A stretch of DNA of 64,000 nucleotides. Origin: Indolivaga capnocytophagoides DSM 22835 (GTDB lineage: Bacteria; Bacteroidota; Bacteroidia; Bacteroidales; Dysgonomonadaceae). Location: NCBI RefSeq assembly GCF_000426485.1, contig NZ_AUFL01000019.1:1-64000 (forward strand), written 5' to 3'. The notes beneath the pieces are model-generated. The model saw only the letters and a program-made list of their open reading frames with translations. It was not told where the DNA came from and ran no database searches. The position numbers and the translations under genes are program-made. This document shows, in pieces, positions 1 to 64,000 of the stretch (position 1 is its first letter; every line of letters begins with the position of its first letter).

Positions 1-94
1 AGCAACAGCTATCCTTGGAGAGTTTCAAGAGTTAAAAAGGATACGTGATATTTTGGCTAAAGCGCTGCTAGAGAAAGTTGTATTGAGGTTTTGA
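1..94 (+). CDS. C-terminal end of a gene cut by the window edge
   Basis: An open frame entering from the left edge (first full codon at 2) runs 30 codons to a TGA at 92-94. The peptide is helical-looking and charged, ending in KALLEKVVLRF. I do not recognise the family. It is supported only by an uninterrupted frame and the lack of any better explanation for this stretch, so it could be a chance frame. Confidence 0.4.
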   Translation, partial: ATAILGEFQELKRIRDILAKALLEKVVLRF

Positions 95-116
95 AAGAGA
101 GAAAAGGGTGGATATC

Positions 117-147
117 TTGCGTGTTAAAATATATATACATATATTTG
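117..147 (+). promoter_or_regulatory. Bacteroidota-type promoter (TTG-N20-TATATTTG)
   Basis: TTG at 117-119, a 20-nt spacer and TATATTTG at 140-147 match the -33/-7 consensus of the primary sigma factor in Bacteroidota. If used, transcription would start near 153 and the GA repeat would lie inside a roughly 520-nt leader of the surface-protein gene. Confidence 0.55.
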
Positions 148-258
148 CCCTGTAAAATAATCTCTTATCCAGCTAGATGGCGATTTTTTCTAACATAAAA
201 AATATATGGGGTATTCTAAATTTTAACGATTTAGGCTTGCATATATGTGCTAAAATAT

Positions 259-314
<56 letters not shown>

Positions 315-604
315 ACACACGCGCACGCACAGGCGTATACTACATAGGCGAATAAAACTTAAATTAGTTCGCCAATCTAAATTCTACCTATATAGAATAA
401 AAAGGTGTTTGTTGTATCATACCGATGCAATGAGTTTTGCTATGCCTCTATTTATACATATACTTATCGGACTATTTTTCAACTTCTGTTATAGTTGGGA
501 TAACAGGATGTCTCGTATAAACACGTTGTTTTGTTGTTGTTCGTGTGTCGTACAGGCAAATATCCTGAAAAGGAGTAGACTCCTTGTTGCGGTAGGACGC
601 AGAG

Positions 605-634
605 ATTGCATCCTGCCGTTATTTTATAGGTTTG
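605..634 (+). promoter_or_regulatory. Possible proximal promoter of the surface-protein gene
   Basis: TAGGTTTG at 627-634 fits the TAnnTTTG -7 element, with ATTG at 605-608 as a poor -33 box 18 nt before it. A start near 641 would give a leader of about 35 nt before the ATG at 678. Confidence 0.35.
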
Positions 635-677
635 AAAATCAACTCTCGATATTAAAATTACAAATTAAAGAATGACA

Positions 678-2639
678 ATGAAGAAGTTTTATTTAGTATT
701 ATTATTCCTTATCAGCTCGGTGATTCTGCAAGCGCAGGTGGGAATAAATACCGAAAATCCGCATCGGCTGACAGAGCTGGATGTGAAAAATATTGTGAAT
801 GGATCTGATACTATTCCCAAAGGCATCCTTGTGCCCAGATTAAGGACTGAACAACGTGACCAGATGGTTATTGCCGATGTTAAAGATGATAACGGTATCC
901 TTATCTATAATATAGATGAAGATTGCTATAACTATTACAACCGTCTGGAAAAAGAATGGAAAAGTATTTGCGGAAAAGCAAGTAAGGCTGTTTTCACGAT
1001 GGATTGTAGCAAAGTATCGGTCAGTGGCGAATATAAGAATGGGGTGGAAACCGGTTCTGCTAATTTTATATCTGTAACTGTTGATGTCACCAAACGAGGG
1101 ACTTATTCTATCTCGGCCACAATAACAGACCCTAATAAAGAAAATGGATATTTCTTTACGGCTTCGGGTGAATTTTTGTCGGAGGGAACTTATACTCTCC
1201 GTATTCCGGCAATGGGTACTCCTATAAATTATTCTAATCCGGATAAAGATCATTTTACAATAGATTTGAATGGAGTAAGGATGAACGGTTCACAGCCTGC
1301 TTGTACTTTTGAGATAGAAGTGAAAAATTCGGCTATTCGTCCTCGTTATACTATGTCTTGTTCAGGCACAGTAGTTTATGGAGAATATTATGAAGAGAAG
1401 GCCTTGGATGCGTCAAACTATATAGAAGTGGTTTTGAATGTTGAGTCAACATCGTACGGTGCTACTTATGAAATAGAAACCAATGAAGTGGATGGTATTA
1501 AATTTAAAGGATCAGGAGTCTTGTCTTCCACTCCTCAGACTGTACGTTTGCAAGGTGAGGGTGTGCCGTATAAAACATCAACCAAAAGTCTATACATCCG
1601 TTCTAATAGCGAATCTTCTACAGCAACCTGTATTGCTGAGGTTTGGATTATCATTCCTCCGAAACGAATCCTTACCATTGCAACAAATAATGCTTACGGT
1701 TATAACTTCGGATCTGTTGGTACGGCTTCGAATAAGATGATAACCGATCCTCTTAATTTTGGACCATTGCGTAATAGTATAGTTCGTTATTCAGGATTTA
1801 AGAATAAAGGAACGGGCATTACCTCTAATGAGGGAGCTGATGATGGACGGACAATTGTTTCGCGAGATGCTGGCTATTTTAATTCTACTGCCAGAGATCA
1901 GGAATTTCATAATTTATTATTTGGAACGAGTCAGTATCCGGCTGTCGATATCTTGTATATCGGATGGACTGGCGGTATCGGGACGGCTGCATCATTGTGG
2001 GATAATATAACAACGAATCAGCTCGAGGATATTTATAATTTTGTGCATGGAGGAGGTATTCTTCTTATGTTTAGTGAAGCTCCGGTGTTGAATAATAAGA
2101 TTTTCAGAAAGATATTTGAGAAAAGTGATATTAATTTTGTCGCTGGAGTAGGTACTAATCCTCCCGGATCGATTTATCGTTATCCGACTATTACCGACCC
2201 TATTTTAGACGGGCCTTTCGGAAATCTGACCGGCTTGTATTGGGGTGAGGATGCATCTACCACAAATTATGCTATAAACCTACCATTGGATCAGGTTGTG
2301 CTGTATTCCAACAATGTGAATGTGGCTAGTGGTAATGCGGAGATAATGAATGCCGCGACAGCTTTCCGCCATCGGACTTTACCTTTTGTTTGGGTCGGAG
2401 ATGGAGGCTTTACTTCCAATGATGCTGGTACATCCAACATTATATGTCCATTTAAATTGGCAACGAAAACAATTAAGGGTACAACCTTCTCAAATTATCC
2501 TACGTATAAGCCTAATTATGGGGCAGGAACAATTTCCGGGATGTCATCAACTTTTCAGGTGTATAATGCCGTTTTTGCAGCTAATGCTATGGCATGGTGT
2601 ATTCAGACAGCAGAAGAGTATAAGAGGGCTCAGAAATAA
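678..2639 (+). CDS. Secreted surface protein with two Ig-like repeats and an amidotransferase-like C-terminal region
   Basis: Start at the second ATG (678) gives a clean signal peptide (MKKFYLVLLFLISS...QAQ); an in-frame ATG at 672 is the alternative. The mature protein opens with VGINTENP...LDV, a motif common at the N-terminus of secreted Bacteroidota surface proteins. Two related beta-rich blocks follow, each starting near an FTMDCS or YTMSCS motif (about residues 105 and 220). The last 310 residues begin PPKRILTIA and contain VDILYIGWTGG and FVHGGGILLMFSE, resembling a class-I glutamine-amidotransferase-like or DUF4350-like fold; I see no clear catalytic Cys. There is no obvious T9SS sorting domain. 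Function is unknown; surface location is inferred. The upstream GA repeat suggests possible phase variation. Confidence 0.8.
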   Translation: MKKFYLVLLFLISSVILQAQVGINTENPHRLTELDVKNIVNGSDTIPKGILVPRLRTEQRDQMVIADVKDDNGILIYNIDEDCYNYYNRLEKEWKSICGKASKAVFTMDCSKVSVSGEYKNGVETGSANFISVTVDVTKRGTYSISATITDPNKENGYFFTASGEFLSEGTYTLRIPAMGTPINYSNPDKDHFTIDLNGVRMNGSQPACTFEIEVKNSAIRPRYTMSCSGTVVYGEYYEEKALDASNYIEVVLNVESTSYGATYEIETNEVDGIKFKGSGVLSSTPQTVRLQGEGVPYKTSTKSLYIRSNSESSTATCIAEVWIIIPPKRILTIATNNAYGYNFGSVGTASNKMITDPLNFGPLRNSIVRYSGFKNKGTGITSNEGADDGRTIVSRDAGYFNSTARDQEFHNLLFGTSQYPAVDILYIGWTGGIGTAASLWDNITTNQLEDIYNFVHGGGILLMFSEAPVLNNKIFRKIFEKSDINFVAGVGTNPPGSIYRYPTITDPILDGPFGNLTGLYWGEDASTTNYAINLPLDQVVLYSNNVNVASGNAEIMNAATAFRHRTLPFVWVGDGGFTSNDAGTSNIICPFKLATKTIKGTTFSNYPTYKPNYGAGTISGMSSTFQVYNAVFAANAMAWCIQTAEEYKRAQK

Positions 2640-2669
2640 AAAGAGAAGCATGATTAGAGTGTAGTTAAT

Positions 2670-2700
2670 AAAGGAGACAATTAAACTGTCTCCTTTATTT
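2670..2700 (+). terminator. Intrinsic terminator after the surface-protein gene
   Basis: A 10-bp stem, AAAGGAGACA with TGTCTCCTTT, closes a 7-nt loop and is followed by a T-rich run. It lies 30 nt after the stop codon. Confidence 0.85.
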
Positions 2701-2738
2701 TATCCATACCTAAAATTTGATGAAAATTTCGGCACAAT

Positions 2739-2773
2739 GAAAAAAGGTAACATCTGCATAGGATGTTACCTTT
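2739..2773 (-). terminator. Intrinsic terminator of argS
   Basis: On the minus strand a 12-bp stem (AAAGGTAACATC with GATGTTACCTTT) is followed by TTTTTTC. It lies about 25 nt after the argS stop and faces the terminator of the convergent gene. Confidence 0.85.
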
Positions 2774-2797
2774 CTTAATAATATATGATATAAGCCC

Positions 2798-4597
2798 TTA
2801 CATTCTGTCCGGAACTTCTATTCCCAGCAGCTGCATACCTTTTTGTACTGTACGTGATATATTAAGAGAAAGAATCAATCTGAAATTGCGGATAGCTCCG
2901 TTTTCTTCTTTCAATATCGAGTGATCGTGGTAGAATTGGTTGTACTCTTTTACCAACTCGTATATATAGTTAGCGATAATTGCCGGACTGTACTCGTCTC
3001 CGGCCTGTTTAACTACAGCCGCAAATTCTGCTAAGAGTTGGATTAAGGATTCTTCTTTTTCTGTTGGTTGTATACTATTATCCATCGCATCGGAAATCTT
3101 TATTCCTGTTTCGGCAGCTTTACGTAATACCGATTGTATGCGGGCATATGTATACTGAATAAAAGGACCTGTATTACCGTTGAAATCGATAGATTCTTTC
3201 GGATTGAAGACCATGTTCTTTTTGGGGTCTACTTTCAGTATGAAATACTTTAATGCACCAAGTCCTACGATACGGGCTATGTTGTTGGCTTCGCCTTCGG
3301 TGCAGTTGTCCAGTTTGCCTAATTCATCGGAAGTTTCACGGGCAGTGACTACCATTTCTTCGACAAGGTCATCTGCATCAACAACAGTTCCTTCACGCGA
3401 TTTCATGCGTCCCATTCCTTTGGGTAATTCTACCATTCCATAAGAAAAGTGTACTAAGTCTTTTCCAAACTTGAAACCCAGCTTGTCAAGAAGTATTGCT
3501 AATACCTGAAAGTGGTAGTTTTGCTCATTTCCAACTACATAAACCATTCTATCTATGTGGTAATCATCATAACGCAGTTTGGCTGTACCTATGTCCTGAG
3601 TCATATATACCGACGTGCCGTCTCCGCGTAAAAGGAGTTTTTGGTCGAGTCCTTCTCCTGTCAAATCCGCCCAGACGGAATTGTCTTCTTTTTTGAAGAA
3701 TGTTCCTTCTTTGAGACCTCTTAATACTTCGTCTTTACCATTAAGGTAAGTTTCGGATTCGTAATATATCTTATCGAAATTAACCCCTAATACTTTGTAT
3801 GTTTCGTCGAATCCGGCATAGACCCAACTGTTCATTTTTTTCCAAAGTTCTACAGTGTCTTTGTCTCCATTTTCCCAGAGGCGAAGCATTTCACGGGCTT
3901 CCGCCATTAATGAAGATTTTGCTTCAGCTTCTTCTTTTGTCAGACCTTGTTCCTGTAGGTTCTTCAGTTCTTCTCTATAGTGTTTATCAAATAAAACATA
4001 GAATTTTCCTACAAGGTGGTCGCCTTTTTCTCCTGTTGATTCGGGAGTCTCTCCATTGCCCCACTTTTTCCATGCGAGCATCGATTTACAGATATGGATG
4101 CCCCGATCGTTTACTATATTCGTTTTTACAACTCTGTTTCCATTTGCCTGTAGTATTTCGGAGATAGAATATCCTAACAGGTTATTGCGGATATGTCCAA
4201 GGTGTAGGGGTTTATTTGTATTAGGTGATGAATACTCTATCATTACCAGCGGCGAATTATCTGCAGCTCTGATGATGCCATATTCAGGCAGAGAGTTTAT
4301 GTCGGATAAGAGTTCCAGCCAACATTTTCCGGCAATTTCTAAATTCAAGAATCCTTTTACGACATTAAAACCGGATATATAAGGGCTGTTGGCAGAAAGC
4401 CATTCGCCTATTTCCTGTGCTGTTTGCTCGGGGCTTTTTCGGGATATTTTCAGAAACGGGAAGGTTACTAGGGTTAAATGTCCCTTAAACTCTTTGCGTG
4501 TCTTCTGTAATTGGGTCAGCGACGCTTCTACTTCTGTACCATAAAGCTCTTTAATTGCCGATGCAATACTAGCCTCAATTGCTTGTTCTATCTTCAT
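2798..4597 (-). CDS. argS: Arginyl-tRNA synthetase
   Basis: Class Ia aminoacyl-tRNA synthetase that charges tRNA-Arg in the cytoplasm. The 599-aa length is normal. An N-terminal ArgRS-specific domain is followed by the HIGH-type motif HLGH at residues 132-135 within SSPNTNKPLHLGHIRNN, the arginine-site motif YVVGNEQNYHF, a KMSKS-equivalent MKSREGT, and a C-terminal anticodon-binding (DALR) helical domain containing QYTYARIQSVLRKA. It stands alone, with its own terminator; HU lies upstream on the same strand but is separated by an HU terminator. Confidence 0.97.
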   Translation of the reverse strand: MKIEQAIEASIASAIKELYGTEVEASLTQLQKTRKEFKGHLTLVTFPFLKISRKSPEQTAQEIGEWLSANSPYISGFNVVKGFLNLEIAGKCWLELLSDINSLPEYGIIRAADNSPLVMIEYSSPNTNKPLHLGHIRNNLLGYSISEILQANGNRVVKTNIVNDRGIHICKSMLAWKKWGNGETPESTGEKGDHLVGKFYVLFDKHYREELKNLQEQGLTKEEAEAKSSLMAEAREMLRLWENGDKDTVELWKKMNSWVYAGFDETYKVLGVNFDKIYYESETYLNGKDEVLRGLKEGTFFKKEDNSVWADLTGEGLDQKLLLRGDGTSVYMTQDIGTAKLRYDDYHIDRMVYVVGNEQNYHFQVLAILLDKLGFKFGKDLVHFSYGMVELPKGMGRMKSREGTVVDADDLVEEMVVTARETSDELGKLDNCTEGEANNIARIVGLGALKYFILKVDPKKNMVFNPKESIDFNGNTGPFIQYTYARIQSVLRKAAETGIKISDAMDNSIQPTEKEESLIQLLAEFAAVVKQAGDEYSPAIIANYIYELVKEYNQFYHDHSILKEENGAIRNFRLILSLNISRTVQKGMQLLGIEVPDRM

Positions 4598-4629
4598 CCT
4601 TCTAAACTTTCATTTTTATCTATAAAGTA

Positions 4630-4637
4630 CAAAGCTA
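4630..4637 (-). promoter_or_regulatory. Possible -7 element of argS
   Basis: The minus strand reads TAGCTTTG, matching TAnnTTTG, about 33 nt before the argS start. No good -33 box is visible at the right distance, so the call is weak. Confidence 0.35.
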
Positions 4638-4639
4638 CA

Positions 4640-4669
4640 AAAAAACAGGAAAGAGTAACTCCTTCCTGT
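4640..4669 (-). terminator. Intrinsic terminator of hup
   Basis: A minus-strand stem, ACAGGAA with TTCCTGT, is followed by a run of seven T. It lies between hup and argS and separates the two transcripts. Confidence 0.75.
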
Positions 4670-4693
4670 CTTCTTGTTTTTTTTGATTTGTAA

Positions 4694-4960
4694 TTACAAA
4701 TTTGCTAATTCAGCTCCTGCTTTGAATTTCACAACTTTTTTAGCAGGGATGTTGATTGTTGCTTTAGTTCTAGGATTGATACCTTTTCTTGCAGCTTTTT
4801 CTGTAACAGAATATGTTCCGAAACCAACAAGAGCGATTTTTTCGCCTTTCTTCAATTCTTCACCTACAGTTTCGATAAAAGCATCCAATGCTTTTTTTGA
4901 ATCAACTTTGCTTAATCCAGCTTTTTCTGAAATAGCATTAATTAGTTCAGTCTTATTCAT
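4694..4960 (-). CDS. hup: HU-family DNA-binding protein
   Basis: 88 aa, the normal size for a bacterial HU monomer. It begins MNKTELINAISEKAGLSK and has the family signature GFGTYSVTEKAARKGINPRT, the DNA-wrapping beta-arm region. HU dimers bend and compact DNA in the nucleoid. The gene is monocistronic with its own strong promoter (5027-5058) and terminator. The precise paralogue (HU-alpha or HU-beta type) cannot be told from this window. Confidence 0.95.
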   Translation of the reverse strand: MNKTELINAISEKAGLSKVDSKKALDAFIETVGEELKKGEKIALVGFGTYSVTEKAARKGINPRTKATINIPAKKVVKFKAGAELANL

Positions 4961-5026
4961 AATAATGCAATAAAAAAATTAATAAAAAATTTGATTTGTT
5001 TAATGATTTGCCTAATATTCAAACAC

Positions 5027-5058
5027 CAAATATAGATTATAGTTTAGTAACTATCAAA
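5027..5058 (-). promoter_or_regulatory. Promoter of hup (TTTG-N20-TATATTTG)
   Basis: Reading the minus strand, TTTG (5055-5058), a 20-nt spacer and TATATTTG (5027-5034) match the Bacteroidota primary-sigma consensus closely. The predicted start is near 5020, about 60 nt before the hup ATG. Confidence 0.75.
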
Positions 5059-5149
5059 AAAAAACGCCAAAACATAAGTTAAATCAACGATTTATTGAAT
5101 TTTTAAGGGATATGGAACTTAATTCTAATGACCAAAAGGAAAATATCCG

Positions 5150-5157
5150 TAAATTTG
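5150..5157 (+). promoter_or_regulatory. Possible -7 element for the rhomboid operon
   Basis: TAAATTTG fits TAnnTTTG and lies 23 nt before the first rhomboid ATG. No clear TTG -33 box is visible about 20 nt upstream. Confidence 0.4.
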
Positions 5158-5180
5158 CGTTAAATACTTATTGATATTTT

Positions 5181-5954
5181 ATGAATCAAAGCAATAGAGG
5201 TTTTTTTAGTTCGGTTCCTCCGGTTACACTCAATATCATAATCATCAATGTTATATGTTGGTTGGCTCAGATGTTGTTTTTATCAAGAGGAATAGATCTT
5301 AGTGACTATCTGGGACTCCATTATTTCAGTTCGGATCAGTTTTATCCTCACCAGATAATTACATATATGTTTTTGCACGATCCATCAGGTATCATGCATG
5401 TATTGTTCAATATGTTTGCGGTGTACATGTTTGGTCGGACACTTGAACTTGTATGGGGTGGTAAGCGTTTTCTGTTTTATTATATCATAACCGGAATAGG
5501 GGCTGCCTTGGCCAATATTCTCGTAATGTTTCTTCGTATTAAATTTGCAGAGATGAATCTGTCCCCCGAAATGGTGGCCGAAGTGTATGTGAAGGGAGCC
5601 GCTCTGATAGAAAAGGGTATGACTTACAGCGATCCGGCTATGGCTAAACTGAATGAATTACTCTATCTTGCCAATGTGGGTACTACAGTAGGGGCCTCCG
5701 GTGCGGTTTTCGGGATATTAGTTGCTTTCGGAATTATGTTCCCATATGTGGAATTGATGGTGATACCTATTCCTGTTCCTATCAAAGCAAAGTATTTTGT
5801 AATTATTTACGGACTTATTGAGCTTTTCTTGGGAGTGTGGAATAAAGCAGGAGACAATGTTGCTCATTTTGCTCATTTGGGAGGTCTGCTTACCGGATTG
5901 ATTTTGGTGTTGTACTGGAAAAAGAGAAATAAGAAAAATGGCAGGTTTTATTAA
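5181..5954 (+). CDS. Rhomboid-family intramembrane serine protease (first of two)
   Basis: 257-aa polytopic membrane protein. The catalytic serine is S173 in GASGAVFG and the partner histidine is H232 in AHFAHLGG; a family-typical HxxxN-like patch (MHVLFNMFA, about 72-80) lies in the second helix. An insertion of about 50 residues (115-165) lies between membrane segments before the serine motif. Rhomboids cleave transmembrane substrates within the bilayer; the substrate here is unknown. The next rhomboid gene overlaps its 3' end by 17 nt, so the two are translationally coupled. Confidence 0.93.
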   Translation: MNQSNRGFFSSVPPVTLNIIIINVICWLAQMLFLSRGIDLSDYLGLHYFSSDQFYPHQIITYMFLHDPSGIMHVLFNMFAVYMFGRTLELVWGGKRFLFYYIITGIGAALANILVMFLRIKFAEMNLSPEMVAEVYVKGAALIEKGMTYSDPAMAKLNELLYLANVGTTVGASGAVFGILVAFGIMFPYVELMVIPIPVPIKAKYFVIIYGLIELFLGVWNKAGDNVAHFAHLGGLLTGLILVLYWKKRNKKNGRFY

Positions 5955-6816
5955 TTCTATAAGAGATATATTAAGAAAAAAAGATACTCTTTTTACGCTG
6001 ATTTTCGTTAATGTTGCAATATTTGCAGTATGTGCGATATTTAGGGTGATAGGCGTTTTATTTGAAATTAATTACCCCGATTTAGGCATTTACTTTGAGG
6101 TTTCGTCTAATGTCCATACTGCGTTAAGCCATTTTTGGACATTGTTTACTTATATGTTCTTGCATTATGATATCTGGCATATCCTTTTCAATATGCTTAT
6201 GTTGTATTGGTTCGGGCTTATATTCCGTTCTTATTTTACGTCTAAACATCTGGTCGCTGTATATATTCTGGGCGGTATTGCGGGTGCATTATTTTATATT
6301 CTGACATTTAATACCATTCCTTATTTTGTAGGGTTGGGAGCCTCTTCTATGATAGGTGCATCAGGAGCTGTAACTGCAATTATATTTGCTGCGGCTTTTT
6401 ATAATCGGAATCTTGAAGTAGGACTCTTATTCTTGGGTAGAATTAAGATTATATATATAGCTCTGTTTATCTTTCTGTTGGACTTTATTGCCTTAGGAGG
6501 AGGTAGTAATACTGGAGGTCATGTTGCTCATATTGGAGGAGCTGTGTTCGGCTATCTGTTTGCAACTCAATATCTGAAAGGACGGGATATTACAAAATGG
6601 TTTAATTATCTGATAGACCGGGTAGCTAATCTGTTCAAAAGATCACCCAAAATGAAGGTGTCTTATCGTAAGGGAAAGACAGATGAGCAGTATAACCAGC
6701 AACGGCACAGCAATGAAGTTGAGATAGACCGTATCTTGGATAAGATAAAACAGTCGGGCTATAATAGCCTGAATGACGAAGAAAAAAAGAGATTATTCGA
6801 TGCAAGCAATAAATAA
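5938..6816 (+). CDS. Rhomboid-family intramembrane serine protease with C-terminal extension (second of two)
   Basis: 292 aa. Catalytic S142 in GASGAVTA and H198 in GGHVAHIGG are both present. After the membrane domain (to about residue 212) comes a soluble basic tail ending in a small helical module (VEIDRILDKIKQSGYNSL...EEKKRLF) found at the C-terminus of many Bacteroidota rhomboids. It overlaps its neighbours on both sides (17 nt upstream, about 17 nt downstream), so the three genes form one operon. Having two active-looking copies suggests different substrates or a heteromeric arrangement; this is inference. Confidence 0.93.
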   Translation: MAGFINSIRDILRKKDTLFTLIFVNVAIFAVCAIFRVIGVLFEINYPDLGIYFEVSSNVHTALSHFWTLFTYMFLHYDIWHILFNMLMLYWFGLIFRSYFTSKHLVAVYILGGIAGALFYILTFNTIPYFVGLGASSMIGASGAVTAIIFAAAFYNRNLEVGLLFLGRIKIIYIALFIFLLDFIALGGGSNTGGHVAHIGGAVFGYLFATQYLKGRDITKWFNYLIDRVANLFKRSPKMKVSYRKGKTDEQYNQQRHSNEVEIDRILDKIKQSGYNSLNDEEKKRLFDASNK

Positions 6817-7924
6817 CAGATTTTTCAGAGGGATACGGCGTTTTTTGAAATCGATAGCTTTTGGGCTGAATATTTTTACCCTTTTGTTATTGTTGTCTTC
6901 GTGGTTGACTTGGACTGTATCTCCCGAAAGGTTTTCTATATTTGCCTATCTTGGGTTAGGGTTTGCTTTTACATTTATTGCGGCTATCCTTTTTCTGTTT
7001 GTCTGGAGTTTTGCCAGAAAATGGAAGATGCTTGCTGTAAATATTTTGGTTATACTTATCTGTATTAAACCCATTACCGCATATTTTCCCGTGAATATCT
7101 TTTCATCTAAGGCTCCTGAGAAAACATTGAAGGTGATGACGTATAATGTAAGGGGTTTTGCGTGGGATGTAAACAGAGGATGGGATAAGAAACATCCTAT
7201 GGTTGAGTATATTAAATCAGTTGATCCGGATATTATCTGTATGCAGGAGTATTTGAGCGTAGGATGGGGTGTGAAAACTAATACTCGTAATTTGCTTAAA
7301 GCTTTGAAGAAGTATCCTTATTATTCAATGACTAAGTTACGGCCTGGGGATCGGTATGAATATGGTTTGCTTTGCTTATCGAAATATCCGATAAAGAAAG
7401 TTTTGCCTATTCCTATTGTAACTAGTGATAATGGTTCGGTGTTATATGAGATAGATGTGGATGGTAAAAGAATTACTTTGATTAATAACCATCTGGAATC
7501 GAATCGTCTGGCTTCTGATGACAAAAAAATGTATAAGAAGTTTATTAAGCAACGCGATTCTCAGATGCTTGATGAGATAACACATAATCTGGAGCGTAAG
7601 CTTGGTGGCGCATATAAAGTACGTGCTCCTCAGGCTGATCTCATAGCCCACTATATAAGTGAGCAGAAAACTGATGCCACTATTGTCTGCGGAGATTTTA
7701 ATGATACTCCTATATCTTATACATACAGGACGATATCTAAAAATTTAGTAGACTCTTATGTCGAAACAGCTTTTGGACCCAGAATTACTTATCATGAGAA
7801 TTTTTTCTGGTTCAGAATCGATTTTATAATGCATTCTAAGAATGTAAAAGCGTATAATACTACTATTGATAAAGTGAACTTCTCGGATCATTATCCGGTT
7901 TGGACTTGTCTTGATTTGAATTAG
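6800..7924 (+). CDS. Membrane-anchored endonuclease/exonuclease/phosphatase-family protein
   Basis: I prefer the ATG at 6800 (374 aa), which gives the same 17-nt overlap seen between the two rhomboids; an in-frame start at 6773 would add nine residues. About three hydrophobic segments occupy the first 110 residues. The EEP domain follows, with LKVMTYNVRGF, the metal-binding Glu in MQEY, an ELE-like NNHLESNR patch, VCGDFNDTP and the catalytic SDHYPV near the end. The fold covers nucleases, phospholipases and phosphatases, so the substrate cannot be named. A fixed partnership with the rhomboids is suggested by the overlaps. Confidence 0.88.
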   Translation: MQAINNRFFRGIRRFLKSIAFGLNIFTLLLLLSSWLTWTVSPERFSIFAYLGLGFAFTFIAAILFLFVWSFARKWKMLAVNILVILICIKPITAYFPVNIFSSKAPEKTLKVMTYNVRGFAWDVNRGWDKKHPMVEYIKSVDPDIICMQEYLSVGWGVKTNTRNLLKALKKYPYYSMTKLRPGDRYEYGLLCLSKYPIKKVLPIPIVTSDNGSVLYEIDVDGKRITLINNHLESNRLASDDKKMYKKFIKQRDSQMLDEITHNLERKLGGAYKVRAPQADLIAHYISEQKTDATIVCGDFNDTPISYTYRTISKNLVDSYVETAFGPRITYHENFFWFRIDFIMHSKNVKAYNTTIDKVNFSDHYPVWTCLDLN

Positions 7925-7926
7925 AG

Positions 7927-7989
7927 TCTTAGGCTTTTTTTATTCTGTTCAGACAAGTTTGTCGCAGCCTAAGAAGGCTTCGGTTTTTT
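7927..7989 (+). terminator. Terminator-like region with alternative hairpins
   Basis: TCTTAGGCT (7927-7935) can pair with AGCCTAAGA (7966-7974). The second arm can instead pair with AGGCT at 7975-7979, and a T6 run follows at 7984-7989. It most simply ends the rhomboid/EEP operon; the mutually exclusive pairings also look attenuator-like upstream of queD. Confidence 0.55.
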
Positions 7990-8029
7990 ACTTGCTAACA
8001 GAAAGTATTGATGACATATCTTAAAAAGC

Positions 8030-8049
8030 GATAACAGACTGATGTTATC
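8030..8049 (+). repeat. Inverted repeat 1 of the leader cassette, queD copy
   Basis: GATAACA, a 6-nt loop and TGTTATC, followed by a CTTACAAAG patch. It lies 22 nt before the AGGTCTGAGACCT palindrome. Related repeats occur upstream of porX, ygiQ and the GNAT gene. Confidence 0.75.
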
Positions 8050-8070
8050 ATGCTTACAAAGCATACAAGT

Positions 8071-8083
8071 AGGTCTGAGACCT
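8071..8083 (+). promoter_or_regulatory. Leader palindrome AGGTCTGAGACCT, queD copy
   Basis: Perfect consensus copy of the dispersed palindrome, flanked by TA upstream and TAAAAAC downstream. It ends about 17 nt before the queD ATG. Confidence 0.85.
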
Positions 8084-8099
8084 TAAAAACTAAAAAGTG

Positions 8100-8462
8100 A
8101 TGTATAAAATAAGTAAACAATTTGCATTTTCGGCCTCTCATATTCTGGAAGGCTTACCCGAAGGGCATCCTTGCGGGAGAATGCACGGACATAATTATAT
8201 TGTGACAATTCATCTCAAATCTGATGTTTTGAACGATGTCGGTTTTGTGAAAGATTACAGAGAACTAAGTGTTATCAAACAATTTATAGATGATAAACTT
8301 GATCACAGGCATTTGAACGATATCTTCGACATGAACCCTACAGCTGAGAATTTGGCTCGTACCTTATATGAGATCTTTGCGGAATCTATTCCTCAGATTT
8401 ATGCTGTGGAAGTATCCGAGACTCCTAAAACTACTGCTATATATGAAGCTGACGGTAAATGA
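8100..8462 (+). CDS. queD: 6-carboxy-5,6,7,8-tetrahydropterin synthase (QueD)
   Basis: Converts dihydroneopterin triphosphate to carboxytetrahydropterin, a step in queuosine precursor synthesis. The ATG at 8100 follows an in-frame GTG by one codon and is the likely start, giving 120 aa. Family signatures include the zinc histidines (FSASH near residue 14 and GRMHGHNY near 29-36) and the LDHRHLND motif. The coding end overlaps queE by 20 nt. The leader carries the palindrome cassette. Confidence 0.93.
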   Translation: MYKISKQFAFSASHILEGLPEGHPCGRMHGHNYIVTIHLKSDVLNDVGFVKDYRELSVIKQFIDDKLDHRHLNDIFDMNPTAENLARTLYEIFAESIPQIYAVEVSETPKTTAIYEADGK

Positions 8463-9024
8463 GATATTTTATTCACTTCAAGGTGAGGGAGGAAGGGTAG
8501 GAGAGCCTTCAATTTTTATCAGGCTTACAAAATGTAACCTTGCTTGTTCTTTTTGTGATACTGATTTTGCCGATGGAGATGATATGTCTTTAGATGATAT
8601 TTTGAATGTGATAAGTAAGTTCCCTTGTAAGTGGATCATCTGGACAGGGGGAGAGCCTACATTACAGCTTAAAAACGATCATCTGGCTTTTTTTAAAGAG
8701 AGAGGGTACAAGCAAGCTATAGAAACAAATGGAACAAAGCCTGTTCCTTCTTTAATTGATTATATTACTTGTAGTCCCAAAGTAAATTATTCGAGAATAA
8801 AGGAGCTGATCCCCAGAGTCAATGAGATAAGGATTCCGTTACTGAATGGAGATGTGTTGCCGGATATAGATATTTTTCCGGTTGCGGATAAATATTTTGT
8901 AAGTCCTGTATTTGATGGCGATAAGCCCAATACGGAGAATATAAACTATTGTGTAGAGCAAGTTAAGGCCGATACTCGATGGACGCTTAGCTTACAGGTA
9001 CATAAACTGATACATATTGAATGA
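8443..9024 (+). CDS. queE: 7-carboxy-7-deazaguanine synthase (QueE)
   Basis: Radical-SAM enzyme making 7-carboxy-7-deazaguanine from the QueD product. The start at 8443 gives the typical N-terminus MKLTVNEIFYSLQGEG and 193 aa; upstream in-frame starts would read through queD in another frame. Cysteines C31, C35 and C38 form the CX3CX2C iron-sulfur motif (KCNLACSFCDTDF), followed by WTGGEPTLQ. It overlaps queD by 20 nt and rnz by 4 nt (ATGA). QueC and QueF are not in this window. Confidence 0.94.
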   Translation: MKLTVNEIFYSLQGEGGRVGEPSIFIRLTKCNLACSFCDTDFADGDDMSLDDILNVISKFPCKWIIWTGGEPTLQLKNDHLAFFKERGYKQAIETNGTKPVPSLIDYITCSPKVNYSRIKELIPRVNEIRIPLLNGDVLPDIDIFPVADKYFVSPVFDGDKPNTENINYCVEQVKADTRWTLSLQVHKLIHIE

Positions 9025-9935
9025 ATAAGTTTGAATTGTATATCTTAGGCTGTGGTTCTGCACTTCCGACAATGAAACATGTGCCATCGGCTCAAGTATT
9101 GAATATTCGTGAAAAGCTTTTTATGATAGATTGCGGAGAAGGTGCTCAACTTGAGTTCCGGCGTTCGCGTTTGCATTTCGGACGTCTCAGCCAAATATTT
9201 ATTTCGCATTTGCATGGAGACCACTGTTTTGGCTTGATAGGGCTTATTTCGACATTGGGTTTGTTAGGTCGTACAGGAGATTTGACTATTCATTCGGTTC
9301 CTGAGCTGGAAGGAATACTTCGTCCTCAATTGGATTTCTTTTGTAGCGGAATGTCTTATAAGGTAATATTTAAGCCTTTTGATTCATCTAAGAACGAAGT
9401 TATCTATTCTGATCGGTCAATACGTGTAAGTACTATTCCTCTTGATCACAGAATGCCTTGCGCCGGTTTCCTCTTTGAGGAGGTAGAGGCAGACTTGAAT
9501 TTGAATGGAGATATGATTCGTTTTTATGATATTCCTCTTAAAGAATTATCCAAAATTAAGAAAGGAGAAGATTATATAATGCCATCGGGAGAAGTAGTTC
9601 CTAATAGTCGTCTGACTAAGCCTCGTATCCCTGTGAGAAAGTATGCTTATTGTTCGGACACAGCGTATAAAGAGGATATTATTCCGATAATAAAAGGGGC
9701 CGATTTATTGTATCACGAATCTACATTTCTGGAAGATAATGCAGCCAGAGCAGCTATGACTAGGCATAGTACAGCCAGGCAAGCTGCAACGATAGCAGCT
9801 AAGGCTCAGGTGAAAAAACTAATGCTCGGACATTATTCTTCGAGATACGATAATGAACAGGATTTTGCTGATGAAGCGAAGTCGGTTTTTAAGAATGTTA
9901 TACTTGCCAACGAAACTATTGTGGAAAAATTATAA
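9021..9935 (+). CDS. rnz: Ribonuclease Z (tRNA 3' processing endonuclease)
   Basis: 304-aa metallo-beta-lactamase-fold nuclease that removes the 3' trailer of tRNA precursors. The zinc motif HLHGDH is at residues 63-68; later ligands include DHRMP, SDTAY and the C-terminal LGHYSSRY. It starts within the queE stop (ATGA), so it is co-translated with the queuosine genes, giving a tRNA-maturation operon. Confidence 0.95.
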   Translation: MNKFELYILGCGSALPTMKHVPSAQVLNIREKLFMIDCGEGAQLEFRRSRLHFGRLSQIFISHLHGDHCFGLIGLISTLGLLGRTGDLTIHSVPELEGILRPQLDFFCSGMSYKVIFKPFDSSKNEVIYSDRSIRVSTIPLDHRMPCAGFLFEEVEADLNLNGDMIRFYDIPLKELSKIKKGEDYIMPSGEVVPNSRLTKPRIPVRKYAYCSDTAYKEDIIPIIKGADLLYHESTFLEDNAARAAMTRHSTARQAATIAAKAQVKKLMLGHYSSRYDNEQDFADEAKSVFKNVILANETIVEKL

Positions 9936-9984
9936 TTTAGAAGAAAAAAAAATAGCAGCAGGCACTTTTGTCTATAAGAATTTG

Positions 9985-9992
9985 TATATTTG
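9985..9992 (+). promoter_or_regulatory. Possible -7 element for the small sorting-domain protein
   Basis: TATATTTG fits the Bacteroidota -7 consensus, 79 nt before the ATG at 10071. TTTG at 9967-9970 is only 14 nt away, so the -33 box is not convincing. Confidence 0.4.
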
Positions 9993-10070
9993 CAAATATA
10001 AGGTCACGCACTTTTTTATACTCGAGCAAATTAATGAATTCTCTCGTTTAGATTTTAAGGGATAAATATA

Positions 10071-10376
10071 ATGAAACAACTGTACAAGATATTTTTGATT
10101 ATCATTTTCACAAGTTTGCCTATCTTGGGATTTGCCCAAAAGAGAGGTTCAGACTTTGATAATGATCGTCAGGGTATTGAAGTTGTAATAAACGGCGAGA
10201 AAATTTCAGTACAAAGTTTACCCCAAGATGGGGTCGTTGAAGTGTTTAATGTGCTAGGTTCTAAAGTGACTACATTTGTAGTGAATGGCGGTGTTTGCAC
10301 CAGTCGTGTAAATCTTCCCAAAGGGTACTATATTCTTAAGTCGGACAATGTGACTAAGAAAATAGTTGTGAAATGA
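10071..10376 (+). CDS. Small secreted protein consisting mainly of a T9SS-like sorting domain
   Basis: 101 aa: a signal peptide of about 23 residues (hydrophobic core, ...GFAQ), a short acidic linker, then a region matching the type A T9SS C-terminal sorting-domain pattern: VEVFNVLGSKV, then LPKGYYILKSDN, then a basic KKIVVK end. In normal T9SS cargo this domain is a tail on a large protein; here almost nothing precedes it. It could be a decoy, a regulator, a degraded cargo gene or an envelope protein with the same fold. It is convergent with murI, 24 nt away. Confidence 0.75.
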   Translation: MKQLYKIFLIIIFTSLPILGFAQKRGSDFDNDRQGIEVVINGEKISVQSLPQDGVVEVFNVLGSKVTTFVVNGGVCTSRVNLPKGYYILKSDNVTKKIVVK

Positions 10377-10382
10377 GTTTTC

Positions 10383-10397
10383 TTTACTCAAAGTAAA
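10383..10397. terminator. Weak hairpin between convergent genes
   Basis: TTTACT-CAA-AGTAAA forms a small AT-rich stem in the 24-nt gap before the murI stop. It may assist termination in both directions, but stability is low. Confidence 0.35.
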
Positions 10398-10400
10398 ATC

Positions 10401-11237
10401 TCAATCCAAGTTAATTCTTTCAGCTGTAACTTCTCTGTTCAGGAATATAGTTGCAGATTCTTTAAATTTTGCAGCCGATTCGGTTGTCAGGTATTTTGTT
10501 GTTCCTTCTTTCGAACATATTGAGTCCATCTCGGGATGTCTGTATAGATAGTCTTTCAGGCTTTCCGCGATGTATTTTCCTTGAGATATAATATTGACTT
10601 CTTTAGGAGCGTATTGCTTTATCTTGTCCAATAATAAGGGGTAGTGTGTACAACCTAATATAAGCGTATCTATGAGGTTGTCTTTTTGTAGGATGTCATC
10701 TATTCCCTTCTTTACAAAATAGTCGGCTCCGGACTTATTATATTCGTTGTTTTCGACTAAGGGAACCCACATAGGACAGGCATGTGAGTTGACTGTGATT
10801 TCGGGATATATCTTATGTATTTCTAAGGGATATGATTCAGATTGTATTGTACCCTGAGTACCCAGTATTCCGATATGTCCGGTCTTGGTTATCTGCCCTA
10901 CCATTTCGGCAGTTGGTCTTATTATTCCCAGTACTCTTTTTCGAGGATCTATCTTTGGAAGGTCGTTTTGCTGTATTGTTCTCAAGGCTTTAGCTGAGGC
11001 TGTATTACATGCTAAAATAACCAGATTACAGCCCTGTTCGAACAGCGCAAATACGGCTTGTTTGGTAAACTCATATACTATATCGAATGAACGTGATCCA
11101 TAAGGAGCTCTTGAGTTATCTCCTAAGTATATATAGTTATATTGCGGTAATAAGCTCTGTATTTCGGATAGAATAGTTAACCCTCCATATCCTGAATCAA
11201 ATACCCCTATGGCTCCCGACTCTAAATTGTTTTGCAT
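10401..11237 (-). CDS. murI: Glutamate racemase
   Basis: Makes D-glutamate for peptidoglycan. 278 aa. The N-terminal IGVFDSGYGGLT motif, catalytic C77 in ACNTAS and C196 in GCTHYPLL are all present. The gene lies downstream of ompH on the same strand, but a strong terminator sits 8 nt upstream of its ATG, so expression may depend on readthrough. Confidence 0.95.
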   Translation of the reverse strand: MQNNLESGAIGVFDSGYGGLTILSEIQSLLPQYNYIYLGDNSRAPYGSRSFDIVYEFTKQAVFALFEQGCNLVILACNTASAKALRTIQQNDLPKIDPRKRVLGIIRPTAEMVGQITKTGHIGILGTQGTIQSESYPLEIHKIYPEITVNSHACPMWVPLVENNEYNKSGADYFVKKGIDDILQKDNLIDTLILGCTHYPLLLDKIKQYAPKEVNIISQGKYIAESLKDYLYRHPEMDSICSKEGTTKYLTTESAAKFKESATIFLNREVTAERINLD

Positions 11238-11244
11238 ATAAAAT

Positions 11245-11268
11245 GAAAAAAGGGGATTTATATCCCCT
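11245..11268 (-). terminator. Intrinsic terminator between ompH and murI
   Basis: On the minus strand, AGGGGAT-ATAA-ATCCCCT is followed by TTTTTT. The T run ends 8 nt before the murI start, an unusual position for a terminator inside an apparent operon. Confidence 0.85.
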
Positions 11269-11273
11269 GTCTT

Positions 11274-11801
11274 TTATCGTTTGATCTGTTGCAGTCTTGA
11301 TCTAACAAGAGAATTGGCATCAATAGCATCCGGTGTTATAAACGCAATGGCCGGATTAGCAGTGTCGTAAATAACGGCATATCCTTGCTCCATCCCTATT
11401 TGGCGGATAGCATCCTGCATTTTTTCTTTCAGTGGTTCTATCAGTTGTTGTTGCTGACTTTCAATATCTTCTTGCGCAACTTTCATAAAACGTGTTATGT
11501 TTTGCTCCAATTCATAAAGTTCCTGCATCCGGCGAAGTTTAATGCTTTCTGCAAGATTGTTCTGGTTGGCAAGAAAGTTTGTATATTTATTGTTGTAGTC
11601 ATTCTGCATGACTGCCAGCTCGTCTTTGTATTTCTTGTTTAGCTCTTCAATAGCTTTTGTCGCTTCGGGCTTTCCCGGAACTGATTCTAACAGTTCAACC
11701 GAATTAATATAAGCCACTTTATCTGATAACTGAGCTTTAAGCTCTGTGCTATATGCTATTGTAAAAATAAATACCAGCGAAAAAATAATCTTCTTAATCA
11801 T
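11274..11801 (-). CDS. OmpH/Skp-family periplasmic chaperone
   Basis: Skp-like chaperones hold unfolded outer-membrane proteins in the periplasm. The start at 11801 gives a proper signal peptide (MIKKIIFSLVFIF...KAQ) and 175 aa, and leaves the upstream palindrome (11816-11828) outside the gene; an in-frame ATG at 11822 would overlap it. The mature protein has VAYINSVELLESVPGK followed by a long charged coiled-coil arm (about residues 50-130) rich in K, E, Q and N, then a beta-strand end (AVIYDTANPAIAFI). This is the family architecture. Confidence 0.9.
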   Translation of the reverse strand: MIKKIIFSLVFIFTIAYSTELKAQLSDKVAYINSVELLESVPGKPEATKAIEELNKKYKDELAVMQNDYNNKYTNFLANQNNLAESIKLRRMQELYELEQNITRFMKVAQEDIESQQQQLIEPLKEKMQDAIRQIGMEQGYAVIYDTANPAIAFITPDAIDANSLVRSRLQQIKR

Positions 11802-11815
11802 TGTCTTCAGGTTGA

Positions 11816-11828
11816 GGGTCATAGACCT
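11816..11828 (-). promoter_or_regulatory. Leader palindrome, ompH copy (variant)
   Basis: On the minus strand the core reads GGTCTATGACC, a GGTC-N3-GACC match with a variant centre. It is preceded by AATAAACA, as at trmB, and its core ends 15 nt before the preferred ompH start. Confidence 0.65.
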
Positions 11829-11973
11829 GTTTATTATTCTTATATATTATAATAGAAACAATTAGTTATGATTAAAGATCGTTACATTAAGACTTTTCTA
11901 TTCTGATTATAGAAAGAATGTATATCGGAAGAAAATGTGTGATTTAGCTGAACTTGAAGAATCTTAACCTTTA

Positions 11974-12067
11974 AACCTGATTGATAGCTGTGTGTTTTCG
12001 GTGGTATGGTTGGTACCACCGATTTCAAGGCATGATCGCTTGGTTACAACTATCAATTGGTTTTTTT
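11974..12067. ncRNA. Structured intergenic element between infB and ompH
   Basis: An outer stem joins AACC-TG-ATTGATAG (11974-11987) with CTATCAAT-T-GGTT (12050-12062). Inside is a perfect 9-bp hairpin, TCGGTGGTA with TACCACCGA (11998-12022), plus a possible smaller CAAG/CTTG hairpin. On the plus strand the outer stem is followed by a T run, like a small RNA with its own terminator. On the minus strand it would form the start of the ompH leader. I recognise no Rfam family from the bases alone. Confidence 0.45.
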
Positions 12068-12083
12068 CTTAGGTTATAGGGTA

Positions 12084-12091
12084 CAAATATA
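12084..12091 (-). promoter_or_regulatory. Possible -7 element for ompH transcription
   Basis: The minus strand reads TATATTTG. An ATTG 18 nt further upstream (12110-12113) could be the -33 box. Use of this site would give a leader of about 275 nt containing the structured element. Confidence 0.4.
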
Positions 12092-12106
12092 ATAAATCTT
12101 TTTTTA

Positions 12107-15016
12107 TTACAATGTTTTCTTTACTTCTATTTCTTCAAAAGCTTCGATAATATCACCTACTTTGATATCATTGTAGTTGTGAATATTCAATCCGCACTCA
12201 TATCCGAAGGATACTTCTTTAACATCGTCTTTGAAACGTTTCAAAGAGCCCAGATCTCCTGAGTAGATCACAATACCGTCACGGATAAGTCGTATTTTAT
12301 TCGAACGCTTGATTTTTCCTTCTTTGACCATACATCCGGCAACTGTTCCGACTTTAGTGATCTTGAATACTTCCCGTACTTCAACATTTGCTGTAATCTC
12401 TTCTTTGATATCCGGAGAAAGCATACCTTCCATTGCCGATGTTACTTCGTCGATCGCGTCGTAGATAATAGAATATAAACGTATTTCTACACCATCCCTC
12501 TCTGCGGCTTTTCTTGCAGCCATAGATGGGCGTACCTGGAATCCGATTACAATTGCATCTGATGCTGCTGCCAAAGTAATATCCGACTCGGAAATGGCTC
12601 CGACTGCTTTATGGATCACATTCACCTGAATTTCTTCGGTTGAAAGTCTGATCAATGAATCTGATAGAGCTTCTACAGATCCGTCCACATCACCTTTAAC
12701 AATAACGTTCAGCTGTTGGAAGTTACCGATAGCAATACGGCGGCCTATATCGTCGAGAGTAAGTATCTTCTGGGTACGTAAACCTTGTTCACGTTGTAAT
12801 TGTTCACGTTTGGTCGCAATGTCTCTTGCTTCTTGTTCTGTTTCCAGGACGTGAAAGATATCACCAGCCTGAGGTGCACCATTTAATCCGAGAATTAATG
12901 CCGGAGCAGCCGGAGCTGCGCTTTCGGAGCGTTGGTTACGCTCGTTGAACATGGCCTTCACGCGTCCGTAGTAGGTTCCTGCTAAGACAATGTCTCCTTG
13001 TTTAAGAGTTCCGTTCTGAACAAGTACTGTTGATATATATCCGCGTCCTTTATCAAGTGACGATTCAATAACCGAACCTGTTGCCCGCTTATTCGGATTC
13101 GCTTTTAAGTCTAAAAGTTCGGCTTCAAGCAATACTTTTTCAAGTAATTCATCTACGCCTAGTCCTTGTTTCGCTGAAATATCTTGTGATTGATATTTTC
13201 CACCCCATTCTTCTACAAGGTAGTTCATCCCGGCAAGGGTTTCTTTTATCTTTTCGGGGTTAGCTCCCGGTTTATCTATCTTATTAATTGCAAAAACAAT
13301 AGGCACGCCTGCTGCGGTTGCATGATTAATAGCTTCTCTTGTCTGAGGCATGACATTGTCGTCGGCTGCTACAATGATGATAGCGATATCGGTAACTTGT
13401 GCTCCACGAGCACGCATCGCAGTAAATGCTTCGTGACCGGGTGTATCCAGGAATGTGATACGGCGACCATCTTTCAATTTAACATTGTAGGCTCCAATAT
13501 GCTGAGTGATACCTCCGGCTTCGCCAGCAATAACGTTTGTTTGGCGAATGTTGTCGAGCAAAGAAGTTTTACCATGGTCAACGTGTCCCATTACTGTTAC
13601 GATAGGTGCACGTGGTTCCAAATCTTCCTCCAAATCTTCTTCTTCGGATATTGCTTCTACAACTTCGGCACTCACATATTGCGTCTTAAATCCGAATTCT
13701 TCTGCAACGATATTAATAGTTTCAGCATCCAATCTTTGATTGATAGAAACCATCATACCGATACTCATACATGTTGAAATGACTTGAACAACCGGAACAT
13801 TCATCATATTCGCCAGGTCATTCGCTGTAACGAACTCTGTTATTTTCAGAATTCTGCTTTCCAGTTCTTGTTGTTCCTGCTCAGCTTGCTGTTTGTGAGA
13901 TACGGCTTCTCTCTTTTCCTTACGGTATTTAGATCCTTTGTTTTTACCTCCTTTATTGGTCAGGCGGGCCAAAGTTTCTTTTATTTGTTTTTGTACATCT
14001 TCTTCACTAACCTCAGTTTTCAATACTGGATGTCCCGGTTTGCGTAGATGAGGTTGTTTAGATCTGTCTCTGTTTCCTGCGGGTTGTCCAGTCGGAGCTC
14101 CTTTTTCGATATCTACTTTCCCTTTTTTGATACGGGCTCTTTTCTTTTTCGAAGGATCTTCTTCTCCGGCAGTGTGAGATGCTTTTTTCTGTTCGTCTAC
14201 ACTTTCTTTCTTCAGTAGTTTTACAGTATTTTCTTTAACCTTCTTTGTGTCAGCCAGCTCTTTATCCATCCTTTCTTTGCGTTTTTCGGCTTTCGTCTTT
14301 TTCGCAGGACGGGTTTTGTCATTGATTGCACTAAGGTCGATAGTTCCTTTTACTACAATGTTCGATTTTAATGTCGGGCTTTTCAGTCTGAATACATCGT
14401 CATCGTCATCGGAGGTTTTCTCTTGCTTTACATCTTGTTCTGATTCAACCGGAGCTTGAGGCTCTTCTTCTGTAGTTGAATTTATGGGGGCTTCGGCAGG
14501 TTTTTCCAAAGCTACTTTTTCTGCTTCGATATTTTCTTCAACCGGAGCTACTTTTTCTTCCTGTTTATCTATCACTGATTCGGTAATAATTTCTACTTCC
14601 TTTTCCTCCTCTTGCTCTGGTTCTTCTTCCTTAGCAGGGGCAGGGATATTATGTTTAGGCTTGTTCAGGTTATCCAGATCTATTTTGTCTATTATCTGAA
14701 TATGAGGTTTTATATCTTCAGGGATTTCAACTTTGAATTCTTCAGGTTCTTCGTTAACTGCTGTTTGATTTTCAGTCTGTAGTTGTTCCTGTTGAGCTTC
14801 TTTTCTTTTCTCCTTCTGAAGTTCTTTATTTCTGTCCGATGCCAGTTTTATTTTCTTATCCTTGCCAAATTCTGCTATAAGCAGATCGTATTGTTCATCT
14901 TCAATCTTTGTATTCGGATTTGCCTCAATGGTAAAGCCTTTCTTCTGCAGGAATTCAACAAGGCTGCTGATTCCTACATTCAAATCTTTTGAAACTTTTA
15001 TTAATCTTATAGACAT
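12107..15016 (-). CDS. infB: Translation initiation factor IF-2
   Basis: 969 aa GTPase that delivers initiator tRNA to the 30S subunit. N-terminal IF2-N module ([15 protein letters not shown]), then a long low-complexity charged region rich in E, K, P and Q (about residues 75-390), then the G domain with GHVDHGKT at 477-484, DTPGHEAF and NKIDKP, followed by domains II-IV. The long linker explains the length. Third gene of the rimP-nusA-infB operon, 117 nt after nusA; no intrinsic terminator is obvious after it. Confidence 0.97.
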
Positions 15017-15133
15017 ACGTTTTTTTTAAGTCATGAAATATGAACAGGATGAAAAGGATAGGTTTCTTACTTCTGTCAATATTCTGTATATTGTACAAAA
15101 GTATTAAGAAATCATAGAAATACCAAATAAGTA

Positions 15134-16390
15134 TTATTCTTCGTCCTGAAACTCGGCACTCAGGATAGCAAATAGCTCGTTCACTGTGTCATCTTCCAAA
15201 TCGGCGTCTTTGGCGACTGTTTCTTTGTCTGCAGCCAAAACGTTTTTCGCAGTGATGTATCCTACCTTTTTCAATTGTTCGATTACCCATTCGTCAATTT
15301 CGTCACGAAATTCATCTAAGTAGATATCTTCTTCGTCAAAATCGTCAATATCACGATATACATCAATAGTAAAGCCTGTTAGCATACCTGCCAGCTTAAT
15401 GTTGAGTCCGCCTTTACCGATAGCCAGAGAAACTTCTTCGGGGCGAAGAAATACTTCGGCTCTCTTTTCCTCTTCATTTAGTTTTATCGAGGTGATTTTA
15501 GCAGGACTCAAAGCGCGCTGTATATACAGGTTCATGTTTGAGGTATAATTGATTATATCGATATTTTCGTTTCTCAATTCACGTACAATACCGTGTATAC
15601 GTGATCCTTTCATACCCACGCAGGCTCCTACGGGATCAATGCGGTCATCGTATGATTCAACAGCTACTTTGGCGCGTTCTCCGGGGATACGTGCAATCTT
15701 TTTGATGGTTATAAGTCCATCGTTGATTTCAGGTACTTCCAGTTCAAACAGTCTTTCCAAAAAGACTGGAGATGTACGCGAAAGAATAATTTTGGGATTA
15801 TTGTTTTTGTTGTCTACACGTTCAACAACAGCTCTCACATGCTCTCCTTTTCTGAAAAAGTCGCTAGGTATCTGCTCTGTTTTTGGTAAAAGCAGTTCTT
15901 CTTTTTCGTCATCTAAAAGCAGGATCTCTTTTTTCCAGATCTGGTAAACTTCTCCGGATACAATTTCTCCGATTTTTTCTTTGTACTTATTGTAGAGTGT
16001 ATCTTTTTGAAGTTCAAGGATTTTTGAAGCTAGAGTCTGACGTAGATTCAGGATCGCACGGCGACCGAAATCTTCGAAAAATACTTCGTCTGTCACATCT
16101 TCTCCGACTTCGAAATCTTCGTCTATTTTTTTGGCATCAGTTAGTGATATTTCGGTGTTCGGATCTTCCAGTTCTTCATCTTCAACGATGGTACGGTTGC
16201 GCCATATTTCAAGGTCTCCTTTGTCGGGGTTGATGATGACATCGTAGTTTTCGTCTGTTCCGAACATTTTAGCGATAACGTTACGGAATGAGTCCTCAAG
16301 CACACTTATCATTGTCATACGGTCGATACTTTTCAGTTCCTTAAATTCCGAAAAGGTATCAATCATGTTTATAACTTCTTTCTTAGCCAT
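15134..16390 (-). CDS. nusA: Transcription termination/antitermination factor NusA
   Basis: 418 aa. NusA binds RNA polymerase and nascent RNA, affecting pausing, termination and rRNA antitermination. The N-terminal domain (IDTFSEFKELKSIDR), S1 domain (GEIVSGEVYQI), and two KH domains (VGACVGMKGSRIHGI and SLAIGKGGLNIKLA) are visible in order. A short acidic C-terminus ends ILSAEFQDEE. It follows rimP by 1 nt. The operon leader carries a terminator-like hairpin that could be a feedback site. Confidence 0.96.
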   Translation of the reverse strand: MAKKEVINMIDTFSEFKELKSIDRMTMISVLEDSFRNVIAKMFGTDENYDVIINPDKGDLEIWRNRTIVEDEELEDPNTEISLTDAKKIDEDFEVGEDVTDEVFFEDFGRRAILNLRQTLASKILELQKDTLYNKYKEKIGEIVSGEVYQIWKKEILLLDDEKEELLLPKTEQIPSDFFRKGEHVRAVVERVDNKNNNPKIILSRTSPVFLERLFELEVPEINDGLITIKKIARIPGERAKVAVESYDDRIDPVGACVGMKGSRIHGIVRELRNENIDIINYTSNMNLYIQRALSPAKITSIKLNEEEKRAEVFLRPEEVSLAIGKGGLNIKLAGMLTGFTIDVYRDIDDFDEEDIYLDEFRDEIDEWVIEQLKKVGYITAKNVLAADKETVAKDADLEDDTVNELFAILSAEFQDEE

Positions 16391-16391
16391 G

Positions 16392-16859
16392 TTATTTGAA
16401 TCTGATTAGATATTTTGTATATTTTACTTCGTCATAACCAAAGGTGAGGTCTTCCTCTACTGCAATTTTGCGTTTTGCACCTTCGGGTTTTTCCATCTTA
16501 GAGATTGTAACGATAAAAGATGAATCGTTGGAGTCTTTAAGCACCCCGGTCAATTTCTTTCCGTCTTTTGTCAATACTTCAACTTCGTTACCTATATTTT
16601 TTTCGTACTGCTTTTGTATTTTGAAAGGAGATGTAATTCCTGCCGAGCCTACTTCTAACTCGAAATCTTCCACATCACGGTCGAAGTGAGATTCTATTTC
16701 TTTGCTCAGTTTGATGCATTCATCTATGCTCACCCCGTCTTTGCTGTCTATTTCAACAACAATGAGATTGCCCGGTCTGACAGTTACATCAACCAGAAAT
16801 ACATCAGACTGCAATAGATGCTCGTCTACTATGTCCTTTATTTGCGATTTGTCTATCAT
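16392..16859 (-). CDS. rimP: Ribosome maturation factor RimP
   Basis: Assists 30S assembly. The start at 16859 gives 155 aa beginning MIDKSQIKDIVDEHLLQSD; longer in-frame versions would extend through the promoter and attenuator and are unlikely. The family motifs LVVEIDSKDGVSIDEC-like (IVVEIDSKDGVSIDECI) and FELEVGSAGITSPFK are clear; the usual ExGSPGxxxPL is here VGSAGITSPF. First gene of the rimP-nusA-infB operon, as in most bacteria. Confidence 0.94.
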   Translation of the reverse strand: MIDKSQIKDIVDEHLLQSDVFLVDVTVRPGNLIVVEIDSKDGVSIDECIKLSKEIESHFDRDVEDFELEVGSAGITSPFKIQKQYEKNIGNEVEVLTKDGKKLTGVLKDSNDSSFIVTISKMEKPEGAKRKIAVEEDLTFGYDEVKYTKYLIRFK

Positions 16860-16875
16860 TTTCTTATCTAATGAA

Positions 16876-16903
16876 CAAAAAAGAGAAAGCACACAGCCTT
16901 CTC
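16876..16903 (-). terminator. Terminator-like hairpin in the rimP-nusA-infB leader
   Basis: On the minus strand GAGAAGG-CTGTGTG-CTTTCTC (7 bp, one G-U) is followed by TTTTTT. It lies between the promoter at 16922-16952 and the rimP ATG at 16859, so it would act within the first 40 nt of the transcript, as an attenuator rather than an end-of-operon signal. Confidence 0.55.
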
Positions 16904-16921
16904 CTCTCTTTAATTTCGATG

Positions 16922-16952
16922 CAAATATAGTAAAAAAAATATTTGTATCAAA
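16922..16952 (-). promoter_or_regulatory. Promoter of rimP-nusA-infB (TTTG-N19-TATATTTG)
   Basis: Minus-strand TTTG (16949-16952), a 19-nt spacer and TATATTTG (16922-16929) match the primary-sigma consensus. The predicted start is near 16914, giving a leader of about 55 nt. Confidence 0.75.
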
Positions 16953-17010
16953 ATTAAAACCTGTTAATAATGTGAGAATGAGTTGCCGATGGCAAATCAA
17001 ATCTTTGCCT

Positions 17011-17030
17011 AAAAGGTAACAAAAGTTACA
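17011..17030. repeat. GTAAC-AAAA-GTTAC repeat, copy 1
   Basis: AAAAGGTAACAAAAGTTACA. The inner 14 bp form a perfect inverted repeat with a 4-nt centre. Identical or near-identical copies occur at 17072, 17186, 60028 and 60150. Confidence 0.85.
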
Positions 17031-17071
17031 CCGAATCAGTCAACAGTGATCTGTTATCAATTTTGAATTTC

Positions 17072-17095
17072 AAAAAGGTTACAAAGGTAACACTG
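17072..17095. repeat. GTAAC/GTTAC repeat, copy 2 (variant order)
   Basis: Reads AAAAAGGTTAC followed by AAAGGTAACACTG: the two half-sites are present with the inner arms swapped (GTTAC then GTAAC), so this copy is a rearranged or degenerate member. Confidence 0.65.
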
Positions 17096-17185
17096 TTTAT
17101 GTACGCTTTTAATCATTGGTTTTTATAATCTATTTTATTGTCTGTTGCTTTTTTTTTGTTGCTGTAAATTTGATTTTTAATCCTT

Positions 17186-17205
17186 AAAAGGTAACAAAAG
17201 TTACA
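17186..17205. repeat. GTAAC-AAAA-GTTAC repeat, copy 3
   Basis: Identical over 20 bp to copy 1 (AAAAGGTAACAAAAGTTACA). Confidence 0.85.
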
Positions 17206-17413
17206 GCTTTTATGCATCCTTTCAGATGTTGTTTCTTTCTATTCTGTTATTTATTGATTTCAAAGAACGCTTTATAAACAAGAGATGCTTCACCGCCTTG
17301 TCAGTATAGATAAAAAACGAATAAAGAGAGTGGTATTCGTATAAATCATTAACTTTGGTCTTGAATTAAGCTTATTAAGTAACAGTTAGTATTTAATGTC
17401 GTATTTCAATGCA

Positions 17414-17436
17414 ATAACAGGCTGTTGTTATACTTG
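17414..17436 (+). repeat. Inverted repeat 1 and TATACTTG box, porX copy
   Basis: ATAACA-6 nt-TGTTAT, overlapping TATACTTG (17429-17436), a one-mismatch match to the -7 consensus. The block TATTTAATG-nn-GTATTT just upstream is also shared with the copy before the GNAT gene at 60573. Confidence 0.7.
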
Positions 17437-17480
17437 AATGGATAAATAATATTCGACGATACGGATGTGAGCCAATAAAA

Positions 17481-17493
17481 AGGTCTGAGACCT
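17481..17493 (+). promoter_or_regulatory. Leader palindrome AGGTCTGAGACCT, porX copy
   Basis: Perfect consensus copy in the context AAAAAGGTCTGAGACCTTAA. The core ends 24 nt before the porX ATG. Confidence 0.85.
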
Positions 17494-17516
17494 TAAACCT
17501 TCTTATATATGATAAT

Positions 17517-19061
17517 ATGAAAAAATACCGAATACTTTGGGCCGATGATGAAATAGAATTGCTCAGGCCTCATGTGTTTTTTCTTGAAGATAAGGGATAT
17601 GAAATAGTAACTGTGAATAGCGGTCAGGATGCTTTGGATTGCTGCTCTGCTGAGAGTTTCGATTTGGTGTTTCTAGATGAAAATATGCCCGGTCTTACAG
17701 GGTTGCAGACTTTGAGCAAGATCAAAGAAATAGATCCGAATATTCCGGTGATAATGATTACTAAGAGCGAGGATGAAGGCATAATGACAGATGCCATCGG
17801 TAAAAAAATAGCCGATTACCTTATAAAACCAGTTAATCCAAACCAGATTCTATCGTCTATAAAGAAAAACCTGCATAAAAATGATATAGTTTCTGAAGCC
17901 ACAGTCGAAGGCTACAGGGAGGAGTTTAACAAGATAGGAGCTCAGATCGGTTTTGCTGATTCTTTTGACGAATGGTCGGATGTGTATCGTAAGCTTGTCT
18001 TTTGGGAATTGGAGCTGACAGCAACTCAAAACCCTTTGCTTGATCTGATTATTGCACAGAAGCAGGATGCCAATAATTCTTTTCTGAAATTCGTGAAGAA
18101 GAATTATGAGTCGTGGGTGCATGATGCAGAACACCGTCCGTTGATTAGTCCCGACTTGTTCAAGAAAAAACTGTTTCCGCTGCTCGATAACGGAGAGAAG
18201 GTTTTCTTTGTTCTGATCGATAATTTTCGTCTTGATCAATGGCTGGCAATTAAAGATATGCTGGCTCCCGATTTTACGATCGAAGAAGATATGTATATGT
18301 CGATACTGCCTACGGCTACTCAGTATGCCCGCAACTCTATATTTTCAGGTTTGATGCCTTTGCAGATATCGGAAATGTATCCTGATTTATGGGTGGAAGA
18401 TACGGAAGACGAGGGTAAAAACCTCAATGAAGAAGCTTTTGTTAAAGCACAGATAGATCGATTCCGAAAGAATTATTCATTTTCTTATAACAAGATACAT
18501 ACATCGTCATACGGCAGTAAATTGGTACAGAATCTCAATACTCTGCAGAATAACCAATTGAACGTAATTGTTGTAAATTTTGTGGATATGCTTTCGCATG
18601 CCCGGACTGATTCTCAGATGATACGCGAACTTGCTGCCAGCGAGGCTGCTTACCGTTCGCTTACCCGTTCGTGGTTCCGGCATTCGAGTACGAGTGATTT
18701 GTTTAAGAAGATTGCCGATATGGGGTATAAGATAATTTTAACAACGGATCATGGAACAATCAGGGTGAAAAATCCGTTAAAGGTTATCGGCGATAAGCAA
18801 ACCAACTCGAACCTGAGGTATAAGGTTGGGAAGAATCTCGATTATAATTATAAGAAAGTATACGAATCCCGTAATCCTTCGCAGATCGGGTTGCCATCAC
18901 CTAATATAAGCAGTAAGTATATTTTTGCGCAGAATGATGATTTTTTCGCTTATCCTAATAATTACAATTATTATGTGTCGTATTATATCGATACATTCCA
19001 GCATGGAGGAATTTCTTTGGAGGAAATGCTGATACCATTGGTTACGCTGAATCCGAAGTGA
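17517..19061 (+). CDS. porX: PorX: response regulator fused to a PglZ phosphatase domain
   Basis: 514 aa, the length of known PorX proteins. Residues 1-120 are a CheY-like receiver: acidic pair D10/D11, phospho-acceptor D54 (VFLDENMPG), conserved lysine in YLIKPVNP. The rest is a PglZ/alkaline-phosphatase-superfamily domain with VFFVLIDNFRLDQW and the metal-binding TTDHGT. PorX controls type IX secretion with the kinase PorY, which is not seen here. The adjacent tsaE and the T9SS cargo elsewhere in the window fit. Its leader carries the palindrome cassette. Confidence 0.92.
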   Translation: MKKYRILWADDEIELLRPHVFFLEDKGYEIVTVNSGQDALDCCSAESFDLVFLDENMPGLTGLQTLSKIKEIDPNIPVIMITKSEDEGIMTDAIGKKIADYLIKPVNPNQILSSIKKNLHKNDIVSEATVEGYREEFNKIGAQIGFADSFDEWSDVYRKLVFWELELTATQNPLLDLIIAQKQDANNSFLKFVKKNYESWVHDAEHRPLISPDLFKKKLFPLLDNGEKVFFVLIDNFRLDQWLAIKDMLAPDFTIEEDMYMSILPTATQYARNSIFSGLMPLQISEMYPDLWVEDTEDEGKNLNEEAFVKAQIDRFRKNYSFSYNKIHTSSYGSKLVQNLNTLQNNQLNVIVVNFVDMLSHARTDSQMIRELAASEAAYRSLTRSWFRHSSTSDLFKKIADMGYKIILTTDHGTIRVKNPLKVIGDKQTNSNLRYKVGKNLDYNYKKVYESRNPSQIGLPSPNISSKYIFAQNDDFFAYPNNYNYYVSYYIDTFQHGGISLEEMLIPLVTLNPK

Positions 19062-19143
19062 GGTTAAATAGGAATTATTTTGTCTTTAATGATATACTTT
19101 GGGTTGTAATTAGTTTATTATAGTATTTACCGAAATAATAAAT

Positions 19144-19156
19144 AGGTCTGAGACCT
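19144..19156 (+). promoter_or_regulatory. Leader palindrome AGGTCTGAGACCT, tsaE copy
   Basis: Perfect consensus copy; the core ends 19 nt before the tsaE ATG. TATACTTTG about 50 nt upstream may be the associated promoter box. Confidence 0.85.
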
Positions 19157-19174
19157 TAATCTATAGATAGATAT

Positions 19175-19588
19175 ATGGAGATAAAGATAAAGTCGCTGGA
19201 AACTATAAATGATGCGGCAACAGAATTTGTCAAACAAATGGGAGATAATACCGTATTCGCTTTTCATGGTGAAATGGGAGCCGGTAAAACTACTTTTATA
19301 AAAGCCATTTGTGAAAAATTGGGAGTGGAGGATGTAATAAACAGTCCTACTTTTGCTATCGTGAATGAGTATCGTTCGGGTACGGGCGAGTTGATTTATC
19401 ATTTCGATTTTTACCGCATTAAAAATGAGTCGGAAGCTTTTGATTTCGGCTATGAAGACTACTTCTATAGTGGTAGTATCTGTTTTGTCGAATGGCCGGA
19501 GTTAGTGGAGTCTCTACTGCCTCACGATACGGTGAATGTGTATATAAAAGAGGAGGCGAATGGCGAGCGTTCCGTTTCCGTACAATGA
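19175..19588 (+). CDS. tsaE: tRNA threonylcarbamoyladenosine biosynthesis ATPase TsaE
   Basis: 137-aa P-loop ATPase of the TsaBDE complex making t6A in tRNAs that read ANN codons. The Walker A is [10 protein letters not shown] (about residues 31-40), then [16 protein letters not shown] and a Walker-B-like CFVEWPE. Same strand as porX, 113 nt downstream, but with its own leader palindrome, so it may be separately transcribed. A bidirectional terminator follows. Confidence 0.94.
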
Positions 19589-19591
19589 TAT

Positions 19592-19621
19592 AAAAGGGCA
19601 GCCCGAACAGCTGCCCTTTTT
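19592..19621. terminator. Bidirectional terminator between tsaE and the WYL regulator
   Basis: AAAAGGGCAG and CTGCCCTTTT form a 10-bp stem with a 9-nt loop; A and T flanks make it work in both directions between convergent genes. Confidence 0.9.
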
Positions 19622-19626
19622 GTTGG

Positions 19627-20889
19627 TTATTTAACCCCAATCATAATATCGAAGCTCAGTTCGTCTCCGAAGAACTGACTGGCAGGATAGTATTCAAAAT
19701 CTGTGCTGTACTCTCTGTTCAGATCTGTTTGCCATATCTCCATCCATTTGTTGAAAATGATATTTTCCGACAGTTTTCCTTGACCTGTAAACTTCTCGTA
19801 GCTTCCTCCGCATACTTTCACTGCGTGCATGCCTTCGGGGATCTGGTCAATGCTGCTTACTTTTAGACCGATAGTAAGAGTGTATGGTTGGGTACAATCT
19901 CCATCATAATCGGAGTATACTCCATATACATCCGCATTTATTTTATTGGGTATTGTTCCAGGGATATTTTCTGCTGAGAAACGTTTCCATAGTGCAGGTA
20001 TATCTTTTTCACCTTTTCCCGGTTCGTTGGATGTGCGGACAAATATTCCTATAACATAAAATTCTTCTATTTTCATACTTTTGCTTTTATGGGTTGATTT
20101 ACTGTTGTGATTGCGCATCTCACTGTTTGATATTGCAAAGGTATCAGAGGATTGTGACATCAGTGTGTCAAGGGTTGAAGAGTATCTAAAATATTTTTGC
20201 TTACATTCTTCGAAATAATCTTGAAGATTGAATTTGTGAGGGGTAAAAAGGTCTCCTGATTCTATCAGAGAGCTGATTCTGTCGAGTCGGAAAGCTCTGA
20301 TCTCATTTCTCAGACGGCAATGAGCTATAAGTATCCAATTACCTTGCGTATTGTATAATGCTAGAGATTCGATCGAACGTTGGGTTTGTTCTCCGCTTTC
20401 CGATATGTATTTTATCTGTATTGTCCTGAAATTTGTTATTGCCGACTGAATAATGGTAAGATTGCGGCTTGTCTGATTATACCAATGGTTATTGCGGACT
20501 TGTATACGGTCGGACAAAAGTTCGGTTTTGTCTTTGACGCTGTATCTCATTGTTGCTTTTATTTTAGATATAGCGTCAGTATAACTTTTGCGAAATGATT
20601 CATCGTTGTTCACTGCAACAATTTTTTCTGCGGTGATAAGGGCATTGGCTTCCGCTTCGGTAAATGAAATCGGAGACAGAAGATAACCTTGCAGGAGCGA
20701 ATAACCTTTTCCTTCTTCGGTAACAATAGGTATACCGGCTTCTTCCAGAACACGTATGTCCCGATAAGCTGTGCGTGTGCTTATCCCGAATTTATCGGCA
20801 ATTATTTGGGCTGTTATAATCTTTTTCGATTGTAACAGTGTTAATATAGATGCAAGACGGGCAATTCGGGATAGGTCGGAGTGTTCCAT
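19627..20889 (-). CDS. WYL-domain transcriptional regulator fused to a GyrI-like effector domain
   Basis: 420 aa in three parts. Residues 1-60 are a winged HTH of the HTH_11/DeoR type (KIITAQIIADKFGISTRTAYRDIRVLEEAGIPI). Residues about 130-240 contain a WYL domain (ISESGEQTQRSIESLALYNTQGNWILIAHC). After a polar linker, residues about 275-420 match a GyrI-like/AraC effector-binding domain (YVIGIFVRTS, DVYGVYSDYDG, FEYYPASQFF). Such proteins usually sense small ligands or nucleic acids; the target is unknown. The upstream gap of 190 nt to ygiQ is divergent. Confidence 0.85.
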   Translation of the reverse strand: MEHSDLSRIARLASILTLLQSKKIITAQIIADKFGISTRTAYRDIRVLEEAGIPIVTEEGKGYSLLQGYLLSPISFTEAEANALITAEKIVAVNNDESFRKSYTDAISKIKATMRYSVKDKTELLSDRIQVRNNHWYNQTSRNLTIIQSAITNFRTIQIKYISESGEQTQRSIESLALYNTQGNWILIAHCRLRNEIRAFRLDRISSLIESGDLFTPHKFNLQDYFEECKQKYFRYSSTLDTLMSQSSDTFAISNSEMRNHNSKSTHKSKSMKIEEFYVIGIFVRTSNEPGKGEKDIPALWKRFSAENIPGTIPNKINADVYGVYSDYDGDCTQPYTLTIGLKVSSIDQIPEGMHAVKVCGGSYEKFTGQGKLSENIIFNKWMEIWQTDLNREYSTDFEYYPASQFFGDELSFDIMIGVK

Positions 20890-20985
20890 GAGGCGTATAA
20901 ATATTTTATATTACAAGTATACAAAACTTATTTGTGTATCAGCAAAGAATTTTACAAGGATACGAGTGGATATACATTTTCAAGT

Positions 20986-21012
20986 TATAACAAGTTCAGA
21001 GTGTTATACTTG
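20986..21012 (+). repeat. Inverted repeat 1 and TATACTTG box, ygiQ copy
   Basis: TATAACA-9 nt-TGTTATA overlapping TATACTTG (21005-21012), preceded by ATTTTCAAG at the position expected for a -33 region. It ends about 15 nt before the leader palindrome. Confidence 0.7.
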
Positions 21013-21026
21013 TCAAAGCTATAAAT

Positions 21027-21039
21027 AGGTCTGCGACCT
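21027..21039 (+). promoter_or_regulatory. Leader palindrome, ygiQ copy (AGGTCTGCGACCT)
   Basis: One change from consensus in the centre. The core ends 41 nt before the ATG, the longest spacing in the set. A TATCTTTG at 21065-21072 lies between it and the start codon and could be a second promoter. Confidence 0.8.
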
Positions 21040-21079
21040 TAAATGCTTTCTGTTACATAATAACTATCTTTGCACCACA

Positions 21080-22978
21080 ATGAGAGATTATAAACTGACA
21101 GATTGGTTGCCTACAACCAAGAAAGAAATAGAATTGAGAGGATGGGATGATGTAGATGTCATTCTTTTCTCGGGCGATGCCTATATTGATCATCCCGCTT
21201 TCGGTGCGGCAGTAGTCGGGCGGATATTGGAAAGCGAAGGACTAAAAGTGGCGATTATACCGCAGCCTAACTGGCGTGATGATTTACGGGATTTCCGTAA
21301 ATTGGGAAAACCCCGTTTATTCTTTGGTGTTTCGGCCGGAGCGATGGATTCGATGATTAACCATTATACGGCCAATAAACGTTTGAGATCCGATGATGCC
21401 TATACTCCGGATAGTCGTGCAGGTATGCGTCCTGATCGTCCGTCCGTTGTATATACGAAAATATTAAAAGAACTATATCCTGATATTCCCGTTGTTTTGG
21501 GTGGAATAGAGGCTTCATTAAGACGGGTTACCCATTATGATTATTGGGACGATGAATTGAAGAGGTCAATACTTTTTGATTCGGGAGCAGACCTGCTTGT
21601 ATATGGGATGGGCGAACAACCACTAAGGGAGGTTGTACATCGTCTGAAAGAGGGACAGGCTATTTCAGAAATGACCGATGTGAAACAGGTGGCTTATCTT
21701 TCTATAGAATTTCAGAAAGAAGAAAAAGATATAGAGTTGTTTTCTCACGAGGAGTGTTTGGAGGATAAACTCAAACAAGCCAAAAACTTCAAAGTTGTAG
21801 AGGAACAATCAAATATGATGAAGGCTGCACGTATCGTGCAAAAGGCAGGACGGGAGTATGTGGTTATCAATCCCCCGTATCCTCCGATGACCGAAACGGA
21901 AATCGATACATCTTTCGATTTGCCTTATACCCGTTTGCCCCATCCGAAATATAAGGATAAGACGATACCCGCATTCGAGATGATAAAATTTTCGGTAAAT
22001 ATGCACCGTGGCTGTTTCGGTGGTTGTGCTTTCTGTACTATTTCGGCTCATCAGGGTAAGTTTGTAGCTTCACGCTCCAAGGAATCGATTATAAACGAGG
22101 TTAAACAAATTACCGAGATGCCCGACTTTAAAGGTTATTTGAGTGATTTAGGCGGCCCTTCGGCTAATATGTACCGGATGAAGGGAAAAGATCAGTCAGT
22201 TTGTGAAAAATGCAGGCGTCCATCGTGTATTCACCCTCGTATTTGTAAAAATCTGAATACAGATCATTCGGCTTTATTGGATATTTATCGTTCGGTAGAT
22301 GCGTTACCCGGAATTAAAAAATCATTTGTCGGAAGCGGAATCCGATACGATGTTTTGCTTCACCGATCAGCCGATGAAAAGATAAATAAGGTGACTGATG
22401 AATACACTCAGGAATTGATAAAGAATCATGTGTCCGGAAGATTGAAAGTTGCGCCGGAACATACATCGGATACTGTTTTGAACTATATGCGTAAGCCAAG
22501 TTTCGAGCAGTTTTATGAGTTTAAGCGTGTTTTTGATAAGGTAAATGCTGATTATGGAATGAAGCAGCAGATTATTCCTTACTTTATTTCGTCTCATCCG
22601 GGATGCGATGAGGTGGATATGGCTGAATTAGCGGTGAAAACAAAACCGCTTGGCTTTAACCTCGAGCAGGTGCAGGACTTTACTCCGTCCCCCATGACAC
22701 TGGCTACCGAAATATATTATACAGGCTATCACCCGTATACTCTCGAAAAAATATATACACCTAAGACAAAGGAACAAAAGCTGGCTCAGCGTAAATATTT
22801 CTTTTGGTACAATAACGATTATAAGCCGGACATTATAAAGTCTCTAAGGCGATTGAAACGTGAAGATTTACTGAATAAACTATATCCTGCTGGATTAGGT
22901 AACGGAGGAGGGAGTAATAACAAGTCGCAAACTCCGAAGAGTTATAATCCTAATTTTAATAAAAAAGGAAGACGGTAA
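21080..22978 (+). CDS. ygiQ: YgiQ-family radical SAM protein
   Basis: 632 aa. The N-terminal half (TDWLPTTKKEIELRGWDDVDVILFSGDAYIDHPAFG) and the GGIEASLRR motif are family hallmarks. The radical-SAM cysteines C312, C316 and C319 lie in HRGCFGGCAFCTISAHQG. A cysteine cluster follows about 65 residues later (CEKCRRPSCIHPRICKNL), and a C-terminal DUF3362-like region ends in a G/N/S-rich tail. The reaction is not established for the family. It stands alone with the leader palindrome. Confidence 0.92.
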   Translation: MRDYKLTDWLPTTKKEIELRGWDDVDVILFSGDAYIDHPAFGAAVVGRILESEGLKVAIIPQPNWRDDLRDFRKLGKPRLFFGVSAGAMDSMINHYTANKRLRSDDAYTPDSRAGMRPDRPSVVYTKILKELYPDIPVVLGGIEASLRRVTHYDYWDDELKRSILFDSGADLLVYGMGEQPLREVVHRLKEGQAISEMTDVKQVAYLSIEFQKEEKDIELFSHEECLEDKLKQAKNFKVVEEQSNMMKAARIVQKAGREYVVINPPYPPMTETEIDTSFDLPYTRLPHPKYKDKTIPAFEMIKFSVNMHRGCFGGCAFCTISAHQGKFVASRSKESIINEVKQITEMPDFKGYLSDLGGPSANMYRMKGKDQSVCEKCRRPSCIHPRICKNLNTDHSALLDIYRSVDALPGIKKSFVGSGIRYDVLLHRSADEKINKVTDEYTQELIKNHVSGRLKVAPEHTSDTVLNYMRKPSFEQFYEFKRVFDKVNADYGMKQQIIPYFISSHPGCDEVDMAELAVKTKPLGFNLEQVQDFTPSPMTLATEIYYTGYHPYTLEKIYTPKTKEQKLAQRKYFFWYNNDYKPDIIKSLRRLKREDLLNKLYPAGLGNGGGSNNKSQTPKSYNPNFNKKGRR

Positions 22979-23082
22979 AAAATCTAAAAAAACACAAACG
23001 AACTGAAAGTTCCTTAATAAGATAATCCATACGTTTGGCTTTCCGTTTATTTAAGATTTATCTTAGCAGATATAAATAAAAT

Positions 23083-23095
23083 AGGTCTGAGACCT
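23083..23095 (+). promoter_or_regulatory. Leader palindrome AGGTCTGAGACCT, kinase copy
   Basis: Perfect consensus copy in AAATAGGTCTGAGACCTTAA; the core ends 12 nt before the ATG. TTATCTTAGCAGA upstream resembles the TTATACTTGCAAA part of the cassette. Confidence 0.85.
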
Positions 23096-23106
23096 TAACA
23101 ACATCT

Positions 23107-24780
23107 ATGAATATGATCCAAACTGTAAAAGTTTTTTGCAAAAATAACAATCAGTATTATGATGTCCCGATGGGAACATCTTTAGTTGAGATTTTAAAGA
23201 CAACAGGTATCGAAAAGCCTTTTCTGATTGTCAACTGTAAAGTAAATAACAAGACGGAGTCCCTGAATTATCAGGTGTATCAGCCTAAGAATATAGAATA
23301 TATCGACATCAGTGAATCATCAGGAATGAGAACCTATGTAAGATCGCTTTGTTTTATTCTTGCAAAAGCTGTGTCGAATGTATTCCCTCAGGCGCAAATG
23401 AGTATTGAGCATCCTATTGCGAAAGGCTATTATGGAGTTATAAAAGGGAAAAAGTCGCTGACTGAGTCCGATATTGCGAAGATTAAATTGGAGATAGACC
23501 GTCTGATTGCCGAAGATCTACCCTTTGAAGCTTTGGAAGCTGAAACAAAAGAGGTCGTTGAGCTGTTCCGCCAGCATTATTTCGAAGATAAGGCATTGCT
23601 CCTTGAAACATCCGACATGTTATATTCTAAATATTACCGTTTGGGTAATTATGTCGATTATTTTTACGGATGCCTTGTGCCTTCTACCAAATATATCTTT
23701 TTGTATGAATTGGAACCGTATATGGAAGGCTTTATGCTTCGTGTCCCTAATAGGGATAATCCTGTGGAATTGGAGCCTGCTATCCAACAACCCAAGATGC
23801 AGCAGGTCTTTAATAAGCATTTGACCTTTCTGAATATCATAGGGTTGGATAATGTCGGCGATTTGAATAAAGCTAACCGTACAGGACGCATGTCTGACGT
23901 GGTAAAAGTTTCGGAAGCTTTGCAGGAGAAATCTATTTCGGATATAGCAACTCAAATTGCAGAAAAATTTGATGAAGGAGTAAGGATTGTCTTAATTTCA
24001 GGACCTTCGTCTTCAGGTAAGACTACTTTCCGAAAAAGGCTCGAGGTACAGTTGATGGTAAACCTGATCAAGCCTGTAGGGATTTCCCTTGATGATTACT
24101 TTGTAAACAGAATTGATACACCGAAAGACGAGAATGGCGAGTATGATTATGAGTCTCTTTATTCTCTCGATTTGAAGCAGTTTAATGAGGACATGGCGAG
24201 ATTGCTCAAAGGGGACAAGGTGGCTATGCCTACATATAATTTTACAACCGGACAAAGAGAGTATAAAGGCAATGAATTGCAAATAGATAAGCATACAGTA
24301 TTGGTTATCGAAGGAATACACGGATTGAATCCCGAATTGACAAGCCGTATTCCGGATAAGAGCAAATTCTTGATTTATGTTTCGGCTCTTACTGCTATCT
24401 CTTTGGATAATCACAACTGGATACCAACGACAGACAATCGATTAATCCGTCGTTTGATAAGGGATTATAAATACCGTAATTATTCGGCGATAGATACAAT
24501 CTCCCGATGGAATAGTGTGAGAAAAGGAGAGGATAAGTGGATATTCCCCTATCAGGAAAATGCAGATGTAATGTTCAATTCGGCTATAATATATGAGTTG
24601 GCAGCCTTACGTAAATATGCAGAACCTATATTAATGCAGGTTCCGAAGTCGGCACCCGAATATGCAGAAGCATACCGTATCATGAAATTTCTGAACTATT
24701 TCAATTATATAAACGACAGGGAAATGCCGCCCACATCGTTGTTAAGGGAGTTTTTGGGAGGAAGCAGCTTTAAGTACTAA
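23107..24780 (+). CDS. Uridine-kinase-like nucleoside kinase with TGS/ThrRS-like N-terminus
   Basis: 557 aa. The first 65 residues look like a TGS/ubiquitin-fold module (VKVFCKNNNQYYDVPMGTSLVEIL), followed by a region related to the threonyl-tRNA synthetase second additional domain (FPQAQMSIEHPIAKGYYGV). The C-terminal half is a phosphoribulokinase/uridine-kinase P-loop domain with Walker A GPSSSGKTT at 299-307, GISLDDYFVNR and EGIHGLNPEL. Proteins of this layout are usually annotated as nucleoside kinases; the true substrate is not settled by the sequence. Confidence 0.85.
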   Translation: MNMIQTVKVFCKNNNQYYDVPMGTSLVEILKTTGIEKPFLIVNCKVNNKTESLNYQVYQPKNIEYIDISESSGMRTYVRSLCFILAKAVSNVFPQAQMSIEHPIAKGYYGVIKGKKSLTESDIAKIKLEIDRLIAEDLPFEALEAETKEVVELFRQHYFEDKALLLETSDMLYSKYYRLGNYVDYFYGCLVPSTKYIFLYELEPYMEGFMLRVPNRDNPVELEPAIQQPKMQQVFNKHLTFLNIIGLDNVGDLNKANRTGRMSDVVKVSEALQEKSISDIATQIAEKFDEGVRIVLISGPSSSGKTTFRKRLEVQLMVNLIKPVGISLDDYFVNRIDTPKDENGEYDYESLYSLDLKQFNEDMARLLKGDKVAMPTYNFTTGQREYKGNELQIDKHTVLVIEGIHGLNPELTSRIPDKSKFLIYVSALTAISLDNHNWIPTTDNRLIRRLIRDYKYRNYSAIDTISRWNSVRKGEDKWIFPYQENADVMFNSAIIYELAALRKYAEPILMQVPKSAPEYAEAYRIMKFLNYFNYINDREMPPTSLLREFLGGSSFKY

Positions 24781-24812
24781 CAGTGTTTGTTGCGTCAGCC
24801 AAAACAATAAAA

Positions 24813-24825
24813 CGGTCTGTGACCG
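24813..24825. repeat. Palindrome variant CGGTCTGTGACCG before rplS
   Basis: The GGTC-N3-GACC core is intact, but the flanks are C and G and the site lies upstream of the rplS promoter rather than next to a start codon. It may be a diverged member or lie in the 3' region of the kinase transcript. Confidence 0.55.
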
Positions 24826-24842
24826 AAAAAGCAGCTAAGTAT

Positions 24843-24873
24843 TTGTCAATTATAATAATTGTTCTTATTTTTG
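24843..24873 (+). promoter_or_regulatory. Promoter of rplS (TTG-N20-TATTTTTG)
   Basis: TTG at 24843-24845, a 20-nt spacer and TATTTTTG at 24866-24873 match the consensus. The predicted leader is about 70 nt and contains short self-complementary segments (for example around GACGGGACGGTCTCGT). Confidence 0.75.
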
Positions 24874-24950
24874 CAACCGCTTTGCGTAATCTCTGACGGG
24901 ACGGTCTCGTGAATATTACGTATTGTTGTACAACAAAGCTATTAATAATC

Positions 24951-25310
24951 ATGGATTTAATTAAGATTGCAGAACAAGCATTTGCTACAGGGAAAGAACA
25001 TCCCAAATTTAAAAGTGGTGACACTGTTACAGTAGCATATCGCATCAAAGAAGGTAACAAAGAGCGTGTACAGTTGTATCGTGGTGTTGTTATCAAAATC
25101 GCCGGACACGGTGACAAAAAACGCTTTACTGTACGTAAAATGTCAGACAATATCGGTGTAGAAAGAATTTTTCCGCTTGAGTCTCCATTTATCGACAGCA
25201 TTACTGTAAATAAAGTTGGTAAAGTTCGTAGAGCTAAATTGTACTACCTTCGTGCACTTACAGGTAAAAAAGCAAGAATTAAAGAAAAGAGAGTGGCTGT
25301 TGCTAAATAA
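24951..25310 (+). CDS. rplS: 50S ribosomal protein L19
   Basis: 119 aa from the ATG at 24951 ([11 protein letters not shown]); an upstream in-frame non-ATG start would add 14 unlike residues. Family motifs are visible: [41 protein letters not shown] and [13 protein letters not shown]19 lies at the 30S-50S interface. In many bacteria rplS sits with trmD and rimM; here it is monocistronic with its own promoter and terminator. Confidence 0.96.
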
Positions 25311-25329
25311 TCTTTTCTCATTTCATAAG

Positions 25330-25362
25330 AAAGCACTTCTACTTCGGTTGAGGTGCTTTTTT
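25330..25362 (+). terminator. Intrinsic terminator of rplS
   Basis: AAAGCACTTC and GAGGTGCTTT form a 10-bp stem (one G-U) with a 10-nt loop, followed by TTTT. Confidence 0.9.
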
Positions 25363-25396
25363 ATTGGGGTGAAGTCATTTATTGGCTCACTATGAT

Positions 25397-25404
25397 TATA
25401 TTTG
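25397..25404 (+). promoter_or_regulatory. -7 element before the PorW/SprE-like gene
   Basis: TATATTTG followed by CGACTG; no clear -33 TTG at the expected distance. It lies 40 nt before the TTG start codon. Confidence 0.45.
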
Positions 25405-25443
25405 CGACTGATTCATTGATTATGAAATTAGGGTAGTTTCAGA

Positions 25444-28400
25444 TTGAAATATAAAGTTCTCATATTGGCAGGGGCCATATTTATTCTTGTATCGGGATGT
25501 TCTTCTAAAAAGAATACCCGTACTACACGTGCATACCATGAGATAAACACCCGTTACAATATTTATTTCAATGCCGAAGAGGCATATAAAGAAAAGCTTG
25601 ACGAAAAGCAGAAGGGGTATAACGACAATATGTCTCTGCTGCTCGATATTTATCCTGCCCGTGATGTAGATGAATTGAAGGAGAAAACCGGAGGTGCATT
25701 TGATATAACGGTCGATAAAACAACGAAAGCAATAAAACTGCATTCTATTAAAACAAAGCCCGAACGGGATCCTGCAAAACGGAAAGATATTGAATATCAG
25801 ACATGGCTCAAGCAACAGGAATTTAACCCTTTCCTGAAAAATGTGTGGATGCTGTTGGGCAAGGCGGAGTATCAAAACGAAGATTACTTGCAATCCGTTT
25901 CTACTCTGTCGTATGTAACCCGCTTATATAAAACAGATAAAGACATCGTCGACGAAGCCCGTATCTGGATTGCTCGCGGATATACCGCTATGGGGTGGTT
26001 TTATGAGGCGGAAGATACTTTCCATAAAATAAAGATCAGCGGTGGTGTATCCTCACACCTTCAGCCAGAATATGATGCTGCATATGCTGATTACCTGATC
26101 AAGAAGAAAGAATACTCTTCGGCTATACCTTATCTCGAGAAATCGATTGACAGCGAACCAAACAGGTATCAGCGAACACGTATGAAATATTTACTGGGAC
26201 AGCTATATGCGCAGCAGGGAGACAAGGTAAAAGCATACGAGGCTTTCGATAAGGTTATGGGGATGAATACACCTTACGAATTTACCTTCAATGCAAAAAT
26301 ACAACAGGCAGGTCTGGCTGATGCTTCAAATCGGAAAGAAGTTCTCGGCGGGCTTGATAAAATGACCCGTAATCCGAAAAACAAAGAATACCTTGATCAG
26401 ATTTATTTTGCGATAGGAAATGTATTTCTCAATCAGCAAGATACTGTTACTGCTGCCGAAAATTATCGGAAGGCTATAGAAAAAAGTACAAGAGGTGGGT
26501 ATGATAAGGCTATAAATCAAGTACAGCTTGGCGATATTTATTTTAAACAGAAAGATTATGTTAGAGCTCAGCCTTGCTATTCGGAAGCATTGACCGGGCT
26601 TAGTAAGAAGCATTCGGAGTATCCGAGGGTTTCTTTACGTTCCGAAGTACTGGACGAATTAGTTGTGTACGTGAAAGCTGTTCATTTGCAGGATAGTCTG
26701 CAAGTCTTATCACGCATGTCGGATGTACAACGATTATCTGCTATAGATAAAATTATTTCCGAACAGAAAAAAGAAGATGAAAAGGAACGTAAGGCTGCCG
26801 AGCGGGAAAATAGGGTTCAGATCAATGATGGTAACCCCAATGAACCTTTATTTAAACAAAATACACCTAATATCCCACAAAATCAGCCTTCAATAAACAA
26901 TTCGGGAGGATCGTCTTTTTATTTTTATAATAAAGAAATGGTTAACTCGGGAAAAGCTGCGTTTAAGCAACGATGGGGTACCCGAAAGCTCGAAGATGAC
27001 TGGAGAAGACGAGAAAAGCAGATCGCTGTTTTTGAGGATAATGACCGCACTCCGATTGATGGAGTGGAGGAACAGAAGCCTATTGCAGAAAATGGGATCC
27101 CCGATAAATATAATCCTGATTTTTACCTGAAGCAGATTCCCCTGACCTCCGAGGCTTTAAAGGCTTCCGATGATATTATCGAAGATGCTTTTTTCAATAT
27201 GGGTAAGATATATAATGAAAAGCTTGGTGATTACCATTTAGCTATTGATGCTTTTGAAACCGATTTGAGACGTTTTCCGTCATCGCCTAATATGGAGGAA
27301 ATATATTATCAGCTATTCCTTATTTATCTGCGTCTGGGAAATCACGAAATGACTGCTCAATATCGGAATTTATTGCTGGGAGGATTTCCGAAAAGTATAT
27401 ATGCAAAGGCTCTGGCCGATCCAGACTATGAATGGAATACACGTAATATGCACCAGCTGGAAACAGGTTTGTATGATCAGACCTATCAGCTGTATCTGTC
27501 CGGTAATATTACACAGGTGAGAGCAAACTATGATACGATGAAGGAAAAATATCCTTTATCTGTACTTATTCCGAAATTTATGTTTCTGAATGCTTTGACG
27601 TATGCTCAATCCAATGATTCGGAAAAATTTAAGTCTGAACTGAAAAGTCTGATCGAGAAATATCCGAAAGAAGATGTGACAGAATTAGCAACTGCAATGC
27701 TTAAAGAAGCTGTTGAAGGACGGGCACTTGCCTCAGATTCTTCTCCGATGAGGGGAATGATATGGAATTTGAAACTGGGTGACAACAAAGACGGAGAAGA
27801 GGTTGCCGGATTAGACTTTGTTGCGAAATCAGATGCCGAATTTATGTTGGTATTCCTTTTCCAATCGAAGACTGTAGACAAGAATCGGTTGATATATGAT
27901 GTGGCAAGCTATAATTTCTCGAAGTTTGTTTACCAGACTTTCGATCTATCTTTTAGTGTAGCCGGTTCACTCGAAGTGCTTCAGGTGAAAGGCTTTAAAT
28001 CTTTTGCCGATATAATATCATATATTGATATGGCATTTGAAAAGAATTCGTTGATGGATGATCTTGATCCTTCTATTATTCCTATTCCTATTTCGACCGA
28101 TAACTATATTGCCCTGATGAACGGAAAGACCCTGAATGAATACTTCTTATTCTTCGAAAAGAATTATACAAAAGAGATGATTCCTTTGATCATGTATTGG
28201 AATAAGCAGAGACAAAAAGCCGTAGCAGAGCCTGAAGTTGAAGATGTAAAGGAAGTCGTTACACCTCAAGTACAACCTGAGAGACAAGAGGAGCTACCTC
28301 CTGTTGTACCTGTTCCTCCTCGTAGGCAGCCCGAACAGAAAGTAGAAGAAACAAATGGCAGGACTATTGGAATCGGGGATATTCTGGATGAAAATCAGAT

Positions 28401-28887
28401 TGAAAAAGCTGATGAAGTGATCAATAAGGCAAAAGAAATCTTCGATAATCCTGTTGAGGGCTTGAAGAACTTGCTTAACTCATCAAAGGATAAGGTTAAA
28501 TTGACGAAAGAAGAAAAAGCAGCACAGAAGGAAGAAAACAGAAAACGCAAAGAAGAAGAACGCCGTGCTAAAGCTGCCGAAAAAGCACGTGTAAAGAAAG
28601 CGGAAGACATTGAGGCTGCACGTCAGGATTCGATTGATACAGTAGAGCGTGCTCAAGCCGATGCGATAAAGTCTGTAAAACAAGCCGAAAGCGATAAAAA
28701 GAAAAATGAAATAAAAGAGAAAGAAGATGCCCGTAAACAGCGTCAGAGAGAGCTGAAAGAAAAAGAAAGGCTACGAAAGGAACAATTGAAGCAACGGGAG
28801 AAAGATAGAAAAGAATTGCTGAAGCAGAGAGAGAAAGAGCGAAAAGAGCGATTGAAGGATCGTCAGCGTTCTTCCAGTAAATCTTAG
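25444..28887 (+). CDS. PorW/SprE-like TPR lipoprotein, probable type IX secretion component
   Basis: 1147 aa from a TTG start at 25444, chosen because it gives a lipoprotein signal (MKYKVLILAG...FILVSG-C, lipid on C19). After the cysteine comes SSKKNTRTTRAYHEINTRYNIYFN, like the N-terminus of PorW/SprE. Many TPR-like helical repeats follow (about residues 120-340 and 570-760), then a Pro/Gln/Glu-rich linker and a very basic/acidic coiled-coil tail (from about 1040) with repeated REKDRKE/REKERKE units. PorW/SprE links the outer-membrane and motor parts of the T9SS. This protein is longer than those; a different large TPR lipoprotein is possible. Confidence 0.68.
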   Translation: MKYKVLILAGAIFILVSGCSSKKNTRTTRAYHEINTRYNIYFNAEEAYKEKLDEKQKGYNDNMSLLLDIYPARDVDELKEKTGGAFDITVDKTTKAIKLHSIKTKPERDPAKRKDIEYQTWLKQQEFNPFLKNVWMLLGKAEYQNEDYLQSVSTLSYVTRLYKTDKDIVDEARIWIARGYTAMGWFYEAEDTFHKIKISGGVSSHLQPEYDAAYADYLIKKKEYSSAIPYLEKSIDSEPNRYQRTRMKYLLGQLYAQQGDKVKAYEAFDKVMGMNTPYEFTFNAKIQQAGLADASNRKEVLGGLDKMTRNPKNKEYLDQIYFAIGNVFLNQQDTVTAAENYRKAIEKSTRGGYDKAINQVQLGDIYFKQKDYVRAQPCYSEALTGLSKKHSEYPRVSLRSEVLDELVVYVKAVHLQDSLQVLSRMSDVQRLSAIDKIISEQKKEDEKERKAAERENRVQINDGNPNEPLFKQNTPNIPQNQPSINNSGGSSFYFYNKEMVNSGKAAFKQRWGTRKLEDDWRRREKQIAVFEDNDRTPIDGVEEQKPIAENGIPDKYNPDFYLKQIPLTSEALKASDDIIEDAFFNMGKIYNEKLGDYHLAIDAFETDLRRFPSSPNMEEIYYQLFLIYLRLGNHEMTAQYRNLLLGGFPKSIYAKALADPDYEWNTRNMHQLETGLYDQTYQLYLSGNITQVRANYDTMKEKYPLSVLIPKFMFLNALTYAQSNDSEKFKSELKSLIEKYPKEDVTELATAMLKEAVEGRALASDSSPMRGMIWNLKLGDNKDGEEVAGLDFVAKSDAEFMLVFLFQSKTVDKNRLIYDVASYNFSKFVYQTFDLSFSVAGSLEVLQVKGFKSFADIISYIDMAFEKNSLMDDLDPSIIPIPISTDNYIALMNGKTLNEYFLFFEKNYTKEMIPLIMYWNKQRQKAVAEPEVEDVKEVVTPQVQPERQEELPPVVPVPPRRQPEQKVEETNGRTIGIGDILDENQIEKADEVINKAKEIFDNPVEGLKNLLNSSKDKVKLTKEEKAAQKEENRKRKEEERRAKAAEKARVKKAEDIEAARQDSIDTVERAQADAIKSVKQAESDKKKNEIKEKEDARKQRQRELKEKERLRKEQLKQREKDRKELLKQREKERKERLKDRQRSSSKS

Positions 28888-28890
28888 TAG

Positions 28891-28922
28891 ACATCAAACA
28901 ATTTGATATAGTTTGATGTTTT
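28891..28922 (+). terminator. Hairpin after the TPR lipoprotein gene
   Basis: ACATCAAAC and GTTTGATGT (9 bp, 11-nt loop) followed by TTTAAC. It may end or attenuate transcription before the next gene, whose ATG is 20 nt away. Confidence 0.7.
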
Positions 28923-28939
28923 AACAAAAAAACAACAAT

Positions 28940-29377
28940 ATGGGAGTTCAAACCAAATCGTGGAAAAAGTTTTTTCTAAAATTTATATTAGTCGTATTTG
29001 TTCTGGGTATCGGGTTTCTCGGTATTTATTTCTACTATCCGTACGGAGCAAGCAGTGTGAAAGCTGGTCAGTTGAATTATGTGATGTATAAGGGATTTAT
29101 CTTTAAAACTTACGAGGGTAAACTTATTCAGACAGGAATAAAAACTGCGGCAACCGGAGGTGTTCAATCAAACGAATTCGAGTTTTCGGTAGAAAATAAA
29201 GAATTAGCTGAGAAGTTGATGAATATGGCAGGCAAAAATGTGAAACTTCATTATAAAGAATATTTTGGCGCTCTGCCCTGGCGCGGTTATACCCGGTTTA
29301 TTGTGGATAGCATTGTTGAGGTCGAGGAATCTAAACCTCAGGAAATTGTAGACCCCAATTTGTTTATAAATAATTGA
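28940..29377 (+). CDS. Conserved small membrane-anchored protein of unknown function
   Basis: 145 aa. One transmembrane segment near the N-terminus (about residues 11-31) with basic residues before it, so most of the protein should face the periplasm. The soluble part contains GQLNYVMYKGFIFKTYEG and a GRxY/RGYTRFIVDSI region; I do not recognise an enzyme motif. It lies between the TPR lipoprotein and the ABC exporter on the same strand. Confidence 0.75.
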   Translation: MGVQTKSWKKFFLKFILVVFVLGIGFLGIYFYYPYGASSVKAGQLNYVMYKGFIFKTYEGKLIQTGIKTAATGGVQSNEFEFSVENKELAEKLMNMAGKNVKLHYKEYFGALPWRGYTRFIVDSIVEVEESKPQEIVDPNLFINN

Positions 29378-29451
29378 TGTGAAATAAATCGTGATATTAT
29401 AGGATTAGCAGATTCCGCCGCTGATCCTTTTTTTTATATCTTCGTTGTATA

Positions 29452-31218
29452 ATGGCGCATGGTAATACTTTCAAGCAAATAGAAAAGCCTAAAGACGGCT
29501 CTAAAACATTTTTTCGTTTGATGACATATCTTTCGGAAGAGCGTTCTTTGCTGGTTGTTATCGGACTGTTGATCGTGGTCAGTATTCTGGCAAATCTGGC
29601 GGGTTCTTATTTGCTGCGACCCATAATTAATGATTATATCTTGCCCGGCAATGTCAGGGGGCTCATTAATATGCTGATTGTACTTGCTGCTGTATATCTG
29701 AGTGGAGTTTTGGCAGTTTATATACAATACCGCCTGTTAAATGTTATAGGGCAGCGTACAGTGGCTCGCATCCGTGTCGATTTGTTTCGGAAAATGGAGA
29801 TTCTTCCTGTCAAGTATTTTGATGTAAATCAGCATGGCGATCTGATGAGCCGATATACAAATGATGTGGATAAAATCAGTGAGGTGTTGACCGATAGCTT
29901 GTCTGATCTTTTATCCAGTGCATTAACTCTTATCGGAATCATCTGTTTAATGATATATATCAGTCCTATACTTACACTGGTCACTTTTATTACTATTCCG
30001 TTAATGTTTCTGGCTGCAAGGCTTATTGTGAAGCAAAGCCGGAAATATTTTAAAGCGCAGCAAGATACGCTCGGTCAGGTAAATGGCTATATCGAAGAGA
30101 TGATCAGTGGGCAGAAGGTTATAAAAGTATTCGGTCATGAGGCTAAAGTGGTGGATGGTTTTGAGGAACTTAATCAGGACTTGAAATCGAAATCTGAGAA
30201 AGCCCAGCTTTATTCAGGGATGATGATGCCTGTTATGCAGAATCTGAATACTCTCAATTATGTAATAATTACGATAGTTGGAGCTCTTCTTGCAATTTAT
30301 CGGGGCTTTGATGTTGGTGGCTTAGCGGCTTTCTTGCAATACTCCCGACAATTTGGAAGGCCTATAAATGAATTGGCAAGTCTTTATAATAATATTCAGG
30401 CAGCTATTGCCGGAGCTGAACGTATTTTTCATGTGATAGATGAACCTTCCGAGCCTGAAGATAAGGATGGAGCAGTAGTGCTGACTGATGTTAAAGGTGA
30501 GGTGAAGATGCAGAATGTATATTTTGGGTATAAACCCGAAAAATTAATACTTAAAGGTGTCTCTCTACATGCTCGTCCGGGCGAGACTATTGCATTGGTT
30601 GGAACGACGGGGGCGGGTAAAACAACTATATTAAATATGTTTCCCCGATTTTTTGATATTAAATCCGGTCTTATTTCTATTGATGGGATACCCTTGCAGG
30701 ATATCAAGCGAAGCAGTCTGAGGTCTTCCATGGCTATCGTTTTGCAAGATACCCATCTTTTTACGGGAACGGTGAAAGAAAATATTCGTTTTGGACGTTT
30801 AGCGGCAACGGATGAAGAGGTGGTTGATGCTGCAAAATTAACGGCAGCTCATTCTTTTATTAAGCGTTTACCTAAAGGATACGATACTCTTCTTGAAAAT
30901 GATGGAGCGAATCTGAGTCAAGGGCAACGGCAATTGCTTAATATTGCGAGAGCGGCTGTAACAAACCCCTCGATTCTTTTGCTGGATGAAGCGACCAGTA
31001 ATATTGATACACGTAGCGAATTGTTGATACAGAAAGGCCTGGCTCGATTAATGGCTGGCCGCACAAGCTTTATTATAGCCCATAGGCTATCGACTGTCCG
31101 TAATGCCGATAAGATATTGGTGATGGAGCATGGGCAGATTATTGAAGAAGGCACTCATGACGAACTGCTGGGGCGTAGAGGGAAGTATTATTCGTTATAT
31201 GTGGAGCAATTTGAATAA
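29452..31218 (+). CDS. ABC exporter, fused permease and ATPase (MsbA/multidrug-like)
   Basis: 588 aa half-transporter. Residues about 25-320 form the six-helix exporter membrane domain; the ATPase has Walker A VGTTGAGKTT, Q-loop VLQDTHLF, signature LSQGQRQ, Walker B LLLDEATS and the H-loop AHRLST. There is no N-terminal C39 peptidase domain, so it is not a double-glycine peptide exporter. Lipid A or lipid export (MsbA-like) or drug export is possible; sequence alone does not decide. Confidence 0.9.
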   Translation: MAHGNTFKQIEKPKDGSKTFFRLMTYLSEERSLLVVIGLLIVVSILANLAGSYLLRPIINDYILPGNVRGLINMLIVLAAVYLSGVLAVYIQYRLLNVIGQRTVARIRVDLFRKMEILPVKYFDVNQHGDLMSRYTNDVDKISEVLTDSLSDLLSSALTLIGIICLMIYISPILTLVTFITIPLMFLAARLIVKQSRKYFKAQQDTLGQVNGYIEEMISGQKVIKVFGHEAKVVDGFEELNQDLKSKSEKAQLYSGMMMPVMQNLNTLNYVIITIVGALLAIYRGFDVGGLAAFLQYSRQFGRPINELASLYNNIQAAIAGAERIFHVIDEPSEPEDKDGAVVLTDVKGEVKMQNVYFGYKPEKLILKGVSLHARPGETIALVGTTGAGKTTILNMFPRFFDIKSGLISIDGIPLQDIKRSSLRSSMAIVLQDTHLFTGTVKENIRFGRLAATDEEVVDAAKLTAAHSFIKRLPKGYDTLLENDGANLSQGQRQLLNIARAAVTNPSILLLDEATSNIDTRSELLIQKGLARLMAGRTSFIIAHRLSTVRNADKILVMEHGQIIEEGTHDELLGRRGKYYSLYVEQFE

Positions 31219-31281
31219 AAAATCTTAACATATATTTCTATACTTGTATAATTGAAATTATTTGCTGACCTTTGCATCTGA

Positions 31282-31314
31282 TTGATTCCTACCTTTATAT
31301 AACAGATATTTTTG
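31282..31314 (+). promoter_or_regulatory. Possible promoter of the regulator-like gene
   Basis: TATTTTTG at 31307-31314 with a TTG at 31282-31284, a 22-nt spacer, slightly longer than usual. The leader would be about 80 nt. Confidence 0.45.
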
Positions 31315-31402
31315 ACTTTTAACATTACACAATGTCTAAGCTTAACAACTAGACGGGCTGTTGTGTATGGTTTTTATGTGTATTAAAGACAAATGTTATA
31401 TA

Positions 31403-32377
31403 ATGAAAGAAAATAATAAATTACACGAACGACTTGTTGAAGCTATAAAAAAATCTATGTCTAATGGGGACACGTTGGTAAATGAATTGACAGATGTCTT
31501 ATATATTGGAAAAGAAGCGGTTTACAGAAGGCTGAGAGGAGAGGTTGCCTTTACATTTGATGAAATAGCCACATTGTCCAGAAAATATGGTTTTTCTTTG
31601 GACTCTATTGTCGGCGTTAACAGCTATTCTCAGGCTGTTTTTGATTTGCGGATGTTTGATCCTGAATTTCAGGTTGATGATTATTGCTCCAAAACAACCA
31701 GTTATATTGAAAATCTGAAGAGAATCAATCAATCTTCGAATTCTATGGCTCGTTTTGCATTAAATGCATTGCCATTGCCTTTGTTGTTAACATATAATAA
31801 ATTAACAAAACTACGCCTTTATCGTTGGATGTATCAGTCCAAAAAATCTCTGCTTTATTATCCGTTTTCTGAATTTCAGATTCCCGATAAGATATTGGAT
31901 CTGCATAAAGTTTACATAAAGGAAATGAATTTGATTCAAAAAACCTTAATGGTGCTCGATCATAATGTTTTTACATCTTTTATAAAAGAAATAGCATATT
32001 TCTTTAAACTGAATTATCTTTCTAAGGATGATCTTGAAGAAATTAAAGCCGAATTACTGCTTTTTATAGACGATCTGGAAGAGGCTTCAATTTCGGGCAA
32101 ATACAATGGTTTTAAAGATGTGAATATATATGTGTCTGAAATAGATTTAGATAGTACATATATTCATTATGAATGCAATGAATTCGAGATGGCCTTATTC
32201 CGTCTTTATTCGATGAATACAATCGAGTCTTGTAATGAAGAGGTATGTCGTATTCATAAGGAATGGATTGAGTCGTTTAAACGTTATTCTACTCTTATAA
32301 CCCAAAGCGGGGAAAGACAGAGGTATATGTATATATCGAGTCAAAAGGAAGCTGTCAGAAATTTATTTGTTAATTAA
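31403..32377 (+). CDS. Regulator-like protein with an N-terminal helix-turn-helix, function unknown
   Basis: 324 aa from the ATG at 31403 (MKENNKLHERL); an earlier in-frame start would add 14 Cys/Met-rich residues. Residues about 5-65 look like an HTH (YIGKEAVYRRLRGEVAFTFDEIATLSRKYGFSLDSIVG). The remaining 250 residues are helical, rich in aromatic and charged residues, without a motif I know. I saw no signal peptide. It stands just upstream of the long leader of the T9SS cargo gene and may regulate it, which is inference from position. Confidence 0.7.
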   Translation: MKENNKLHERLVEAIKKSMSNGDTLVNELTDVLYIGKEAVYRRLRGEVAFTFDEIATLSRKYGFSLDSIVGVNSYSQAVFDLRMFDPEFQVDDYCSKTTSYIENLKRINQSSNSMARFALNALPLPLLLTYNKLTKLRLYRWMYQSKKSLLYYPFSEFQIPDKILDLHKVYIKEMNLIQKTLMVLDHNVFTSFIKEIAYFFKLNYLSKDDLEEIKAELLLFIDDLEEASISGKYNGFKDVNIYVSEIDLDSTYIHYECNEFEMALFRLYSMNTIESCNEEVCRIHKEWIESFKRYSTLITQSGERQRYMYISSQKEAVRNLFVN

Positions 32378-32984
32378 TCTATAATCGAAATATCAACAAA
32401 TTATAATGATCGTTTTGCGGAAACAGACAAATTCTCCGGTGTTTATTACAAAAATAGAGGCTGTATTATACTGTATTACGTAAATAGAAATATAGAATAC
32501 TAAAATAAATGATTTTTTATTGAGATTTATGAGAAAAACGAACGATCTTTGTTTGTGAAAGAAGAGTTAATATTTCTTCTTAAAATAAGCTAAATTTTGA
32601 ATAAAAAACATTCTTAAACTTTACAGGTATTACTGCAAAATACACTGTGCGATAAAAAGTAAATATTAGGTTTTATAAGGTGGATATCAATTGAACTAAA
32701 TCAGGATGTTGAATGAAAAGTATTGGTTATGATTGAATAACTTGCGTGCGACGATAAGTAGATACTCATTGCTTTATTAAGCATCTGGAGGGGAAGGATT
32801 GACTGTGGCGCATATTATGAAGAATCATCTGAGCGGTTTGATGTTTTCGTGAGGCTGGGATAATAATTTATCCTATAGGCTGTTTTATGCACTCTCGCAT
32901 AATCGAAAATGTTAATTCGAATATGGAATTGTATTTCTATTGAATAATTATTAAGGCGGAAAAAATCTGCCTACGGAGGATCTT
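32378..32984. other. 607-nt intergenic region before the T9SS cargo gene
   Basis: No gene is visible. Several small inverted repeats occur, including GGATAA-TAAT-TTATCC (32858-32873) and the hairpin at 32954-32972 directly before a strong Shine-Dalgarno. No full TAnnTTTG promoter was found. The region may carry operators or a long regulated leader. Confidence 0.6.
32954..32979 (+). promoter_or_regulatory. Hairpin followed by strong Shine-Dalgarno before the cargo gene
   Basis: AGGCGGA-AAAAA-TCTGCCT (7 bp, one G-U) is followed after 2 nt by GGAGG at 32975-32979, 5 nt before the ATG. A canonical Shine-Dalgarno is uncommon in this window, where most starts have A-rich leaders. Confidence 0.6.
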
Positions 32985-35900
32985 ATGTCTTGTTTTTTGA
33001 ATAAAAGAGAGTTTTTGAGGAGATTTTTAATATTTGTATTGGGGCTGCAGGCTTTGAGTGTGTCTGCTCAGATTTATGGGCCTGAACTTGTTGTGAATGG
33101 CAATTTCGGATCAATTTCCACACAAGGTAAAAATGGGGATAATTCTACCGGTACACATATATATCCGGGAGTGAGTGTATCTAATATCGGAACTTATTAT
33201 CAACCTGCGTCAAGTATTTATAATGAGTCAGGCAATTTGTTGTCACTTACGCTAAATACAACAGCAACTGTGGGAAAACCGTTAGCTTCGGATCAGACTT
33301 CCTATACATGGGGGTTGTCTACTAATGGGCCTACGAAATATTATTTTCCTAAGAGAAATAATGGAGGGAAAAGCACCTATCAGGTTCCTCATGGGCCGAG
33401 CGATGGGTATTATATTATCGCTACTACGACAAGAGGAATGTATGGACCTCCTTCCTATAGTTATATGGACTGGCCTAAAACAGTATATGATAAATATGAA
33501 ACTAATACGAATAGCCCGTCTAATTATTTTATGATAGTCAACGCCGACTATGATAAAACCAAACTCTTTTATCTTCAGAAAATATCTGTGCAGCCCGGAC
33601 AGGCTTATAGAATGAGTGTGGATTTAGTTCGCTTGAATATGGCCGGACAAATAACACCAAATGTTGCGTTTATTATTGATCCTGATAAAAGCCTGTTGAC
33701 AACAGTCGCAGCTAAATCTTCGACAACACTTCCGACTCCAGGTGAATGGGTAAACACCTTTTTTGACTATGTTGCTCCATGTTCTGCAACTTCGGTGTAT
33801 GTTGCTTTTCGAAACAACGAGAGTGGAGGTGGTGGAAATGACCTTGGGCTGGATAATCTGAGTATGAAAGCTATTATCCCCCAGATACAGGCTAATATAA
33901 CTTCCTCGGGAACCGGGTGTGCAGCGGTCTTTACTCTTACAGGATCAATTGTTGATGCGTTTAAAACCGGTTATACTTTTCAGTGGCAGAAAAAAACAGG
34001 AAACACATTTGTAAATATTTCAGGGAAGGTCGATCGAACTTTTTCTACAAATGATGCAGGAGTGTATCGTTTGGCCATTTATACCACGGCAACTTCGGGT
34101 TGTCCTATGTATTCGAATGAGATTGTATTGGTGAAGCATGATGGATGTGTAGATGTCCCCAAACCTACAGCTGTAGATGATTATTACGTGGTGAAATCAG
34201 AGCAGGAGCTTCATGCTAATATTCTGACAAATGATTTGCCGAGTGAATTGAACGGAGCAATAACTGTTACCAGTTTTACCATTAACGGAATGACTTATGC
34301 TTCGGGAACTAACGCTCAGGTTTATAAAAATGGGTCTTTGGCGGGAGTGGTCTCAATTGATCAATCTGGAAATATAACGTTTAAATCTGTTCCGGGGTTA
34401 AGCCTTCCTCAGGTAATGCCGGACATAACATATAATATCTCGGAATCAGGAGCAGGTTATGCTCAGGCGGTTGTACATATCACTGTAGTTGCGGAGCCAA
34501 CGGTTTTGATAGATGCATCATGTACAAAGTGCCCGATCAAAATAACAATGTCCGGCAGTTCTTTGCTGCCGGGACCTGCTTATTCTGTGTATAGGAACAA
34601 TGTAAAAAAGGGAACCTTTGACGCTTCTTATCAGGCGGTATTCACGGAGGATGTTTCAGGGGAGTTGACGTATGTGATAAAAGATAATTTTGGTACAGAG
34701 ATGAAAACTGTGGTGGCAAGTGTTCATCCTTCTGTTGCTGCATGGAAATCCGCGGTAACTGATGATGTATGGGCTAATGCGAATAACTGGCAGTCGTCTA
34801 CCGGTGGAGGTTATCCAATCTGGTGTACTGATGTGACACTCCCCTCCGGTGCAAATATATATCCTACTCTGAAGAATGGAGATGCCTGTCGGGATATCAC
34901 GTTTAAGTCTGGTGCGGCTGTCGGGCAGATTCAATATCTTTTATATAGAAAGGCTTATATCGAATTGTTGCTGGATCGTAATCGTTGGTATATGCTGGGA
35001 GCTCCTCTCCGGTATATGTACTCAGCTGATTATCATGGAGATATGACATGGACAGATTCTATGTCACCGAAAATATTTATGATGTATTTTAATGTTAAGA
35101 GCAATGTGAATCCAGATGGACGTGTGGGTTATCGTATTAGTAGTTTTTCGGCTCCTTTTGCAAATTTAGAGGAAAGGGTCGGGCCTGAAAAAGGGTTTGC
35201 TCTTTGGGTGAATGGTAAAGATGAACAGTATTCTTATCCTGATCAGAATTTTTTAACAGGAACCCCATATAAGTTTCCTCGCCGTCTGCCTGATGGAAAT
35301 GATGTTACGTATAGTTATCATGATGCAAAAACCGGAGAGTGGCTTTATCCATCAGGGGCATTATCTCGGGGGGCCGTAGCGTCTATCCCTGATAGTTTGA
35401 CTTGGGTTTCCAATCATAACAGCCTGACTCAGGCTCAGAAAGATAATAGATATCGTTTTGTCTTTGAGGATAATTATGTAAATGGGCAGATTACCGTAGC
35501 GATAAATGCGGCGGCTACTAATATTATCGGTAATCCATTTATGTCCTATTTGAATTTTGATAAATTTTATTCTGATAATAAAACGAAAATATATGGGTAT
35601 TATAGAATTTGGGATGGTGTGAAATTTTATTCTTATATCAGTGATGGGGGAACGGAATCATGGTCGGGTTTAACGGGTTTGAGTACTGATATTTCTCCTT
35701 CTGCAACATCTCGTTATATAGCTCCGATGCAATCGTTCTTTGTTGAATCTAAGCCGGGTGCAGAATCTTTGCTGTTTAAACCCGAAAATGTAACTTCAGG
35801 TGGAGTTTCTACGGCGGCAGTGCTGCGATCTTCGTCACAGGATCTGTCGAATATTATTCGATTAAATCTTAAGCTCTCCAATGATGAGTCACAGGTGATT

Positions 35901-36530
35901 GTAGCCCTTCGTTCGGGAGCATCCGGAAGTTTCAAAAAAGGGGAGGATATCGAAAAACTTTTTGCTCCGGGAGATCAGCTCGCTGAATTGTATACGTTAA
36001 CAACAGATCTCTCTCCGTCAGAAATTAATCTTATAGGTGTTGATGCTGAGTCTCAAGATGTGGAAATCGGGATAAAAACGATAAAAACAGGATTAGGTAC
36101 CTTGAGTTTCTCAGGTATGGATAAAGTTGATTCTTACTCAAATATAAAATTAATAGATAAAGTATTAAACAAGGAGTATGACTTGAGAAAAGTTGAGTCC
36201 GTTTCTTTCGAGAAAAGTTCTACGGAAAATCTGGAAAAGCGTTTTTATTTGAGGGTTAGCGGAAAACCAACCTCGGGTATTGGAGAGGATATAATTTCAT
36301 CGGAAAGCTCTATCTCTCTGAAAAAAGATGGAGATAAGTATCGTGTGGAGTCGACAGGAGATCTTATTCAGAATGTTTCTGTATATGATATACTTGGACG
36401 ATTGATAGAAGAGAAAGCCAGAGTTGAGTCTTTAGATGTGGAAGTTGGAGGGCAGACTTTGGGAAAAGGTGTGTATTTGATAAAAGTAAGAACGGCTACG
36501 GCTGAGAGTACATTTAAGATAGCGATATGA
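32985..36530 (+). CDS. Large secreted T9SS cargo protein
   Basis: 1181 aa. An N-terminal signal peptide ends near SVSAQ. The body contains an N-terminal carbohydrate-binding-like beta-sandwich (GPELVVNGNF ... GGGNDLGLDNLSM, about residues 28-300), an Ig/PKD-like segment with conserved Cys, and a region starting PTAVDDYY (about 390) like bacterial cadherin/Big repeats. A long C-terminal half follows with no enzyme signature. The last 80 residues match the type A T9SS sorting domain: VSVYDILGRLIEE, then LGKGVYLIKVRT, then TFKIAI. It should be exported by the T9SS and attached to or released from the cell surface. The 114-aa gene starts 47 nt downstream. Confidence 0.85.
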   Translation: MSCFLNKREFLRRFLIFVLGLQALSVSAQIYGPELVVNGNFGSISTQGKNGDNSTGTHIYPGVSVSNIGTYYQPASSIYNESGNLLSLTLNTTATVGKPLASDQTSYTWGLSTNGPTKYYFPKRNNGGKSTYQVPHGPSDGYYIIATTTRGMYGPPSYSYMDWPKTVYDKYETNTNSPSNYFMIVNADYDKTKLFYLQKISVQPGQAYRMSVDLVRLNMAGQITPNVAFIIDPDKSLLTTVAAKSSTTLPTPGEWVNTFFDYVAPCSATSVYVAFRNNESGGGGNDLGLDNLSMKAIIPQIQANITSSGTGCAAVFTLTGSIVDAFKTGYTFQWQKKTGNTFVNISGKVDRTFSTNDAGVYRLAIYTTATSGCPMYSNEIVLVKHDGCVDVPKPTAVDDYYVVKSEQELHANILTNDLPSELNGAITVTSFTINGMTYASGTNAQVYKNGSLAGVVSIDQSGNITFKSVPGLSLPQVMPDITYNISESGAGYAQAVVHITVVAEPTVLIDASCTKCPIKITMSGSSLLPGPAYSVYRNNVKKGTFDASYQAVFTEDVSGELTYVIKDNFGTEMKTVVASVHPSVAAWKSAVTDDVWANANNWQSSTGGGYPIWCTDVTLPSGANIYPTLKNGDACRDITFKSGAAVGQIQYLLYRKAYIELLLDRNRWYMLGAPLRYMYSADYHGDMTWTDSMSPKIFMMYFNVKSNVNPDGRVGYRISSFSAPFANLEERVGPEKGFALWVNGKDEQYSYPDQNFLTGTPYKFPRRLPDGNDVTYSYHDAKTGEWLYPSGALSRGAVASIPDSLTWVSNHNSLTQAQKDNRYRFVFEDNYVNGQITVAINAAATNIIGNPFMSYLNFDKFYSDNKTKIYGYYRIWDGVKFYSYISDGGTESWSGLTGLSTDISPSATSRYIAPMQSFFVESKPGAESLLFKPENVTSGGVSTAAVLRSSSQDLSNIIRLNLKLSNDESQVIVALRSGASGSFKKGEDIEKLFAPGDQLAELYTLTTDLSPSEINLIGVDAESQDVEIGIKTIKTGLGTLSFSGMDKVDSYSNIKLIDKVLNKEYDLRKVESVSFEKSSTENLEKRFYLRVSGKPTSGIGEDIISSESSISLKKDGDKYRVESTGDLIQNVSVYDILGRLIEEKARVESLDVEVGGQTLGKGVYLIKVRTATAESTFKIAI

Positions 36531-36577
36531 ATTGATAGACTATGGGGGAATTAATTTCCTGTAAATAAGTTATTTCT

Positions 36578-36922
36578 ATGAAAATTATAGTGGAAGTTTT
36601 ATGTATACTATTGGTATGCACCAGCCCTTTGTATGCTCAAAATATAGGGGATGACAATTATTATTCGTCCGGCAGTCCTTCAGGAAGTCAACTGCTTCCG
36701 TCGGAAGTTTATTACAATGAAAACATAGCAGTAAATGTTATTGCGTCAGCCAGTCCGTCTGCCGGAGAGAGTGGAGGAGGTTTCAATCCGAATGATGGGT
36801 GGGGTAATCCCGAATTGGGAGCTGTTGATTCTCCGATAGGAGATTATAAATATCCGTTAGCAACTTTCGTTATATTCTATATATTGTACACTCTCTATTT
36901 TAAAAACAGACGACACATCTGA
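36578..36922 (+). CDS. Small secreted protein with C-terminal membrane tail resembling a sorting signal
   Basis: 114 aa. A signal peptide (about 20 residues, ends ...LYAQ), then a Ser/Gly/Pro/Asn-rich low-complexity middle. The end is tripartite: DSPIGD at about 84-89, a hydrophobic stretch of about 17 residues, then the basic KNRRHI. Similar short proteins with PIG/PID-type C-terminal signals are widespread in Bacteroidota. It could instead be simply membrane-anchored. It probably shares a transcript with the cargo gene, since a good terminator follows only after this gene. Confidence 0.7.
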   Translation: MKIIVEVLCILLVCTSPLYAQNIGDDNYYSSGSPSGSQLLPSEVYYNENIAVNVIASASPSAGESGGGFNPNDGWGNPELGAVDSPIGDYKYPLATFVIFYILYTLYFKNRRHI

Positions 36923-36958
36923 ACACTATTACACGATGGGTAGAAAATGTGGGCAATT

Positions 36959-36990
36959 GGGCTGGACGTAAAAGTCCGGCCCTTTGTTTT
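36959..36990 (+). terminator. Intrinsic terminator after the 114-aa gene
   Basis: GGGCTGGAC-GTAAAA-GTCCGGCCC (9-bp stem with one G-U) followed by TTTGTTTT. Confidence 0.92.
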
Positions 36991-37129
36991 GCCTAAGATT
37001 TTATTGATTGTATCTTAAGGTAAGCTATAGTTTGATGTTTTTTACTGAACAGAGGTCTCTTATATATTGAATGAAGTGGTTATTAATGTTATGCATGATT
37101 TTTTTTATTAATATTTCGTTGTTGATACA

Positions 37130-37160
37130 TTGTATATCTCATTGATTTATTGTATTTTTG
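37130..37160 (+). promoter_or_regulatory. Promoter of the str operon (TTG-N20-TATTTTTG)
   Basis: TTG at 37130-37132, a 20-nt spacer and TATTTTTG at 37153-37160, then CACCTCG. The predicted start near 37167 gives a leader of about 130 nt before rpsL. Confidence 0.75.
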
Positions 37161-37299
37161 CACCTCGATTTACTCTGTAATGATCAGTCTTCGTGTGTAT
37201 TTCTTTGGAAATCATATGTTTGGCTGTGATTTATTGTCGTATATCGAAGTAGTTTAACCAAATAATAATTGAATTTTTTAAGTTCTAAAAATTAAAAAA

Positions 37300-37719
37300 A
37301 TGCCTACAATTCAACAATTAGTAAGAAAAGGACGGGCTGTTTTGGTTGATAAGAGCAAGTCTCCTGCTTTGGATTCTTGTCCTCAAAGAAGAGGTGTTTG
37401 TGTGCGTGTGTATACAACCACTCCTAAAAAACCAAACTCAGCTATGCGTAAAGTAGCACGTGTGCGTTTAACAAACTCAAAAGAGGTGAATGCTTATATT
37501 CCTGGAGAAGGACACAATTTGCAAGAGCACTCAATTGTACTTGTTAGAGGTGGTCGTGTGAAAGACCTTCCTGGGGTACGTTATCACATTGTTCGCGGAA
37601 CATTGGATACTGCCGGTGTGAATGGTCGTACTCAAAGACGTTCTAAATATGGAGCGAAACGTCCTAAAGCAGGAAAAGCGGCACCAGCGGCACCAGCTAA
37701 GGGAGGAAAGAAGAAATAA
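37300..37719 (+). CDS. rpsL: 30S ribosomal protein S12
   Basis: 139 aa, with a C-terminal Ala/Pro/Lys tail of about 15 residues beyond the usual 124. The decoding-centre loops [11 protein letters not shown] (lysines 43 and 44) and [12 protein letters not shown] are intact, so no streptomycin-resistance substitution is visible at these lysines. First gene of the str operon. Confidence 0.98.
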
Positions 37720-37806
37720 TTCTTCGTTCCGATAATCAACATTTTTAATTAATTCAAGTATTAAAGTGTTTTTAAGTTTATTGGGTAGGCTACTATAGGT
37801 TGAGTA

Positions 37807-37826
37807 AATAGTTCAGCGGAACTGTT
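37807..37826 (+). promoter_or_regulatory. Intercistronic hairpin between rpsL and rpsG
   Basis: AGTTC-AGCG-GAACT (37810-37823), extended by A-T and U-G pairs. It lies in a 157-nt spacer; in E. coli the matching position is where S7 binds its own mRNA to repress translation. S7 binding here is inference. Confidence 0.45.
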
Positions 37827-37876
37827 GAAGACGGGAAATTGGCAACCAAAAACAAGAACAAAATTTTTAACAAGCA

Positions 37877-38353
37877 ATGAGAAAAGCAAAACCAAAGAAA
37901 AGACAGGTGCTTCCGGATCCTGTTTTCGGTGATGTAAAAGTTACGAAATTCGTAAATCACTTGATGTATGATGGTAAAAAAAGTACTTCATACACAATTT
38001 TCTATACAGCGTTGGAAGTGGTGAAAACTAAACTTCCTAACGAAGAAAAAAGCTCTCTTGAAATATGGAAAGCTGCTTTGGAAAATGTAACACCTCAGGT
38101 AGAAGTAAAATCTCGCCGTGTGGGTGGTGCTACATTCCAGGTTCCAACCGAAATTCGTCCTGATCGTAAAGAATCTATCTGCATGAAGAATCTTATTCTT
38201 TATTCTCGTAAAAGAGGCGGTAAAACAATGGCTGATAAATTAGCTGCCGAAATCGTTGACGCATTCAATAATCAAGGTGGTGCCTACAAACGTAAAGAAG
38301 ATATGCACAGAATGGCAGAAGCTAACCGTGCATTTGCTCACTTCAGATTTTAA
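37877..38353 (+). CDS. rpsG: 30S ribosomal protein S7
   Basis: 158 aa. Starts [22 protein letters not shown] and carries the conserved [16 protein letters not shown] and [18 protein letters not shown]-like end ([15 protein letters not shown]). Organises the 3' major domain of 16S rRNA. 157 nt after rpsL, 20 nt before fusA. Confidence 0.98.
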
Positions 38354-38373
38354 TTAAGGAGATAATTTAAACA

Positions 38374-40497
38374 ATGGCAAAAGTTACAGATGCTTTAAGA
38401 CTTACCAGAAATATCGGTATCATGGCTCACATCGATGCCGGAAAGACTACGACCTCTGAGCGTATTCTTTTTTATACTGGTTTGACTCATAAAATAGGCG
38501 AGGTGCATGATGGTGCAGCTACCATGGACTGGATGGAACAAGAGCAAGAGCGTGGTATTACTATTACTTCGGCTGCTACAACCACTCAGTGGAGATATAA
38601 TAATGAGATTTACAAAATCAACTTGATTGACACCCCCGGACACGTTGACTTTACAGTAGAAGTAGAGCGTTCTCTTCGTATCCTTGATGGTGCTATCGCT
38701 ACATTTTGTGCGGTAGCCGGTGTTGAGCCTCAGTCTGAAACTGTATGGCGTCAAGCTGACAAATATAATGTACCTCGTATCGGTTATGTAAATAAAATGG
38801 ACCGTTCGGGTGCTAATTTCTTCGAAGTAGTTCGTCAGGTAAGAGAAATGTTAGGTGCAAACCCTTGCCCTATTCAAATCCCTGTTGGTGCAGAAGAAAC
38901 TTTTCGTGGTATCGTAGACTTGATCACAATGAAAGCTTATTTCTGGCATGACGAAACTATGGGTGCTGCTTATGAGATTGAAGAAATCCCTGCTGATGTC
39001 CTAGAAGAAGCTAAAGAGTGGAGAGCTAATTTGCTTGAGAAAGCTGCTGAATGTGATGAAGATTTGATGGAGAAATTCTTTGATGATCCCGAATCTATCA
39101 CAGAAGAAGAATTGATCGCTGCTATCCGTAAAGGAACTTTGGCTATGCAGATCAACCCTATGTTATTGGGTTCTTCATTCAAAAATAAAGGTGTACAACC
39201 TTTATTGGATGCTGTTGCTAAATTCTTGCCAAGCCCTGTTGATACATTAGCTATCGAAGGTGTTGATCCAAGAAATGACAATACAGTAGTACGTCACCCA
39301 AGTCCGGATGAGCCTCTTTGTGCTCTTGCATTTAAGATCGCAACAGACCCATTCGTAGGACGTCTTTGTTTCTTCCGTGTGTATTCAGGAGAACTTCCTG
39401 CCGGTTCATACGTATACAATCCTCGTTCTGATAAAAAAGAACGTATTTCACGTTTGTTCCAGATGCACTCAAATAAACAAAACCCTAAAGATGTTATCTC
39501 TACAGGAGATATAGGTGCGGGTGTTGGTTTCAAAGATATTCGTACAGGAGATACTCTTTGCGATGAAAATAATCCTATCGTACTTGAGTCAATGGACTTC
39601 CCTGATCCTGTGATCGGAATTTCTATTGAACCTAAGACTCAAAAAGATATCGATAAACTTTCTAACGGTTTGGCTAAACTTGCAGAAGAAGATCCAACAT
39701 TCCGTGTACATACCGATGAAGACTCAGGTCAAACTATCATCGAAGGTATGGGTGAGCTTCACTTGGAAATCATTATCGACCGTTTGAAACGTGAGTTTAA
39801 GGTAGAATGTAACCAAGGTCGTCCACAGGTGTCTTATAAAGAAGCGATTACTAATACAGTAGAGCTTCGCGAAGTTTATAAGAAACAATCAGGAGGTCGT
39901 GGTAAGTTTGCTGATATTATCGTGAAGGTAGGTCCTGCTGATGCTGGTTTCGAAGGAGATCTTCAATTTATTGATGAAGTAAAAGGTGGTAATATACCAA
40001 AAGAATTTATTCCTTCGGTTCAGAAAGGATTCCTTTCTTCAATGAAGAATGGTGTGCTTGCCGGCTTTGCTTTGGATAAACTGAAAGTAACTCTTGTGGA
40101 TGGTTCTTTCCACCCGGTCGATTCAGACCAGTTGTCTTTCGAACTTTGTGCTCGCTTTGCATTTAAGAGTGCTTCCGAAAAAGCATCTCCCGTTCTTCTT
40201 GAGCCAATCATGAAACTTGAGGTTGTAACACCTGAGGAAAGTATGGGTGATGTGATTTCTGACTTGAACAAACGTCGTGGACAAGTTGAAGGTATGGAAT
40301 CAAGCCGTTCAGGAGCTCGTATCGTGAAAGCTAAAGTTCCATTGGCTGAGATGTTCGGTTATGTGACTTCTTTAAGAACGATCACTTCAGGACGTGCAAC
40401 TTCAGCGATGACTTTCTCTCATTACGAAGAAGTATCTTCTTCTATTGCGAAACAAGTATTGACTGAATGTCAAGGTCGTGTAGATCTTATCAAATAA
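38374..40497 (+). CDS. fusA: Elongation factor G
   Basis: 707 aa translocation GTPase. G1 is [10 protein letters not shown]2 [12 protein letters not shown]3 DTPGHVDF and G4 NKMD, followed by domains II-V ([27 protein letters not shown]). This is the full-length canonical form in the str operon. tuf is not adjacent here. Confidence 0.98.
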
Positions 40498-40508
40498 AAA
40501 GAAAATGT

Positions 40509-40552
40509 ATGCAGGCTGTGATTAGTAAATGACTCTTAATCGCAGTTTGCAT
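40509..40552 (+). promoter_or_regulatory. Long hairpin between fusA and rpsJ
   Basis: ATGCA-GG-CTGTGATTA pairs with TAATCGCAG-TT-TGCAT (up to 16 pairs including G-U) around a 12-nt loop, with no T run. It is a candidate processing or autoregulation site at the str/S10 junction. Confidence 0.55.
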
Positions 40553-40592
40553 CATTATATATTTAAAATCAATTTATTAATTAAAAGACCAT

Positions 40593-40898
40593 ATGAGTCA
40601 AAAAATTAGAATCAAACTGAAATCTTACGATTACAACTTGGTAGACAAATCTGCTGAAAAAATCGTGAAAACAGTTAAAGCTACAGGAGCTGTGGTGAGC
40701 GGACCAATTCCGTTACCAACGCACAAACGTATCTTCACTGTGAACCGTTCGACTTTCGTAAACAAAAAGTCTCGTGAGCAATTCGAACTATCTTCTTATA
40801 AAAGATTGATCGACATCTATAGCTCAACAGCTAAAACTGTGGATGCTTTGATGAAACTTGAATTGCCAAGTGGGGTAGAAGTAGAAATTAAAGTTTGA
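40593..40898 (+). CDS. rpsJ: 30S ribosomal protein S10
   Basis: 101 aa. [21 protein letters not shown] and [28 protein letters not shown] are the family signatures. Also the NusE antitermination partner of NusB, relevant given nusA in this window. 95 nt after fusA; first gene of the S10 group. Confidence 0.98.
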
Positions 40899-40922
40899 TA
40901 AATCAGTAAATTAATTAAAGAA

Positions 40923-41537
40923 ATGCCAGGATTATTAGGAAAAAAAATCGGAATGACATCCGTTTTCAGTGCCGAGGGAAAAAATGTTCCATGCACTGTT
41001 ATCGAAGTGGGTCCTTGTGTTGTTACTCAAGTTAAAACTGCAGAAACAGATGGTTATGAAGCTGTTCAGTTGGGTTTTGTTGATGCAAAAGACAAACATA
41101 CAACTAAGCCTCTTGCCGGTCATTTCAAAAAAGCAGGAGTAGCACCTAAGAGACACTTGGCTGAGTTCAAAGGATTTGAAGGTTGCAAACCAGGCGATGA
41201 ATTGAAGGTGGATCTGTTTGATGAAAACGGATTTATCGATGTTATCGGAACATCAAAGGGTAAAGGTTTCCAAGGTGTTGTTAAACGTCACGGTTTCGGT
41301 GGGGTTGGACAGGCTACTCTCGGACAACATAACCGTTTGCGTGCTCCGGGTTCTATCGGTGCTTGTTCTTACCCTGCTAAGGTGTTCAAAGGAACAAGAA
41401 TGGGTGGACAAATGGGTAATGTACGTGTTACTGTACAAAATCTACAAGTAATTAAAGTGATCGCTGAGCACAATCTTTTGCTAGTAAAAGGTTCTGTTCC
41501 GGGAAGCAAAGGTTCAATCGTATTAATTGAAAAATAA
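40923..41537 (+). CDS. rplC: 50S ribosomal protein L3
   Basis: 204 aa. [15 protein letters not shown] start and the loop [16 protein letters not shown] ... [24 protein letters not shown] that reaches the peptidyl-transferase centre. Its stop overlaps the rplD start by one base (TAATG). Confidence 0.98.
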
Positions 41538-42166
41538 TGGAACTTAGTGTATTAAATATAAGCGGTAAAGATACCGGAAAGAAAGTATCGTTAGACGATG
41601 CGATCTATGGAATCGAGCCTAACGACCACGTTCTTTGGTTAGACGTAAAACAGTATCTGGCAAACCAACGCCAAGGTACTCACAAGTCTAAAGAAAGAAG
41701 TGAGATGTCTGGTAGTACACGTAAACTAATCAAACAAAAAGGTGGTGGTGGAGCCCGTCGTGGTGATATCAACTCTCCAGTATTGGTTGGTGGTGCTCGT
41801 GTATTTGGTCCTAAACCAAGAGACTACAGCTTTAAATTGAATAAAAAAGTGAAAGTTCTTGCTCGTAAATCAGCATTGTCTTACAAAGCGAAAGACAATC
41901 AGATCTTAGTAGTTGAAGACTTTAACTTCGAAGCTCCAAAAACTAAAGATTTTGTGGCATTAGCTAAAAATTTGCAAGTTGCTGATAAAAAGGTAGTTTT
42001 GGTTTTGCCTGATCAAAATAAAAACGTATATTTGTCGGCTCGTAATTTAGAACGAGTTAAAGTTGTAACTGCTTCTGATATAAACGCTTATACAATCTTG
42101 AATTGCTCAAGTCTTGTGTTGGCGGAATCTTCAGTTGCGGTAATTGATAAACTTTTAAAAGCATAA
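41537..42166 (+). CDS. rplD: 50S ribosomal protein L4
   Basis: 209 aa. The exit-tunnel loop [32 protein letters not shown] is intact. In E. coli L4 also represses the S10 operon; no such leader is identified here. Confidence 0.97.
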
Positions 42167-42176
42167 GGAGGTAAAA

Positions 42177-42470
42177 ATGGGAATTTTGATTAAACCTATA
42201 TTGACAGAAAAACAAACAGCGATCTCGGAAAAATTTCCTAACCGCTATGGTTTTCGTGTGACTCCAGATGCTAACAAAGCTCAAATCAAAGCAGCTATAG
42301 AACAAGTTTACGGAGTAAAAGTAGAAAGTGTAAATACCATCAACTATCCTGGAAAACGCAAAAGCCGTTTTACTAAAGCAGGTGCTGTTAATGGCAAAAC
42401 TTCTGCTTACAAGAAAGCAATCATTACCTTGAAAGAAGGTGAAGTTATAGACTTTTTTAGTAATATCTAA
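42177..42470 (+). CDS. rplW: 50S ribosomal protein L23
   Basis: 97 aa. Begins [26 protein letters not shown]; sits at the tunnel exit where trigger factor and SRP bind. Preceded by an AAGGAGG Shine-Dalgarno, stronger than most in the window. 10 nt after rplD. Confidence 0.97.
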
Positions 42471-42478
42471 ATACAAAA

Positions 42479-43303
42479 ATGGCAGTACGTAAATTAAAGC
42501 CCACAACACCGGGGCAAAGACACAAAGTTATTGGTACATTTGAGGAAATCACTGCTAGTGTGCCAGAGAAATCTCTTGTAGTCGGTAAGAGTGCTTCAGG
42601 TGGCCGCAACAATACTGGTAAAATGACCGTGCGTAACGTTGGTGGAGGTCACAAAAGAAAGCTGAGAATCATAGACTTCAAGAGAACAAAAGACGGAGTT
42701 CCTGCTACTGTTAAATCAATCGAATACGATCCGAACCGTTCGGCTCGTATCGCATTGCTTTATTACGTAGACGGAGCTAAAGCCTATATCATTGCCCCAA
42801 CAGGCTTGGAAGTAGGTCAGACAGTGATGTCAGGTGCAGAAGCAGCACCTGAGATAGGAAATGCATTGCCTTTGGCAAATATTCCTATCGGTACAGTTGT
42901 TCATAATATCGAATTACGCCCGGGACAAGGAGCTAAAATGGCTCGTTCGGCAGGAGCTTATGCGCAGTTAACTTCTCGTGAAGGTATCTATGCTATCCTG
43001 AAAATGCCTTCGGGTGAAACACGTAAAGTACTATTAGCTTGTAAAGCTACAGTAGGAAGTGTTGGTAATTCAGATCATGCACTTGAAAGATCAGGTAAAG
43101 CAGGACGCTCTAGATGGCTTGGTCGTCGTCCACGTACTCGTGCGGTAGTAATGAACCCTGTTGATCACCCAATGGGTGGTGGAGAAGGTCGTGCTTCGGG
43201 AGGACATCCTAGATCACGTAATGGATTGTATACTAAGGGTCTTAAAACAAGAGCTCCTAAGAAACATTCTTCTAAGTACATTATTGAAAGAAGAAAGAAG
43301 TAA
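42479..43303 (+). CDS. rplB: 50S ribosomal protein L2
   Basis: 274 aa. Conserved [21 protein letters not shown] near the start and [21 protein letters not shown] with the active-site-proximal histidine near the end. Essential for subunit joining. 8 nt after rplW. Confidence 0.98.
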
Positions 43304-43325
43304 CCTGATTAATTAAAAGAAAATT

Positions 43326-43595
43326 ATGAGTCGTTCGTTAAAAAAAGGCCCGTATATTAATGTTAAGCTTGAGAAAAAAGTTTTGACTATGAATGAGTCA
43401 GGCAAAAAAGCTGTAGTTAAAACATGGGCAAGAGCTTCGATGATTTCTCCTGACTTTGTAGGTCACACCATCGCTGTTCATAACGGTAATAAATTTATAC
43501 CTGTATATGTAACAGAAAATATGGTAGGTCACAAATTAGGTGAATTCGCTTTAACTCGTACTTTCCGTGGACACGGAGGTAACAAGAAAAGGTAA
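43326..43595 (+). CDS. rpsS: 30S ribosomal protein S19
   Basis: 89 aa. [18 protein letters not shown], then [22 protein letters not shown] and [16 protein letters not shown] are canonical. Followed by a 47-nt spacer. Confidence 0.98.
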
Positions 43596-43642
43596 TCTGA
43601 GCAAAGCCAAAATTTATTCAAAAAAAGAAACATTAATATAAA

Positions 43643-44050
43643 ATGGGTAAGAGAAAAAGAATAGCAGCTGATGCTAGAAAAGAAGCTAAACAAGCGGTTT
43701 CTTTAGCTAAGTTGAATAACGTTCCTACTTCGCCTCGCAAAATGCGTTTAGTTGCCGATATGGTAAGAGGTATGGAAGCGTTTAGAGCTCTTGGCGTTTT
43801 GAAATTCTCAAATAAAGAAGCATCTGCAAGAGTTGAAAAACTTTTGCGTTCTGCTATTGCAAACTGGGAAGCTAAAAATGAACGTAAAGCCGAGAGTGGA
43901 GAACTGTATGTGTCTTCGATTTATGTAGATGGAGGAGCGATGTTAAAAAGACTTCGTCCTGCTCCACAAGGTAGAGGTTACAGAATTCGTAAACGTTCGA
44001 ATCATGTGACTATCGAAGTAGATGCACTTATTAATAAAAAACAAAATTAA
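43643..44050 (+). CDS. rplV: 50S ribosomal protein L22
   Basis: 135 aa, with a basic N-terminal extension of about 15 residues. The tunnel beta-hairpin region [25 protein letters not shown] is intact. 9 nt before rpsC. Confidence 0.97.
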
Positions 44051-44059
44051 TTTAGCCAG

Positions 44060-44803
44060 ATGGGACAAAAAATCAATCCGATAGCAAATCGTTTAGGTAT
44101 CATTAGAGGATGGGATTCAAACTGGTATGGCGGTAAAAATTACGGTGATACTCTTTTAGAAGACAGCAAAATCCGTAAATACTTAAATGCCCGCCTGGCA
44201 AAAGCTAGTGTATCTCGCATAGTGATCGAAAGAACTCTGAAGCTTGTAACTATTACAGTATGTACTGCACGCCCCGGAATCATTATCGGTAAAGGCGGTC
44301 AAGAAGTAGATAAGCTGAAAGAAGAGCTAAAGAAAATTACAGATAAAGATATTCAGATCAATATATTTGAAATCAAAAAGCCAGAGTTAGATGCGGTTAT
44401 CGTAGCTAACAATATTGCACGTCAGCTTGAAGGTAAGATCGCTTACCGCCGTGCAGTAAAAATGGCTATTGCTTCAACAATGAGAATGGGTGCAGAAGGT
44501 ATCAAAATCCAAATCTCTGGACGTTTGAACGGTGCTGAAATGGCTCGTTCCGAAATGTACAAAGAAGGACGTACACCTCTACATACATTCCGTGCAGATA
44601 TTGATTATGCACACGCTGAAGCTTTGACAAAAGTAGGTTTGCTCGGTATCAAAGTATGGATTTGCCGTGGAGAAGTTTACGGTAAGAAAGACCTTGCTCC
44701 TTCATTCGTAGCATCTAAAGATAACGCTTCTCAAAACAGAGGTGGCGATAATCGCAGATCTTCGGATTCAGGAAGAGGTTTCAAGAAAGGTAAGAGAAAA
44801 TAA
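44060..44803 (+). CDS. rpsC: 30S ribosomal protein S3
   Basis: 247 aa. N-terminal [24 protein letters not shown] domain with [16 protein letters not shown], and the C-terminal half with [18 protein letters not shown]. The tail from about 220 is Ser/Arg/Gly/Lys-rich. Confidence 0.98.
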
Positions 44804-44824
44804 GAATTAAACATTTGAAAAAAG

Positions 44825-45256
44825 ATGTTACAACCGAAAAAAACTAAGTTTAGAAGACAGCAAAAAGGTCGCATGAAGGGTAATGCTCAACGTGGCAACC
44901 AATTGGCTTTCGGTTCATTCGGAATCAAGACTCTTGATTCTAAATGGATTACCGGACGTCAGATCGAAGCGGCTCGTATTGCTGTAACTCGTTACATGCA
45001 ACGTCAAGGACAAGTATGGGTACGTATCTTCCCTGATAAGCCTATTACTAAGAAGCCTGCCGAAGTGCGTATGGGTAAAGGTAAAGGTTCGCCAGAAGGA
45101 TTTGTGGCTCCTGTTACTCCCGGAAGAATGCTATTCGAAATCGAAGGTGTGTCTTTTGAGGTGGCAAAAGAAGCATTGCGCTTAGCTGCTCAAAAACTAC
45201 CCGTAACTACAAAATTCGTAGTACGTAGAGATTATGATTTAACTCAAAATTCTTAA
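44825..45256 (+). CDS. rplP: 50S ribosomal protein L16
   Basis: 143 aa. [19 protein letters not shown] start; the loop [25 protein letters not shown] near the A and P tRNA elbows is conserved. 5 nt before rpmC. Confidence 0.98.
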
Positions 45257-45261
45257 GCACG

Positions 45262-45459
45262 ATGAATATTGCAGAAGTAAGAGAATTGTCCGATAAGGAT
45301 TTAGCAGACAAATTAGTGACCGAAAAAGCGGCACTAGATCAATTAGTTTTAAACCACAGTGTGACTCCATTGGATAATCCTGCTCAGATCAAAGTAAAGC
45401 GTCGTGATGTCGCTCGCATTTTGACAGTATTGCGCCAAAGAGAACTAAATAACAAGTAA
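45262..45459 (+). CDS. rpmC: 50S ribosomal protein L29
   Basis: 65 aa two-helix protein at the tunnel exit. Begins MNIAEVRELSDKDLADKL and ends VARILTVLRQRELNNK, as in the family. Confidence 0.96.
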   Translation: MNIAEVRELSDKDLADKLVTEKAALDQLVLNHSVTPLDNPAQIKVKRRDVARILTVLRQRELNNK

Positions 45460-45468
45460 TAAGAGCTG

Positions 45469-45726
45469 ATGGAAACTAGAAATTTAAGAAAAGAAAGAAT
45501 CGGGGTCGTTTTCAGTAATAAGATGGAAAAAACCATTACTGTTGCTGTAAAATGGAAAGAAAAACACCCTATTTACGGAAAGTTCGTTAATAAAACGAAG
45601 AAATATCATGCTCACGACGAAAAAAACGAGTGCAATATCGGCGATACAGTTCGTATCATGGAGACTCGTCCTTTGAGTAAGCTAAAAAGATGGAGATTAA
45701 TCGAAATAATTGAAAGGGCTAAATAA
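45469..45726 (+). CDS. rpsQ: 30S ribosomal protein S17
   Basis: 85 aa. [21 protein letters not shown], then [31 protein letters not shown] are canonical. 2 nt before rplN. Confidence 0.98.
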
Positions 45727-45728
45727 TT

Positions 45729-46094
45729 ATGATACAACAAGAATCTAGGTTAGCTGTAACAGATAACAGCGGAGCAAGAGAAGCTCTTTGTATCCGCGTA
45801 TTGGGAGGCACAAGACGTCGCTATGCATCAGTTGGTGATGTGATAGTAGTTGCTATCAAAAATGTGATCCCTTCAAGTGATATTAAGAAAGGTGCTGTAA
45901 CTAAAGCTATAGTTGTTCGTACTAAAAAAGAAGTACGTAGAGCTGACGGATCATATATCCGTTTCGACGATAATGCATGTGTGTTATTGAATGCAGCCGG
46001 AGAAATCAGAGGTAGCCGTATCTTCGGACCGGTTGCTCGTGAACTTCGTGCTACAAACATGAAGATCGTTTCATTAGCACCAGAGGTACTTTAA
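45729..46094 (+). CDS. rplN: 50S ribosomal protein L14
   Basis: 121 aa. [28 protein letters not shown] and the C-terminal [12 protein letters not shown] signature. First gene of the classical spc group. Confidence 0.98.
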
Positions 46095-46117
46095 TCAAAA
46101 TTAATCCAGAAACGGTA

Positions 46118-46435
46118 ATGAGTAAGTTACATATAAAGAAAGGCGATATCGTTTTCGTAAATACCGGAACAGACAAAGGTAAGACTGGTCGTGTTGTTAA
46201 AGTCTTAGTTGACAAACAACGTGCTATCGTAGAAGGTCTGAACATGGTAACGAAACATGCTAAGCCTAATGCGAAAAATCCTCAAGGAGGTAGAGAACAA
46301 GTAGAAGCTCCTATACATATTTCTAACTTGAATGTCGTAGACCCTAAAACAGGAAAACCAACTCGCGTTGGTCGTAAAGTTGTAGAAGGAAAAATAGTAC
46401 GTATTTCTAAAAAATCAGGGGAGGTAATTAAATAA
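46118..46435 (+). CDS. rplX: 50S ribosomal protein L24
   Basis: 105 aa. KOW motif near the start ([25 protein letters not shown]), then [19 protein letters not shown]. Stop overlaps the rplE start by one base (TAATG). Confidence 0.97.
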
Positions 46436-46992
46436 TGAGCAATACAACAACTCTTAAGTCAGAATATAAAGACCGTATTGTTTCTTCTTTGATGAAAGAA
46501 TTCGGTTATAAGTCGCCAATGCAGGTGCCTGTTCTTAAAAAGATTGTGATCAATCAAGGTCTGGGTATAGCTGTTGCCGACAAAAAAATTATAGAAACGG
46601 CTCTTAACGAAATGGCTACTATTACCGGTCAAAAGGCTGTAGCAACTGTTTCGAAGAAAGATATTTCTAACTTCAAATTGCGTAAGAAAATGCCAATCGG
46701 GGTAATGGTTACATTACGCCACGATCGCATGTATGAGTTCTTGGAAAGACTTGTGAAAGTTGCTCTTCCTCGTATACGTGACTTCAAAGGTATCGAAAGC
46801 AAGCTTGATGGCCGTGGTAATTATACACTAGGTATCCAGGAGCAAATCATTTTCCCTGAAATTAATATTGATTCAATCAATAAAATTCTGGGAATGAATA
46901 TTACCTTTGTAACTTCTGCGAAAACAGATGAAGAAGGTTATGCTCTTTTGAAAGAGTTTGGACTACCATTTAAGAACGCAAAAAAAGATTGA
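46435..46992 (+). CDS. rplE: 50S ribosomal protein L5
   Basis: 185 aa 5S rRNA-binding protein. [45 protein letters not shown] and the [15 protein letters not shown] motif are present. Confidence 0.98.
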
Positions 46993-46998
46993 TATAAG

Positions 46999-47268
46999 AT
47001 GGCAAAAGAATCAATGAAAGCCCGCGAAGTGAAGCGTGCAAAACTTGTTGCTAAATATGCAGCTAAGCGTGCACAGCTGAAAGCTGAAGGAGATTATGAA
47101 GGTCTTCAGGCTCTGCCAAAGAATTCGACACCTATCCGTCTACACAACAGATGTAGTATGACAGGACGTCCAAAAGGCTATATCCGCCAATTTGGAATTT
47201 CTCGTATTCAGTTCAGAGAAATGGCTTCTAAAGGCTTAATACCAGGAGTAAAAAAAGCAAGCTGGTAA
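46999..47268 (+). CDS. rpsN: 30S ribosomal protein S14, zinc-independent form
   Basis: 89 aa, the long form. It has RNRCSMTG-like [28 protein letters not shown] but only one Cys, lacking the paired CxxC motifs of the zinc form. 6 nt after rplE, then an unusually long 68-nt spacer. Confidence 0.97.
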
Positions 47269-47300
47269 TCTATTAGAATTTTTTTTAGAATTAAATATTG

Positions 47301-47315
47301 TCCCGGAAGCCGGGA
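47301..47315 (+). promoter_or_regulatory. GC hairpin between rpsN and rpsH
   Basis: TCCCGG-AAG-CCGGGA, a perfect 6-bp GC-rich stem 22 nt before the rpsH ATG, in AT-rich surroundings. It has no T run. S8 represses the spc operon in E. coli from a site near rplE, so a regulatory role is conceivable, but resemblance to the S8 site is not shown. Confidence 0.5.
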
Positions 47316-47336
47316 TTAATTTAAATCAATTTAATA

Positions 47337-47732
47337 ATGACAGATCCAATAGCAGATTATTTGACGCGTGTTCGTAATGCGATCATGGCTAAACACAGAG
47401 TGGTAGAGATACCAGCGTCAAATTTGAAAAAAGAAATCACAAAGATTCTTTTTGAAAAAGGCTACATTCTTAACTATAAGTTTGTAGAAGAAGGTCCTCA
47501 AGGCTCAATCAAAATAGCTTTGAAGTATGACCCGGTTAACAAAGTGAATGCAATTAAGAAGTTAATTCGTATTTCAACTCCAGGTCTTCGTAAGTATACA
47601 GGATACAAAGAAATGCCAAGAGTACTTAATGGTCTTGGTGTTGCTGTATTGTCTACCTCTAAAGGTGTTATGACTGACAAAGAAGCTCGCGACCTTAAAG
47701 TCGGTGGAGAAATTTTATGTTACGTTTATTAA
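47337..47732 (+). CDS. rpsH: 30S ribosomal protein S8
   Basis: 131 aa. MTDPIADYLTRVRNAIMAKHRVVEIPAS at the start and STSKGVMTDKEARDLKVGGEILCYVY at the end. Binds helix 21 of 16S rRNA. Confidence 0.98.
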   Translation: MTDPIADYLTRVRNAIMAKHRVVEIPASNLKKEITKILFEKGYILNYKFVEEGPQGSIKIALKYDPVNKVNAIKKLIRISTPGLRKYTGYKEMPRVLNGLGVAVLSTSKGVMTDKEARDLKVGGEILCYVY

Positions 47733-47750
47733 TTAAGAGGGAGGTATACT

Positions 47751-48305
47751 ATGTCAAGAATTGGAAAATTACCTATAACTATCCCTGCGGGAGTAACCGT
47801 AACTGTGGATAATGATAATTTAGTGACTGTAAAAGGTCCTAAAGGTCAATTAACTCAGAGTGTAAATGCTGACATCAAAATAAATGTTGATGGAGGAGTT
47901 GTAACAGTTACACGTCCGAGTGATGAGAAAGAACATCGTGCGTTGCATGGTCTTTACAGAGCGTTAATCAATAATATGGTTATCGGGGTTTCTGAAGGAT
48001 ACCGTAAAGAATTGGAATTAGTAGGTGTAGGTTACCGTGCTTCTAATGCAGGTCAACAACTAGACCTTTCGGTTGGTTTTACTCACAACATTCACATGTT
48101 GCTGCCGGTTGAAATCAAAATTGAGACTAAGTCTGAAAGAAACAAAAACCCTTTGATCATTTTAGAATCTTGCGATAAAGAACTTATCGGGCTTGTATGT
48201 GCTAAAATCCGTTCATTCCGTAAACCTGAGCCTTACAAAGGTAAAGGTATCCGTTTTGTAGGTGAAGTGATACGTCGTAAGTCAGGTAAATCAGCAGGTA
48301 AATAA
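47751..48305 (+). CDS. rplF: 50S ribosomal protein L6
   Basis: 184 aa, two homologous domains. SRIGKLPITIPAGVTV start and the C-terminal PEPYKGKGIRFVGEVIRRKSGKSAGK signature. Good Shine-Dalgarno (GGGAGG). Confidence 0.98.
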   Translation: MSRIGKLPITIPAGVTVTVDNDNLVTVKGPKGQLTQSVNADIKINVDGGVVTVTRPSDEKEHRALHGLYRALINNMVIGVSEGYRKELELVGVGYRASNAGQQLDLSVGFTHNIHMLLPVEIKIETKSERNKNPLIILESCDKELIGLVCAKIRSFRKPEPYKGKGIRFVGEVIRRKSGKSAGK

Positions 48306-48326
48306 TTTACATAAACTGTAATAATC

Positions 48327-48671
48327 ATGACATCGAAGACAGATAGAAGAAATAAGATAAAATTAGGAGTTCGCAGCCATGTAAGTGGTACTGCAGAGCG
48401 TCCTCGTTTGACCGTATTCAGAAGTAACAAGCAGATATACGCTCAAGTAATTGACGATTTGGCCGGAAAAACTCTTGCATCTGCCTCTTCTCTTAAATTA
48501 GGAGAAAAAGCTCCTAAAAAAGAGATTGCAGCTAAAGTTGGTGAATTGGTGGCTAAAGCAGCACAGGAAGCTGGTGTTACAACTGTAGTATTTGACCGTA
48601 ACGGTTATCTATATCACGGTAGAATTAAAGAATTAGCAGACGCTGCCCGTAATGGTGGTCTTAAATTTTAA
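48327..48671 (+). CDS. rplR: 50S ribosomal protein L18
   Basis: 114 aa 5S rRNA binder. [20 protein letters not shown] and [28 protein letters not shown] are canonical. Confidence 0.98.
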
Positions 48672-48676
48672 TAGAA

Positions 48677-49195
48677 ATGGCAGGAGTTAATAATAAAGTA
48701 AAATCGACCAACGATATTGAATTGAAAGACAGATTGGTGGCTATCAATCGTGTTACTAAAGTAACAAAAGGTGGTCGTACATTCAGTTTCGCTGCTATCG
48801 TAGTTGTAGGAAACGAAGATGGCATTGTTGGCTGGGGCTTAGGTAAAGCCGGAGAAGTAACGACAGCCATTGCTAAAGGAGTTGAAGCTGCAAAGAAAAA
48901 CTTAATCAAAGTTCCGGTATTGAAAGGTACTGTACCTCATGAGCAGATTGCTAAATTTGGAGGTTCGGAAGTATTTATCAAACCAGCTGCTCCCGGTACA
49001 GGGGTTAAAGCAGGAGGTGCGATGCGTGCCGTACTTGAAAGTGTTGGTGTAACTGACGTACTTGCAAAGTCTAAAGGTTCGTCTAACCCTCACAACTTAG
49101 TGAAGGCTACTATCGAGGCTTTAGGTGAGTTAAGAGATGCTTATACTGTTGCTCAAAACAGAGGTGTATCAATGGAAAAAGTTTTTAAAGGCTAA
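48677..49195 (+). CDS. rpsE: 30S ribosomal protein S5
   Basis: 172 aa. dsRNA-binding fold with [22 protein letters not shown] and GVGLGKA-like [10 protein letters not shown], then [30 protein letters not shown]. 20 nt before rpmD. Confidence 0.98.
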
Positions 49196-49215
49196 TTCGC
49201 AAGGAGATTACAATT

Positions 49216-49392
49216 ATGGCAACAATTAAAATTAAACAAGTTAGAAGCAGAATCAACTGCCCTAAAGATCAAAAGAAAACTTTGGATGCTTTAGGTTTGA
49301 AAAAGTTGAACAGAGTAGTTGAACATCCAGACAATCTTGCTATAAGAGGTATGGTTGCTAAAGTTCATCACTTAGTTTCTATAGTAGAGTAA
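49216..49392 (+). CDS. rpmD: 50S ribosomal protein L30
   Basis: 58 aa: MATIKIKQVRSRINCPKD..., with GLKKLNRVVEHPDN and VHHLVSIVE at the end. A Shine-Dalgarno AAGGAG lies 8 nt upstream. Position between rpsE and rplO is the standard one. Confidence 0.97.
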   Translation: MATIKIKQVRSRINCPKDQKKTLDALGLKKLNRVVEHPDNLAIRGMVAKVHHLVSIVE

Positions 49393-49421
49393 TAATCTGT
49401 AAAAGATAAAAATCTAAGAAT

Positions 49422-49871
49422 ATGAATTTATCTAATTTGAGACCCGCTGAAGGGGCTACTAAAACAAGAAAAAGAATTGGTCGTGGTACAGGTTCTGGTT
49501 TGGGTGGTACTTCAACTAGAGGTCATAAAGGAGCTAAGTCAAGATCAGGCTATTCTAAGAAGATCGGATTTGAAGGAGGTCAGATGCCTATTCAACGTCG
49601 TCTTCCTAAGTATGGCTTCAAGAGCATCAACCGTGTGGAATATAAGCCAATCAACCTAAGCACTCTTCAGGCTTTGGCTGATGCTAAAAACCTAACAAAG
49701 ATTGATGTTCAGGCTTTGATCGACGCTGGTTTTGTTTCGTCTAAGCACTTAGTTAAAATATTAGGTAATGGTGCTGTTACTTCTAAATTGGAAGTAGTTG
49801 CTCATGCTTTTTCTAAGTCAGCAGAAGCAGCTATTCAGGCTGCAGGTGGAACCGCAACAAAACTAGACTAA
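49422..49871 (+). CDS. rplO: 50S ribosomal protein L15
   Basis: 149 aa. Begins [26 protein letters not shown], followed by a Gly/Arg/Lys-rich stretch with [18 protein letters not shown]. 1 nt before secY. Confidence 0.98.
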
Positions 49872-49872
49872 G

Positions 49873-51198
49873 ATGGGATTTGTAAAGACAATTGAAAATA
49901 TATGGAAGATTGAGGATCTGCGCAAACGGATTCTCACTACTTTCTTTTTCGTAGTTATCTACCGCTTCGGGGCACATGTTGTGCTTCCCGGAGTAAATCC
50001 TGCTGATTTGGATGCTTTGAAGCATACTGCATCAGGAGGGCTGGTAGGACTATTGGATATGTTCTCAGGAGGTGCCTTTGCAAATGCTTCTATTTTTGCA
50101 CTGGGAATTATGCCTTACATTTCGGCTTCGATTGTTATCCAGCTGTTAGGTATTGCATTACCATATTTCCAGAAATTGCAGAAAGAAGGAGAAAGTGGAC
50201 GTAATAAACTAAATCAATATACCCGTTATCTGACAGTAGCTATATTGTTATTCCAAGGTCCTGCCTATTTGATGGGTGCTTTGGGTAGTGCTGCTCCCGG
50301 TGGGCTATGGTCATTCTATATACCTTCAACAATAATATTGGCCGGAGGTAGTATGTTTGTTCTATGGTTAGGAGAGCGTATTACGGATAAAGGTATTGGT
50401 AATGGTGTATCATTTATCATTCTTGTAGGTATTATTGCCCGTCTGCCTCATGCTCTAGTGAACGAGTTCATGTCTCGTTTGAGCGATCAGGCCGGAGGTT
50501 TGATAGTATTCCTGCTCGAAATAGTATTCTTGCTGTTTGTTATAGGTATAGCTATCTTATTGGTACAAGGTACTCGTAAGATTCCGGTACAATATGCAAA
50601 ACGTATAGTTGGTAATAAACAATATGGTGGAGCTCGCCAGTACATTCCTCTAAAGGTGAATGCTGCAAATGTGATGCCTATTATCTTTGCTCAGGCAATA
50701 ATGTTTATTCCGGTGGCTATTGCAGGATTTACTACTGCGGATCAGGCAGGATGGTTTATGCGTTCTATGACTGATAATACAAGTTGGTTATATTGTACAA
50801 TATTTGCTTTGTTGATTATTTTATTTACATGGTTTTACACAGCAATTACAATTAACCCGGTGCAAATGGCTGATGAATTGAAGAGAAATAATGGTTTCAT
50901 TCCTGGTATCAAACCCGGGAAAAAAACAGCTGATTATATAGATGACGTTATGTCTCGTATAACCTTGCCCGGATCATTATTCCTTGCATTGGTTGCAATC
51001 CTTCCTGCTTTTGCTAGTCTGGTCGGAATTAGCCGTGAGTTCTCTCATTTCTTTGGAGGAACATCATTGCTTATCCTTGTCGGGGTAGTACTGGATACTT
51101 TGCAGCAAATTGAGAGCCACTTGTTGATGCGTCACTATGATGGATTGTTGAAATCCGGAAGAATCAAGGGTCGCACTGGATCAATTGCAGCATATTAA
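49873..51198 (+). CDS. secY: Protein translocase subunit SecY
   Basis: 441 aa, ten membrane helices forming the Sec channel. Canonical segments include GLLDMFSGGAFANASIFALGIMPYISASIVIQL, the C4 loop KIPVQYAKRIVG and the C-terminal QQIESHLLMRHYDG. Standard position after rplO. Confidence 0.98.
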   Translation: MGFVKTIENIWKIEDLRKRILTTFFFVVIYRFGAHVVLPGVNPADLDALKHTASGGLVGLLDMFSGGAFANASIFALGIMPYISASIVIQLLGIALPYFQKLQKEGESGRNKLNQYTRYLTVAILLFQGPAYLMGALGSAAPGGLWSFYIPSTIILAGGSMFVLWLGERITDKGIGNGVSFIILVGIIARLPHALVNEFMSRLSDQAGGLIVFLLEIVFLLFVIGIAILLVQGTRKIPVQYAKRIVGNKQYGGARQYIPLKVNAANVMPIIFAQAIMFIPVAIAGFTTADQAGWFMRSMTDNTSWLYCTIFALLIILFTWFYTAITINPVQMADELKRNNGFIPGIKPGKKTADYIDDVMSRITLPGSLFLALVAILPAFASLVGISREFSHFFGGTSLLILVGVVLDTLQQIESHLLMRHYDGLLKSGRIKGRTGSIAAY

Positions 51199-51212
51199 GT
51201 TTAAAATAGATA

Positions 51213-51995
51213 ATGATTTTTCTAAAGACAGACGAAGAAATAGAATTGATGCGTGAAAGTAACCGTTTGGTTGGCATGACTCTTGGTGAAGTTGCCAAGC
51301 ACATCAAACCGGGGGTTACTACACTGCATCTCAATAATATTGCAGAAGAGTTTATTCGCAGCCATGGGGCTATCCCTTCATTTCTCGGATATAATGGATT
51401 TCCTTATTCATTGTGTATTTCGGTTAATGAGAATGTGGTTCACGGATTTCCTTCGGAATATATATTGAAGAATGGTGATATTATATCCGTTGATTGCGGA
51501 ACCGAAAAAAACGGATTCTGCGGAGACTCAGCCTATACTTTTTGTGTAGGTGAAGTTGCGGAAGACGTAAAAAAACTTCTGAGAACAACAAAAGAATCTT
51601 TATACGAAGGAATAGCTAAAGCCGTAGAAGGTAACCGTATCGGAGACATTGGTGAGGCTGTTCAGATGTATTGCGAAAAAAAGGGCTTTTCTGTTGTCCG
51701 AGAATTAGTCGGTCACGGTATCGGTCGTAAAATGCACGAGTCACCTGAAGTTCCTAATTATGGAAGAAGAGGTACAGGTCCTCAGTTAAAAAGAGGAATG
51801 TGTATTGCGATAGAACCCATGATTAATCAAGGAAGTAAGAATGTCGTGTTCGAGAGTGATGGTTGGACTGTACGAACTAAAGATCGTAAAATGTCGGCAC
51901 ACTTTGAGCATACAGTTGCAATCCGTGAAGGTAAAGCAGATATTCTATCGACATTTGAATTTGTCGAGGCTGTATTAGGAAACAACGGAATCTAA
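51213..51995 (+). CDS. map: Methionine aminopeptidase
   Basis: 260 aa type I enzyme removing N-terminal Met. Metal ligands lie in VDCGTEKNGFCGDSAYTF (two Asp), LVGHGIGRKMHE (His), AIEPMI (Glu) and AHFEHTVAI (Glu). In Bacteroidota and Firmicutes map follows secY as here; adk is absent. Confidence 0.97.
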   Translation: MIFLKTDEEIELMRESNRLVGMTLGEVAKHIKPGVTTLHLNNIAEEFIRSHGAIPSFLGYNGFPYSLCISVNENVVHGFPSEYILKNGDIISVDCGTEKNGFCGDSAYTFCVGEVAEDVKKLLRTTKESLYEGIAKAVEGNRIGDIGEAVQMYCEKKGFSVVRELVGHGIGRKMHESPEVPNYGRRGTGPQLKRGMCIAIEPMINQGSKNVVFESDGWTVRTKDRKMSAHFEHTVAIREGKADILSTFEFVEAVLGNNGI

Positions 51996-52005
51996 AAAAT
52001 AATTT

Positions 52006-52224
52006 ATGGCTAAACAAGCTGCAATAGAACAAGATGGCGTAATTGTAGAAGCATTGTCAAACGCAATGTTTCGTGTAGAATTAGAAAACGGGCATGAGAT
52101 CACTGCTCATATCTCGGGAAAGATGCGTATGCACTATATCAAGATTCTTCCCGGAGATAAAGTACGTGTGGAAATGTCTCCTTATGATTTGACTAAAGGT
52201 CGGATCTCTTTCAGATATAAATAA
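52006..52224 (+). CDS. infA: Translation initiation factor IF-1
   Basis: 72 aa OB-fold protein. [41 protein letters not shown] and [21 protein letters not shown] match the family. With infB this gives two of three initiation factors in the window. Confidence 0.98.
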
Positions 52225-52235
52225 AAAAACAAGAT

Positions 52236-52352
52236 ATGAAAGTAAGAGCATCATTGAAAAAGCGTACAGATGATTGTAAAATCGTCAGAAGAAAAGGACG
52301 CTTATATGTAATCAACAAAAAAAATCCTAAGTACAAACAACGTCAGGGATAA
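52236..52352 (+). CDS. rpmJ: 50S ribosomal protein L36, zinc-independent form
   Basis: 38 aa: [20 protein letters not shown]..., ending NPKYKQRQG. The zinc-binding C+ form has three Cys and a His; only one Cys remains here, so this is the C- type. 11 nt after infA, 32 nt before rpsM. Confidence 0.96.
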
Positions 52353-52384
52353 TTTTATTAATTTTGCAAAATATAATCTAGTAT

Positions 52385-52765
52385 ATGGCTATAAGAATAG
52401 TTGGTGTCGATTTACCGCAAAATAAAAGAGGCGAAATTGCCTTGACATATATATATGGTATCGGACGAAGTGCTTCTAATGCTATCTTGGCAGAAGCAGG
52501 TATTGATAGAGATCTTAAAGTAAAAGATTGGACTGATGATCAAGCGGGTACTATCCGTGAAATTATTTCTACTAAATATAAAGTAGAAGGGGATTTGAGA
52601 TCAGAAGTTCAGTTGAATATCAAACGCTTAATGGATATCGGTTGTTACCGTGGAATTCGTCATCGTAATGGCTTGCCTCTGAGAGGACAAAGTACTAAAA
52701 ATAATGCCCGTACACGTAAGGGTAGAAAGAAAACTGTTGCAAATAAGAAAAAAGCTACAAAATAA
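52385..52765 (+). CDS. rpsM: 30S ribosomal protein S13
   Basis: 126 aa. [27 protein letters not shown] and [27 protein letters not shown]. Contacts the head of the 30S and the P-site tRNA. A TAATTTTG at 52359-52366 could be a weak internal promoter. Confidence 0.98.
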
Positions 52766-52774
52766 TAGTTTGAT

Positions 52775-53164
52775 ATGGCAAAAAAAACAGTCGCAGCGAA
52801 AAAGAGAGTCGTTAAAGTTGATGCAGTCGGACAAGCTCATGTGCATTCTTCATTTAACAATATTATTATCTCTATTACAAATAGCGAAGGACAAGTGATC
52901 AGCTGGTCATCTGCAGGTAAAATGGGTTTCAGAAGTTCTAAAAAGAACACCCCTTATGCAGCTCAGATGGCAGCATCGGACTGTGCAAAAGTTGCATACG
53001 ATCTTGGTCTTAGAAAAGTAAAAGTGTTTGTAAAAGGTCCGGGTAATGGGCGTGAGTCTGCAATCCGTACAATACATGGTGCCGGAATTGAGGTAACAGA
53101 AATCGTTGATGTTACTCCACTTCCTCATAATGGATGTCGTCCTCCAAAACACAGAAGAGTTTAA
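52775..53164 (+). CDS. rpsK: 30S ribosomal protein S11
   Basis: 129 aa. [44 protein letters not shown] and [18 protein letters not shown] are canonical. Followed by the longest spacer of the alpha group (108 nt). Confidence 0.98.
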
Positions 53165-53188
53165 TCCCAATTTTAAAGTTTGAAACTT

Positions 53189-53242
53189 GAGTTGTGATTG
53201 ATTGCAAAACACCCTCTCTGTAATCGCGGCTGCACAATTCTC
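53189..53242 (+). promoter_or_regulatory. Candidate S4 leader structure between rpsK and rpsD
   Basis: In the 108-nt spacer, GAG-TTGTG (53189-53196) can pair with CACAA-TT-CTC (53233-53242), enclosing GATT/AATC and a GCGGCTG single strand. S4 is the alpha-operon autoregulator in E. coli, and S4 leader motifs have been described in Bacteroidia. I cannot confirm that this one matches. Confidence 0.45.
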
Positions 53243-53272
53243 GCTTCTTTTTAATGTATTAATTTAAAAAAA

Positions 53273-53878
53273 ATGGCAAGATATACTGGACCAAAATCAA
53301 AAATAGCCCGTAAATTCGGTGAGCCTATATTCGGACCGGATAAAGTTCTTTCTAAGAAGAACTATCCTCCCGGACAACATGGTAACGGTAGAAAGAAAAA
53401 GACTTCTGAATATGGTATTCAGTTGCGTGAAAAACAAAAAGCAAAATATACTTACGGAGTGTTGGAAAAACAATTCCGTAACCTATTCGAAAAAGCTGCT
53501 CGCTCACGTGGTATTACCGGTGAGGTTCTTTTGCAATTCCTTGAAGCAAGATTAGATAATGTTGTATATCGTTTAGGAATCGCTCCTACAAGAGCTGCTG
53601 CTCGTCAGCTTGTTTCTCACCGTCATATCGTGGTTGATGGTAAGGTGGTAAATATTCCTTCTTATACATTGAAACCAGGTCAGGTGATAGGTGTTCGTGA
53701 GAAATCTAAATCATTGGAAGTGATTGATAACGCTTTAGCAGGATTTAACCACAGTAAATATCCTTGGGTTGAATGGGATCAATCTTCTAAAGCTGGTAAA
53801 TTTTTACACTTGCCAGAAAGAGCAGATATTCCCGAAAACATCAAAGAACAGTTGATCGTAGAATTGTATTCTAAATAA
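53273..53878 (+). CDS. rpsD: 30S ribosomal protein S4
   Basis: 201 aa primary 16S binder. [21 protein letters not shown] start; S4 RNA-binding domain with [34 protein letters not shown]. 7 nt before rpoA. Confidence 0.98.
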
Positions 53879-53885
53879 TAATTTC

Positions 53886-54878
53886 ATGGCGATATTAGCA
53901 TTTCAAAAACCCGATAAAGTATTAATGTTGGAGGCGGACAATTTCTTCGGAAAATTTGAGTTTCGTCCGTTGGAACCCGGCTACGGTATTACTGTAGGTA
54001 ATGCTCTTCGCCGTATTCTCCTTTCTTCGCTTGAAGGTTTTGCTATTACTTCTATCAAAATCGACGGTGTTGAGCATGAGTTTGCCACAGTACCGGGGGT
54101 TATAGAAGATGTAACAAACATTATCTTGAATCTTAAAAAAGTAAGATTCAAACAAATAGTAGAAGAAATCGAGAATGAAAAAGTAAGTATAACTATTTCG
54201 GGTTCCGAAGTGTTCAAAGCTGGAGATATTGGTAAACACCTGTCCGGATTTGAGGTATTGAATCCTGACTTAGTAATATGCCACTTAGATTCCAGTGCAA
54301 ACCTTCAGATTGAATTGACAATTAACAAAGGTCGCGGATATGTTCCAGCTGATGAGAACCGTAATCCGAATGACGATGTTAATGTTATCGCAATTGATTC
54401 TATCTATACTCCTATTCGTAACGTGAAATATGCGATAGAAAACTATCGTGTAGAACAAAAAACGGACTACGAAAAATTGGTTATAGAAATATCAACAGAT
54501 GGGTCTATACATCCTAAAGACGCTTTGAAAGAAGCTGCTAAAATTCTGATTCATCACTTCATGTTGTTCTCTGATGAGAAGATCTTGTTAGAGCAAACAG
54601 AAACTGATGGAAACGAAGAATTTGATGAAGAAATACTTCATATGCGTCAATTGTTGAAGAGCAAGTTAGTAGATATGAACCTTTCGGTGAGAGCTCTAAA
54701 TTGTTTGAAATCAGCAGAGGTAGAGACTCTTGGTGAACTTGTTCAATTCAACAAGAACGATCTTCTTAAATTTAGAAACTTCGGTAAGAAATCTCTTACT
54801 GAACTTGATGAATTATTGGATAGCTTGAACCTGTCTTTTGGTTTAGATATATCCAAATATAAATTAGATAAAGATTAA
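53886..54878 (+). CDS. rpoA: DNA-directed RNA polymerase subunit alpha
   Basis: 330 aa. N-terminal dimerisation domain ([39 protein letters not shown]), linker, and C-terminal domain with [24 protein letters not shown]. Standard position between rpsD and rplQ. Confidence 0.98.
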
Positions 54879-54885
54879 TTAAGCG

Positions 54886-55416
54886 ATGAGACATAATAAA
54901 AAATTTAATCACTTAGGACGTACTAATACGCACAGAAATGCCATGTTGTCTAACATGTGTGCTTCTTTGATCTTACACAAGCGTATTTTTACTACGGTGG
55001 CAAAAGCTAAGGCTTTGAAGAAAGTTGTTGAGCCTATCATCACAAAATCGAAGGAAGATACAACTCATTCAAGACGTTTGGTTTTCCAAGAACTTCAAAG
55101 TAAAACTGCCGTAACTGAGTTGTTCCAAAACATTTCTCAAAAAGTAGCAGATCGTCCTGGAGGATATACTCGTATCATTAAAACAGGTAACCGTCTTGGT
55201 GATAACGCTGCGATGTGCTTTATTGAGTTAGTTGATTACAACGATAATATGGCTAAGGAAACTTCTAAAGCAGCTGCTAAACCTAAAACACGTCGTTCTA
55301 GAAAGAAAGCTGATGCTGATACAACTGAAGTTGCTCCTGCAGCAGAAGCTAAAGAGAAGGCTCCTAAAGCAGCTAAGGCTTCTAAAGCTGAAAGCGAAGA
55401 TAAAACAGAAGAATAA
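54886..55416 (+). CDS. rplQ: 50S ribosomal protein L17 with charged C-terminal tail
   Basis: 176 aa; the core ([24 protein letters not shown] ... [24 protein letters not shown]) ends near 120 and is followed by about 55 residues rich in K, A, E and T, common in Bacteroidota L17. Last gene of the 18-kb ribosomal block; a strong terminator follows. Confidence 0.97.
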
Positions 55417-55434
55417 TTATCTGTCTTATAAGAT

Positions 55435-55470
55435 AAAAAAGCATCCATTATTGGATGCTTTTTTGTTTTA
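55435..55470. terminator. Terminator of the ribosomal block
   Basis: AAAAAAGCATCCA-TTAT-TGGATGCTTTTTT, a 13-bp stem with a 4-nt loop and T run. It is symmetrical and should also stop the convergent response-regulator transcript. Confidence 0.93.
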
Positions 55471-55502
55471 TAAGATATCTGATTTATCAGGCGGATTCAG
55501 GA

Positions 55503-56183
55503 TTACTTGTTATCTATAAGTTTATATCCGACTTTAGAGATTGTAACTAAGTCTACATAAGGGTTTCCTTCCAGATATTTACGTATTTTGTGCGCCAGAT
55601 TGTTTAGCGAATGCTCTTTCTGGTAAACATCTTCTTCATTCCACAATATCCATACTATCTTTTCTTTAGTAACAACGGTGTTGACATTTTCACATAATAA
55701 GCGAAGGAATGCAGCTTCGGTTTTAGCTATCCGGATTTCATTGCCGTCCACTGATACAATCTGCTCCATGGGATTGAAAGAGAATCCGGAGAATACAAAT
55801 CGTTTCTCGTTTGTTTCTACTACTCTGTTAAGCAGATTATTGATCCGTGCCAGAAGTTCTTTTGTTCCGTAAGGTTTCTTTTGATAGTCGACATATCTTA
55901 GCTTAAGCCCTCTTTCAACATCTTTGAAGTGTGTTTTCCCGGTTGTGAATATAATGGGTAGTGTTGGATAAACCATCCGAACGCTTTCTGCAACATCAAA
56001 CCCGCTTATATTATCTTCCAGATCAACGTCCATTAATAATAAGTCAGCTAGATTCACTTCGAGTTCAGCTAACGCTTTTGCCCCTTTGTTGATGTGCTTC
56101 ACTTCAAAGCCTTCAATCTCTAGATTTTCACAGAGCATATATGCTAAGTTCTCATCATCTTCTACTAATAATATATTTGCCAT
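55503..56183 (-). CDS. OmpR-family response regulator
   Basis: 226 aa. Receiver domain with acidic pair D9/D10 (VEDD), phospho-acceptor D52 (LLMDVDLEDN), T/S in IFTTGKT and lysine in DYQKKPYG. The winged-helix effector domain follows (from about 125: FVFSGFSFNPMEQIVSVDG ... VDLVTISKVGYKLI). It is downstream of the sensor kinase with a 115-nt spacer, so the pair is probably cotranscribed. Confidence 0.93.
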   Translation of the reverse strand: MANILLVEDDENLAYMLCENLEIEGFEVKHINKGAKALAELEVNLADLLLMDVDLEDNISGFDVAESVRMVYPTLPIIFTTGKTHFKDVERGLKLRYVDYQKKPYGTKELLARINNLLNRVVETNEKRFVFSGFSFNPMEQIVSVDGNEIRIAKTEAAFLRLLCENVNTVVTKEKIVWILWNEEDVYQKEHSLNNLAHKIRKYLEGNPYVDLVTISKVGYKLIDNK

Positions 56184-56298
56184 ACTGCTTTATAAATAAT
56201 AAAAAGTGCCTGTAAAAGTTTGCTTGTCAAAATATAAACAAAGATAATAAAGAAGTTCTTTTACAGCCTATACTCTGTTATGTATTTATAGGATATAT

Positions 56299-57687
56299 TT
56301 AGCCATTAGTAGGTATTTTTATAGTGAATGTGCTGCCTACGCTTACTTCACTCTCAACATCGATGATTCCTTTGTGCTTTTCGATGATTCTTTTAACATA
56401 GTTCAGCCCGATTCCATGACCTTTGATATTGGCCGTTTTGGCAACTCGTGTATATTTATCGAATATAACATTAAGATCGTCTGCAGCAATTCCCAATCCG
56501 TTATCTTTTACACTTATGCAGGTGTATGCTCCTTCTTCGTAGATTCTTATGTGTATATCAATTACAGCTTTCGAATATTTAATGGCATTTCCCAGCAAGT
56601 TAGAGACAACCTGTTCTATGTGACACTGGTCAGCTATGATATACGGATTTTTTACTTCGTTCACCACATCTACATCTATTGGTTTGGTTGTAGTGTCCAG
56701 AGCTTCATCTGCCAGGTCATAAACAACTTTCACAAAATCAAACTCAGTTTTATTGACTTCGAAGATACCTTCATCGTCCATAGCCAAACTTAATAGCATT
56801 TCTGTTTTCTCTGTCATTTTTGTAATTTCCAGATCCGCTATTTTCAGTAATTTGGATCTGCGGTCTCTGTCTCCTATAATCTTTTCGTTATCTAAAGAGC
56901 TGACAGCTTGTTTTAGAACAGATAGAGGACGTTTAAACTCATGTGATACTTCAGAGAAGAAGTCGCTTTTTAAGTGCGCTAATTTGCGTTGTTTAGACAG
57001 TGTTTTCAATTGGAAATATAAACAGTAAATACAAACTAAAGACAGGAGGAGCGACAATACTAACATCCATGCCATTTGGGGATATATTTTACTCATCGGT
57101 TCGATAAGTACAATACGTAAGACTTTAGTCTGCTTTATATTTAACGGCAGATTTTTGGAAGACAGTATACTCGACGGATGAGCTGTTGCCGGAAGAGTTG
57201 TTTCCAGAACTTTATTTGCCGACAGATCCACGATCTCTACATAAAAGCGTAGATTTATATTATTACGTTTAAGAGCGGAAGCTACTTCCTCGCTCATTTC
57301 TACAAGATTAAGTGGGTGAGTCTGACTGATAAATTCTTCAATAGCCAGATTTAATATTGCAGATGGAGATATCTGTTCGGTGTTCTTGGGTAGACTGTCT
57401 TTCTTAAAAAAGACAACATTTTTGCCTTGAATTGTATCCGGTACTTCCGGAGCATCATCAACCTTAATTTTAATCTTATTTTCTACATCTTTTTTTCCTG
57501 CATCAAGACGTTTATCTAGGCTGGTAGTATAAACTTCGTCTGTGAGTAAATTCAACTCACGTGTCAGAAGATTCATATTTGTCTGGAACAAACTATAAAT
57601 AATTCCTGCCTGAAATAAAAAGATAAGTATCACGAATACTATTGATACCCAGGTTAATAATTTATCTCTGAATGATACATTTTCCAT
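56299..57687 (-). CDS. Membrane sensor histidine kinase
   Basis: 462 aa. TM1 about 13-33, periplasmic domain about 34-205 without a fold I recognise, TM2 about 206-226. Cytoplasmic part: H-box with H249 (DFFSEVSHEFKRPL), N-box NLLGNAIKYSKA, G1 DNGLGI and G2 GHGIGLNYVKR. The N-terminal half of the sensor has several charged helices. The gene faces away from the 39-aa double-glycine peptide gene (171-nt divergent gap), suggesting the peptide may be its signal or a target; this is inference. Confidence 0.93.
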   Translation of the reverse strand: MENVSFRDKLLTWVSIVFVILIFLFQAGIIYSLFQTNMNLLTRELNLLTDEVYTTSLDKRLDAGKKDVENKIKIKVDDAPEVPDTIQGKNVVFFKKDSLPKNTEQISPSAILNLAIEEFISQTHPLNLVEMSEEVASALKRNNINLRFYVEIVDLSANKVLETTLPATAHPSSILSSKNLPLNIKQTKVLRIVLIEPMSKIYPQMAWMLVLSLLLSLVCIYCLYFQLKTLSKQRKLAHLKSDFFSEVSHEFKRPLSVLKQAVSSLDNEKIIGDRDRRSKLLKIADLEITKMTEKTEMLLSLAMDDEGIFEVNKTEFDFVKVVYDLADEALDTTTKPIDVDVVNEVKNPYIIADQCHIEQVVSNLLGNAIKYSKAVIDIHIRIYEEGAYTCISVKDNGLGIAADDLNVIFDKYTRVAKTANIKGHGIGLNYVKRIIEKHKGIIDVESEVSVGSTFTIKIPTNG

Positions 57688-57857
57688 AAATATTGTTTAT
57701 TCTTAAAGTAAAGATAAATATAAGAATATATTTTCGGTTATTGTAGTTAAATAGAATAATATATCAAGAGAAATATTAGAAAAATATTACAATTTAATTA
57801 TAAACGATGTCGTAAAACCTTGCTTTTTTTGTACTAAACAAATAAATAATTAAGGTT

Positions 57858-57977
57858 ATGAAAAAGACAGGATTGAATAATTTCAAACAATTGAACGCAA
57901 AAGAACTAAATAAGATTCAAGGTGGTATAAAATATTACATTGAAATTAATGGTTCAGTTGTTGTAGTAGAGATGTAA
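57858..57977 (+). CDS. 39-aa double-glycine leader peptide (bacteriocin- or pheromone-like precursor)
   Basis: ATG at 57858 (preceded by AAGG 4 nt upstream) to TAA at 57975-57977. The N-terminus FKQLNAKELNKIQGG has the hallmarks of a double-glycine leader: alternating hydrophobics (F9, L12, L17, I20), acidic E16 and G22-G23. Cleavage after G23 would release a 16-residue core, IKYYIEINGSVVVVEM, hydrophobic with beta propensity and no Cys. In other bacteria such leaders direct export by C39-peptidase ABC transporters; none is in the window. It is divergent from the kinase/regulator pair and followed by a terminator. It could be a bacteriocin, a signal peptide or a RiPP precursor. Confidence 0.75.
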   Translation: MKKTGLNNFKQLNAKELNKIQGGIKYYIEINGSVVVVEM

Positions 57978-57995
57978 GTGATTGTTAAGAAATAA

Positions 57996-58033
57996 TAAAA
58001 AGCGGTAGGATTTTTATACCCTGCCGCTTTTTG
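57996..58033. terminator. Bidirectional terminator between peptide gene and mrp
   Basis: AAAAAGCGG pairs with CCGCTTTTT around a partly paired AGG/CCC interior. A and T flanks allow action in both directions. Confidence 0.85.
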
Positions 58034-58034
58034 T

Positions 58035-59150
58035 TTATTTATGACTGACATCAACCTTTGTGGTTGGTGCTTTCTCTTTGTTTCTCTTATCAACAGCAGT
58101 AACCAGATTGTCAGCTAGTACGCCGAATGCGGCTCCTGTAATCGAATTTTCGTTTAAAGCAACAGGGCTTCCATTGTCTCCTCCTTCACGTATGCTTTGT
58201 ACTAAAGGTATCTGTCCTATCAGTTCAATATTCATTTCTTCAGCGAGGTTCTTAGCTCCATCTTTACCGAATATATAGTATTTGTTATCTGGAAGTTCGG
58301 CAGGAGTAAACCACGACATATTCTCGACTATACCTAGAATAGGGACATTGACCTTATCATTGGTAAACATGTCTATACCTTTGCGGGCATCGGCTAATGC
58401 CACTTCCTGAGGGGTACTTACGACCACTGCACCGGTTATAGGTAATGTTTGTACCAGGGTCAGGTGTATATCACTTGTGCCGGGAGGAAAGTCTATTAAG
58501 AAATAATCGAGTTCACCCCAGTTGCCATCGGTGATTAGCTGTTTCAGTGCATTTCCGGCCATTGCTCCACGCCAGACTATTGCGCTTTCTTTCTTGACAA
58601 AGAAACCTATAGAAAGCATCTTAACCCCGTATTTTTCGATAGGAACAATGAGTTCTTTTCCATTTACCGCTTCCAGAAAGGGCTGATCGTCTTCTACATT
58701 AAACATTTTGGGCATGGAAGGTCCGAAGATGTCAGCATCAAGCAGCCCCACTTTATAGCCCTTCATGGCTAAAGCAACGGCAAGATTTGCAGTCACCGTA
58801 CTTTTTCCAACACCGCCTTTTCCTGATGTTATTGCAATGATATTTTTAACATCCGGTAATAATTTTGCAGGTTCTGCCTTCGGTAATTCTTTTGTTAAAA
58901 CTTCGATATTTCCCTTGATTTCGACATCGGGATCGATGAAAGTAAGTATGGCAGTTTCGCATGCTTTTACCACAGATTTGATAAAAGGATCATTCGGTTT
59001 TTCAAAAACTAACGAAAAACTCACTTTTTTCCCATCAATATGGATATCATCTGAAACAAATCCCATTTCGATAATATCTTTCCCTGTTCCGGGGTAACGC
59101 ACATTTTTCAGAGCGTCTAATATAAGCTTAGGATATATGTTTATGCTCAT
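58035..59150 (-). CDS. Mrp/NBP35-family iron-sulfur cluster carrier ATPase
   Basis: 371 aa. N-terminal MIP18/DUF59 domain (about 1-85), then a ParA-like P-loop domain with deviant Walker A SGKGGVGKST at 109-118, LLDADIFGPSMP and FLIDFPPGTSD. Usual role: Fe-S cluster assembly or delivery. The C-terminal CxxC of some Mrp proteins is not seen in the ...VENMSWFTPAE region, a position where many homologues have Cys. 8 nt downstream of trmB, same operon. Confidence 0.93.
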   Translation of the reverse strand: MSINIYPKLILDALKNVRYPGTGKDIIEMGFVSDDIHIDGKKVSFSLVFEKPNDPFIKSVVKACETAILTFIDPDVEIKGNIEVLTKELPKAEPAKLLPDVKNIIAITSGKGGVGKSTVTANLAVALAMKGYKVGLLDADIFGPSMPKMFNVEDDQPFLEAVNGKELIVPIEKYGVKMLSIGFFVKKESAIVWRGAMAGNALKQLITDGNWGELDYFLIDFPPGTSDIHLTLVQTLPITGAVVVSTPQEVALADARKGIDMFTNDKVNVPILGIVENMSWFTPAELPDNKYYIFGKDGAKNLAEEMNIELIGQIPLVQSIREGGDNGSPVALNENSITGAAFGVLADNLVTAVDKRNKEKAPTTKVDVSHK

Positions 59151-59158
59151 CTTTTTTA

Positions 59159-59941
59159 TTATTTAGTTGATTCGTCTTGTTTCGATAATTGTTTGCTCAG
59201 TGTCTGGGAATTATTACGCCCAAAACTACGATAGCTGTCTTGTTCTATTTCTATTTCAGGTTCAGTCCATTCTGCTTTGTCGATACACTCAAATTTGATA
59301 TACTTTATCGTTAATCCCCGTGCAATCCATTGCTGCTCGTAGTAGGTTTTAATACCTAGAATTTTATCCTGAAGATCCGATGCGTATAAATCATCATTGC
59401 GGAATAATACAGGCAGCTTGTTTGCATCGACCATCGCCGATGTATATGTAAACATAAAGTTGCTGTCAGTTTTTAAATGAATGACTCCTTCGGGTTTCAG
59501 AAACTTACGATAGAGTTTCATGAAGCGAGTTGATGTCATGCGTTTATTGACTTTGGTCATTTGAGGATCGGGGAATGTTATCCATATTTCCGAAATTTCC
59601 GATGGCGCAAAGAAATTCTCAAGTAATTCGATATGTGTTCTCAGGAAAGCGACATTCGAAAGCGATTCTTCCAACGACTGTTTTGCACCTGTCCACATAC
59701 GTGCACCTTTTATATCGATGCCTATAAAATTTTTTTCAGGGAATAGTTTCGCAAGGCCAACCGAATATTCTCCTTTGCCGCATCCCAGTTCAAGAACTAT
59801 GGGGTGGTCATTTTTAAAGAATTGTTCATTCCATTTGCCCTTCATCTCAAACCCTTTTTCACGTAGTACCGAAAACGGGTATTGAAATACATGAGGATAT
59901 TCTTCCATATTGGCAAACTTAGCCAGCTTATTTTTTCCCAT
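59159..59941 (-). CDS. trmB: tRNA (guanine-N7-)-methyltransferase
   Basis: 260 aa; makes m7G46 in the variable loop of tRNA. SAM-binding [27 protein letters not shown], the GARMWTGA segment, WITFPDPQ and KRMTS-like [10 protein letters not shown] are diagnostic. The C-terminal tail is Gln/Ser/Lys-rich. Its leader holds the palindrome 15 nt upstream. Confidence 0.95.
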
Positions 59942-59955
59942 TACAAATCGAAATA

Positions 59956-59968
59956 AGGTCGCAGACCT
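59956..59968 (-). promoter_or_regulatory. Leader palindrome, trmB copy
   Basis: On the minus strand AGGTCTGCGACCT in the context AATAAACAGGTC...CTTATTT. The core ends 15 nt before the trmB ATG; TATAACTTT lies about 20 nt further upstream. Confidence 0.82.
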
Positions 59969-60027
59969 GTTTATTTATTATTAAAGTTATAAGTTTTGTT
60001 TGTCCTTGTTTATCAGTTGCCTAAATG

Positions 60028-60050
60028 AAAAAGGTGACAAAAGTTACACC
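60028..60050. repeat. GTAAC/GTTAC repeat, copy 4
   Basis: AAAAAGGTGACAAAAGTTAC followed by ACC; one base differs from copy 1 (GTGAC for GTAAC). The following ACACC resembles the context of copy 1. Confidence 0.8.
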
Positions 60051-60149
60051 AAATTTGTCCGTTTCTCACCGTTGCTTTTATCCCTCTGTCCCCTAAAAGG
60101 GATTTTACTGCCGTCAGGGTAAACCTCTCTGGGTTTGGGATTATTTTCC

Positions 60150-60169
60150 AAAAGGTAACAAAAGTTACA
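60150..60169. repeat. GTAAC-AAAA-GTTAC repeat, copy 5
   Basis: Identical over 20 bp to copies 1 and 3 (AAAAGGTAACAAAAGTTACA). Confidence 0.85.
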
Positions 60170-60410
60170 TTTTTTATATTCACTTTTTCGGATGATACTT
60201 TTTTCGGCAATCTCATTCCCTTTTTATTGACTGATAATTGATTTACGCCAACTGTTCAAAGAACTCATCTAATAGATAAAATACTGTAAACATACCTCGT
60301 TAATCATAAACAAAGATACGGCAAAAGATGTAATTCTGGAAAAGGGATATGTGAATAACCGAATTATCTCTCAAAAGTATCTGATATCGATATCTGGCAA
60401 TATTATAAAA

Positions 60411-60423
60411 AGGACTGAGACCT
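60411..60423 (+). repeat. Degenerate leader palindrome without a gene
   Basis: AGGACTGAGACCT: the left arm has one change (GGAC for GGTC) while the right arm and the TTAATTCTAAAAAG context are conserved. No start codon with a credible frame follows. It may be a decayed copy. Confidence 0.6.
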
Positions 60424-60512
60424 TAATTCTAAAAAGCCGAAAACCTTAAAACCAAATAGAGGTCAGTTTTGTTTATAAATAATAGTAAATATTTAATGAT
60501 GTATTTTGAAGC

Positions 60513-60539
60513 TATAATCTGCTGTTGCTGTTATGCTTG
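60513..60539 (+). repeat. Inverted repeat 1 and TATGCTTG box, GNAT copy
   Basis: TATAA...GTTAT around a CTGCTGTTG centre with TATGCTTG at 60532-60539 and TTTG at 60505-60508. Extended similarity to the porX copy (TATTTAATG-nn-GTATTT and CTGTTG). Confidence 0.65.
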
Positions 60540-60553
60540 CAAAGTCAATAAAT

Positions 60554-60566
60554 AGGTCAGAGACCT
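60554..60566 (+). promoter_or_regulatory. Leader palindrome, GNAT copy (AGGTCAGAGACCT)
   Basis: One central change from consensus. The core ends only 7 nt before the ATG, so the palindrome would overlap the ribosome footprint on the mRNA. Confidence 0.8.
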
Positions 60567-60572
60567 TAATTT

Positions 60573-60851
60573 ATGGAATATAAGATTGTAAATAATGTCA
60601 CGAATAGCCGTATTGAAGCCAAGCTCGATACGGAAGTTATCGGATTGGTCGATTACGAATTGACTGATGAAAAAGTCATGATTGTACCTCATACCGAAGT
60701 TAATACTAAATACGAAGGGCAGGGTATAGCCGGAGCTATGACCAAAGCTCTTCTGGACTTTGCCGAAACAAACGGATACAGGGTGCTGCCTATTTGCCCA
60801 TATACGAAAACGTATATCGACCGACATCCCGAATATCACAAGTTACTGTAG
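60573..60851 (+). CDS. Small GNAT-family N-acetyltransferase-like protein (YjdJ type)
   Basis: 92 aa. Matches the short GNAT subfamily: IVPHTEVNTKYEGQGIAGAMTKALLDFA holds the acetyl-CoA-binding loop (EGQGIAG), followed by LPICPYTKTYIDRHPEY with the conserved PYxxxY/RHPEY end. Substrate unknown. The leader carries the full cassette. Confidence 0.9.
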   Translation: MEYKIVNNVTNSRIEAKLDTEVIGLVDYELTDEKVMIVPHTEVNTKYEGQGIAGAMTKALLDFAETNGYRVLPICPYTKTYIDRHPEYHKLL

Positions 60852-60874
60852 TAGGGGGCAAATTTAGAGACTTA

Positions 60875-60907
60875 CCGACATATAGCTTGCATTCGCTATA
60901 ATGTCGG
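60875..60907. terminator. Hairpin between convergent GNAT and DUF3256 genes
   Basis: CCGACAT-ATAGC pairs with GCTAT-A-ATGTCGG (12 bp, one bulge, 8-nt loop). There is no immediate T run, so it may act as a weak bidirectional terminator or mRNA end stabiliser. Confidence 0.55.
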
Positions 60908-60930
60908 ATGGAGCTAAAAAGATAGAGACT

Positions 60931-61578
60931 TTATTGTTTTTCTTTGTATGCGAATTTATTCCATTCGAAAATTTTAGGCTCTGTGTTTAAATAGGGTTGT
61001 ATAGCTTTGTAGTCATCTGCTGCCAGATAATTTTCTAACTGGTATTCAACTGTAATGTTTTTGTCCTTTTCTGAAAAGTTGTATGTTACAGGAGTCAGAT
61101 CAACTGGAGCACTTGCATTCACATAATCAACTGAATTGCGGTCAATATCCTTCTTCAGAAAGGAATCTTTGTTTATTGTCGGAAATAACGTTGATTTATC
61201 CAATGGCTGCCACGATGTTGTATAAAAATCGATACGGCTGTCGCAAAGATCTCCGCAAACCGTGGTGATAACTCCTACTATATTGGTATTGTTTACTAAT
61301 GGCAATAGTTTGATTTGAAGAGTGCCTGCGTCGGAAGTTTTCAATGAAATATAATCGTCCGAATAAGCCAGTCTTTCAATCGAATCTCCTACCGCGTTTA
61401 TTACAAATACTTTCTTTTCGATAGAATCGGTTTCGGCAACAGCCAGTTCTTTCTTCTGATCCACTGTTACGCCTATTGTCATGTTATCGGGCATTGTTAC
61501 AACAAGAGCAGCAATGTCCTGAGCTTTTGTACTAATCAAAGGAAGAAGTATAAATAGTGCTGATAGTATCTTTTTCAT
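60931..61578 (-). CDS. DUF3256-family secreted protein
   Basis: 215 aa with a signal peptide (MKKILSALFILLPLISTKAQ). The mature part contains MPDNMTIGVT, VCGDLCDSRIDFYTTSW with two Cys close together, and a C-terminal PKIFEWNKFAYKEKQ. This matches the Bacteroidales DUF3256 family, whose function is unknown. Last gene of the truA-EamA-DUF3256 run, 66 nt after the EamA gene. Confidence 0.82.
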   Translation of the reverse strand: MKKILSALFILLPLISTKAQDIAALVVTMPDNMTIGVTVDQKKELAVAETDSIEKKVFVINAVGDSIERLAYSDDYISLKTSDAGTLQIKLLPLVNNTNIVGVITTVCGDLCDSRIDFYTTSWQPLDKSTLFPTINKDSFLKKDIDRNSVDYVNASAPVDLTPVTYNFSEKDKNITVEYQLENYLAADDYKAIQPYLNTEPKIFEWNKFAYKEKQ

Positions 61579-61644
61579 ATTTAAAATAATCTGATCTGAA
61601 TTAATAAGAGAGTAGCTCTCTCCATGGATAATGAGCTTACGCCC

Positions 61645-62544
61645 CTATTTTGTACCCAAATATAGGAAAAACATCCCTATTATTATCAAAACTAAATCGA
61701 TAGCTTTCCCTTTTAAGTTTTTTTCATGGAAGAACAATACTCCTCCGATGAATGATACGACAACTGATCCCCGGCGAACCATAGACACAATCGAAATCAT
61801 AGCATCCGGATCAGCCAAAGCATAGAAATATACAAAGTCTGCTATTGTCAGAAAAAGGGAGACCAATAGTATGCTCCATTTCCATGAAAACGGAGTTGAT
61901 TTTTCCCTCTTTGGATACCATAGAATGATAAGCACAACAAACATCATGATGCATTGATACAGGTTATACCAAAACTGAACAGCTGTGGAACTGAACTTCT
62001 GCATGAGGTATTTATCATATAATCCGCTGATTGCTCCAAGAACAGCGGCAATGAAGATAAACAGAATCCATTTGTTTTGCCGGAAATTTATACCTTCTTT
62101 CTTTCCTGTAGCCGAGAGTAGAAAAAACGAAACGATAGTGAGCAAAACTCCGATCCATTGATACAGGTTGAGACGTTCTCCGAATATAAGAAGAGCTCCT
62201 ACAAGTGTCATTACAGGGCGGGTTGCATTAATAGGGCCTGTTATGGTAAGCGGAAGATGTTTGGTGGCGAAATATCCGAATATCCACGATGAAAGTACAA
62301 TGATGGATTTCAGGATAATGTATGCGTGTGCTTCCAGCGTGACCGTCGGTACATAATATATTGTGTCGCTTAAGGTTGCTTCTGAAAAACGGGAAATCAA
62401 AAAAAGCGGCGATAACAGCAGCGTACAGAAAAGAGTGTTGAGAAACAATACGGGAATGACCGCATTGTTGTGCACCGACATCTTTTTGTTTATATCATAA
62501 CATCCTAAGAAAAAAGCCGAAACAAAGGCTAAAGCTAACCACAT
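61645..62544 (-). CDS. EamA/DMT-family transporter
   Basis: 299 aa, about ten membrane helices in two repeated halves (GPINATRPVMTLVGALLIFGERLNLYQWIGVLL and VSMVRRGSVVVSFIGGVLFFHEKNLKGKAIDLVLI are the paired EamA ends). Metabolite/drug transporter superfamily; substrate unknown. Between truA (37 nt) and the DUF3256 gene. Confidence 0.9.
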   Translation of the reverse strand: MWLALAFVSAFFLGCYDINKKMSVHNNAVIPVLFLNTLFCTLLLSPLFLISRFSEATLSDTIYYVPTVTLEAHAYIILKSIIVLSSWIFGYFATKHLPLTITGPINATRPVMTLVGALLIFGERLNLYQWIGVLLTIVSFFLLSATGKKEGINFRQNKWILFIFIAAVLGAISGLYDKYLMQKFSSTAVQFWYNLYQCIMMFVVLIILWYPKREKSTPFSWKWSILLVSLFLTIADFVYFYALADPDAMISIVSMVRRGSVVVSFIGGVLFFHEKNLKGKAIDLVLIIIGMFFLYLGTK

Positions 62545-62580
62545 AATCAGAAGATTGTATTTTAAAGGTGTATTTTTATG

Positions 62581-63369
62581 TTACAACAGGTCTTGCCTGT
62601 TATAATAAAACGGTTTGTGATCTTTATTCAAAAATAAGTGTGAAGGATATTCTATCTCATCCAAAAATAAGGCTTGCGCAGGAACTGATAATCCGGCTGC
62701 GCCCCGGTCTTTCAATTCTATAATGCGCCGCATTCCCTGTTCGTCCAGTTTGCCTCGCCCTGCCTCAATTAAGGTGCCGACAATGGCACGTACCATGTTT
62801 CGGAGAAATCGGTTTGCCTTGATCGTAAATACATAGTCGTCATCCTGCCGTATCCATTCTGCCTGCATAATGGTACAGTTATTCGTTTTAACGTCTGTAT
62901 GCAGTTTACTGAAGCTGGTAAAATCCTCATATTCGAAAAGTACCTTGGCGCATCGGTTCATCCTGTCGATATCCATGTTGCCATGTACCTTATATTTGAA
63001 TGGATGCATAAACGGATCTTTGCGAGTGGTCACATAATAGCGATACAATCTGGATGTGGCATCAAAACGGGCGTGTGCGTCACTGGTCACCGGAACAATA
63101 TCATATATCACAATATCATTGGCAAGTATCCGGTTCATTTTGTCTTTGAGTACTTCCGTGTCTTCTACATTTCCGTCGAAGTGGGCTACCATCCGTCGCG
63201 AATGTACTCCGGCGTCGGTGCGTCCTGCTCCTACAATCGGAGTAGTAGTTCTAAGTAGTGTCGACAGAGCTTTTTCTATTGATTCCTGTACGGCCAGCCC
63301 GTTCGGTTGGGTCTGCCATCCGCAATAATTTGCTCCATTATATGCCAGATATATAAAATAGCGATTCAT
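62581..63369 (-). CDS. truA: tRNA pseudouridine(38-40) synthase
   Basis: 262 aa. Catalytic D52 in VGAGRTDAGVHSRRM, then DPFMHPFKYKVHG-like region and NRFLRNMVRAIVG; the C-terminus ends DHKPFYYNRQDLL. Modifies the anticodon stem-loop of many tRNAs. Cotranscribed with the downstream transporter gene. Confidence 0.95.
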   Translation of the reverse strand: MNRYFIYLAYNGANYCGWQTQPNGLAVQESIEKALSTLLRTTTPIVGAGRTDAGVHSRRMVAHFDGNVEDTEVLKDKMNRILANDIVIYDIVPVTSDAHARFDATSRLYRYYVTTRKDPFMHPFKYKVHGNMDIDRMNRCAKVLFEYEDFTSFSKLHTDVKTNNCTIMQAEWIRQDDDYVFTIKANRFLRNMVRAIVGTLIEAGRGKLDEQGMRRIIELKDRGAAGLSVPAQALFLDEIEYPSHLFLNKDHKPFYYNRQDLL

Positions 63370-63397
63370 CCCAAAATGGTTTATCTGAAAGCAAGCC

Positions 63398-64000
63398 TTA
63401 TCGTACTGTTATATGAAAACAGGCCTGCTTGCGCTCATGTACTATGTAGCATTTATCTCTTTCTCTAAGGTCGTGTAATACCTGAGCTAATATTAACTTC
63501 AATTTATCTACGCTGACATCGTTGGTTCCGCTTACTCCTATTTTCTGAAAACGTTTCCACGAGATGTCAAATGTTGTTCCGTAAGTGTGAGCCGAATTGT
63601 CGCTTGCATTACGGTTCCGTTTGGTCAATCCAGTAACATCTTCCTGCGTGCGGGTGATGCTGGTTATGATAGGTTTGTAATAAGGCAGCTTTTTGGACTT
63701 AAGAGAATCCCTGAAATTGGCGCAGATCTGAATAAGCAGAGCCGACGCATCGGGAACCAGATAAGGCACGGAATGAGTCAGCTTGTCTATTTTATACAGA
63801 TTCAGCTCCATCGGTAACCTCACCATGTCTTTTACATGTTTGGCTGTATCTTCCCTGTTTATCATCGGGGTGATACCTTTAGCCATTGCTGCCGACAAAT
63901 GCTTTTCGGGCATATCATTGAAGGTTTTATAATCACCTCGAAACCGAGTGTACACCTTCGGTATACTTTCTTCGGTTTTTTCTGCTTCTTTGTCCTTTTT
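63398..64000 (-). CDS. DUF5715-like protein with an M15 peptidase-like motif, 5' end outside the window
   Basis: The minus-strand frame is open from the window edge (64000) to the stop at 63398; a GTG at 63955 is not a needed start because the upstream codons (KDKEAEKTEESIPK) continue in frame. The C-terminal 185 residues contain SAHTYGTTFD, matching the SxHxxGxxxD metal motif of M15 (VanY-like) peptidases, and CYIVHERKQACFHITV, with a late His as in the second M15 motif. A cell-wall carboxypeptidase-like role is plausible. 28 nt upstream of truA. Confidence 0.75.
   Translation of the reverse strand, partial: KKDKEAEKTEESIPKVYTRFRGDYKTFNDMPEKHLSAAMAKGITPMINREDTAKHVKDMVRLPMELNLYKIDKLTHSVPYLVPDASALLIQICANFRDSLKSKKLPYYKPIITSITRTQEDVTGLTKRNRNASDNSAHTYGTTFDISWKRFQKIGVSGTNDVSVDKLKLILAQVLHDLRERDKCYIVHERKQACFHITVR

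Follow-up and report, generated by a model that had tools for sequence, protein, structure and literature searches.

Does a small double-glycine (GG) peptide act as the signal of the two-component system encoded beside it? This question is raised by a 39-aa open reading frame in the window, the 64,000-nt stretch of DNA that was analysed (G000:C16:1-64000, G000 being the genome it belongs to). In Gram-positives it is textbook knowledge that peptide pheromones can act through two-component systems. We favour the reading, at a probability of about 0.6, that the peptide is a ComC-like autoinducer exported by a C39-peptidase transporter and sensed by the divergent kinase.

The precursor consists of a 23-aa leader, MKKTGLNNFKQLNAKELNKIQGG, and, after the GG cleavage point, a 16-aa core, IKYYIEINGSVVVVEM. 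The leader scores above the cut-offs of two models. Pfam ComC (PF03047) gives 24.0 bits against a gathering cut-off of 20.4, and the NCBIfam bacteriocin leader model TIGR01847 gives 20.8 against 15.7. These matches bear out the frame with a GG leader and a 16-residue core that the first-pass annotation had read at this position. PF03047 also matches 9 of the 15 GG peptides that we aligned (E≤1). Under a strict leader motif, the window peptide is the sole such ORF of 25-75 aa within the 64 kb, and an ORF of this kind arose in 5 of 10,000 dinucleotide shuffles of positions 57688-58034.

Table 1. Features of the locus, with positions in the window
Feature	Position	Strand	Basis
OmpR-type response regulator, 226 aa	55503..56183	-	Response_reg and Trans_reg_C matches
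Sensor histidine kinase, 462 aa, HisKA and HATPase_c, two TM segments	56299..57687	-	Domain matches, hydropathy
Inter-TM region of the kinase, residues 38-200	57088..57576	-	Hydropathy
Divergent promoter region, 170 nt, common to peptide and kinase	57688..57857		Sequence, intergenic distance
GG-peptide precursor gene, 39 aa	57858..57977	+	ORF; ComC and TIGR01847 above cut-off; conserved in congeners
Leader, 23 aa, GG at its end	57858..57926	+	Leader models match residues 1-23 or 9-23
Core IKYYIEINGSVVVVEM, 16 aa, predicted beta hairpin with NG turn	57927..57974	+	AlphaFold2 strands; G32 invariant
Stem-loop between A and T runs, 3' of the peptide gene	58000..58033		Read from sequence

The peptide gene is divergent from the kinase gene, as had been noted; the gap is 170 nt rather than 171. 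A TAnnTTTG box is found within 110 nt upstream of 5 of 15 GG peptides, and no exact box occurs within 110 nt upstream of the window peptide start. With this distribution a conserved promoter is not claimed. Nor is a regulator-binding motif common to the loci, after a by-eye look at alignment A3. On the other side of the peptide gene, the stem-loop is, from its sequence, probably a terminator that also serves the convergent mrp-like gene. A comparable stem-loop follows the peptide gene in the congeners too.

Conservation was analysed in six genomes of the genus, five of them near-complete and the sixth 62% complete. A peptide search of the six matched in five at E≤10. The order mrp-like gene, peptide, kinase is kept in all five near-complete genomes (G000, G001, G002, G003 and G005). 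The sixth carries a kinase of the same type and a divergent 35-aa GG peptide, so that a GG peptide is divergent from a homologous kinase in 6/6. The congener kinases are 53-69% identical to the window kinase, and the congener peptides are 36-54% identical. The leader, with 11-14 of its 23 residues identical between the window and the four near-complete congeners, is kept better than the core in most pairs; between the window and G003, identities are 11/23 in the leader and 3/15 in the core. Of ten pairs analysed by the NG86 method, nine have a defined dS, and in each of these dN is lower than dS. Because dS is large and, in one pair, undefined, and the sequences are too short, this is only indicative of purifying selection on the peptide. 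Among 101 genomes of Dysgonomonadaceae, the peptide is confined to the genus except for G046 and G094.

The neighbours of the peptide are a kinase and, as the next gene, an OmpR-type regulator, in agreement with the first-pass annotation; the kinase is of the HisKA type. The sensor domain is somewhat shorter than the 170 residues given there. Hydropathy places the TM segments at residues 4-37 and 201-231, with about 163 residues between them, which presumably form a periplasmic sensor domain. A profile of this domain gave three matches among solved structures, the best with an E value of 0.054 and all to unrelated molecules; no solved relative was found. An AlphaFold2 model of the kinase, made with three sequences, has a mean pLDDT of 41 and is too low in confidence for use. 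Among NCBIfam models, the regulator matches best to RprY, of the RprX-RprY system of Bacteroides and Porphyromonas. However, its score of 130.8 bits is far below the cut-off of 370, and the regulator is therefore not an RprY equivalog.

The pairing extends beyond the genus. We collected 16 kinases from four Bacteroidales families, and 15 of them have a divergent GG peptide, at gaps of 85-598 nt. At the collected loci there is one peptide per kinase, always divergent, apart from three copies by one kinase in G102. With the peptide profile, additional pairs of a kinase and a divergent GG peptide came up in G046 (two loci), G094, G203, G480 and G102, and G005 yielded a second one. The three copies in G102 (L090:6259-6796) are tandem 41-aa hairpin peptides with nearly identical cores, QYIEIIIDGTIYRI(R/K)I, and one divergent kinase.

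A kinase profile (A6) was meant to lessen the circularity of this search. It was built from the sensor part of nine kinases, all of them first found through their peptides. Over the 101 genomes of the family it returned 8 kinases at E≤1e-25, and all 8 have a strict divergent GG peptide. Related kinases without the peptide, which would have spoken against the proposal, are thus not seen there. One pair, on contig C52 of G094, was reached through the kinase alone; its precursor is MKEKKKEKDYEVLSQEQLKKINGG, followed after the GG by GYWLTYTNSKGELQKVWIR. Over 392 genomes of the order, A6 returned 6 kinases at E≤8.2e-52. Five have a GG peptide, the one in G291 being new, and the sixth, in G467, lacks one. 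Weaker matches had a GG peptide in 1 of 23 cases, the second G005 kinase that was already known. Nine of the 12 kinases that form the main clade (see below) entered the sample through the peptide, and therefore only three are blind. Among all 16, three were found without use of the peptide, and two of these three have a GG peptide.

Control kinases behaved differently. A GG peptide is found at 0/6 other kinases of the window's own genome, counting those with 250 nt or more of available upstream DNA (23 had too little), and at 0/19 weaker kinase matches, with 3 more that had no callable ORF. These 25 control loci represent 24 distinct kinases, one of which is in both sets (L092, the same as L146). 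The search for small GG-leader genes next to homologues of the kinase, proposed in the first-pass annotation, thus yields 15/16 against 0/25. A generic GG leader beside any kinase was rejected on the control count.

In the kinase tree, 12 kinases form one clade with a support of 99/99. Eleven have a GG peptide, and the G467 kinase is nested inside. The other four kinases with GG peptides fall in two other places, one holding the two from G046 and that from G203, the other the second from G005. The branch of G046 is long and its placement is unsure. The nearest sisters of the second G005 kinase (L145, L147 and L129) have no GG peptide. The GG-peptide label requires four changes on the tree, compared to 12.4 in shuffles. 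Most of the sampled pairs share a common origin, and this counts against the autoinducer reading. A search of 392 genomes of the phylum with the peptide profile (A7) gave leader-type matches outside Bacteroidales, which we read as other GG peptides. In the non-Bacteroidales loci that were returned, a part of the matches with 1.5-kb flanks, no GG peptide is divergent from a window-like kinase. The family of G203, with six genomes, gave nothing beyond G203 itself.

The kinase-linked peptides are set apart by their cores. Cores of at most 20 aa occur in 12 of 15 of them, compared to 2 of the 53 other GG peptides that the same peptide searches returned. The mean fraction of beta-forming residues is 0.56 in the linked cores and 0.42 in the others. 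The linked cores share a strand-turn-strand pattern, and 13 of 15 contain an NG, DG or GG pair. The second glycine of the turn, G32 in the window peptide, is invariant in all 15 peptides of the A7 alignment. In an AlphaFold2 model of the window precursor, made with three sequences, strands span residues 25-30 and 33-38 on either side of N31-G32, at a low-confidence mean pLDDT of 62. This is consistent with, and not proof of, a beta hairpin in the window core.

The surroundings of the pairs were also compared. The window pair stands alone amid housekeeping genes. In G046, a pair stands at the head of a cluster that also encodes a C39-VKOR-thioredoxin protein and several Cys-containing GG peptides, and downstream of the second G005 pair are a radical SAM gene and a C39 exporter. 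Judged by gene content, these neighbourhoods would fit a role in controlling antagonistic peptides in some genomes and an uncoupled signal elsewhere. The G046 island (L191, G046:C131:12001-24967) contains repeated GG peptides of 68-75 aa, several with cysteines. TonB-type or secreted proteins lie between them, and the hairpin peptide and kinase pair are at the head.

Core size and surroundings bear on the main rival reading, which takes the peptide to be an effector, either a small bacteriocin or some other secreted peptide. It would then be an output, and the kinase-regulator pair would control its production while sensing, for example, envelope stress. GG peptides of Bacteroidales include real toxins, the bacteroidetocins (PMC6671954, available part). 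The divergent orientation would suit a peptide under the regulator's control, and the G102 array of three near-identical tandem copies is in keeping with a product gene. However, the other GG peptides that the same searches returned have far longer cores, and the mature peptides of bacteroidetocins, at 42 aa, are far longer too (PMC6671954, available part). In addition, the window pair has no immunity-like gene next to it, and the GG bacteriocin-like peptides of the G046 island are separate from its hairpin peptide. We therefore consider an effector role unlikely, and the most serious of the alternatives.

The autoinducer reading calls for an exporter. The first-pass annotation had reported none in the window and had suggested a search for C39-peptidase ABC transporters in the genome. 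The first point holds. A 731-aa C39 ABC transporter (C39, ABC_membrane and ABC_tran domains) is located on the same contig about 40 kb away, followed by an HlyD protein (G000:C16:98205-101708). At this distance it could serve other peptides. Peptide and exporter are about 14 kb apart in G002 and G005, and about 10 kb apart for the C52 pair of G094; in G291, HlyD and then a C39 ABC exporter follow within 3-4 kb of the peptide, the exporter at about 4 kb. A C39 peptidase is present in 12/12 genomes with the GG peptide, compared to 13/21 others (one-sided Fisher test, 0.015, with kinship ignored). The association is weak, the genomes are related, and the 21 comparison genomes were hand-picked before the C39 result rather than drawn at random. 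G467, which has a clade kinase without a GG peptide, gave no C39 match in its single contig (99% complete). Separately, in the four genus genomes that were inspected for it, a C39-like domain of about 141-161 aa is encoded on its own, upstream of the C39 exporter (L004:13358-13783 and counterparts in L214, L215 and L217). It lacks the N-terminal part of the family and is possibly an inactive docking domain.

We propose the following mechanism for the autoinducer. The C39-peptidase ABC exporter, most likely that at G000:C16:98205-100400 with its HlyD partner, would cut the precursor after the GG and release the 16-residue core, which would fold as a small beta hairpin. The core could then reach the periplasmic domain of the divergent two-TM kinase, in its own or a neighbouring cell. 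The kinase would change the phosphorylation of the OmpR-type regulator, and the regulator would control at least the divergent peptide-kinase promoter. A pheromone-like layout had been suggested from the sequence of the window. It is now supported in part, by conservation, recurrence in other Bacteroidales, short cores and co-occurrence with C39. Points that speak against it are the remote exporter in the window's own genome, the low-confidence kinase model, the narrow spread of the peptide within Dysgonomonadaceae and the sisters of the second G005 kinase that have no GG peptide.

Another possibility is that the peptide is a local feedback inhibitor or activator of the kinase, acting inside the producing cell or its periplasm without a cell-to-cell signal. 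The arrangement of one peptide per kinase, always divergent, would agree with it. In G467 (L151), a 42-aa ORF without GG ends 306 nt upstream of the kinase start and has a C-terminal strand-turn-strand-like stretch. Lacking the GG, it was not counted as a member of the peptide family. Its genome has no C39 match, and a peptide of this kind could act unexported. However, this ORF is a single case that may be chance, and a cytoplasmic peptide needs neither the GG leader found at 15/16 kinases nor the C39 peptidase found in all 12 such genomes. Local feedback appears improbable.

We give still less weight to a modified RiPP precursor, processed for example by a radical SAM enzyme and unrelated in role to the kinase. 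TIGR04149, a leader model for rSAM-modified RiPPs, gives some match (E≤1) in 8 of the 15 aligned peptides, and the second G005 pair is near a radical SAM gene. However, the window peptide scores 14.3 against the TIGR04149 cut-off of 25, and no modifying enzyme was seen near it among the 50-64 kb ORFs (by eye, not every ORF). Finally, the frame is short and known from its sequence alone, but a chance ORF is rejected, and with a functionless relic has a near-negligible probability, in view of the leader-model matches, the conservation in place in congeners, the recurrence and the 5 in 10,000 shuffles.

Among known systems, the autoinducer reading resembles the streptococcal pheromone systems ComCDE and BlpC-BlpHR. 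The ComDE pair consists of a polytopic kinase and a LytTR regulator. Shared features are a GG precursor of about 40 aa, a short core, a C39 ABC exporter and a kinase-regulator pair adjoining the peptide gene; in addition, the window leader is above the Pfam ComC cut-off. The window differs in its kinase, of the HisKA type with two TM segments and a presumed periplasmic domain, in its OmpR-type regulator and in its Gram-negative host. The window peptide is below the cut-offs of the NCBIfam equivalogs, with 20.6 against 50 for ComC and 14.4 against 70 for BlpC. The pair would work like ComC-ComDE or BlpC-BlpHR, but it is not a member, because the equivalog scores fall short and the types of kinase and regulator differ. 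Membership in ComDE or BlpHR was rejected on the two-TM HisKA kinase and the Trans_reg_C regulator.

In protein type, NisK-NisR of the nisin system is nearer than ComDE, with a peptide sensed by a HisKA-type kinase and an OmpR-family regulator. NisK is a two-TM kinase. NisR is assigned to the OmpR family in the available part of PMC8895600. Nisin is a modified lantibiotic that is toxin and signal at once, whereas the window peptide is separate, short and unmodified-looking.

Dirix et al. (2004) reportedly deal with GG peptides of Gram-negatives. Within Bacteroidales, the bacteroidetocins share the GG leader, the C39 ABC exporter and the order with the window system, and have leaders of 15-16 aa and mature peptides of about 42 aa with cysteines (PMC6671954, available part). 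In contrast, the window leader has 23 aa and its 16-aa core has no cysteine. The criteria for bacteroidetocins are at least 2 cysteines, a mature peptide of 35-50 aa and a thiol oxidoreductase nearby (PMC6671954, available part). This identity was rejected on core length and lack of cysteine, with no thiol oxidoreductase among the 50-64 kb ORFs (by eye). Bacteroidales RiPP clusters have GG precursors near C39 exporters, and one of them, BGC5, includes a kinase and a regulator, for which the authors raise signalling (PMC10352776, available part). BGC5 differs in its long precursor cores and its rSAM/LanC-like enzymes, and Dysgonomonas is absent from the available part of that text. As far as these partial sources go, bacteroidetocins and RiPP clusters have leader and exporter in common with the window system, and not core size or pairing.

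A literature search, mostly outside subscription journals and bioRxiv, where such a report may exist, gave no description of the pairing or of a Bacteroidota counterpart. This agrees with the earlier remark that the layout is little described in Bacteroidota. The loci together may represent an undescribed Bacteroidales class, a proposal that we regard as evenly poised. Its members would be C39-exported autoinducers of 13-20 residues with a strand-[N/D]G-strand hairpin, and each would be matched to a dedicated pair of two-TM HisKA kinase and OmpR regulator. They would switch on bacteriocin or RiPP clusters at some loci and form a stand-alone signalling pair in Dysgonomonas. If true, this would be a peptide signalling system of Bacteroidales with sequences short enough for immediate synthesis and testing. 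It would offer a route to ask whether and how Bacteroidales sense density and regulate antagonistic peptides. The search rule for more would be a GG hairpin peptide divergent from kinases of this clade.

Other GG peptides were also observed. G002 encodes two of 45-47 aa whose cores are related, and a membrane protein adjoins each of them (L055:6406-6549 and L056:6072-6209). One of these membrane proteins (L056:6227-6754) matches the Rce1-like/CPBP family PF02517, and the sequences make the peptides and membrane proteins a candidate bacteriocin with its immunity protein. At L068, L085 and L087 (G174 and G262), paired Cys-rich GG peptides of 78-83 aa are located by a membrane protein and are unrelated to kinases.
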